A stretch of DNA of 38,918 nt from a bacterium HR16 (lineage in GTDB: Bacteria; Armatimonadota; HRBIN16). A program made the position numbers and the translations under genes. Below are positions 1-38,918 of the stretch, one piece after another. The notes under the pieces are model-generated. The model did no database searches. It was not told the DNA's origin and saw only the letters and a list, made by a program, of their open reading frames with translations. Within the stretch, counting starts at the first letter, position 1. Each line of letters begins with the position of its first letter. The DNA lies in NCBI GenBank assembly GCA_002898895.1, contig BEHS01000004.1, positions 1 to 38,918 of the forward strand, written 5' to 3'.

Positions 1-2917
1 CCATGCCCTGAAACGCCGCCCAGGGGTCCTTGCTGGTATCTATCGGCACACCGTTGACCGCCAGCAGATAGTCGCCTTCTTTCACTTTCACGCCGGGCTC
101 GCTGAGCGGTCCACGCGCGTCCGAATCCCACGGCGCACCCTGATAGATTTTGCTAATGCGGTACGCGCCTCGATGCAGCTCGAAGTCGCAACCCAACAGT
201 CCCACAGAGACCGAAGGGGCTTGCTCGGTGTCGCCTCCCATGTAGTAGGCGTGACCGACATTCAGCTCCGCAATCATCTCTCCGATAACGAAGCTCACAT
301 CCTCACGACTGACGCAGTCTTCCAGCATCGGCATATAGTGGTCGCGCATGGCTTTCCAGTCCACGCCGTGCATGTTGGGGTCGTAGAAGAAGTCGCGCTG
401 GATGCGCCAGGCGTCGATGAATATCTGCTTCCATTCGGCGCGGGGGTCGATCATCGCGGTCATCCCACTGGTAACCACCGCCTCACCGGACGCGCCCGCC
501 GCGGCGTCTTGAATGCTTGCTGTGTTGCCGCGAATCACCAGCAGCTTCTTGCCGTCGGCTGAGATGTCAAACGCGCTCGCCCCACCAGCAACTACTTTCT
601 CCTCCCTCTTTTCATCGTTGAGGTCGAAAAGCTTGATGGCGGGCGGCTCCTCGCTTCCGGCAACGGGCAATCGTGCAAAAATCAGTTGTCCCCTGTCGTT
701 CACTGCCAGCCTGCCGAATCGTCCGGGTTTGACCGGCAGCTGGATGGCACGCGCCTCAAAGCCCTCGAAGTCAATGCGCACCTTTCCATCGGGCTTGGCG
801 GGAGAGGCTCCTTCTGGCTTCTCGGGCTGGACAGGTGTAGACGGTGCGCCACCACCACCGACCTTCTCCGCCTTCAGCTGCACCTTTTCGCCTGTCGGGG
901 CGGTGATTGTACCCTCCATCGTGTTGCCGGAAACTTTCGCGTTCATGTTCAGCGTGGTGCCGTCGGGCAGGGTGATAACCAGAACCAGCTCCTTCGTGGT
1001 GGGGTTATAGGTTCCGTTCACCGTCGCACTGCCCATCGGGCTTTCCACCGTACCGGTAACCGTGCTGTTGGGTTGTAGCTGCAGTTTCGCCCGGATGCTA
1101 ATGCTACCTCCCGGCACCATGCTTCCCGATACCGTGCCGCTCCATTCCCCGCTCACTTCGTCCTGCTGCTGGGCAGGTGCGGCGGGTTTCTCCTCGCGCT
1201 TTTCGGGTTGCTGCTCTTTTGGCTGCTCTTTGCCCTTCTCGCCCCATTTCTCCTCATCGGTTTTGGGCAGGTAAGGCGAGGCGATGTCCGCCCGCAAAGG
1301 CACCGCCAGCAGCACCTGCGTGCCCGTGTATATCCACGTAGTACCCAGATCCTCGTAGAACGGGCGGAAGTTACGATGGCTCACGAAGTACAGGTAGTCT
1401 CCCTTGCGGTCAAACACGGGCGAGGTGTCGTTGAACATACCACTGGTAACCTGTACCCTCTCTTCGGTATCCACGTTGTACAGCCAGATAGCGGAAGTGC
1501 GGCTTCGGTCGCCGTTTTTGGCGTAGGCAATCCATCGGCTATCGGACGACCAGCTGGGCGAAGGTGTTTCCGCCCACGGGTCCTTGTCCACCAGCCTCAC
1601 TCTGCCGCTGTCCATCCCGTAGATGTAAAGTGCGCCTGTCTTGTCGGAGAAGGCGATGAACTTGGAGTCAGGCGACCAGACGGGATTATAGCGGAAGCAC
1701 GCGCCGTCGGTGGTGAGGCGTTTGGCTTCGCCTTTGCCATCGGACTGCATGATGTACAGCTCGTATTCGCCGGTGGCATCGGAGAAGTAGGCAATCCACT
1801 GCCCGTCGGGGCTCCAGGCGGGGTCGCGCTCCGCGATACCGCTGGTGCGGGTGAGGTTGCGCGGGGAGCCGTTCTTGGCAGGAAGCGTCCAGATGTCGCC
1901 TCGCGCCTCGACTACCGCACGTTTGCCGGTCGGCGAGATGCCCCATCCGGCGATGAATCGGCTCACATCCACCGCTCGCGGGCGTAGCGTGGGGCGCGCG
2001 CCCGGAATCCGCACCTGCACCGGATGCGCCTTGCGCGTAGCGAGGTTCAGCAGGTACAGATGGGAACCCTGCTGGAAGACGATTTCACCCTCACCCTTCT
2101 CGCCCGGTCCGATGGCGGGCCATTTCACGTCGAAGTCTTCGAAGTGGGTAATCTGTTCACGCTTGCCGGTGCGGGTGTCATACACCCAGATATTCAGGCG
2201 ATGCTCTCGTCCCGCATCGGACAGGTAGTACACCTTCTCGCCGTGCCACATGGGCAGGGTATCGGTTCCCTCCCAGTCGGTGATGCGTTTGGACTGTTTG
2301 GTGCGCAGGTTAAACAGCCAGATGTCGGTTGCCATACCGCCGCGATAGCGCTTCCACGTAGCGTTGTCTGTGGAGTGCGGAGTATAGGCAAGCCACGCGC
2401 CGTCCGCGCTGAGGCTACCGTTCACACCGTAGGGGATAGGCAGTTTCTCCGGCAGACCGCCCTTTGCAGAGACGGTATACATTTTCATCCCCGGTCCGAA
2501 ACCGCTCAGGTTGGAAGCAGAGAAAATCAGCCTGCCGTCGGGTGTCCACTCGCTCAACCACTCGAAGGACGGGTGGTGAGTCACCCGGTAGGGAACGCCT
2601 CCATCTACCGACACGGTGTAGATATCGCGGTTGCCGTCGTAGTTGCCCACTAAAGCGACCGTCTTGCCGTCCGGGCTGAACCGGGGGAAGGCTTCCTGCC
2701 CTGGCGGGTTCGCCAGCGGTACCGCCAGTCCACCCGACTTCGGCACCAGCCACAGGTCGTTGGCGTAGACGAAGACGATATGGGTCGCGCTTACGTCGGG
2801 ATAACGCAACATGCCGGGATGGGGAACGGTGTTGTCCTGTGCAATGGCGCCCTGGCTCGCCGCCAGACACAGCCACACACCGATTACGGTCAACCACGTG
2901 GTGAATCTGCTGTTCAT
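1..2917 (-). CDS. Tricorn-type S41 protease, C-terminus cut by window edge
   Basis: Periplasmic or exported tricorn protease homolog, a peptidase of family S41 that degrades oligopeptides. The reading frame is open from an ATG at 2917 (SD AGGAGAGG just upstream) to base 1, giving about 972 residues without the end. Residues 1-28 form a signal peptide. Residues about 30-570 carry TolB/WD-like propeller repeats (SPDG, FSPDGK, WSPDSK). Residues about 585-690 are a Gly/Thr-rich beta domain flanked by Glu/Pro/Gln-rich linkers, which I do not recall as a standard part of tricorn. Residues about 820-890 are the C1 helical part, with a GHAY motif near 887 where the catalytic His lies. A PDZ domain starts near 905 (GVKVKEGDYLLAVNGVPID). 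The nucleophile serine region would lie left of the window. The family is clear; the exact substrate is unknown. Confidence 0.9.
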   Translation of the reverse strand, partial: MNSRFTTWLTVIGVWLCLAASQGAIAQDNTVPHPGMLRYPDVSATHIVFVYANDLWLVPKSGGLAVPLANPPGQEAFPRFSPDGKTVALVGNYDGNRDIYTVSVDGGVPYRVTHHPSFEWLSEWTPDGRLIFSASNLSGFGPGMKMYTVSAKGGLPEKLPIPYGVNGSLSADGAWLAYTPHSTDNATWKRYRGGMATDIWLFNLRTKQSKRITDWEGTDTLPMWHGEKVYYLSDAGREHRLNIWVYDTRTGKREQITHFEDFDVKWPAIGPGEKGEGEIVFQQGSHLYLLNLATRKAHPVQVRIPGARPTLRPRAVDVSRFIAGWGISPTGKRAVVEARGDIWTLPAKNGSPRNLTRTSGIAERDPAWSPDGQWIAYFSDATGEYELYIMQSDGKGEAKRLTTDGACFRYNPVWSPDSKFIAFSDKTGALYIYGMDSGRVRLVDKDPWAETPSPSWSSDSRWIAYAKNGDRSRTSAIWLYNVDTEERVQVTSGMFNDTSPVFDRKGDYLYFVSHRNFRPFYEDLGTTWIYTGTQVLLAVPLRADIASPYLPKTDEEKWGEKGKEQPKEQQPEKREEKPAAPAQQQDEVSGEWSGTVSGSMVPGGSISIRAKLQLQPNSTVTGTVESPMGSATVNGTYNPTTKELVLVITLPDGTTLNMNAKVSGNTMEGTITAPTGEKVQLKAEKVGGGGAPSTPVQPEKPEGASPAKPDGKVRIDFEGFEARAIQLPVKPGRFGRLAVNDRGQLIFARLPVAGSEEPPAIKLFDLNDEKREEKVVAGGASAFDISADGKKLLVIRGNTASIQDAAAGASGEAVVTSGMTAMIDPRAEWKQIFIDAWRIQRDFFYDPNMHGVDWKAMRDHYMPMLEDCVSREDVSFVIGEMIAELNVGHAYYMGGDTEQAPSVSVGLLGCDFELHRGAYRISKIYQGAPWDSDARGPLSEPGVKVKEGDYLLAVNGVPIDTSKDPWAAFQGM

Positions 2918-3010
2918 TCGCCTCTCCTGTAGATAGCATTGCGTGTGAAGTTCATTTCGCCGTCTCATCGCACCTTCACTGCAAAAACGCAACATGATTA
3001 TCAGACACAG

Positions 3011-3044
3011 GCTCCCCCTCTCAAGGCTCCAGAAGAGGGGGAGC
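3011..3044 (-). terminator. Hairpin after the sugar ABC genes
   Basis: A perfect 11-bp inverted repeat (GCTCCCCCTCT / AGAGGGGGAGC) with a 12-nt loop lies 11 nt beyond the stop codon at 3056. It sits between the binding-protein gene and the tricorn gene, both on the minus strand. The next T-run on the minus strand is about 20 nt further on, so it is not a classical intrinsic terminator. It may be a weak terminator or an mRNA 3'-end stabiliser. Confidence 0.45.
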
Positions 3045-3055
3045 GGGGATGAAGG

Positions 3056-4018
3056 TTACAACGGCTCGCCGCCCTGCTCTACGTTCTCCTTCGTGTAGAT
3101 GCGCGTGCCCAGCGTGATGTTCTTGGGAACCTGCTCGCCCTTCAGTATCTTCAAGGCGGTCTCTATCGCCTCTTTACCGCCGGTGGGATACTCAAACGTG
3201 GCGGTGAGGATGCCCTCCTTCACATATCGCTGTCCCTCATGCGGCAGAGCGTCGATGCCGATGAACTTGATGCTCTTTTCGCGTCCTTTGCCCTCCTGCC
3301 GCGCGGCGAGGTACGCTCCGTGCGCGCTGGGGTCGTTGTGTGCGTACACCGCGTCGATCTGCGGGAAGCGGGCTAACGCGGACTGCATTTCGCGCTGGGC
3401 AATCGGCTCCAGCCACTGGCAATCGGCGTCGAAGATGATTTCAATCTGCGAGCCGGCGATGCCCTCCATGAAGCCCTTGTGTCGTTCCTGTCCGGGGGTG
3501 GAGGTCATCAAGCCCTTCAGCTCCACCACTTTGCCTTTGCCACCCAGCAGTTTCACCAGATACTTGCCTGCCTCGCGTCCGATTTTCACGTTGTCCGCGC
3601 CGATGAAGCAGGTGTACTGGTCACCCTCCACCTTGCGGTCGAGCACGATGACGGGGATGCCTTTCTGGTACGCCTCTGCTACCGGTTTCGTCAGGGGACG
3701 CGCCTCCTTCGGGCTGATGATGATAAGGTCAACGCCCATCTGGATGAACTCGCGCACCTGCGCTTGCTGCACCTCCGTCTTGTTCTGCGCGTCCTTGAAG
3801 ATGACCTCGATCTCGTCGGCATGTTGTTTGGCGGCTTCCTCGATGTCTTTGTTCATCTGCACGCGCCATGGCTCGCCCAGATTGCACTGCGACATGCCGA
3901 TGACCCATTTCTTCTTACCCGGTGCTTCTGTCACCTGTCCTGTTTGCTGTTGTTTCTTGCCGCACCCTGCACAAACCACCAGCGCGGCAAACGCCAGTGC
4001 CAGTGCGATTCGTTTCAT
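3056..4018 (-). CDS. Sugar ABC transporter substrate-binding lipoprotein (RbsB-like)
   Basis: A 320-residue periplasmic binding protein of the ribose/galactose type (Peripla_BP_4 fold). The N-terminus is a lipoprotein signal with lipobox VCAGC, so Cys19 would be lipidated. The mature part starts with the typical VIGMSQCNLGEPW strand, followed by DLIIISPKEA, IPVIVLDRKV, VYAHNDPSAHGAYLAA and FIGIDALPHEG, the usual ligand-contact and hinge stretches. It follows the permease gene at 4015-5028 with a 4-bp ATGA overlap, so the two are translationally coupled. The ligand is probably a sugar or similar small polyol, but the sequence does not say which. No ATPase gene of the RbsA type lies next to it, so it must share an ATPase encoded elsewhere. 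Confidence 0.9.
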   Translation of the reverse strand: MKRIALALAFAALVVCAGCGKKQQQTGQVTEAPGKKKWVIGMSQCNLGEPWRVQMNKDIEEAAKQHADEIEVIFKDAQNKTEVQQAQVREFIQMGVDLIIISPKEARPLTKPVAEAYQKGIPVIVLDRKVEGDQYTCFIGADNVKIGREAGKYLVKLLGGKGKVVELKGLMTSTPGQERHKGFMEGIAGSQIEIIFDADCQWLEPIAQREMQSALARFPQIDAVYAHNDPSAHGAYLAARQEGKGREKSIKFIGIDALPHEGQRYVKEGILTATFEYPTGGKEAIETALKILKGEQVPKNITLGTRIYTKENVEQGGEPL

Positions 4019-5028
4019 GACGACCTCCCTCTCTTTTGCTGGATAAGTACGGCGATGGTGATGATGATGCCCTGAATGACCATACGCGGCGCGAGCTCCA
4101 CCGCGTTCAGACTGAGGATTTTATTGATGTACGCCATGATGAGCACGCCGATGAGGGTGAACATCATGCCACCGCGTCCGCCCATCAGGCTGGTACCTCC
4201 GATAACCACCGCGGCGATGGCGTCCAGCTCGTAGGTCATACCCGCCTCGGTATCACCCAGATCCTGCCGACAGGCGTTCAGCACCCCTGCCATCGCGGCG
4301 AACATACTGCACAGCGCGTAGGTCAGCACCTTTACCGCGCCCACACGGATACCGCTGAGCCGCGCCGCCTCCTCGTTGCCTCCGATGGCGTAGAGCCACC
4401 TGCCGTAGGAGGTATAGCGTACCAGCGCTGCCATCACCAGAATACAAAACAGAAAAATCAGCGTGGAGGGCTGGACGCCGATGCCCGGTAATGCGGAGGT
4501 CATCCACAGGAAGAAAGGCGGCGTGCCCTCCTGCATGGCGTACCAGGGCTGCCCACCCGGCTGCACCTTAATGCCCCCTGCAATCAGCTTCGCTGCACCG
4601 CGCGCAGCGGTCATCATCGCCAACGTCGCCACAAACGGCTGCATCTTGAAACGGGCGATGAGACTGCCGTTGACCAGCCCACATGCCAGCCCCGTTAGCA
4701 ACACTGCGCCGATGGCGGGCGCAACCCCCCAGCCGTAACCGATGGTGAGCAGAGAAAAAAGCACCGCGCTCAGCCCCAGCACCGAACCGACCGACAGGTC
4801 AATCCCGCCGGTCAGGATAACCAGCGTCATGCCAGTCGCCAGTAAGCCGTACTCGGAGTACTCATACAGGATGGCGAGTTGCGTTTGCCATGACAGGAAT
4901 ATCGGCAGACCCGTATCCAGTGCACGCGGGCTGAAGATGATTCCCAGCACGAAAACCACCACGAGCGCGATGACGCCGCGATAGTCGTTCAGTTTCTCCA
5001 GAAGGCGGTGCAGTTTGCCTCTGTCCAT
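4015..5028 (-). CDS. Sugar ABC transporter permease (RbsC-like)
   Basis: A 337-residue inner-membrane permease of the RbsC/BPD_transp_2 family, with about 8-10 hydrophobic segments. It has the family signatures LTGGIDLSVGSVLGLSA (residues about 70-86), YAIGGNEEAARLSGIRVGAVK (about 215-235) and a late AAVVIGGTSLMGGRGG loop. The start is an ATG preceded by AAGGA. It is first in a two-gene unit with the lipoprotein gene and divergent from the barrel protein at 5194. It is distantly similar to the second permease at 25168-26115, but the two are not close copies. Without the ATPase gene the transporter is incomplete in this window. Confidence 0.9.
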   Translation of the reverse strand: MDRGKLHRLLEKLNDYRGVIALVVVFVLGIIFSPRALDTGLPIFLSWQTQLAILYEYSEYGLLATGMTLVILTGGIDLSVGSVLGLSAVLFSLLTIGYGWGVAPAIGAVLLTGLACGLVNGSLIARFKMQPFVATLAMMTAARGAAKLIAGGIKVQPGGQPWYAMQEGTPPFFLWMTSALPGIGVQPSTLIFLFCILVMAALVRYTSYGRWLYAIGGNEEAARLSGIRVGAVKVLTYALCSMFAAMAGVLNACRQDLGDTEAGMTYELDAIAAVVIGGTSLMGGRGGMMFTLIGVLIMAYINKILSLNAVELAPRMVIQGIIITIAVLIQQKRGRSS

Positions 5029-5084
5029 TCCTTAAGTGGTTTCTCCGTTATTCCATCGGTGGTATCCGGTTCTGTGTTCGGAGG

Positions 5085-5104
5085 AGCAGGGAGATTCTCC
5101 TGCT
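5085..5104. promoter_or_regulatory. Inverted repeat in divergent intergenic region (possible operator)
   Basis: An imperfect dyad (AGCAG, a bulged G, then GAG ATT CTC CTGCT) lies in the 165-bp region between the divergent permease and barrel genes. Its position fits a shared operator. No convincing sigma-70 boxes were found around it, so this is only a candidate. Confidence 0.25.
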
Positions 5105-5156
5105 GGTATAGACTGGCGGATATCCTGAGCAGGGAACTGCGCAGAGATAGCCAATA

Positions 5157-5175
5157 CTGAGAAAGGAAGTCTCAG
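5157..5175 (+). promoter_or_regulatory. Small hairpin just before the ribosome-binding site of the barrel gene
   Basis: CTGAGA and TCTCAG form a perfect 6-bp stem with a 7-nt loop (AAGGAAG). It ends 6 nt before the AAGGAGGA sequence that serves the ATG at 5194. It could affect access to the ribosome-binding site or the mRNA 5' end; a chance repeat is also possible. Confidence 0.25.
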
Positions 5176-5193
5176 CGTATGAAGGAGGATACG

Positions 5194-6609
5194 ATGCGCA
5201 CGAGAGGGTTTTTAGTTTGTTTGCTACTTGCTGTGGTGCTGGTGGCATGCCCCGCGTTTGCCCAGCTGAAGGTGGAAGGCACATGGCGGCTCCGCATCGA
5301 GGACTGGCAGTGGTTTGATGTGCCGGGCTTTGACACCGACTACACCTACGCCCACTCGCTTCTGCGCCTTGCGCTGACGGGCGAAACGGGGACTGCCCGC
5401 TGGACGGCGGAACTGGCGCAGGCAGGACTGTTCGACGTGCCCGATGCGGTGGCTCCTGCTCCCCAGGGGCAGTTAGGCTTCGGAGGCACGCTCAAGGCGG
5501 TCAACGGCGACAACAAAGCGAGCCTGTTCGTAAAGCAGTTGAACGTGGAGTGGAGGCAGGATTGGGGCACGCTGAAGGTCGGACGAATGGAGTTTGCCGA
5601 TGGGCGCGAGGTGACGGTCAAAGACGCCGGTCTCAGCTGGATGCAGGCCAACCGTTTGAGTAACCGGATGATCGGTCCCTTTGGCTTCTCGCCAATCACG
5701 CGCTCGTTCGACGGCGCACTACTGCAATTGGGCAACAACACCGCGCGATGGGTGCTCTTTGCGGCGTATCCAACACAGGGCGCGTTCGACCTCAACGGCA
5801 ATCCCACTCTGACCAATGTGAACCAGCTGTATGTAGCGTACGCCCGCGCTCTGGAGAAGGAGAGCACCGGCCACACATGGCGACTGTTCTGGGGTTGGTA
5901 CCGTGATAACCGCAACGTGCTGAAGGTGGACAACCGTCCCCTCGCGGCACGGCAGGCAGACCGCGAAGACATCCGCGTCTGGACGCTGGGCGGACACTGG
6001 ACGCAGGTGTGGAAGAGCACGGCAGGGCGAGCAGATATGCTGTTATGGGGCGCACTGCAGGGCGGTGAATGGGGGCAGCTCCGCCAATCGGCGTACGCGC
6101 TGGCGCTGGAAGCGGGCTTCCAGTTCCCCACCCCGTGGAAGCCCTGGGTGCGGGCGGGTTATCACCTCAGCTCCGGCGACGATAACAACGCCGATGACAC
6201 GCATGGCACGTTCGTTGCCGGTATGAACACCCCGCGCCTCTATGCGATGACGCCTTTCTACAACACGATGAACATCGACGACGCCTTCGCGCAGGTGATG
6301 TTCACGCCGCATCCGCGCTGGTCGGCGCGAGTAGACTACCATCGGCTGCGATTGAGCCAGGCGGCAGACCTGTGGTACGCGGGTGGAGGTCCCTTCGATA
6401 ACACCACCTACGGAGTTGCCGGGCGCCCATCAGGAGGCAACCGGGACCTGGCACACCTGTTCGATATCTCGCTGAGCTACCGCGCCAGCAGCAACCTGCA
6501 GATTTCGCTGTACAAGAGCTGGATACAGGGTGGTAGTGTCGTCCGCTCGGTGTACCCGGCAGGCGATGACGGCGGATTGTTCTTCATCGAGGCAAACTAC
6601 CGGTTTTAG
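5194..6609 (+). CDS. Outer-membrane beta-barrel, alginate-export-like porin
   Basis: An exported barrel of about 471 residues. I start it at the ATG at 5194 because AAGGAGGA lies directly upstream; an in-frame ATG at 5179 would add MKEDT and has no such site. The signal peptide (MRTRGFLVCLLLAVVLVACPAFA) is followed by LKVEGTWRLRIEDWQWF, alternating aromatic/polar beta strands, FVKQLNVEWRQDWGTLKVGRMEF and a C-terminal strand ending in Phe (FFIEANYRF), the usual outer-membrane insertion signal. This layout resembles the Alginate_exp family, whose members are 16-18-stranded porins. It is divergent from the ABC permease and convergent with the beta-helix protein, which suggests a role in passage of saccharides or other polyanions. 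The substrate is not evident. Confidence 0.75.
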   Translation: MRTRGFLVCLLLAVVLVACPAFAQLKVEGTWRLRIEDWQWFDVPGFDTDYTYAHSLLRLALTGETGTARWTAELAQAGLFDVPDAVAPAPQGQLGFGGTLKAVNGDNKASLFVKQLNVEWRQDWGTLKVGRMEFADGREVTVKDAGLSWMQANRLSNRMIGPFGFSPITRSFDGALLQLGNNTARWVLFAAYPTQGAFDLNGNPTLTNVNQLYVAYARALEKESTGHTWRLFWGWYRDNRNVLKVDNRPLAARQADREDIRVWTLGGHWTQVWKSTAGRADMLLWGALQGGEWGQLRQSAYALALEAGFQFPTPWKPWVRAGYHLSSGDDNNADDTHGTFVAGMNTPRLYAMTPFYNTMNIDDAFAQVMFTPHPRWSARVDYHRLRLSQAADLWYAGGGPFDNTTYGVAGRPSGGNRDLAHLFDISLSYRASSNLQISLYKSWIQGGSVVRSVYPAGDDGGLFFIEANYRF

Positions 6610-6625
6610 AGAGCGGTGAATCGAA

Positions 6626-6649
6626 ACGGCGCGGCTCCCGCCGCGCCGT
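6626..6649. terminator. GC-rich perfect hairpin between convergent genes (REP-like copy A)
   Basis: ACGGCGCGG / CCGCGCCGT form a perfect 9-bp stem with loop CTCCCG, lying between the stop codons of two convergent genes (6609 and 6676). There is no T-run, but it could end transcription from both sides. Its core has the same layout as the intergenic motifs at 8916, 15192 and 17707 (pattern GGCG.GGCTCC.GCCG.GCC), so it may be a dispersed element rather than a purpose-built terminator. Confidence 0.6.
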
Positions 6650-6675
6650 CCAAATCCTGTGGGTTCAACGCCCGA

Positions 6676-8751
6676 CTATTTCCCCACCGGAAATGCGGGA
6701 GGAGCCAACGGTGTTCCGCCTTTGCGCTTGGCGGTTAGCCTTCCCGCCTCCGAGATGTCTATCGGCTGGAAGCCGATTTGGGAAGCAGGTGAACCCGGTT
6801 TCAGCCGGAAATCGCCCTTGTCGGGAGCGACGAACAACGGGTCGGCAATCACCGAATGCACATCCTGCCCCTTCGCCCGCCACTCTTCCAGCGAGAGGTT
6901 CGCGAAGCGTATCTCTCCACCGCCCTCATGCCAGTAGAGGTTGTAGTCCATTTTGTACTGGTTGTCGCCCCAGTTGCCGTGCAGCAGCGGTCCCTCGCGC
7001 CAGTACACGATGTTGCGCTCAAAGGTAAAGGAGAGATGCTCCTCCATGCGTGATCGCTGGATTTGCCCCTCTCGCGCGAAGGCGAAGATGTTATTGCGCA
7101 CCACGTTCTCCTTACCGTAGTGCTGGTGGAAACCACCCGTCTTGGTGCGATACACCACGTTGTTCTCGGCAAGGATGTGCGTGGTTCCCTCATCAAAGTA
7201 GATGCCCCACCCACCGTAACTGAGGCTCTCGATGTCGTGGATAAGGTTGTGATGCAGTATCGTACCCTCGTGGAAGCCCAGCGTGTAGATGCCGCCCATA
7301 TCGCTGAGCACACCCTGCCCGATATGGTGGATGTGGTTATAGGCGACGGTATTATGGTGCGCCAGCGCCTGCGAATAGCCCCATGTCCAGCCGATGGAGA
7401 CGCCTGTGTAGTAAAGGTCACAGATCTCGTTGTGCTCGATACGGTTGTGGGGTGACTGCCCGATCCACACGCCAATCGCCGCGGGGTGGAGCCTGCCGCC
7501 GTGCGCAATCAGGTTATCGCGGATAAGGTTATGACTGGCGACCTCTTCCTCGTCCTGCCGAATCACCATCTCGCCGATTTTCACGCCCCCTGCGCCGAGG
7601 TCGGTCATCTCACATCGTTCCACGCGGTTGCGCTTGCATCCTCGCCCCAGCTCGATGGCGTAGGTTCCGGTATGCGCGATGCGACAATCCTCAAAGGCGC
7701 AGTCGCGCGCCCCCTCCGCGCTAATCGCCGCCCACAGGATGGCTTCTGCCTGCGGGAAGCTGTAACCCTCGTCAGGCGTCACCCAGTTGGTGTGCGCGAA
7801 GGTCAGTCCGCGAAAGATGAGATTCTGCACCCACTTGCGCCCCTCTACATCGCCCTTCAGCACAAGCAGGCGGTCTACCCTGGGCGCAATCACAAGGCTT
7901 TTTTCCGGTGTTTCGCCCGCTTTAGGCAGGTAGGTCAACACCCCTCTGCCCCTGTCCAGATACCACTCGCCGGGCTCGCTTAACGCTTCCCGGACGTTTT
8001 CCACAAAGTAGCGATGCCCCTTATGCAGAGTAGACCACCACTGGTCATGCGAGGTGTATCCGGTGAAGGTGACGATATTTTTCTCGGCGTCCACCTGCGC
8101 AATGCGCAATCTCGCCATAGTCCAAAACTGAGTAGCCATGACCTCCACATCATTCAGGCGATACCAGTTGGGATGGACCTCTCCGCGTTGAAACACGAAG
8201 GAGTTGGACCCCTTGCCCTGCGCCGGCGGCAACTCCTCGGCGATAGTGTAGTAACCGTTCTTGGGCAGGCGAGGGCGGTAGCGACGCTCGCCGTTCACCC
8301 ATAACTGGATGAAGTTCCACTCGCCGCGCTGCACTTCGGGTATCTGCAGTTGCCACCGTCCGTCCGGGGTGACCACCCACCCTTTCAACGCAACACCGCC
8401 GCTAATAACCGGCTTCTCGCCCGGATAGGCGGTGTACACGGTGGGAGATTGCGCTGTGCCGGAATCCTCAGGGGTAAACACCAGAGGCTCGCTGAGCGTG
8501 TACGTCCCTTTGCGTATCATGACCACCACAGGGCGGTTCAGTCGCTGAGAACGTCGCAACCCACGCACCGCCTGTTGTGCCCGTTTCAACGTCGCAAAGG
8601 GGCCATCTGTGCGCTGGCGGTTCGGCGTCGCCAGCCTGCCCGACCAGCTGTCGTTGCCGTTGGTGGCAACGTAGAAATCGGCTTTTGGCTGTGCGCTGGC
8701 GACGGTTAACATGGCACCCATCATACAGAACGGCAAAACAGCTCTCCACAT
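6676..8751 (-). CDS. Exported right-handed parallel beta-helix protein
   Basis: A 691-residue secreted protein. I start it at the ATG at 8751, which has GAGGAG upstream and is followed by a signal peptide (MWRAVLPFCMMGAMLTVASA). The longer in-frame start at 8904 would put 51 non-signal residues ahead of it. The mature N-terminus (FYVATNGNDSWSG, then DGPFATLKRAQQAVR) is typical of secreted beta-helix proteins with a pectate-lyase-like fold. Residues about 390-640 hold repeated coils such as NRVERCEMTDLGAGGVKIG, NLIRDNLI, NRIEHNEICDLYYTGVSIG and HHNLIHDIESLSYGGWGIYFDEG. This architecture suits polysaccharide lyases or hydrolases, but no catalytic signature can be assigned. It lies downstream of the porin gene on the same strand, 229 bp away, and is probably a separate unit. 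Confidence 0.8.
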   Translation of the reverse strand: MWRAVLPFCMMGAMLTVASAQPKADFYVATNGNDSWSGRLATPNRQRTDGPFATLKRAQQAVRGLRRSQRLNRPVVVMIRKGTYTLSEPLVFTPEDSGTAQSPTVYTAYPGEKPVISGGVALKGWVVTPDGRWQLQIPEVQRGEWNFIQLWVNGERRYRPRLPKNGYYTIAEELPPAQGKGSNSFVFQRGEVHPNWYRLNDVEVMATQFWTMARLRIAQVDAEKNIVTFTGYTSHDQWWSTLHKGHRYFVENVREALSEPGEWYLDRGRGVLTYLPKAGETPEKSLVIAPRVDRLLVLKGDVEGRKWVQNLIFRGLTFAHTNWVTPDEGYSFPQAEAILWAAISAEGARDCAFEDCRIAHTGTYAIELGRGCKRNRVERCEMTDLGAGGVKIGEMVIRQDEEEVASHNLIRDNLIAHGGRLHPAAIGVWIGQSPHNRIEHNEICDLYYTGVSIGWTWGYSQALAHHNTVAYNHIHHIGQGVLSDMGGIYTLGFHEGTILHHNLIHDIESLSYGGWGIYFDEGTTHILAENNVVYRTKTGGFHQHYGKENVVRNNIFAFAREGQIQRSRMEEHLSFTFERNIVYWREGPLLHGNWGDNQYKMDYNLYWHEGGGEIRFANLSLEEWRAKGQDVHSVIADPLFVAPDKGDFRLKPGSPASQIGFQPIDISEAGRLTAKRKGGTPLAPPAFPVGK

Positions 8752-8915
8752 AGGCTTTCTCCTCGATTCAACAGTGTTGAGATTGTACTTCGTGGAGGAG
8801 AGATGGGCTTTCCTGCCCGGTGCCTCATTGTTGGCGATGCGGGGAGCGTTTGCGGGAATGGAGATACTCAATCCCTGTGGTCGCGACGGAACACGACCAT
8901 CCAAAATAAGCGTGT

Positions 8916-8967
8916 GGAGGGCGAATCTCCCGCCGAGCCGTTCATACTACCCAGAGGTTCGCCCTCC
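8916..8967. repeat. Long-looped inverted repeat containing REP-like copy B
   Basis: GGAGGGCGAA (8916-8925) and TTCGCCCTCC (8958-8967) are perfect 10-bp complements separated by 32 nt. The left arm begins the motif seen at 15192 (GGAGGGCGA then CTCC.GCCGAGCCG). It lies 13 nt past the porin stop codon at 8981. On the minus strand it is followed by a short U-rich stretch (CTTATTTTGG), so it could act as the porin terminator. Confidence 0.55.
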
Positions 8968-8980
8968 TGACAGGAATTCG

Positions 8981-10303
8981 TCAGAACTTCGTTGCCACGC
9001 CGACGGCAAACTGGTTCAGGTCGGGGTCGGTTGCGCCGCCGCTGGTATCGTTGACGGTGTACTCCGTCTTGAGATGCGTCAAGCGCGATAAGCGGTAGCC
9101 CAGCCCGAAAGAGTACCTGCGGTATTTGTTCACCGCCACCGGGCTACCTCCTAATTTGGCAGTGGCGCCGTCGTCCAGCTGAATCTGGCTGAATCGCAAT
9201 CCCAGATACGCTTTGGGGGTCAGGTTGAACAGCGCTTCGATGAAGCCATAGCTGCCCTTGCGGTCCGACGCGCCCTCGGCATCGTCGTTGAAGCGACCGT
9301 AAGCCAGCGCCAGCTGCCAGGGTTCGTCCGCCTCGCTTCCCGTGATGGATTTGATGCCCTCTTTGCCGTATCCGTAGCGCAGGTCTATCTCCCACAGGCT
9401 ACGACGCCAGCCTGTTGCACCCGCTGGCGGGTCAAACACCTCCGCGATGTTGAAATCGGGCTTGTCCAGCGTTCCATCTCGCTTTACCAGGTTACCGGTG
9501 CGCAGGTAGCTGAGGGACAGGTATAGCTTGTCCGTGACCAGCCCACCAACCTTTGCGCCCCACGTGAGCTCCGCCGGTGCAGCCACAAAGCCCTGATTAC
9601 CGTTAACCAGCTCAATGGAGTACGTCCACGGATGGGCGCCCGTGGAAAGCGGCCCGCGCAGGTTCAGCCCCTCATCGTAGCCGGAGATATGCGATACGGC
9701 ATTGGTAATCACGATACTTTCCACCGGGTTATCTGTCCATGTTTCCTGCCCGATGTCCAGTTTGTGCTTACCGATGCGCAGGGTATGCCCACGCCATGCG
9801 CCCGCCCAGTCCTTCAGGTCCATGTAGAAGTAGTCGAAGCCACCGGTAGCGGCGCGGTTGGTGCTGAAGCGATTGACCACCGTGACGTACGGCAGCGGGC
9901 TGAAGGTAAAACGGATTTTGCTGTCGGGGATGTCCAGACTGCGGTTGGCAAAGCTGCCGTCTTTCTGCGAGCCGAAAATGCCCGCAAAAGTGCGCCCGTC
10001 GATGGCAACCTTCGCTTCCTTGTTAGCGGTAGTCACCGTGGGCGCCTGCGCTTTTTGCGTCTTCTGCAGTTCCTGCAGCTGCTGTTCCAGTTTGCCCAGC
10101 TGCGCTTTCAGCGATTCCAGTTCCGCCACACGCTCACGCAGACGGGCAATCTCCACCTGCAGGTCCTGCACCGATGTCGACTGTTGTCCCCAGCCGGCAG
10201 CACTGAGCACAAATACCAGCGTCAGCGCAGGCAAAAGCGTTTTCAGTGCACGTATTTGGTATCTTTGCACATGCACGCACCTGCTAAAGGTTCCCCCAAA
10301 CAT
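8981..10303 (-). CDS. Porin with N-terminal coiled coil
   Basis: A 440-residue outer-membrane protein. The ATG at 10303 has AGGAGG upstream. A hydrophobic signal lies around residues 20-40 (LLPALTLVFVLSAAGWGQ). It is followed by a heptad-like coiled coil (about 45-85, LQVEIARLRERVAELESLKA and further LEQQLQELQ), as in S-layer-homology or phosphate-porin-like proteins. The rest is amphipathic beta strands (FDYFYMDLKDWAGAWRGHTLRIGKHKLDIG, written here only to show the girdle) and ends in FAVGVATKF with terminal Phe. The gene follows the molybdoenzyme gene by 77 nt on the same strand. It may be co-transcribed with it and supply its substrate across the outer membrane. That link is inference; the pore specificity is unknown. 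Confidence 0.75.
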   Translation of the reverse strand: MFGGTFSRCVHVQRYQIRALKTLLPALTLVFVLSAAGWGQQSTSVQDLQVEIARLRERVAELESLKAQLGKLEQQLQELQKTQKAQAPTVTTANKEAKVAIDGRTFAGIFGSQKDGSFANRSLDIPDSKIRFTFSPLPYVTVVNRFSTNRAATGGFDYFYMDLKDWAGAWRGHTLRIGKHKLDIGQETWTDNPVESIVITNAVSHISGYDEGLNLRGPLSTGAHPWTYSIELVNGNQGFVAAPAELTWGAKVGGLVTDKLYLSLSYLRTGNLVKRDGTLDKPDFNIAEVFDPPAGATGWRRSLWEIDLRYGYGKEGIKSITGSEADEPWQLALAYGRFNDDAEGASDRKGSYGFIEALFNLTPKAYLGLRFSQIQLDDGATAKLGGSPVAVNKYRRYSFGLGYRLSRLTHLKTEYTVNDTSGGATDPDLNQFAVGVATKF

Positions 10304-10347
10304 GTATCAGGTTACCTCCTGAATGTGATTTAATGTTTTTGGGTTTT

Positions 10348-10375
10348 CCCTGTGCAGGAGCAATCCTGCACAGGG
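10348..10375 (-). terminator. Perfect 12-bp hairpin between molybdoenzyme and porin genes
   Basis: CCCTGTGCAGGA / TCCTGCACAGGG form a perfect 12-bp stem with a GCAA tetraloop in the 77-bp spacer. On the minus strand it is followed by A-rich sequence, not a U-run, so it is not a standard intrinsic terminator. It could attenuate or stabilise the message and so set the ratio of porin to enzyme. Confidence 0.5.
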
Positions 10376-10380
10376 TGCGC

Positions 10381-13619
<3,239 letters not shown>

Positions 13620-13623
<4 letters not shown>

Positions 13624-14465
13624 TTCTGAGCCTCCTCAGGCAAGATATAGAAGACTCGCGGTTTGGTCGGCGCAGATTCGGCAAACACGGGCACTGCCCC
13701 CGGGTAGCCGATGCGTGTTGCCAGCGCCTGTGCGCTGATACCACGCAGATGGGCAGGGGTGGTGGGCACTTCGCCGGGCGACTTTACCGCTTTGAGCACG
13801 TACACCCTGTGGGTTTTCAGCACCTTCGAAATCAGGCTCTGCGGGTCACTGAGGTCACCGAAGATGTTCGCCCGGGCGATGCAGGTACTCACGCACATCG
13901 GTACCATGCCCTGCTTTAATCGGTGCAGGCAAAAATGACACTTGCGTGCGTTGCCTGCAGGCAGATGATGCTTCTCCCGAACCCATTTCTTGCCGTACTC
14001 CCACGAGGGTCCCTGCTCATAGCCCTGTAAAGCAGGGGTATCCTCGGTGAAGAACCGCCCGCTGTCCAGCGTGCGCGCCTTGTACGGACAGGCGATCACG
14101 CACCGTCCGCATCCGATACACTGCTCGTAGTTTATCATCACGATGCCGTCGCGCGACTTCCATGTGGCACCGTTTTCGCCCTTGTTGGGGCAGGCGGCAA
14201 CGCATGGAGGGCTATCGCACTGCATACATGGACGCGGGGTAAACCTTCTGCGCACATTGGGGAACTGCCCGGTTTCCTCCTCGTACACGGGGCGGTAGAA
14301 GACTCCGGGCGGCGTCTTCTGCTCCGCCATACACCCAACGGTACACGCTTTGCATCCGACACACCGACGCAGGTCAATCAACATCGCCCACTGTGGATTG
14401 GGCTTGCGCAGTGCGCGCCGGATATCCTCCTGAATGACCTGTAGTTCATCCCTTGCGTTGATCAT
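13620..14465 (-). CDS. Four-cluster ferredoxin-like electron-transfer subunit (TtrB/HybA-like)
   Basis: A 281-residue iron-sulfur subunit that should pass electrons between the molybdoenzyme and a cytochrome. It has sixteen cysteines in four groups: Cys35/38/41/45; 80/83/88/92; 116/119/122/126; and 176/179/191/195. This is the pattern of DmsB/TtrB/NrfC-type subunits with four [4Fe-4S] clusters. There is no signal peptide, as expected for a subunit that rides through the Tat pore with its Tat-tagged partner. It sits 11 nt after the triheme cytochrome gene and overlaps the molybdoenzyme gene by 4 bp. No NrfD or TtrC membrane anchor gene lies in the unit, which is unusual for this class. Confidence 0.9.
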
Positions 14466-14476
14466 CTTTGCACTCC

Positions 14477-14794
14477 TTACCTGGTGTGACAGAGAACGCA
14501 GTTGCCCTTTACGCTAAAAGCGCGCTTGCCGTTATGGCACGCTCCGCAGGATTGTCCTTGCTGCATCTGCTTCATGGTGACCTTGCGGTGCTTTGCGCGG
14601 GTCAGAAAGAGCGAATCGTGGCAGTGGGTACATCGCAGCTCGTAGTTCACCACATGGTTTTCGTGGCTGAAAGTGACGTTGCCGGCACCTTTTACCTTGA
14701 AGGTAATGTCACCTCCACCTATCCTTGCGCCTCCAGAGGTCAACAGGAACAACACAACAGCCGAGGCAAGCGAAATGGTTACCAAGCGAGGCAT
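14477..14794 (-). CDS. Triheme c7-type cytochrome
   Basis: A 105-residue exported cytochrome with three CXXCH heme sites: Cys55-His59 (CTHCH), Cys83-His87 (CGACH) and Cys99-His103 (CVLCH). The second-ligand histidines are probably those of FSHENH (His44, His47) and His69. The segments QQGQSCGACHNGKRAF and VKGNC match the c7-type triheme domain known from Geobacter-like electron-transfer proteins. A hydrophobic N-terminal segment (residues 3-21) is a signal peptide or anchor. It is the first gene of the operon, under the promoter at 14968-14996, with GGGAGG before the ATG. It should shuttle electrons between the FeS subunit and another periplasmic or membrane carrier. Confidence 0.9.
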   Translation of the reverse strand: MPRLVTISLASAVVLFLLTSGGARIGGGDITFKVKGAGNVTFSHENHVVNYELRCTHCHDSLFLTRAKHRKVTMKQMQQGQSCGACHNGKRAFSVKGNCVLCHTR

Positions 14795-14961
14795 GTACGC
14801 TCATCCTCCCTCTATGTTTTGTGTCTGTACCGAACATGGTGACCAGGGCCATTCCGGTCGCTCCTGCCGATGCTGAGTCGACCTTGCGCGCACACGTGGC
14901 GCATACAACAGGGTGCCTTTACGCGCACCAAGCTAACCACCATGTATACATTGACCTTGAC
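14795..14961 (-). promoter_or_regulatory. Structured 5' leader of the cytochrome/molybdoenzyme operon
   Basis: The stretch from the predicted transcription start (about 14961) to the first gene is an unusually long leader of about 165 nt with several possible stems. These include GGTCGCTC / GAGTCGACC (14856-14863 with 14875-14883, one bulge) and GGTGC / GCACC near 14930. It contains no convincing ORF. It may hold a cis-regulatory RNA, but I could not match it to a known riboswitch, including the molybdenum-cofactor class. Confidence 0.3.
14942..14951. promoter_or_regulatory. Palindrome downstream of the start site (operator candidate)
   Basis: ATGTATACAT is a perfect 10-bp palindrome at about +10 to +19 relative to the predicted minus-strand start. 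That is a good place for a repressor to block transcription of the respiratory operon. Direct repeats TTGACC and TTGACA lie next to it (14951-14962). Confidence 0.35.
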
Positions 14962-14967
14962 ACATAT

Positions 14968-14996
14968 AGTATAATTAAAATATTGAGTTTTGTCAA
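14968..14996 (-). promoter_or_regulatory. Near-consensus sigma-70 promoter of the cytochrome/FeS/molybdoenzyme operon
   Basis: On the minus strand TTGACA (14996-14991) and TATACT (14973-14968) are separated by exactly 17 nt, in an AT-rich island within otherwise GC-rich DNA. Transcription would start near 14961 and run into the triheme cytochrome gene. Confidence 0.8.
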
Positions 14997-14999
14997 CAG

Positions 15000-15428
15000 G
15001 TTTTTTGGTTTTTTTGTAGAAATTTTGTTAATGTGCAGAAGGTGTCGGAGAGAACGAAACCGCAAGTTTCAGGATTGTGGCGTTCCTCCGTCGCCCAGCA
15101 CTCCTGTGCAGGCGAAACTCACGATTGATGAGCTTTGGACAAGTAAACAAAGTTATGTTTGTGCTACCGGTCTGGCAAGGTTCCTTCCTGGGGAGGGCGA
15201 GGCTCCTGCCGAGCCGACTTCGCCAGATCGAGAAGTCTTTACAGCTGAAGCCGTTCCTTTTCAGACGAAGCCAGCCTGCGCTGGCTGTGTAACCTTGCGA
15301 AGGCAGGGTTTGGTTTGAAGGGGTGCGGCTTAGCTGCAAACCCGTGCCCAACATCCTCTTTCCCGCACAGGGGAAGGAGAAGGCTGCAGATTGGCAAAGC
15401 GCTTGTGTACACCGAAGCAGGGGTCGTT
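15000..15428. other. Non-coding stretch with repeat-like structure
   Basis: This region between divergent operons has no ORF that resembles a protein. It starts AT-rich with poly-T runs (15001-15030). From 15175 it is GC-rich, with nested inverted repeats: GCAAGGTT (15175-15182) with AACCTTGC (15291-15298), AGCCAGC / GCTGGCT (15269-15286), and the REP-like motif at 15192. The 8-bp outer arms could close a domain of about 124 nt. Confidence 0.4.
15192..15216. repeat. REP-like GC-rich motif, copy C
   Basis: The sequence reads GGAGGGCGAGGCTCC then TGCCGAGCCG. The GGCTC / GAGCC arms can form a 5-bp stem with a CTGCC loop. It shares its order of blocks with the motifs at 6626, 8916 and 17707, all intergenic. 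Confidence 0.5.
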
Positions 15429-15455
15429 TTGCATCGTTACACAACAGGGTATAAT
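15428..15455 (+). promoter_or_regulatory. Probable promoter of mqnC-moaA
   Basis: A perfect TATAAT lies at 15450-15455, with TTTGCA (15428-15433) 16 nt upstream as a partial -35 box. The start would fall near 15462, leaving a leader of about 22 nt before the ATG at 15485. This also argues against the upstream GTG at 15458 as start codon. Confidence 0.55.
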
Positions 15456-15484
15456 GGATGGTACATAGTCTTGAGAGGGCAAAG

Positions 15485-16579
15485 ATGAGCGGTGCCTTAG
15501 CCGAGCGTGAAACCATTACCATAGAGCGTATTGCCGACAAGGTATTTGAAGGCGAACCCCTCTCCTTCGAAGAGGGAGTTTGGCTGTTCCGGTATCCTCG
15601 CCTGCCTGAAATCGCGGCGCTTGCCAACTACGTGCGTGAGCGCATTCATCCTCATCGGATTGTGACCTATGTGGTGGGGCGAATCATCAACTACACCAAT
15701 GTCTGCTGGGTGCGGTGCAAATTCTGCTCCTTTTACCGCGTGCCGGGGCACGACGAGGGCTACACGCTCTCGCTGGATGAGATTTTCGCCAAGATTCAGG
15801 AGCTGGTGGACAGGGGCGGTGTGGAGGTACTCATACAGGGTGGCTTAAACCCTCGTCTCAAACTGGACTATTATGAGAACCTGTTTGCCAGCATCCGTGA
15901 GCGATTTCCGCAGGTCATCATCCACGCATTATCCCCGACGGAGATTATCTACATCGCCCACATCTCCCGCCTGAGCGTCGAGCAAACCCTGCGCAGGTTA
16001 CAGCGGGCAGGTTTGCAATCCATTCCGGGCGGCGGCGGCGAGATTCTGGTAGACCGCGTGCGTCGGCAGATTGCCCCTTACAAGCATACGGTGGATGAAT
16101 GGCTGCACTGTATGCGCGTTGCGCACGAACTGGGCATCTACAGCACCGCCACCATGATGTTCGGGCATGTGGAGACCGTAGAGGACCGCGTAGAGCACTT
16201 GCTGCGCATCCGTGGACTGCAGGAGCAAACAGGAGGCTTCCGTGCCTTCATCACATGGAACTTCCAGCCGGAAGAGACCGAACTGCCCCATATTAAAAAG
16301 GCGACCGGCTACGACTATCTGCGCACGGTAGCGGTTGCCCGATTGATGCTACATAACGTACCGAACCTGCAGGCGTCTATCCTCACGCAGGGACCGAAGA
16401 TTACACAAATTGCGCTGGGATACGGCATTAACGACCTGGGATCCACGATGATCGAGGAGAACGTGGTGTCCGCTGCGGGTAGCAAGTTCATCCCGACCGC
16501 CGCCGAGATGGAACGGCTGATACGCGACGCAGGCTACGAACCTCGCCGGCGGAATACACGGTACGAACTGCTGGAGTGA
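15485..16579 (+). CDS. mqnC: Cyclic dehypoxanthinyl futalosine synthase
   Basis: Radical-SAM enzyme of the futalosine route to menaquinone; it cyclises dehypoxanthinyl futalosine. It has 364 residues from the ATG at 15485, with GAGAGGG upstream. The radical-SAM cluster motif is Cys74-X3-Cys78-X2-Cys81 (CWVRCKFC), preceded by INYTN. Other MqnC signatures are LIQGGLNP, IHALSPTEI, IPGGGGEILVDRVRRQI, TATMMFGHVET and TWNFQPEETEL. It is the first gene of a pair, only 4 nt ahead of moaA, which is another radical-SAM enzyme. Other mqn genes are not in the window. The presence of this gene implies menaquinone-based respiration, consistent with the molybdoenzyme operon that runs the other way from the shared intergenic region. 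Confidence 0.92.
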   Translation: MSGALAERETITIERIADKVFEGEPLSFEEGVWLFRYPRLPEIAALANYVRERIHPHRIVTYVVGRIINYTNVCWVRCKFCSFYRVPGHDEGYTLSLDEIFAKIQELVDRGGVEVLIQGGLNPRLKLDYYENLFASIRERFPQVIIHALSPTEIIYIAHISRLSVEQTLRRLQRAGLQSIPGGGGEILVDRVRRQIAPYKHTVDEWLHCMRVAHELGIYSTATMMFGHVETVEDRVEHLLRIRGLQEQTGGFRAFITWNFQPEETELPHIKKATGYDYLRTVAVARLMLHNVPNLQASILTQGPKITQIALGYGINDLGSTMIEENVVSAAGSKFIPTAAEMERLIRDAGYEPRRRNTRYELLE

Positions 16580-16583
16580 TGCG

Positions 16584-17681
16584 ATGAGAGACTCCTTCGG
16601 GCGAACCATCGATTACCTGCGCATCTCCGTGACGGATAGATGCAACTTCCGGTGCGTCTACTGCATGCCCGAAGAGGGAGCAGATGTTGCCCCGAAGGAG
16701 TGGATACTTCGCTATGAGGAAATCGCCACCATTGTGAAGGTGGCGGCGGAGCTGGGGGTGCGCAAGGTGCGCTTGACCGGTGGCGAGCCGCTGGTGCGTA
16801 AGGACATTGTGCAGCTTGTGCGAATGATTGCCCAAACGCCGGGCATTACCGAAGTCTCCATGACCACCAACGGTTTCCTGCTGGCGCGTTACGCACACGA
16901 GCTGAAGGAGGCGGGTCTTACGCGCATCAACATCAGTCTGGACACCCTGAATCCCGAAAGGTTTGTGCGCATTGCCCGGCGCGGCTCTCTGCAGCAGGTG
17001 CTGGAAGGAATCGAAGCGGCACGGCAGGTGGGCTTATCGCCTATCAAGCTGAACATGGTGGTGATGCGCGGCTTCAACGATGACGAAGTCGCCGATTTCG
17101 CTCGCCTTACCCTGCGCCATCCCTACCATGTGCGCTTCATCGAGCTGATGCCCATCAACTGGAACGACGGCTCCGATAGCGGAGAGTTTTTACAACAACG
17201 GTTCTGGAACCGTATCTTCGCGCACACCGAAGAATCGACGTTCCAGCTCATTCAAGCGCAACATGCCTCACACAGCATGTTGAGCGCAGAGGAGATGCGC
17301 CGGTTATTTGTACCGGTGCACGAGATACGCCAGCGCATCGAACAGGAAGTGTCCCCTCTCGAGCCGGCAGAGGTGATCACGAACGGTCCTGCCCGTACCT
17401 TCCGTCTGCCGGGCGCGCAGGGCACGGTAGGGTTCATCAGCCAGGTCACCCATGACTTCTGTGCGAACTGCAACCGCTTGCGGCTGACCGCAGACGGGTT
17501 TTTACGCCCCTGTCTGATGGCAGACGGCGAAGTAGACCTGCGTGCCCCTCTGCGCGAGGGCAAGGGGGAGGAGGAGATACGCCGTCTGTTCTTGCATACC
17601 GTTGCCCACAAGCCGGAGCGCCATTACCTGGCTGAGGGAATAGTGCCGGTAGGCAGAGGGATGAGCCAGCTGGGTGGGTAA
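16584..17681 (+). CDS. moaA: GTP 3',8-cyclase (molybdenum cofactor step 1)
   Basis: Radical-SAM enzyme that starts molybdopterin synthesis from GTP. It has 365 residues. The N-terminal cluster is Cys20-X3-Cys24-X2-Cys27 (DRCNFRCVYCMP). The second cluster is Cys293, Cys296 and Cys310 (FCANCNRLR, then FLRPC). The C-terminus ends in the functionally important Gly-Gly (SQLGG). It is longer than usual because of an extra segment of roughly 30 residues around 193-240 (after IELMPINW). It is coupled to mqnC (4-nt gap) and lies close to the molybdoenzyme that needs its product. Later genes of the pathway (moaC, moaD, moaE, moeA) are not in the window. Confidence 0.94.
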   Translation: MRDSFGRTIDYLRISVTDRCNFRCVYCMPEEGADVAPKEWILRYEEIATIVKVAAELGVRKVRLTGGEPLVRKDIVQLVRMIAQTPGITEVSMTTNGFLLARYAHELKEAGLTRINISLDTLNPERFVRIARRGSLQQVLEGIEAARQVGLSPIKLNMVVMRGFNDDEVADFARLTLRHPYHVRFIELMPINWNDGSDSGEFLQQRFWNRIFAHTEESTFQLIQAQHASHSMLSAEEMRRLFVPVHEIRQRIEQEVSPLEPAEVITNGPARTFRLPGAQGTVGFISQVTHDFCANCNRLRLTADGFLRPCLMADGEVDLRAPLREGKGEEEIRRLFLHTVAHKPERHYLAEGIVPVGRGMSQLGG

Positions 17682-17706
17682 TGGTTCGTTAAACCTCATT
17701 CTCGAA

Positions 17707-17730
17707 GAGGGCGAGGCATCCGCCGGGCGG
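17707..17730. repeat. REP-like GC-rich motif, copy D (diverged)
   Basis: GAGGGCGAGGCATCC followed by GCCGGGCGG resembles the motif at 15192 with changes in the right half. It contains the short palindrome CCGCC-G-GGCGG (17720-17730). It lies in the 106-bp gap between the convergent moaA and hicA genes. Confidence 0.4.
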
Positions 17731-17787
17731 TTAGTCCTTCGCAGCCCCGCACAAGCAGAGATAGGACAGCTTCGGTTCACCAGAAGG

Positions 17788-18003
17788 TTATCGAAGTAGT
17801 TCCTTGAACTCTTCAATGGTTAGACCCGCATCTTTGATAATACCCCCCATCGTGACAGCATGTATTGGGTTCGAACGGGGGATAGTTACGATGCGGCTAC
17901 CATTCGTCATGACAATGTGCTTCCCCTCTCTTGCCACCCAAAATCCTGCCTTTTGCAGAGCCCTGACAGCTGCCTTGTGGTTAACGCCCGGTAAGCTCGG
18001 CAA
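17788..18003 (-). CDS. hicA: HicA-type mRNA interferase toxin
   Basis: A 71-residue toxin of the HicA family (dsRBD-like fold), which cleaves mRNA. It has the conserved region GFWVAREGKHIVMTNG with the catalytic His29, followed by IVTIPRSNPIHAVTMGGIIKDAGLT, the usual HicA C-terminal half. Its start lies inside the end of the hicB gene (23-bp overlap), so translation is coupled. The order here is antitoxin then toxin. It is convergent with moaA. The pair is probably a stability or stress module that has inserted in this gap. All expected residues are present, so the toxin is likely active. Confidence 0.88.
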   Translation of the reverse strand: MPSLPGVNHKAAVRALQKAGFWVAREGKHIVMTNGSRIVTIPRSNPIHAVTMGGIIKDAGLTIEEFKELLR

Positions 18004-18229
18004 AGGAAACCTCCACGTAACGTCTCTCGCTTTCTTCTACCAGAGCCTGTGCCACAGCAAGGTACTCTTTTATCGCTTCGCGGATGTTCTCGATAGCTTC
18101 TTCTTCCGTTTGCCCTTGCGACCAGCAGCCTGGCAGAGCAGGACACCATACCGCGTAGCCCTCGTCTGTCTTGTGCAGTCCAACAGGATAAAGCACCGTT
18201 GGAAACCTCCCTTCCATGCCACCACTCAT
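17981..18229 (-). CDS. hicB: HicB-type antitoxin
   Basis: An 82-residue antitoxin with the partial RNase-H fold of HicB: YPVGLHKTDEGYAVWCPALPGCWSQG, then the helix TEEEAIENIREAIKEYL. It neutralises HicA, whose gene overlaps its end. There is no extra C-terminal DNA-binding domain, so this is the short HicB form. The start may be the ATG at 18229 (MSGG first) or the one at 18217 (MEGRF). Neither has a strong ribosome-binding site, and a TATTAT box lies almost on top of the first one, so the message may be nearly leaderless. Confidence 0.85.
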   Translation of the reverse strand: MSGGMEGRFPTVLYPVGLHKTDEGYAVWCPALPGCWSQGQTEEEAIENIREAIKEYLAVAQALVEESERRYVEVSFAELTGR

Positions 18230-18404
18230 AATAATACCACACAGCCATTAGATAACCGTTAGGAGTTACGCAGAGGACGCAACCCGCCTTTTGTGAATAG
18301 CATATTACCACAACCTTATCCATCTTGTCAAAGAAGCGAACCGGCACGGTGTGAACGCACCCAACTGCTCACAACTTCTAACCGTATGAGATATTCACCA
18401 AATC

Positions 18405-18460
18405 CGTTGTATCCGTGTCAATCTGTGTGCTATTTTCCGAAGGACACGGACAGGCACGGA
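18405..18460. repeat. CACGGA-type inverted/direct repeat
   Basis: TCCGTGTC (18412-18419) and GACACGGA (18443-18450) are perfect complements 23 nt apart. Related units ATCCGTTG and GCACGGATGG flank them. Part of this (GCACGGATGG and, on the other strand, ACAGATTGACA) recurs at 32329-32348 before fabG. The 318-bp gap 18230-18546 holds no other gene I can support. Confidence 0.4.
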
Positions 18461-18488
18461 TGGGACCGCATTCTTGCCCCTTTGAAGC

Positions 18489-18522
18489 AGGAGTACTCAC
18501 TCCTCAGGGCGAAGGGTAAAAT
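18489..18522 (+). promoter_or_regulatory. Possible promoter/operator of the CobW-like gene
   Basis: A 6-bp inverted repeat (AGGAGT-ACTC-ACTCCT, 18489-18504) lies just upstream of a TAAAAT box (18517-18522), in the place of a -35 element. The gene's AAAGGGGG ribosome-binding site follows. COG0523 genes are often metal-regulated, so this could be a metalloregulator site; the evidence is only positional. Confidence 0.3.
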
Positions 18523-18546
18523 ACCGATGGAAAGGGGGCTATCAGC

Positions 18547-19689
18547 ATGTCGGAGCAAATATACACGCCCAAGCCGCTGGCTACCGCTAAGCCGGTACGA
18601 CTGATTTTCGTCGGGGGCTTTCTGGGAGCAGGCAAAACCACTGCGATGGGTGCGCTGGCGCGTCGGCTACTGCAAGATGGATTGAACGTAGGGCTGGTGA
18701 CCAACGACCACGCAGAGGAAATGGTGGACGCCGCACTGGTGCGACAGTTCGGCATGCCGGTAGCGGAGGTGTCTGGAGGCTGCTTTGGTTGCGAGTTTAA
18801 CGACCTGCTGGATGCTACCGAGCGTGTACTCATGCAGGAGCCAGATGTGCTCATCGCCGAACCGGTTGCCAGCTGCGCCGACACCGTGGCAACGGTGATC
18901 AATCCCCTGAAGCAATTCTATGGAAGTATCTTCCGTTTCTCTCCCTTCTCGGTGCTGATAGACCCGATGCGGCTGTATGAGATGCTGCTGGAGGAAAATC
19001 CCAGTGAGTTCGCCCGAAGCTTTGCCCCCATTTTCCATCGGCAACTGGAGGAGGCGGATATTCTGGTGCTCAATAAGGTGGACAAACTCTCCACCGAAGA
19101 GACACAGCGGTTGGTAGACGCCTTGCGCCAGCACCACCCGAGCAAGCTGGTGCTTACCATTTCCGCGAAGCGTGGCGACGGTGTGGATGAATGGATGAAC
19201 ATGGTGATGCAGGATGCGCCCGCCGGCTCGCGCGTGCTGGAAAAAGCGGATTACAGCGCCTACGAGATTGGCGGTGCGAGACTGGGCTGGCTGAACGCCT
19301 CGGTACAACTGGTGGGAGAGCCGTTCTTCAGCGCACGAGAGTATGCGGAACTGCTTTTGCGGCGGTTGCGTGATGCCGCGCTGGCGCGCGGCAGCGAGGT
19401 GCTGCACATTAAACTGGCTATCCACTGCCAGGGACGTGCTATGGGCGCGAACCTGCTCAGCACCGATACCGAACCTGTTTTCGGGGGAGAGGAGCTGGGC
19501 GACGTGCGTCAGGCGATGCTGGTGCTGAACGCGCGACTGGGTATTGACCCGCCAACGCTGGGAGGCATCACCGCGCAGGCAATCTACGATGTGGCGAAGA
19601 TGTTGCGCGTGGACGCGGAGATACTGCGTCTGCATACGGTAAAGCCTTCCGTGCCTTGTCCGGCGTTCAGAATGTGTAGCCCCGTGTAG
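18547..19689 (+). CDS. CobW/COG0523-family GTPase (metallochaperone-like)
   Basis: A 380-residue G3E-type GTPase. The Walker A is GGFLGAGKTT (residues 23-32). The metal-binding motif has the form SGGCFGCEF with Cys79 and Cys82, one cysteine short of the usual GCXCC. The G4 motif is NKVD (176-179). COG0523 proteins deliver metals (zinc, cobalt, others) to target enzymes. The C-terminal half after about residue 230 differs from the common CobW C-terminal domain and ends in a Cys-containing tail. No partner enzyme is adjacent, although the window also encodes a URO-D-superfamily protein (34671), a family often found with corrinoid systems. The exact client is unknown. The ATG is preceded by AAAGGGGG. 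Confidence 0.82.
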   Translation: MSEQIYTPKPLATAKPVRLIFVGGFLGAGKTTAMGALARRLLQDGLNVGLVTNDHAEEMVDAALVRQFGMPVAEVSGGCFGCEFNDLLDATERVLMQEPDVLIAEPVASCADTVATVINPLKQFYGSIFRFSPFSVLIDPMRLYEMLLEENPSEFARSFAPIFHRQLEEADILVLNKVDKLSTEETQRLVDALRQHHPSKLVLTISAKRGDGVDEWMNMVMQDAPAGSRVLEKADYSAYEIGGARLGWLNASVQLVGEPFFSAREYAELLLRRLRDAALARGSEVLHIKLAIHCQGRAMGANLLSTDTEPVFGGEELGDVRQAMLVLNARLGIDPPTLGGITAQAIYDVAKMLRVDAEILRLHTVKPSVPCPAFRMCSPV

Positions 19690-19694
19690 CGACG

Positions 19695-20023
19695 ATGAGT
19701 GATCACTGGCTCGACAGATTTCGTCAGGAAGCGGTGCCCCGTATTCTGGAGATATTTCAGCCAGAGCGCGTCATCCTGTTCGGCTCCCGTGTCACAGGTA
19801 ACGCCAGCGAAGATTCGGACATCGACGTTATCGTCGTGTCATCCTACTTCAGGGGAATGCCTTTTCTTCAGCGTATGCCTACAGTAATGCGGCGGATACG
19901 TTTCCCGAAGCACGTTGATTATATCTGCTACACCCCGAGGAGTTCGAGCGGATCAGGCACGAGTCAACCGTCGTCATGGATGCACTGGAGAGATGCGAGG
20001 AGATAGTGCTTCAACCGAGATAA
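19695..20023 (+). pseudogene. Nucleotidyltransferase (MNT-like) with a frameshift
   Basis: The first 80 or so residues are a minimal nucleotidyltransferase domain: VILFGSRVTGNASEDSDIDVIVVSS carries GSR at 30-32 and the metal-binding aspartates 42 and 44. After HVDYICYTP the annotated frame turns into Ser/Gly-rich nonsense and stops at 20006. The alternative frame from the CCCC run (19933-19936) reads PEEFERIRHESTVVMDALER and on to CEEIVLQPR, stop at 20021-20023, which is the normal C-terminus of this family. One base seems to be missing in the C-run. This could be a true decay, a read error or, less likely, a recoding site. No HEPN partner gene is present. Confidence 0.75.
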
Positions 20024-20103
20024 ATGCGCTGCCAGGAAGCCTTAGGGGGAGAAACCCACAAGGGAGTGTTCAGAACAAGACTGCCACAGGGTGAATAGAA
20101 GAT

Positions 20104-21270
20104 ATGCGAAGCGCTGTGCTGGTGGGTATCCTGTTGTTCGGCGTTGGTACGATGGCACTTCCACAGGCAAATGAGAACGCCTTCTTGCAGCGGAAAGGCA
20201 CTCAGCTGCTGCTCGATGGCAAGCCCCTGCGTCTGGTGTCGGTAAACAAGTTTGACCTCTTCCTGCGCTTCCTTGAAGGCGGAGAGGCGAAACAACAGGC
20301 AGTACAGGCCATCGAAGAGGCGGCAAAACAAGGCTTTACCGCTATCCGCTTCGCGGGCGTCGGCTTCTACCCGTCGCACATGCGCAACTGGGCAAATGAA
20401 AAAGTATACTGGGGTGCATTTGACGAGCTGGTTCAGACCGCGAAACGACACGGTGTGCGCCTGATACCCGTCATCAACTGGAACCTCTTCCTCTTCCCCG
20501 ACATGGCGAACGAGTGCGTGCAGGACATGTTGACGAATCCCGACTCACGCTCGCGTCAGTACCTGTGGCTGTATACCTACCAGCTGGTCTCGCGCTACAA
20601 GAACGAGCCGACGATACTGTTCTGGGAGCTGACCAACGAGATGAATCTGGGCGCGGACCTGGAGTTTATGTTCCCCTACGGCAGAAGCGAACTGAACCCG
20701 GTGCACGAGGGCACGGCGTTTATGCGCCTGCGTCGCGATAACTTCACCACCGAACAGATGATACCCTTCCTGAAAGAGTGGGCAACCTTCATCAAGCAGA
20801 ACGACCCCAACCACCTTATCGGCTCGGGATTTTCCTCACCGCGTCCGGCAGCGCAGCACCTGAGACGGGCGATGGGTAAAGGCGACTGGACGGAGGACAG
20901 TGAGCAGGAGATGGAAACCTACCTGCGCGACACCCACCCCGACCCGATAGACCTGATCAGCGTCCACTTCTATCGCCAGCACGACAACCTGCGCTTCGGC
21001 AACAAAGAGGAAGACTCCGCGCAGGTTCTCGCTGCGTTCAAACGGGCGGCGGAGCGCATCGGCAAACCGCTGTACATCGGGGAGACCGGGGACGACTATG
21101 CCCGCCGTCCAGACGCACCCTTCCTGCGAAACGTGCTGGAGCAGGTCAAAAAGCTGGATATTCCCCTCGCGCTGATATGGAACTGGATGAGTCCCGGAGA
21201 CCCGTATGATGTGAGTGCACAGCGTACCCCGCAGGTGGTGCGGATGATGCGTGAAGCGAATGACCGTTAG
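20104..21270 (+). CDS. Secreted glycoside hydrolase, GH5/cellulase-like
   Basis: A 388-residue exported TIM-barrel hydrolase. The signal peptide is about residues 1-22 (MRSAVLVGILLFGVGTMALPQA). Clan GH-A landmarks are visible: GFTAIRFAGVGFYP (strand 2), VRLIPVINW (strand 3), ILFWELTNEMN with the likely acid/base Glu179 after Asn178, LISVHFYRQHD, and PLYIGETGDD with the likely nucleophile Glu327. The nearest known groups are GH5 mannanases and cellulases; the substrate is not evident. It stands 80 nt after the nucleotidyltransferase remnant and has only a weak ribosome-binding site (AGAAGA). Together with the beta-helix and barrel proteins it suggests polysaccharide use. Confidence 0.8.
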   Translation: MRSAVLVGILLFGVGTMALPQANENAFLQRKGTQLLLDGKPLRLVSVNKFDLFLRFLEGGEAKQQAVQAIEEAAKQGFTAIRFAGVGFYPSHMRNWANEKVYWGAFDELVQTAKRHGVRLIPVINWNLFLFPDMANECVQDMLTNPDSRSRQYLWLYTYQLVSRYKNEPTILFWELTNEMNLGADLEFMFPYGRSELNPVHEGTAFMRLRRDNFTTEQMIPFLKEWATFIKQNDPNHLIGSGFSSPRPAAQHLRRAMGKGDWTEDSEQEMETYLRDTHPDPIDLISVHFYRQHDNLRFGNKEEDSAQVLAAFKRAAERIGKPLYIGETGDDYARRPDAPFLRNVLEQVKKLDIPLALIWNWMSPGDPYDVSAQRTPQVVRMMREANDR

Positions 21271-21340
21271 CTCTCGCTAAGCAGGATTATCGCTGTCCAG
21301 TTGTGAAATGGCTTAGGGAAACAGGACGGTTGAGGGATCG

Positions 21341-23224
21341 ATGGGAAAGAATTCGCAGGTTCGGCTGGACTGGTCGCTGGTGAGGCGATTGATTTTCGGC
21401 TCGCCGCTCTCCACCGAGCAGATGGCGCATCAGCGTCTGCCCAAGATACTGGCGTTGCCGATCTTTGCCTCGGACGCTCTGTCCTCCACGGCATACGCCA
21501 CGCAGGCGATACTGCTCAATCTGTTAATTGCCGGACCGCACGCTCTGCACCTGACCCTGCCCATCTCCGTTGCCATCGTGGTGCTCCTGTGGATAGTGGT
21601 GATTTCTTATACGCAGACGGTACACGCCTATTCGCAGGGCGGCGGCACCTATATCGTTTCGCGCGAGAACCTGGGCATCAACTGGGGATTGTTGGCAGCA
21701 GGGGCTATCCTGACGGACTATGTGTTGACGGTGGCGGTAAGCATTACGTCCGGTGTTCAGCAAATCACCTCCTTCTTCACGAACCTCGCGCCCTATCAGA
21801 CGGAGCTGGCGATAGCAGCGATATGGTTTCTTACTCTGGCGAATCTGCGCGGAGCGAAAGAGAGTGGAGCGCTGTTTGCCATCCCCACCTACTTCTTTGT
21901 GCTCACGATGCTGGGCACGGTGGCGGTAGGTGTACTGGGACCGCTATTTGGCTACCATCCCCGCCCCTACCAGCCGTCAGCACAGCAAACCGCTCAACAG
22001 GTAGCACATGCCATCTCTCTGGGGCTGATTCTGCGAGCGTTCGCCTCCGGTTGTGCGGCGATGACGGGTATCGAAGCGGTAGCGGACGGCGTGCAGGCGT
22101 TTCGCCCCCCTGAGAGCAAAAACGCCGCGCATACACTGGTCGCCATGGGAGCCATCTTGAGCACCATCTTTTTGGGTATCTCGTACATCGCGCAGAAGTA
22201 TCACATCGTGTACTATGGGCATGGAGCACATGGTGAGGAAGCAGGCGCGGAATCGGTCATTTCGATGGTGGCGAGGGTGGTGTTCCATGACGAACCCATC
22301 TTGCGCGGCGTGATTCTTTTTGCGACCGCCATCATTCTGGTACTTGCGGCAAACACCGCTTACGCCGACTTCCCCCGCCTGAGCTCCATCCTCGCCCGGC
22401 ACGGCTATATGCCCCGCCAGCTGGCAAATCTGGGCGACCGCCTCGTCTTCTCGAACGGCATCATTCTGCTGGCGGTGTTCGTTTCCGTGCTGGTGGTAGC
22501 TTTCGGTGGTAACGTAGACCGCCTGATCCCGCTGTATGCGGTGGGCGTGTTTACAGCCTTTACCCTCTCACAGGCGGGTATGGTCAAACACTGGCTCCAG
22601 CAGAGGGGCAAAGGCTGGCAGTGGAAGGTGATGGTAAACGGCATCGGCGCGATAGCGACCGGCATCGTGTTGCTGGTCATTATTGTGGAAAAGGGACCAC
22701 AAGGGGCATGGGTTGTGCTGGTGGTCATCCCGATACTGATGTGGATGTTTACGCAGGTGAACCGGCACTACCAGAAGGTACGTGCTCGCCTGACGCTCAA
22801 AGACTACGAACCGCAGCCTCTGCCACCGCACACGGTGCTGGTGCTGGTGCCGGATGTGCATCGTGGGGTGGTGCCCGCGCTGGAGTACGCCCGCGAAATC
22901 TCCAAAGACCACAGAGCGGTACACATCGAGATTAACCCTGCCGATACGCAACGCCTTAAGGACCGGTGGGAGCAATGGGGCGGAGATATGCCACTGGTGA
23001 TTATCGAGTCGCCATACCGCTCGTTGATTGGCCCGCTGGTGGAGTATGTTAAGCAAGTACGGGCAGACCATCCACGCCACCTCGTGACTGTAGTGCTGCC
23101 TGAGTTCGTGGTGACCAAATGGTGGGAGCGTGCTCTGCACAATAACTCCGCTTTCCTCATCAAGCTGGCGCTGGCAAATATTCGGGGAGTGGTGATTACA
23201 AACGTCAGATACTACCTGGATTAG
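21341..23224 (+). CDS. APC-superfamily transporter, KimA-like (copy 1)
   Basis: A 627-residue membrane protein with about 12 transmembrane segments followed by a soluble C-terminal domain of about 150 residues. The N-terminal half contains ILALPIFASDALSSTAYATQ (first APC helix) and YSQGGGTYIVSRENLG. The C-terminal part has HTVLVLVPDVHRGVVPALEYA and IIESPYRSLIGPLVEYV, which resemble the USP-like tail of KimA, a c-di-AMP-controlled potassium importer of Firmicutes. Some relatives carry amino acids, so potassium is the best guess only. SD GAGGG before the ATG. The next gene (23277) is a close paralog in the same direction, 52 nt away. Confidence 0.8.
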   Translation: MGKNSQVRLDWSLVRRLIFGSPLSTEQMAHQRLPKILALPIFASDALSSTAYATQAILLNLLIAGPHALHLTLPISVAIVVLLWIVVISYTQTVHAYSQGGGTYIVSRENLGINWGLLAAGAILTDYVLTVAVSITSGVQQITSFFTNLAPYQTELAIAAIWFLTLANLRGAKESGALFAIPTYFFVLTMLGTVAVGVLGPLFGYHPRPYQPSAQQTAQQVAHAISLGLILRAFASGCAAMTGIEAVADGVQAFRPPESKNAAHTLVAMGAILSTIFLGISYIAQKYHIVYYGHGAHGEEAGAESVISMVARVVFHDEPILRGVILFATAIILVLAANTAYADFPRLSSILARHGYMPRQLANLGDRLVFSNGIILLAVFVSVLVVAFGGNVDRLIPLYAVGVFTAFTLSQAGMVKHWLQQRGKGWQWKVMVNGIGAIATGIVLLVIIVEKGPQGAWVVLVVIPILMWMFTQVNRHYQKVRARLTLKDYEPQPLPPHTVLVLVPDVHRGVVPALEYAREISKDHRAVHIEINPADTQRLKDRWEQWGGDMPLVIIESPYRSLIGPLVEYVKQVRADHPRHLVTVVLPEFVVTKWWERALHNNSAFLIKLALANIRGVVITNVRYYLD

Positions 23225-23276
23225 TGGTATCATAGATGTTATCATGTAGATCGCAGGGAAACGATAGGGCTCTACA

Positions 23277-25151
23277 ATGAACTGGTCTGCTGCTCGTCGC
23301 GTTATTTTCGGCACCCCATTGCCTACTGAGGAGGCGGCGCATCAGAGATTGCCGAAGATACTGGCGTTACCGGTATTTGCCTCAGATGCCCTTTCCTCTT
23401 CTGCGTACGCAACGCAAGAGATACTGCTGAATCTGGCTCTGGCAGGGACCGTAGCCCTGCACGTGACGTTGCCTATCACCATAGCCATCGCGATGCTCCT
23501 GGCAGTGGTCACTATCTCCTACATTCAGACCGTCCATGCGTACCCTTCAGGGGGTGGAGCGTACATCGTAGCCAGCGAGAACCTGTCGCGCCAGATGGGC
23601 TTGCTGGCAGCAGCCGCTTTGCTCACCGACTATATACTCACCGTAGCTGTAAGCGTAGCTTCCGGTGTACAGCAGGTTACCTCCCTTTTGCCCGAACTGA
23701 CACAGTTCACCGTGCCTCTTTGTATCCTTGTGATACTCTTCGTCACCCTCGCTAACTTGCGCGGGGTGAAGGAGTCGGGAGTGTTGTTCGCTTTTCCCAC
23801 CTATTTCTTCCTGATAAGCGTGCTGGGCATGATCGTATGGGGTGTGGTATCGCGCCACATACTGGGTATTCCTCCATACCGATTACCCCAACCGCCGATA
23901 CAGGCAACGACCGCTCTGAGCGTTGCGCTGGTATTGAAAGCCTTCGCCAGCGGATGCTCGGCACTGACCGGAGTGGAAGCCATCAGTAACGGTGTGCAGG
24001 CGTTCCGACCACCGGAAAGCAAGAACGCCGCGCAGACGCTCACCGCAATGGCGGTGCTACTGGGTAGTCTGGTGCTGGGAATATCTTATCTGGCGCAGGC
24101 TAATCATGTCGTTTACGCGCACGGCTATGACCAGGAGTCCGCAATATCTCTGGTGGCGCGGGCTGTATTTCACAATAATGAGACTCTCCGCGGGATGGTG
24201 CTCGTGGCAACTGCGCTGATACTGCTCATCGCTGCAAATACTTCCTTCGCCGACTTTCCTCGTCTGAGCTCTATCCTCGCTCGTGATGGCTTTATGCCTC
24301 GCCAGCTCTCCAACCTGGGCGACCGGCTCGTTTATTCTAACGGCATCATCCTGCTGGGGGTCTTCTCCTCGCTGCTCATCGTTGCCTTCCACGGTAAAAC
24401 TGACAGGCTAATACCGCTCTACGCTGTTGGGGTCTTTCTCGCTTTTACGCTTTCGCAGGCGGGCATGGTCAGACACTGGCTGAAGTTGCGCGGGTCGGGC
24501 TGGCACTGGAAAGCGGTTATCAACGGACTTGGGGCAACCGCTACGGGTATCGTGCTTATAGTGGTTTTGATCGAGAAGACGCTCGAAGGCGCGTGGATTG
24601 TGGTGATTATCATTCCGGTCATGATATGGATGATGGACAAAGTGTATCAGCACTATCAGTACATGAGGTCTCAGTTATCGTTGATCGGCTATGAACCGGA
24701 ACCCCCATCCCCGCATACGGTGCTGGTTCTCATTCACGATGTGCACCGCGGCGTCATTCCGGCGCTGAACTACGCGCGGGAAATCGCCTCAGATGTGCGG
24801 GCGGTGCATATCGAGGTAAACCCACAGCATACCCCTACTCTGAAGATGCGGTGGGAGCAGTGGGGAGATAGGATACCTCTGGTGATTATTGAGTCGCCGT
24901 ATCGCTCACTGGTAGGTCCCATCGTTGAATACGTCAGACAGGTCAAAGCAGACCACCCCCGGCATATCGTTACGGTAGTGGTCCCTGAGTTTGTGGTAAC
25001 GCGCTGGTGGCAGCGTATATTACATGCGAACTCTGCTGTGCTGATTAAACTGTTCGTAGCCAATATCCCCGGGGTTGTGGTGACCAATGTACGGTACTAC
25101 TTGAAACCGCCACAGGCATCCGCGTATACTAACGGTGCACCACCACGGTAG
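23277..25151 (+). CDS. APC-superfamily transporter, KimA-like (copy 2)
   Basis: A 624-residue paralog of the preceding transporter, matching it from end to end. Examples are RLPKILALPVFASDALSSSAY, YPSGGGAYIVASENL, FRPPESKNAAQTLTAM and the tail HTVLVLIHDVHRGVIPALNYA. The copies have diverged at many positions, most in the loop between helices 7 and 8 and at the C-terminus, where this one has an extra tail (KPPQASAYTNGAPPR). This is therefore an old tandem duplication with possible functional split, not a recent copy or assembly artefact. Both keep the soluble regulatory-looking domain. It is followed after 16 nt by the second RbsC-like permease. Confidence 0.8.
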   Translation: MNWSAARRVIFGTPLPTEEAAHQRLPKILALPVFASDALSSSAYATQEILLNLALAGTVALHVTLPITIAIAMLLAVVTISYIQTVHAYPSGGGAYIVASENLSRQMGLLAAAALLTDYILTVAVSVASGVQQVTSLLPELTQFTVPLCILVILFVTLANLRGVKESGVLFAFPTYFFLISVLGMIVWGVVSRHILGIPPYRLPQPPIQATTALSVALVLKAFASGCSALTGVEAISNGVQAFRPPESKNAAQTLTAMAVLLGSLVLGISYLAQANHVVYAHGYDQESAISLVARAVFHNNETLRGMVLVATALILLIAANTSFADFPRLSSILARDGFMPRQLSNLGDRLVYSNGIILLGVFSSLLIVAFHGKTDRLIPLYAVGVFLAFTLSQAGMVRHWLKLRGSGWHWKAVINGLGATATGIVLIVVLIEKTLEGAWIVVIIIPVMIWMMDKVYQHYQYMRSQLSLIGYEPEPPSPHTVLVLIHDVHRGVIPALNYAREIASDVRAVHIEVNPQHTPTLKMRWEQWGDRIPLVIIESPYRSLVGPIVEYVRQVKADHPRHIVTVVVPEFVVTRWWQRILHANSAVLIKLFVANIPGVVVTNVRYYLKPPQASAYTNGAPPR

Positions 25152-25167
25152 ATGGTTTTGATGTCAG

Positions 25168-26115
25168 GTGATAGAGAGTAAAGGTTACAAACCGTTTGCG
25201 ACGCTTCGGTCTGCACGTCAGGTGCTGGCTCCGCTGTCGTTTCTGGTGCTTCTTGGGCTTTTTCTCAGCACGCAAACGCCTGCCTTCCTCACCTGGGACA
25301 ACCTGCGCACGGTGGCGATACAAACCGTTGCGGTGGCAATACTGGCGATTGGCGAGACGGTGGTAATTATCTCCGGTGGAATTGACCTGTCGGTCGGTGC
25401 TGTGCTGGCGCTCAGCGGGGTAACGGCGGTGTATGCGATGAGAGAGATGGGTGCTCCCGCCTGGGCAGGTGTGCTGATTGGGCTGGCAACCGGTGCGCTG
25501 TGCGGACTGTTTAACGGACTGGTTACCACGCGCCTGCGGATGCCTGCTTTTGTGGTCACGCTGGGGATGCTGGGCATGGCGAGCGGCGCTGCGCTGTTGA
25601 TTAGCGGGGGCGTGTCGCTGACGGGCATTGCACCGGGCTTCGAGCGACTGGGTAAAGAGTGGTCACTCTGGGTGCTGCTGGCTGTTGCGGTGCTCTTTCA
25701 CCTGCTGCTGAGTTTCACCAGGCTGGGGCGTTACTGCTACGCCATCGGCGGTAACGCGGAGGCGGCGCGCCTGTCGGGAGTATCGCTGGTGCGCTATCAG
25801 AGCACCTATTTTGTGCTGTGCGGGCTGTGCGCGGGGCTGGCCGGGGTGTTGCAAGCCAGCCGGGCAACAGTGGCACAACCAACCGCCGGTAAGGGTTGGG
25901 AGCTGGACGCCATTGCCGCTGCGGTCATCGGCGGAACCAGCCTGATGGGAGGACAGGGTAGCATTGTAGGCACACTGCTGGGCGCGTTCCTGATGGCAAT
26001 CATCCGCAACGGCTGTAACCTGCTGAACGTGGAGGTGGAGTGGCAGCAGGTGCTAATCGGCGCGATGGTGATTGTGGCGGTGTTCTACGACCGCTGGCAG
26101 AGAGGCAAGGGATAA
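25168..26115 (+). CDS. Sugar ABC transporter permease (RbsC-like), orphan
   Basis: A 315-residue RbsC/BPD_transp_2 permease: IISGGIDLSVGAVLALSG (residues about 69-86), YAIGGNAEAARLSGVSLVRY (about 190-209) and AAAVIGGTSLMGGQGSIVGT (about 250-269). The start is a GTG at 25168, the first possible start after an in-frame stop, with no clear ribosome-binding site; coupling to the transporter gene 16 nt upstream may help. No ATPase or binding-protein gene is next to it. It could share an ATPase with the rbsB/rbsC-like pair at 3056-5028, or be left over from a broken operon, since the DNA directly downstream is scarred. Confidence 0.85.
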   Translation: MIESKGYKPFATLRSARQVLAPLSFLVLLGLFLSTQTPAFLTWDNLRTVAIQTVAVAILAIGETVVIISGGIDLSVGAVLALSGVTAVYAMREMGAPAWAGVLIGLATGALCGLFNGLVTTRLRMPAFVVTLGMLGMASGAALLISGGVSLTGIAPGFERLGKEWSLWVLLAVAVLFHLLLSFTRLGRYCYAIGGNAEAARLSGVSLVRYQSTYFVLCGLCAGLAGVLQASRATVAQPTAGKGWELDAIAAAVIGGTSLMGGQGSIVGTLLGAFLMAIIRNGCNLLNVEVEWQQVLIGAMVIVAVFYDRWQRGKG

Positions 26116-26125
26116 GGGGTATGGA

Positions 26126-26179
26126 GCCTCTCTTCGAGGCGAATGTTGCTGAAAATCCCGCATTGGGCCTGGGCAGGCC
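26126..26179 (+). terminator. Two short hairpins after the orphan permease
   Basis: GCCTC-TCTTC-GAGGC (26126-26140) lies 10 nt after the stop codon, and GGCCT-GGGC-AGGCC (26166-26179) follows. The second is succeeded by a T-rich stretch (CTATTTCTCTTTTG). Together they are plausible terminators of the transporter unit, but neither is strong. Confidence 0.35.
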
Positions 26180-26183
26180 GCGG

Positions 26184-26327
26184 CTATTTCTCTTTTGTCT
26201 TGATAAGACGGTACCGCACATTGGGGCTTCTGACCTGCTGTGTGGTTGGTTCAATTCGCCCCTCCTGACGCAGTTGGCGCAAATGGTAGCGTACCGTCAC
26301 CGCTTTCGCGTTGAGACGTTCTATCAT
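26184..26327 (-). CDS. Small winged-helix-like ORF
   Basis: A 47-residue ORF with a good ribosome-binding site (AGGTGG, 6 nt before the ATG at 26327). The product contains NAKAVTVRYHLRQLRQEGRI, which looks like the recognition helix and first wing strand of a winged helix-turn-helix, followed by RSPNVRYRLIK, the usual second strand. It is about two-thirds of a normal wHTH domain, so it may be a true small DNA-binding protein or the end of a broken gene. It lies in a gap scarred by transposase remains. Confidence 0.35.
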   Translation of the reverse strand: MIERLNAKAVTVRYHLRQLRQEGRIEPTTQQVRSPNVRYRLIKTKEK

Positions 26328-26354
26328 CGCCTACCACCTCACCCTACCGCCTGC

Positions 26355-26534
26355 CTACCCCACGCTCCGCGCCTTTACGAGGCGGCTTTTCACCAGTTGC
26401 CAGCAGAGCGGGTTGGTCAGGGTGTAGTGGCGGATGGCTTTCCAATCCTCCTCGTTTCAAATGATATGTTCGCAGTAACCGCGTTGCCAGAGGCGTCGAA
26501 CGGTGCACAGATTGCAGGAGAATACCCCTTCCCG
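26355..26534 (-). pseudogene. Remnant of a REP-associated (Y1/RAYT, IS200-like) transposase
   Basis: One minus-strand frame reads RRLWQRGYCEHII, then a stop (TGA, 26459-26457), then NEEDWKAIRHYTLTNPLCWQ and LVKSRLVK before a natural-looking end. This matches the C-terminal region of RAYT-type Y1 transposases, typically VWQRNYYEHIIRNEEDL with RRYIENNPAKW. The stop sits exactly where Arg is expected, so a CGA to TGA change explains it. The HUH and catalytic tyrosine parts are missing; an in-frame stop lies just upstream at 26537. It is a dead fragment of about 60 codons. Confidence 0.7.
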
Positions 26535-26603
26535 CTACAAATATACCAGTAGGTACATAACCAGCGAGAAGCGAACGAAGACAAATAACCGGAGGCACAT
26601 TCG

Positions 26604-27749
26604 GTGAATATACTGGTAGTGAACTGCGGTAGCTCTTCGGTGAAATACCGGCTCTTTAGTGATTCGCGGGAGCGTGCGCGAGGATTGATAGAACGGGTCG
26701 GCAGCAAGCAAACCCCTAATCACACGGTGGCAGTGCAGCAGATGTTCGCGCAGCTCAGCGAGATGGAAGATGGCTTGCCGATAGAGCAAATACACGCCAT
26801 CGGGCACCGTGTGGTGCATGGCGGCGAAAAGTTCACCGGCTCGGTGGTTATTACCCCGGAAGTGATCGAGGCAGTGGAGGCATGTGCGACGCTTGCGCCC
26901 CTGCATAATCCGCCGAACCTGCTGGGCATCCGCGCTTGTATGCAGATGGCGCCTCAGGCGATACAGGTGGCGGTGTTCGACACCGCTTTCCACCACACCC
27001 TGCCGAAACATGCCTACCTGTACGCCCTACCCTACGAACTGCGCGAAAAATACGGCATCCGCCGATACGGCTTCCACGGTACATCGCATCGCTACGTCTC
27101 GGAGCGGGTAAACGAGCTGTTAAAACAGCAAAACGCACTGCAGCCCCCCAGCAAGGTGATATGCTGTCATCTGGGCAACGGCAGCAGTATCACCGCCGTG
27201 CTGGACGGCAAAAGCGTGGACACCAGCATGGGCATGACCCCCGCCGAGGGACTGGTGATGGGAACCCGCTCCGGCGATATCGACCCGGCGATCATCTTGC
27301 ACCTGCAGCGCACCCTCGGCTGGGACGCCGACCGGGTAGACCGCCTGATTAACAAGGAGGGCGGATTGCTTGCGCTGGCTGGGGTATCTGACATGCGTGA
27401 CGTGGAAGCGCGAGCCGCCGCCGGGGATAGTAAAGCGCAGGTCGCTTTTGAGGTATTCTGTTATCGGGTAATCAAATATATCGGGGCGTACGCCGCCGCA
27501 ATGAACGGCGTCCATGCCATTGCCTTCACGGCGGGTATCGGCGAGAACAGCCCGGCAGTGCGCAGTAAGATATGCGCCTCGCTGGAATATCTGGGAGTGG
27601 AGATAGATGAAACCGCCAACCGCGAGGGCAAAGGAGAAAGGTGTATCAGCACGCCCCGCTCGCGGGTCAAAGTATATGTCGTGCCAACAGATGAGGAGCG
27701 CGTGATCGCCGAGGAGACACGCAAACTGGCGGAGGGATTGCGGAAGTAA
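26604..27749 (+). CDS. ackA: Acetate kinase
   Basis: Converts acetyl phosphate and ADP to acetate and ATP, or the reverse, in the cytoplasm. It has 381 residues, slightly shorter than the 400 of the Escherichia coli enzyme. The start is GTG with GGAGG 8 nt upstream. Motifs: NCGSSSVKY (residues 7-15), GHRVVHGG with Arg69, FDTAFH with Asp126, FHGTSHRY with His162, HLGNGSS (nucleotide site) and FTAGIGENS. The partner pta is not adjacent. It leads directly (29 nt) into yceD and the fatty-acid cluster, a sensible place for a gene linked to acetyl-CoA balance. Confidence 0.95.
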   Translation: MNILVVNCGSSSVKYRLFSDSRERARGLIERVGSKQTPNHTVAVQQMFAQLSEMEDGLPIEQIHAIGHRVVHGGEKFTGSVVITPEVIEAVEACATLAPLHNPPNLLGIRACMQMAPQAIQVAVFDTAFHHTLPKHAYLYALPYELREKYGIRRYGFHGTSHRYVSERVNELLKQQNALQPPSKVICCHLGNGSSITAVLDGKSVDTSMGMTPAEGLVMGTRSGDIDPAIILHLQRTLGWDADRVDRLINKEGGLLALAGVSDMRDVEARAAAGDSKAQVAFEVFCYRVIKYIGAYAAAMNGVHAIAFTAGIGENSPAVRSKICASLEYLGVEIDETANREGKGERCISTPRSRVKVYVVPTDEERVIAEETRKLAEGLRK

Positions 27750-27778
27750 CATCTCATTATAGAGAGGGGGAGTTCCCC

Positions 27779-28315
27779 GTGAGACTGGATTTAACCGAGA
27801 TCGCCCAGCACGTTGGCAAGCAGATATCCTACAGAGTAGATGAGCCGGCAAGCTCCATTGAGGACGTACGGGTGCTGGCTCCGATTCAGGGTAATCTGCG
27901 CTTTACCAACACCGGCGATCTGTTGCTGGTGCGCGGACTTTTGCATACCAGCGTGGAGCTGGAATGCAGTCGGTGCTTGCGCCTTTTCGAGATGCCTCTG
28001 CTCTGCGAGGTGGAAGAGCAGGTAGAACTGCGCGCCATCGCAGCACGCCCGTTCGAGCATCCACAGGTCACCATTGTGCCGGAAGAGGGCGACACGCTCT
28101 TTCTGGAAGACAACATCCTGGACCTGACGGAGCTGATACGGCAGATGTTGCTGGTTTCTCTGCCCATCAAACCGCTGCATGATGAGGAGTGCAAGGGGCT
28201 GTGTCCGACCTGCGGCGCGGACCTGAACGAGGGTGAATGCTCCTGCGAACGACCGGTAGGGCATCCTGCCTTCGCCGCGCTGGCTCAGCTTCTTGCACAG
28301 ATGGAAGAGGCTTAA
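27779..28315 (+). CDS. yceD: YceD/DUF177 family protein
   Basis: A 178-residue member of the DUF177 family, linked to 23S rRNA accumulation in other bacteria and usually encoded before rpmF. It starts with GTG after GAGGGGG. It has a central ECSRC motif (Cys63, Cys66) and a C-terminal cysteine cluster (CKGLCPTCGADLNEGECSCE; Cys138, 142, 145, 154, 156) that may bind zinc. The usual next gene rpmF is displaced by about 720 bp by a toxin-antitoxin pair whose first gene begins only 3 nt after this one's stop. Confidence 0.88.
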   Translation: MRLDLTEIAQHVGKQISYRVDEPASSIEDVRVLAPIQGNLRFTNTGDLLLVRGLLHTSVELECSRCLRLFEMPLLCEVEEQVELRAIAARPFEHPQVTIVPEEGDTLFLEDNILDLTELIRQMLLVSLPIKPLHDEECKGLCPTCGADLNEGECSCERPVGHPAFAALAQLLAQMEEA

Positions 28316-28318
28316 GCG

Positions 28319-28618
28319 ATGCGAACCGAGCTGCTCAGAATCGAACCTAACGTCTATTATACGGTAGATGAGGCAGCAGCCAAGCTCCGGGTCTCTTCAA
28401 AGACATTGCTGCGCCTGCTGCGCTTCGGCAAAGTGCGTGGCGTGAAAATCGGCAGACAATGGCGCATTTTGGGTTCTGCCCTGCTGAACCTGTCCATCCC
28501 TGAAGGAGAGAGTGAGGCGGACTTGCTAGCTGACTGGCTGGCAGCATCGTCGTCTGCTCTACGCGAAGTATGGGATAACGAAGAGGATGCCGTATATGAC
28601 GACCTTCCAGAGAGGTGA
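28319..28618 (+). CDS. Excisionase-type HTH antitoxin (predicted)
   Basis: A 99-residue protein. Residues about 13-50 (YYTVDEAAAKLRVSSKTLLR, then GVKIGRQWRI) form a MerR/excisionase-like helix-turn-helix, as in HTH_17. The acidic C-terminal tail (SSALREVWDNEEDAVYDDL) is the kind of segment that antitoxins use to wrap their toxin. The gene ends inside the MazF-like gene, so the two are translationally coupled. It probably represses its own promoter. AAGAGG precedes the ATG. Confidence 0.72.
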   Translation: MRTELLRIEPNVYYTVDEAAAKLRVSSKTLLRLLRFGKVRGVKIGRQWRILGSALLNLSIPEGESEADLLADWLAASSSALREVWDNEEDAVYDDLPER

Positions 28619-28961
28619 TGTTATTCTGGTTTCCATCGCTTTCAGCGGCGCAACAGGGTATAAAAAGCGTCCCGCGGTGATTATCAGCACAGATGCGTTC
28701 AACTTGGCAGGTACTAAGCTGATTGTTGCTGCCGTCACAAGCAACATTTCGCCTCCATTTCGCCCAGGCGATACGCTGCTGAACGACTGGAATGAAGCCG
28801 GGTTACTGAAACCTTCTGCTGTACGCGGAGTACTGGCAACGGTGGACAAATTGGACGTGATAAGAAGGCTTGGCAGGCTCTCCAACGACGATTTCACATT
28901 GGTGATGGAGGGAATCGGCTCAATTCTGGGCTTCAGGAACCCTGCTTCAGCATCCCAGTGA
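28596..28961 (+). CDS. MazF/PemK-like toxin
   Basis: A 121-residue protein of the MazF/PemK family of mRNA interferases: QRGDVILVSIAFS at the N-terminus, then GYKKRPAVIISTDAFN, then VAAVTSN. These give the SH3-like barrel with the family's basic active-site region (Arg25). I start it at 28596 because AGAGG lies 9 nt upstream; the ATG at 28587 sits directly behind that sequence and would be too close. The gene overlaps the antitoxin gene by 23 bp. Nothing suggests it is inactive. Confidence 0.82.
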   Translation: MTTFQRGDVILVSIAFSGATGYKKRPAVIISTDAFNLAGTKLIVAAVTSNISPPFRPGDTLLNDWNEAGLLKPSAVRGVLATVDKLDVIRRLGRLSNDDFTLVMEGIGSILGFRNPASASQ

Positions 28962-28967
28962 TTATAT

Positions 28968-28992
28968 GTCCGTAGCCCAAATGGCTGCGGAC
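28968..28992 (+). terminator. Hairpin after the toxin gene
   Basis: GTCCGTAGCC / GGCTGCGGAC form a 10-bp stem (one G-U pair in RNA) with a CAAAT loop, 6 nt after the toxin stop codon. There is no immediate U-run. It separates the toxin-antitoxin pair from the promoter of rpmF. Confidence 0.45.
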
Positions 28993-28995
28993 TCG

Positions 28996-29004
28996 TGATA
29001 TAAT
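28996..29004 (+). promoter_or_regulatory. Extended -10 promoter for rpmF and the fatty-acid genes
   Basis: TGATATAAT is an extended -10 element (TGN followed by a perfect TATAAT), with no good -35 box upstream. A start near 29011 gives a leader of about 28 nt before the rpmF ribosome-binding site. It would restore expression of rpmF-plsX-fab after the insertion of the toxin-antitoxin genes. Confidence 0.55.
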
Positions 29005-29038
29005 ATATCGGCAATTTTTATCGGAAAGAGGTGAAAAG

Positions 29039-29257
29039 GTGGCTTTACCAAAGAGACGACATTCGCATGCGCGAACAGCAAAGCGGCGCACCCACTATAT
29101 CCTGAACGCCGCAACGGTGGTCAAGATTGGGCGATGTCCAACAAATAACCCTGACTGCCCCGGCGCGCATCTGTCGCACACCGCCTGCCCTGTTTGCGGT
29201 TACTACAAGGGGCGACAAGCGGTGCTGATTAAGCAGAAGCGTCGGCGCGAGAGATAG
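29039..29257 (+). CDS. rpmF: Ribosomal protein bL32
   Basis: A 72-residue protein of the large ribosomal subunit. The start is GTG with AGAGGTG upstream. The N-terminus MALPKRRHSHARTAKRR is typical. A zinc-ribbon is present with Cys33, Cys40, Cys50 and Cys53: the second knuckle CPVCGYYKGR is normal, while the first has six residues between its cysteines instead of the usual two. A basic tail follows. It is 11 nt ahead of plsX, the conserved rpmF-plsX order. Confidence 0.93.
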   Translation: MALPKRRHSHARTAKRRTHYILNAATVVKIGRCPTNNPDCPGAHLSHTACPVCGYYKGRQAVLIKQKRRRER

Positions 29258-29268
29258 TCTCTGTTCTG

Positions 29269-30336
29269 ATGGCTCACGCTACCTCAGCCATACGTATCGC
29301 TGTAGACGCCATGGGGGGTGACTACGCCCCGCAAGAAGTGGTTCGGGGATGCTTGACCGTCGCCTCCGAAATGCCCTTTGTGGACATCACGCTGGTGGGC
29401 GACCGGGAGCGCATCACTGCAGAATTGCGGGGAGCCTCCTTGCCCTCCAATGTACACCTTCGCCACGCCTCGCAGGTTATCGACATGGGTGAAAGCCCGG
29501 TACAGGGCATTCGGCGCAAGCGTGATGCCTCTATCGTGGTTTGTGCCCAGATGGTGCAGGATGGCGAAGCGGACGCTTTCTTCTCCGCAGGCAACAGCGG
29601 TGCGGCGATGGCAGTGGCCGCCTTACAAATTGGGCGCATTCCCGGCATCGACCGCCCCGCCATCGCCGCGGCGATACCCAGCAAAAAAGGGCGTTTCGTG
29701 CTGATCGACGCGGGCGCCAACGTGGATTGCGACCCTTCGCACCTGCTGGAGTTCGCCATCATGGGGTCGGTATACGCACAGGTAATACTGAACATCCCCA
29801 ACCCTACTGTGGGTTTGCTCAGCAACGGGGAAGAAGAGGGCAAGGGCAATCAGGTGGTCAAGGTGGCGCATAAGCTGCTGCACCAGAGCGGGTTGCCCTT
29901 CGTAGGCAATATCGAAGGCAAGGATGTCTTTGAAGGCAAAGCGGACGTGGTGGTGTGCGATGGGTTCGTGGGCAACGTTGCGCTCAAAATCGGTGAGGGA
30001 ACCGCCAGCTTTATGGTGAGCCTGATTGAAGAAGAGGTACGGCGCAATCCGTTGCTGGTGATACCACTGGGCTTGATGAAGGGCGTGATTCGTCGCCTCA
30101 AACAGCGCACCGATTATGCCGAGTACGGCGGCGCGCATCTGCTGGGCGTGCGTGGCGTGTGCGTTATCGGGCATGGACGGTCCCACGCCAGCGCAATCGC
30201 TAACGGCGTACGCCTTACCGTACGCTCCGTACAGGAGCGGATGGCGGAGCGCATCGAAAGCGCAATGCTCCAGCAAACCGCCCTGCTCAGCACTCTACCC
30301 TTCCTCCTGCAGGAGAACGAAGCCGATGCGCAGTAA
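29269..30336 (+). CDS. plsX: Phosphate acyltransferase PlsX
   Basis: Makes acyl phosphate from acyl-ACP for phospholipid synthesis. It has 355 residues. It carries the family signatures IAVDAMGGDYAPQEVV (residues about 9-24), FFSAGNSGAAMA, RPAIAAAIPS, LIDAGANVDC, VGLLSNGEEEGKGN, DGFVGNVALK and the C-terminal EYGGAHLLGVRG. The ATG at 29269 lacks a strong ribosome-binding site. It overlaps the start of fabH by 11 bp, suggesting coupled translation. Confidence 0.95.
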   Translation: MAHATSAIRIAVDAMGGDYAPQEVVRGCLTVASEMPFVDITLVGDRERITAELRGASLPSNVHLRHASQVIDMGESPVQGIRRKRDASIVVCAQMVQDGEADAFFSAGNSGAAMAVAALQIGRIPGIDRPAIAAAIPSKKGRFVLIDAGANVDCDPSHLLEFAIMGSVYAQVILNIPNPTVGLLSNGEEEGKGNQVVKVAHKLLHQSGLPFVGNIEGKDVFEGKADVVVCDGFVGNVALKIGEGTASFMVSLIEEEVRRNPLLVIPLGLMKGVIRRLKQRTDYAEYGGAHLLGVRGVCVIGHGRSHASAIANGVRLTVRSVQERMAERIESAMLQQTALLSTLPFLLQENEADAQ

Positions 30337-31321
30337 CGTGCGTGCGGGTATCATCGGGGTAGGCGTCGGCATTCCCGAAAAGGTCATCACCAATCACGAC
30401 CTGGAACAACGCATCGATACCACCGATGAATGGATAGTCACCCGCACAGGCATCCGCGAGCGGCGCGTTGCTCCTCCGCACATTGCTACCTCCGACCTCG
30501 CCGCGCAGGCGGCGCATCAGGCACTGCAAAACGCGGGCAAGAGCGCAGAAGAGATAGACCTGATTGTGGTTGCTACCGCCACGCCCGACATGCCCTGGCC
30601 CTCTACCGCCTGTCTGGTCCAGGCGAAAATCGGAGCGACAAAAGCGGCGGCGTTTGACCTGAACGCGGTTTGCTCGGGCTTTGTGTACGCGTTGTGGATA
30701 GCGGCACAGGCAGTGGAGACAGGGGCGTATCGCTGTGTGCTGGTGATTGGCGCGGACATCCTGTCGCGTCAGGTGAACTGGGAGGACCGCGCTACCTGCG
30801 TGCTTTTTGGCGACGGTGCGGGCGCGGTGATACTGGCTCCTGTCGAGGAGCCTTACGGCGTGCTTGCGGGCGTGCTGGGCGCGGACGGCACAGGCGCCCC
30901 CTTACTGAACGTGCCTGCCGGTGGCACGCGCGAACCGCTCAGCCCCGAAGTGATTGCCCGGAAACGGCATACCATCCAGATGCGCGGACGCGAGGTGTTC
31001 AAGTTCGCGGTGACCATCATGGGCGAGGTGGCGGTGCAGGCTTTGGAGAAAGCAGGCATCCCTCCCGAAGAGGTAAGCCTCTTCATTCCGCATCAGGCAA
31101 ACATTCGCATCATTCAGGCGGCGGCGGAACGGCTGAACCTGCCGATGGAACGGGTGTTCGTCAACGTAGACCGCTACGGCAACACCTCGGCGGCGTCGAT
31201 ACCCATCGCGCTTTACGAAGCGTGGGCGCAGGGACGTCTGAAGAAGGGTGACGTGGCGGTGGTGGTGGGATTCGGCGCGGGTTTGACATGGGGAGCCTGC
31301 GTGCTACGGTGGATGTATTAG
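30326..31321 (+). CDS. fabH: Beta-ketoacyl-ACP synthase III
   Basis: Starts fatty-acid chains by condensing acetyl-CoA with malonyl-ACP. It has 331 residues from the ATG at 30326, chosen because AGGAG lies 10 nt upstream and MRSNVRAGIIGVG is the usual beginning; the frame is open much further upstream but only over plsX. The catalytic triad is Cys116 (DLNAVCSGF), His256 (IPHQANIR) and Asn286 (RYGNTSAASIP). It is followed 10 nt later by fabD. Confidence 0.95.
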   Translation: MRSNVRAGIIGVGVGIPEKVITNHDLEQRIDTTDEWIVTRTGIRERRVAPPHIATSDLAAQAAHQALQNAGKSAEEIDLIVVATATPDMPWPSTACLVQAKIGATKAAAFDLNAVCSGFVYALWIAAQAVETGAYRCVLVIGADILSRQVNWEDRATCVLFGDGAGAVILAPVEEPYGVLAGVLGADGTGAPLLNVPAGGTREPLSPEVIARKRHTIQMRGREVFKFAVTIMGEVAVQALEKAGIPPEEVSLFIPHQANIRIIQAAAERLNLPMERVFVNVDRYGNTSAASIPIALYEAWAQGRLKKGDVAVVVGFGAGLTWGACVLRWMY

Positions 31322-31331
31322 GGAGGCGACA

Positions 31332-32264
31332 ATGTACGCGCTGGTATTTCCGGGACAGGGTTCGCAAGCGCGGGGCATGGGCAAAGAGATTGCCGAAGCG
31401 TTCGCGTCGGCGCGGAAGGTTTACGAAGAGGCGGATGAGATACTGGGCTATCGTTTGAGCGCACTGTGCTTTGAGGGAGACGAAGAGGAGCTGCGCCAGA
31501 CGGTTCATGCTCAGCCGGCGCTCTTTGTGACAAGCGTGGCAACATGGTACGCCCTGAGCGAGCAGGTGGAGCTGCATCCCATCTGCGTGGCAGGACACAG
31601 CGTGGGCGAATATGCGGCACTGGTGGCGGCAGGCGTACTGGAGTGGCAAGATGGACTGAGGCTGGTGCGAGCACGCGCCGAGGCGATGCAGGCGGCTGCA
31701 GAGGGGTCACAGGGCACAATGGCAGCGGTGCTGGGACTGGATGCGGAGGCGGTGGAAACGGCGTGTGTAGAGGCATCGTCTGCCGGAGTGGTGTGCGTGG
31801 CAAATTACAACTGTCCCGGGCAGGTGGTGATTTCAGGCGAGGTGGACGCTGTTAACCGGGCGGCTGAGCTGTGCAGGGCGAAAGGGGCAAAACGGGTAAT
31901 TCCCCTGCGCGTCAGCGGAGGGTTCCACTCGCCGTTGATGCAACCCGCCGCCGAGCAGTTTCGTCGGGCGCTGCAAGAAGTGAGGTTTCGTCCGCCGAAG
32001 GTACGGGTGGTGGCGAATCGCACAGCGAACGCGCTGGGAGAGGAAACCGACTTTGCGGCTCTGCTCACCGAGCAGCTGCTCCATTCGGTGCGCTGGGAGG
32101 AGAGCGTGCGCCGGATGTGGGAACTGGGAGCGCGGCTATTCGTGGAGTTGGGTCCCGGCGACGTGTTGAGCGGGCTGATACGGAGAACAATTGCCGAGGC
32201 GCAGACGCTGGCGGTGCATACCGCCGAGGACGTACATCGCGCTGCGGATTTGTTAAAAAGTTGA
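31332..32264 (+). CDS. fabD: Malonyl-CoA:ACP transacylase
   Basis: Loads malonyl groups onto the acyl carrier protein. It has 310 residues. The N-terminus is YALVFPGQGSQARGMG. The nucleophile is Ser90 in GHSVGEYAAL, and the second catalytic residue is His199 in SGGFHSPLM. The C-terminal VELGPGDVLSGLIRR is also typical. Preceded by GGGAGG. It is followed by a 99-bp gap that carries a repeat-like sequence before fabG. Confidence 0.95.
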   Translation: MYALVFPGQGSQARGMGKEIAEAFASARKVYEEADEILGYRLSALCFEGDEEELRQTVHAQPALFVTSVATWYALSEQVELHPICVAGHSVGEYAALVAAGVLEWQDGLRLVRARAEAMQAAAEGSQGTMAAVLGLDAEAVETACVEASSAGVVCVANYNCPGQVVISGEVDAVNRAAELCRAKGAKRVIPLRVSGGFHSPLMQPAAEQFRRALQEVRFRPPKVRVVANRTANALGEETDFAALLTEQLLHSVRWEESVRRMWELGARLFVELGPGDVLSGLIRRTIAEAQTLAVHTAEDVHRAADLLKS

Positions 32265-32326
32265 GGGGGATGCATACCTGTTCTGAAGAACGCGCCATAA
32301 GAAGGTGGTTAAGAGGGACTTGGATA

Positions 32327-32350
32327 TGCACGGATGGACAGATTGGCAAG
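32327..32350. repeat. CACGGATGG/ACAGATTG motif before fabG
   Basis: GCACGGATGGACAGATTGGC lies in the fabD-fabG gap. It shares GCACGGATGG and ACAGATTG.CA with the repeat region at 18405-18460 (the latter on the opposite strand). It also creates an ATG at 32334 that extends the fabG frame. Confidence 0.35.
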
Positions 32351-32363
32351 GTGGGAGGATAGA

Positions 32364-33116
32364 TTGAGGCTCGAAGGCAAAATCGCGCTGGTTACCGGCG
32401 CAGGAAAGGACAGTCGGGGCATCGGGCAGGGTATCGCCGTTGCCCTGGCGCGCGAGGGGGCAGATGTGGCGGTAGCATCGCACACGCTGGCGAACGCGCT
32501 GAGGGTCGCCGATGCGGTGCAGACTCTGGGCAGGCGTTCGCTGGCGGTGGAGATGGACGTCTCCCGTGCGGAATCGGTAGAAGCCGGTGTTGCTGAGGTG
32601 CTGAGTGCGTTCGGCAGAATAGATATTCTGGTAAACAACGCGGGCATCACACGCGACGCCCTGCTGGTACGTATGCGCGAAGAAGATTGGGACGCGGTGC
32701 TGGACGTGAACCTGAAGGGGGCGTTTTTATGCAGTCGTGCGGTGGCACGGGTGATGATGAAACAACGCTCGGGGTGTATTATCAACATCACGTCCATTAT
32801 GGGGTTGACGGGCAACGCCGGACAGGTAAATTACGCTTCGGCGAAAGCGGGGTTAATCGGTTTTACCAAATCGCTGGCGCGAGAACTGGGTTCGCGCAAC
32901 ATCCGCGTCAACGCAGTTGCTCCCGGCTGGATTGAAACCGCCATGACCGACGCCCTGCCCGACCAGGTGCGCGAAGCCATCCTGAAGCAGATTCCGCTGG
33001 GGCGTTTGGGCAGGGCAGAAGATGTTGCAGGAGCAGTCGTCTTTCTGTGCAGTGAAGAGGCGTCGTACATCACCGGACAGGTCTTGACGGTAGACGGCGG
33101 TCTCGTTATGATATAG
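32364..33116 (+). CDS. fabG: 3-oxoacyl-ACP reductase
   Basis: Reduces 3-ketoacyl-ACP with NADPH. I start it at the TTG at 32364 because GGAGG lies 5 nt before it and [13 protein letters not shown] is the usual FabG N-terminus, giving 250 residues; an ATG at 32334 would add ten atypical residues. The catalytic tetrad Asn116, Ser144, Tyr157 and Lys161 (YASAK) is complete. The cofactor loop is slightly long ([11 protein letters not shown] instead of TGASRGIG). The end VDGGLVMI is typical. It lies between fabD and acpP. Confidence 0.92.
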
Positions 33117-33172
33117 CAAGCGGTTACCGAATCACACGAAAACACCAAAACTTACCGATACGGAGGGAACGA

Positions 33173-33412
33173 ATGAGCACGTTTGACCGCATCAGAAAAG
33201 TGATTGTGGACAAGCTGGACGTCGACGAGGGCGAGGTAACACCGGAAGCGTCCTTTGCAGAGGACCTCGGGGCGGACTCGCTCGACGTGGTGGAGCTCAT
33301 CATGGCTCTGGAAGAGGAGTTCAACATCGAAATCCCCGACGAAGATGCCGAGGGTATCCGCACGGTGCAGGATGCGGTGAACTACATCGAGCAGAAACTG
33401 GCTGTGGGCTAA
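33173..33412 (+). CDS. acpP: Acyl carrier protein
   Basis: A 79-residue carrier of growing acyl chains. Ser36 in [10 protein letters not shown] is the phosphopantetheine attachment site. It has an acidic helix II ([20 protein letters not shown], residues 39-58). The ATG has GGAGGG upstream. It sits between fabG (56 nt before) and fabF (15 nt after), the standard order. Confidence 0.97.
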
Positions 33413-33427
33413 CCGACGGTGGACACG

Positions 33428-34669
33428 ATGTGGCGGCGGGTAGTGGTGACCGGCATGGGCGCCATTACCCCGTTGGGCTTGGGCGTTCCTTCCTTCTGGG
33501 AGGGACTGAAAAGCGGACGCAACGGGGTGGCGACCATTACCTCGTTTGACCCTTCTGGACAGCCGGTGCGTTTCGCGGCGGAAGTCAAAGGCTTCAACCC
33601 CGAAAACTATATCGAGCGCAAGGAAGCGCGTCGTATGGACCGCTTCACGCAGTTTGCCATCGCGGCGACCAAAGAGGCGCTGGCAAGCTCGGGGCTGGAA
33701 ATCACCGACGAAAACCGCGCACGCATTGGCACACTGATTGCCAGCGGCATCGGTGGACTACAGACTTTGGAGGAACAGCATAAAGTGTTCCTCGAGCGCG
33801 GTCCTGACCGGGTGAGTCCTTTCCTTATCCCCATGATGATTGCGAACATGGCATCAGGACAGGTTGCCATTCAGTTCGGGTTGCAGGGCCCCTGTACAAC
33901 AGTGGTGACCGCCTGCGCAGCGGGCACGAACGCGGTCGGTGATGCGTGGGAGATCATTCGACGTGGCGACGCCGATGTCATGATCGCAGGAGGCACCGAG
34001 GCGGCGATTACCGCCCTTGCGCTCGCCAGCTTTGCCAACGCCCGCGCGCTCTCCACCCGCAACGACGACCCCGAGCACGCCAGTCGTCCCTTCGATGCCG
34101 AGCGGGATGGCTTCGTGATGGGTGAAGGCGCAGGCGTGCTGGTGCTGGAGGAGCTGGAACACGCTTTGCAACGCGGTGCTCCCATTCTGGCGGAAATCAC
34201 CGGCTACGCCATGACTGCCGACGCCTATCATATCACCGCTCCCGACCCGGAGGGCGACGGCGCAAAGCGTGTGATGGAGCTGGCAATGCGCAAGGCAGGT
34301 ATCGCCCCCGACGAGGTAGACTACATTAACGCACATGGCACCTCTACCCCCGCCAACGACCGGCTGGAAACGCTGGCTATCAAACGTGCCTTCGGTGACC
34401 ACGCCTACCGACTGGCTATCAGCTCTACTAAGTCCATGACAGGACACCTGCTGGGCGCAGCAGGGGCAATTGAAGCCATCGCAACGGTGCTTGCCATCCA
34501 GCACCAGATTGCCCCGCCGACCATCAACTATCAGGTTCCCGACCCGGAGTGCGACCTGGACTACGTGCCGAACGAGGCACGCCCGATGAGGATAGACGTT
34601 GCCCTATCTAACTCCTTCGGTTTCGGTGGGCACAACGCCACGCTGGTGTTCAGGCGCTGGGAGGGCTAA
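33428..34669 (+). CDS. fabF: Beta-ketoacyl-ACP synthase II
   Basis: Elongates acyl chains. I start it at the ATG at 33428, with GGTGG 5 nt upstream, giving 413 residues beginning [17 protein letters not shown]; a GTG at 33419 would add three residues. The catalytic triad is Cys163 (TACAAGTNA), His303 (NAHGTSTP) and His340 (SMTGHLLG). The C-terminal [15 protein letters not shown] motif is present. It is the last gene of the fatty-acid cluster; the URO-D-like gene begins 1 nt after its stop. Confidence 0.95.
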
Positions 34670-34670
34670 A

Positions 34671-35741
34671 ATGGGTGAACTCACCACGCATGAGCGCGTC
34701 AAGCGGATGTACGAACACCGTGAGGCAGACCGCGTGCCCATTACCGACAGTCCCTGGGGAGCAACCATCGAGCGCTGGCATCGAGAGGGCATGCCCGAAG
34801 AGGCTGACTTTGCGGAGTTTTTCGGTCTGGACCGCTTCGCCTATATCGGTGTGGACAACAGCCCGCGTTATCCGGGAAGGGTAGTGGAGGAAACGGAGGA
34901 GTACATCATCACCACCTCGCCCTGGGGCGTGACGATGAAGAACTGGAAGCATCGGGGAGGCGTGCCGGAGTTCCTCGATTTCACCATCGTAGACCGCGAC
35001 AGCTGGCAGGAAGCGAAGGCACGCATGACCCCCACACCCGACCGCATCCCCTGGGACACCCTTCGGCAAAACTACCGTCGCTGGCGCGAAGAGGGTTACT
35101 GGATCAGCGCAGGATTGTGGTTCGGCTTCGACGTCACCCACTCGTGGGTGGTGGGCACAGAGCGCGTGTTAATGGCGATGGTGGAGGACCCCGAATGGCT
35201 GGTGGACATGTTCCATCATTTTCTGGATGTGAATCTCGCACTGCTGGATATGATATGGGAGGCAGGTTACACCTTTGACGAGGTAACCTGGCCTGACGAT
35301 ATGGGCTACAAAGGGCATCAGTTCTTTTCCTTGAAAACCTACCGCGACCTGCTGAAACCCGCTCACAAACGAGCCTGCGAGTGGGCACAGGCGCACGGGG
35401 TATATGTACGCCTTCATTCCTGCGGCGACGTGCGTCCGTTCATCTCCGAGTTTATCGAAATCGGCGTGCAGATGCTTAACCCGATCGAGGTGAAGGCGGG
35501 CATGGAACCGACCGCCCTCAAACGGCAATACGGGGACAGGCTGGGCTTTCACGGCGGGTTGAACGCAGTGCTATTTTACGATATGGACGCCATGTTCGCG
35601 GAGATGGAGCGCGTCATCCCAGTGATGAAGCAGGGTGGCGGCTACATCATCAGCTCCGACCACTCCGTGCCCGACAGCGTGAGTCTCGATCAGTTCCGCG
35701 CCTTTGTGCAGAAGGCGAAAGCGCTTGGAAGGTATGACTAG
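34671..35741 (+). CDS. URO-D superfamily protein, not true HemE
   Basis: A 356-residue (beta/alpha)8 protein of the uroporphyrinogen-decarboxylase superfamily. It starts at the ATG 1 nt after fabF. It has the superfamily core with GYKGHQFFSLKTYRDLLKPAHKR, YVRLHSCGDVRPFISEFIEIG, MLNPIEVKAGME and FHGGLNA. The HXC pair in LHSCGD resembles the zinc site of MtaA-type corrinoid methyltransferases. It lacks the N-terminal Arg-rich substrate motif of HemE. Such proteins are common in several environmental phyla with unknown substrates; methyl transfer is possible but not shown. Its stop overlaps that of the convergent endonuclease gene. Confidence 0.8.
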   Translation: MGELTTHERVKRMYEHREADRVPITDSPWGATIERWHREGMPEEADFAEFFGLDRFAYIGVDNSPRYPGRVVEETEEYIITTSPWGVTMKNWKHRGGVPEFLDFTIVDRDSWQEAKARMTPTPDRIPWDTLRQNYRRWREEGYWISAGLWFGFDVTHSWVVGTERVLMAMVEDPEWLVDMFHHFLDVNLALLDMIWEAGYTFDEVTWPDDMGYKGHQFFSLKTYRDLLKPAHKRACEWAQAHGVYVRLHSCGDVRPFISEFIEIGVQMLNPIEVKAGMEPTALKRQYGDRLGFHGGLNAVLFYDMDAMFAEMERVIPVMKQGGGYIISSDHSVPDSVSLDQFRAFVQKAKALGRYD

Positions 35742-36589
35742 ATGACCAGGTCAAACGGCAGGTCGCTGATGTCACGAAGCCTTCGCCCGTCTACAAGTGT
35801 GCGAAGCATATCCGCTTGATCGTGATTTTTCACGGCATCAACCGCTTCTTGCAGTTCCGGTAACGCGATGTGATACACACAATCGATGTCTCCTGTTCCC
35901 AATGCCAGCGCCGCAAGACGTGTGGGCATAGGCTCCGCAGTAACCGCAACGATGCGAGGCGTATGTCCTTTTCGATTACGGATGATGTTCAGCGCTTCAG
36001 TGCGCGTATTCTGCGCACGGTCACTACGGATAGTCCATTTGCAGGAAACAATTGCGTGCAGGATGTAGCCATCGTAGTTCACCCGGCGAGCAGGAGTCAG
36101 CCGAGCCGGTAAACGCTCTTCTGCGAACAGAGAGCCCTCAGAGTCGAAGAAGGCATCCTCTTCACTGTATCGGGCAACGATAACGTCCGGCTTGACCAGG
36201 TACTCGGTACCCAGTATCGTTTTAAGGTCCGCGTCTCGCTTCGCCAAGTCGTCCAGACGCGACAGGTGTTCATACTGATAGTACCGGGAGATGCGTCCGC
36301 CCGTCTCGAACCGCCACGTGCCTGGTCGAGCGCGCAGGAGTGTTGTGAACGTCTTCTCTATGAACCGTCTGGTAATTTCTTGGAACTGCGCTCCTATCTC
36401 TTGAGGCGTCAGGCGCGGTGCGGTCGGAGGTTCTGGCAGACGTTTGGCGAGTTCCCTGCCGATGCTCACACTGCTCGGTGAATCCTTATCTGACCAGTTG
36501 GGAACCCCGTGCTTATCCACAAACAAGAGAACCCTGCATATTTCAGCAAGATAGTCCTCTCGAAAGTTTGGAACGTGTTCACCTCTCAC
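35738..36589 (-). CDS. Type II restriction endonuclease, NgoMIV family
   Basis: A 283-residue endonuclease close in length to NgoMIV (about 286), a tetrameric enzyme that cuts at GCCGGC. Its predicted active site is Asp135 (VKPDVIV), Ser182-Cys183-Lys184 (VSCKW) and Glu198. Lys to Glu spacing is 14 residues, the same as in NgoMIV (Lys187, Glu201 from memory). The base-reading segment RSDR (188-191) also has the same spacing from the lysine. Glu71 may be the extra active-site acid. The C-terminal GTGDIDCVYHIALPEL block fits. The recognition site is thus probably GCCGGC or another CCGG-core site. The gene overlaps the methyltransferase gene by 4 bp (ATGA). Confidence 0.85.
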   Translation of the reverse strand: MRGEHVPNFREDYLAEICRVLLFVDKHGVPNWSDKDSPSSVSIGRELAKRLPEPPTAPRLTPQEIGAQFQEITRRFIEKTFTTLLRARPGTWRFETGGRISRYYQYEHLSRLDDLAKRDADLKTILGTEYLVKPDVIVARYSEEDAFFDSEGSLFAEERLPARLTPARRVNYDGYILHAIVSCKWTIRSDRAQNTRTEALNIIRNRKGHTPRIVAVTAEPMPTRLAALALGTGDIDCVYHIALPELQEAVDAVKNHDQADMLRTLVDGRRLRDISDLPFDLVI

Positions 36590-37923
36590 TTGACCAACCC
36601 GATGACGTATTCCTGATGCATCCGTTGCTCTATAGTACTACCGTTACCGGCATGACGGCTGGCAGGCATCATGCGTCGGTCGCGGTGAATGCGTCGGGTA
36701 CCCACTCCTGCTACACGGAAACCCACCGCCTGAGCAACCTCACCCAGACAGAAGTCAGCGCGAGTATCTACCCCTTTCAGCCTCGAGCTGGCAACAACAA
36801 ACACCGCGCAGCGCCCCGGCTGCAGCACACGATAGGCTTCACGCATGACCTGCGTCATGTCCTGATAATACCCCTCCAGTACCTTCGCCTTGCGAGCATC
36901 CAGCTTGCCCACCATGTCAACCACTTGCTGCACCGGTTTCGGCAGTGATATGCCGTTCCCATACTGCAACACCTCGTGCCCCACGTACTCTTTTCTTCGG
37001 AGGGAAAGAGCATCAACAGGATAGCCAAACCATACCAGGGAGAACTTGTGGGCACGCATGTAATCGATCGCGTTTGCGGCGTAGGGAGGTGAAGTCACGA
37101 TAAGATGCACGCTGTTGTCACGTAGAGGGAGTGAACGAGCATCCGCGCACAGTACAGCCGCTCGTCCAGCACAACGACCTGCTTGCTCGATACTGGCGAC
37201 GTTTTTCCGTAGCCTCCTGGCAAACTCCTCGATAGCGGAGCGGGGAACCTTCCCCGCCACCTTATGGGGACGGGTGTGTGCCAGGTCCGTCGCCAGCGAT
37301 ACCCCCCCTGATTTGGTAACGATGATGCCGGAGAAGCACAGACGCAAGAACTGCCGTACCGCAGGACTTGGCTCCGCCTCTATCTGTAAGAGCAGAGCCA
37401 TCAGCTCTTGCTGGGTTTCCTGAGTGAACCAGTAGTCCAGAAACCGCCGCGTTCGGTCATCGAACCGATTCTGTATCTCCCGACACACAGCGGACCGGTC
37501 TCTTTCTAAGGCGAAATAGGCGCGATTGCACACGTTCAAACCAGACTGAAACGCTCGTGCGGGATCAGGAGGATCGGTCTTAACTTGAGAAAGCAGGAGC
37601 GCAAGCGGGTCTATATCGCTGCCAATCCCGTATCTCTCCATCCGTGTGGCTTCCAAAAGGGTTGTGCCGGAGCCGACCATTGGGTCAAGTACTACCTCGC
37701 CGGGCTGGGTCAGGTGCTGAATGAAGAGGCGGGGCAATGCAGGGGGGTACTTCGCAGGAAAGGCGTGCAGGTTGTGTATACCGGTGTTGTCGGAATCTTG
37801 AGCGAAATCCAGATCCCCTTCCAGAAGTTCGCTTAACACGCTGTCCAGAGATGATTCGACAAAACCCGAATAGGCGCTCTTGTCGATATGTTGGTCGATG
37901 ACCAGCTGACCTCGTTGCGTCAT
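36586..37923 (-). CDS. DNA methyltransferase with TSPPY motif (N4-cytosine type)
   Basis: A 445-residue amino-methyltransferase that should protect host DNA from the partner endonuclease. The SAM-binding motif I is DPMVGSGTT (residues 80-88). The catalytic motif IV is TSPPY (277-281), a form typical of N4-cytosine enzymes. The two are about 190 residues apart, with the target-recognition part presumably in between, so the order is I then IV. An HNLHAFPAKYPP block precedes motif I. The ATG has AAAGGAC upstream. It is the first gene of the pair, so methylation would precede cutting. C5-cytosine motifs are absent, unlike the M protein of the original NgoMIV system as I recall it. Confidence 0.88.
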   Translation of the reverse strand: MTQRGQLVIDQHIDKSAYSGFVESSLDSVLSELLEGDLDFAQDSDNTGIHNLHAFPAKYPPALPRLFIQHLTQPGEVVLDPMVGSGTTLLEATRMERYGIGSDIDPLALLLSQVKTDPPDPARAFQSGLNVCNRAYFALERDRSAVCREIQNRFDDRTRRFLDYWFTQETQQELMALLLQIEAEPSPAVRQFLRLCFSGIIVTKSGGVSLATDLAHTRPHKVAGKVPRSAIEEFARRLRKNVASIEQAGRCAGRAAVLCADARSLPLRDNSVHLIVTSPPYAANAIDYMRAHKFSLVWFGYPVDALSLRRKEYVGHEVLQYGNGISLPKPVQQVVDMVGKLDARKAKVLEGYYQDMTQVMREAYRVLQPGRCAVFVVASSRLKGVDTRADFCLGEVAQAVGFRVAGVGTRRIHRDRRMMPASRHAGNGSTIEQRMHQEYVIGLVK

Positions 37924-37972
37924 TGGGGTGTCCTTTCCTCCCGCCTCATTTTACCAAGATTCGTCCGGGAAG

Positions 37973-38914
37973 TCACGACTGGGCAGGCGCGGTTGGGGCT
38001 ACTGTTGAAATCTCTCGGACAGATGCCTCTGCAGAAAGCGACTCGGCGGAAAGTAACACCAGCACAATCCATATCACGTCCGACAACAGCAGATGTATCA
38101 GCTGCATCCACACAGGAGCTTTTAACACCACGTTCGTCGCGCCGGCAATCAACTGAAGCACATACAACATCATTAACATCATCACAAAGCGGGCGACCAG
38201 AGTGCGGGGACGATGGTTCAGCACCCAAATACCGGCCATAGAGAGATAAACTCCTGCCAGCACCGCGATAACAGGATGAATCGGACGGAGGGCAACCAGC
38301 GTACGCACCAGCGGGGACTGCTCGGGACCGATGCCCAGCCCGAGCGTCAGCGTGTCGCCCAGCGCGATCACCGCACCTGTCATGCCTGTTACCAGCGTTG
38401 CTACCACTCCGCCTGCCAGCACCTGCAGTAGCCTGCCCTGTCCGCGCAGACGGAACCCCGCTCCACCGGACGCCCACCACGCGGTGAGCGTCAGCGCGGC
38501 TAACAGCAGGAAGGTATTCGCCAGATGTACCGCCATCGATATCGCCCGCGCGACCGACGTGTCGCGCGCTACCCACTCGAAGAGCACCAACCCTGCGCCC
38601 ACCAGAGCCTCGGTCACGATGAAAAGCAGCGACAGCGACGCGCCGAGACGCACGATATGCCTGCGGGGATATGCACGAAACGCCCAGATGAACATCACCA
38701 GCACCGCCAGCAGTGCCAGTCCGCTCGTGGCGCGATGGGTGAACTCGATGAGCATTTCCACCGACCGGGGGCGCGGGATCACCTCACCGTTGCAGGTGGG
38801 CCAGTGACTGCCGCAGCCTGCGCCACTGCCCGTCGCCCGCACATACGCTCCCCACAGGATAACCGCCACGTTATACGCCAATACTCCCCAGCTGAATCGG
38901 GCTAATCGGTTCAT
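37973..38914 (-). CDS. ctaA: Heme A synthase
   Basis: Oxidises heme O to heme A for cytochrome oxidases, in the inner membrane. It has 313 residues with eight hydrophobic segments. It carries the loop YVRATGSGAGCGSHWPTCNG with the Cys34/Cys41 pair, then EFTHR with Glu57 and His60. Further membrane histidines occur at His130 (AVHLAN) and in RPIHPVIAV and MQLIHLLLSD. The start at 38914 is only 4 bases from the window edge, so upstream signals and a possible longer start cannot be judged. It lies 49 nt upstream of the restriction-modification pair on the same strand. Its oxidase partners must be outside the window. Confidence 0.92.
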   Translation of the reverse strand: MNRLARFSWGVLAYNVAVILWGAYVRATGSGAGCGSHWPTCNGEVIPRPRSVEMLIEFTHRATSGLALLAVLVMFIWAFRAYPRRHIVRLGASLSLLFIVTEALVGAGLVLFEWVARDTSVARAISMAVHLANTFLLLAALTLTAWWASGGAGFRLRGQGRLLQVLAGGVVATLVTGMTGAVIALGDTLTLGLGIGPEQSPLVRTLVALRPIHPVIAVLAGVYLSMAGIWVLNHRPRTLVARFVMMLMMLYVLQLIAGATNVVLKAPVWMQLIHLLLSDVIWIVLVLLSAESLSAEASVREISTVAPTAPAQS

Positions 38915-38918
38915 AAGC

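Follow-up and report, generated by a model that had tools for sequence, protein, structure and literature searches.

An NgoMIV-family endonuclease paired with a predicted N4-cytosine methyltransferase in bacterium HR16

The closest known system to the locus reported here is the NgoMIV/NgoAIV system of Neisseria gonorrhoeae, which targets GCCGGC, has adjoining endonuclease and methyltransferase genes and is listed as a 5mC system (PMC6789123). In NgoMIV, the inner CCGG is read by an R-(D/E)R motif (R191, D193 and R194) and the outer G:C pairs by D34, Q63, S192 and R227 (PMC4652773), while E70 is a water-mediated metal ligand (PMC6344858). That one target can be modified through either chemistry in different lineages is known from the CGATCG enzymes of cyanobacteria, isospecific methyltransferases that make 5mC or m4C, although these concern another target and other enzymes and are mostly solitary methyltransferases (PMC4390886). 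For GCCGGC itself, SMRT sequencing of Sinorhizobium meliloti gave one m4C motif at a methylation frequency of about 6%, too low for us to accept it as a comparable system (PMC11711589), and the Thioflexothrix site is predicted only, as m5C (PMC5578853). Among the papers that we searched, none describes an NgoMIV-family enzyme with an m4C partner.

We analyzed a 38,918-nucleotide stretch of the bacterium HR16 genome (the window; its genome is G000, other G-handles are compared genomes and L-handles compared loci). An initial annotation had proposed an endonuclease next to an amino-methyltransferase at 35738-37923, and both open reading frames lie there on the minus strand, as R and M, between two flanking genes:

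34599-35741, plus strand: left flank, URO-D family gene, convergent to R, its stop overlapping the R end; insertion boundary
35738-36589, minus strand: R gene, 283 aa, GTG start; NgoMIV-family type II endonuclease
36586-36589, minus strand: GTGA, the 4 bases in which the stop of M and the start of R overlap, from sequence
36586-37923, minus strand: M gene, 445 aa, ATG start; DNA amino-methyltransferase
37973-38914, minus strand: right flank, COX15/CtaA gene, codirectional with M and 49 bp upstream of it; other boundary

From the GTGA overlap, M and R are expected to share one transcript with coupled translation. We consider it likely that the two genes form one system, in which an NgoMIV-family R would recognize GCCGGC and M would protect the same site by N4-methylcytosine, in place of the usual C5 partner; this would be a type II restriction-modification system, probably of class IIF. 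As in NgoMIV, a tetramer of R would engage two sites and cut them at G/CCGGC, and M would methylate a cytosine of GCCGGC on its exocyclic amino group and thereby protect the host. The family assignments and motifs, as read from the two proteins, are far beyond chance; the exact target, the N4 chemistry and the activity of R and M are what we infer from sequence.

R matches PF09015 (NgoMIV_restric, Pfam) over 261 residues at E=5.3e-93, spanning positions 12-275 of the 275-position profile, and the NgoMIV structure 1FIU at E=3e-61, with an identity of about 41%. The NgoMIV catalytic and base-reading spacing recognized in the initial annotation holds in this comparison, given that S-C-K184, R188-S-D-R191 and E198, the glutamate 14 residues after the lysine, correspond to NgoMIV K187, R191-S192-D193-R194 and E201. 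In NgoMIV numbering, R keeps the whole active site (D140, K187 and E201, a permuted PD...K...E) together with D34, Q63, R191, S192, D193, R194 and R227. Because every published NgoMIV base-reading residue is conserved, GCCGGC, cut as G/CCGGC, is the expected target of R.

M was said to be an amino-methyltransferase and not a C5 enzyme, and this is borne out by its match to N6_N4_Mtase (Pfam), with SAM motif I DPMVGSGTT at residues 80-88 and catalytic motif IV TSPPY at residues 277-281; an FPAKYPP motif is also present in the N-terminal part. The best matches in a PDB profile search include the N4-cytosine enzymes 8s9n and PvuII, and adenine enzymes follow. An AlphaFold model of M has a class I methyltransferase fold (pTM 0.84), and a fold search with it returned generic class I methyltransferases only (Trm11, Dam), a result that fits N4-cytosine and N6-adenine enzymes alike. 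Since GCCGGC contains no adenine, an amino-methyltransferase that protects it should yield N4-methylcytosine, and the adenine-free predicted site and the motifs together make this very probably the product of M.

Methyltransferases of the wider M family accompany EcoRII-C endonucleases in congeners (L041, L045 and L048) and, on plasmids, MvaI/BcnI endonucleases (L130 and L131); M.MvaI, M.BcnI and M.PspGI are N4-cytosine enzymes. The methyltransferases of these loci share the motif order of M at 21-28% identity, but their endonucleases are different, with EcoRII-C belonging to the wider CCGG fold family. All NgoMIV-linked amino-methyltransferases form one clade on a single side of a 100/100 branch, and the partners of the sister clade are EcoRII-C and MvaI/BcnI endonucleases; the sister clade has TTVAYGQFSRLSLQWLG, whereas the NgoMIV-linked clade of the window has NAIDYMRAHKFSLVWFG. 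In the proposed system, the usual C5 partner of NgoMIV enzymes would have given way to an N4-type enzyme whose family elsewhere works with CCNGG-core endonucleases. In the congeners, the EcoRII-C-type endonuclease genes (L041 2598-3467, L045 533-1432 and L048) adjoin genes for methyltransferases about 30% identical to M, and the genus thereby holds another restriction-modification family related to this one.

Endonucleases of the NgoMIV family are present in 12 of 291 genomes of the own phylum, with an amino partner in five (G000, G183, G185, G187 and G209) and a C5 partner in the other seven. Amino partners were also found in two Chloroflexota MAGs (L002 and L004) and on viral contigs L105 and L106; they are thus known in congeners, in another family of the same phylum and beyond, and this recurrence shows that the linkage of M and R is not accidental. 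Across 52 homologs of R at 90% non-redundancy, from own-phylum and other genomes, plasmids and viral contigs (a sample biased by the query and the collections), 46 have a C5 or C5-like partner and six an amino partner. The view that the classical NgoMIV system uses C5 methylation therefore agrees both with the gonococcal system (PMC6789123) and with most homologs. Pairing with an amino enzyme is the less frequent form of this known defense system, but one that recurs. R is a plain member of its family, and alternation of amino and C5 methylation at one target is already known; the uncommon part is the combination of the two enzymes. The C5 partners are of at least two types, C5a and C5b. Just beyond a class 1 integron on the Pseudomonas aeruginosa plasmid pNOR-2000 (L015) lies another NgoMIV-family endonuclease gene (4028-4837) with no methyltransferase within 4 kb, and its partner has possibly been lost.

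With the methyltransferase type mapped onto the R tree, a single 98/96 clade contains endonucleases with amino, C5a and C5b partners in mixed order. The C5 types swap as well, and the best trees require 3-4 changes for the amino rows. This is in line with the partner exchange around a CCGG core that had been suggested from the sequence. One amino row, the G209 endonuclease (L030, 1465-2199), is a very divergent NgoMIV homolog on a long branch, in which D34 and Q63 are not conserved and the specificity may have changed; when it is left out, the amino rows sit in the 98/96 clade with C5a and C5b rows. On this evidence, partners have indeed been exchanged, the window being one case among several, and the direction of the swap was presumably from C5 to amino. 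Somewhat short of an even chance, in our view, is a history that would be compatible with the mechanism proposed above, in which all amino-NgoMIV systems descend from one ancient pairing event and were later passed around intact. The tree test does not reject a single origin (p-AU 0.14 when L030 is included and 0.21 without its very long branch), and the NgoMIV-linked amino-methyltransferases fall on a single side of the 100/100 branch, but the interleaving with C5a and C5b rows and the number of changes on the best trees argue for repeated exchange.

The surroundings of the locus differ among congeners. The URO-D and CtaA genes adjoin each other without the M-R system in G184, G180 and G179, with only a few bases between the gene ends in G184, and the pair lies beside CtaA in G000, G187, G183 and G185; inspection of the locus by eye showed no mobile-element hallmark or target duplication. 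In G183 (L035) R is frameshifted at residue 247 and in G185 (L036) it has an internal deletion of about 180 residues, with M intact in both. Judged by these reading frames, R is lost and M retained in the two genomes, where M is becoming an orphan methyltransferase. The window and its congeners also have Gln in place of NgoMIV Glu70, a difference from NgoMIV on which the initial annotation was silent and which could lower the activity of R. Close M relatives (about 50% identity) with no NgoMIV endonuclease nearby occur in G208 (L037) and G209 (L055, G209:C57), the latter genome hence holding a second, unlinked copy. All of this would fit a decaying system in the window too, with R inactive through E70Q and M an orphan with another role. 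We find such decay improbable, given that R in the window has its full length and evolves under purifying selection similar to that on the flanking CtaA gene, as on a housekeeping gene (dN/dS 0.11-0.16 versus G187), and that position 70 varies in other full-length homologs (T in L003 and L026, A in L027), Glu70 being common in the family but not strictly defining.

It is very improbable that R and M have different targets, with M an N6-adenine or other-site enzyme placed there by chance and the host protected from R by, for example, a C5 enzyme encoded elsewhere: an SPPY motif does not strictly prove N4 chemistry, and G000 does have a C5 methyltransferase away from the M-R locus (G000:C173, 37% identical to the C5b type), but the two genes overlap by four bases, the phylum has homologous pairs in five genomes, with further ones in two Chloroflexota MAGs and on viral contigs, the NgoMIV-linked methyltransferases are confined to one side of the 100/100 branch, and G187, with an intact R and 98% completeness, has no C5 methyltransferase match.

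One published idea is that m4C takes the place of 5mC at temperatures at which 5mC becomes mutagenic (summarized in PMC8557920). The suggestion that the host is possibly a thermophile stands in part: the 16S G+C of the genus (about 61%) and an IVYWREL index over 112,000 residues (about 59 °C, compared with 36 °C for the E. coli control) make a roughly moderate thermophile plausible, but not proven. Estimates from small proteome samples of other genomes were too noisy and were dropped. Replacement of C5 partners by m4C enzymes related to those of CCNGG-core systems may have happened more than once and, in warm-growing lineages, may spare GCCGGC the mutational cost of 5mC deamination, an account that we regard as rather unlikely as a whole. 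A strict rule of no 5mC in the genus fails, because G000, G183 and G184 each hold one C5 methyltransferase; C5 matches are absent in seven of ten congeners, and amino-methyltransferase matches number 6-22 per genome. Vsr or HhH-GPD glycosylase genes lie near 10 of 46 C5 systems and one of six amino systems, a difference that is not significant. Having both C5 and amino partners of one endonuclease family in one phylum offers a natural experiment on heat-driven replacement of 5mC by m4C, and it cautions that methylation chemistry is not assignable from the endonuclease family alone.

Each C5 methyltransferase gene of the genus adjoins a gene for an HhH-GPD (MutY/MIG-like) glycosylase (L296 1456-3002, L297 1255-3164 and L298 731-2406), as if for repair of 5mC deamination, and the G183 glycosylase is similar to MutY and to 1kea, a G:T mismatch enzyme from a thermophile.

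Avoidance of GCCGGC was rejected as a sign of active restriction. In sampled sequence (435 kb of G000 and 400 kb each of G183 and G184), the observed/expected ratio is 0.51 in G000 with its intact R, 0.53 with the frameshifted R and 0.52 in the congener without a system at the site; restriction leaves no visible genome signature, as GCCGGC is no rarer in G000 than in these congeners. GGCC is almost absent from the same three genomes (0.08-0.10), a far stronger avoidance than for GCCGGC, which suggests a GGCC restriction system long resident in the genus.
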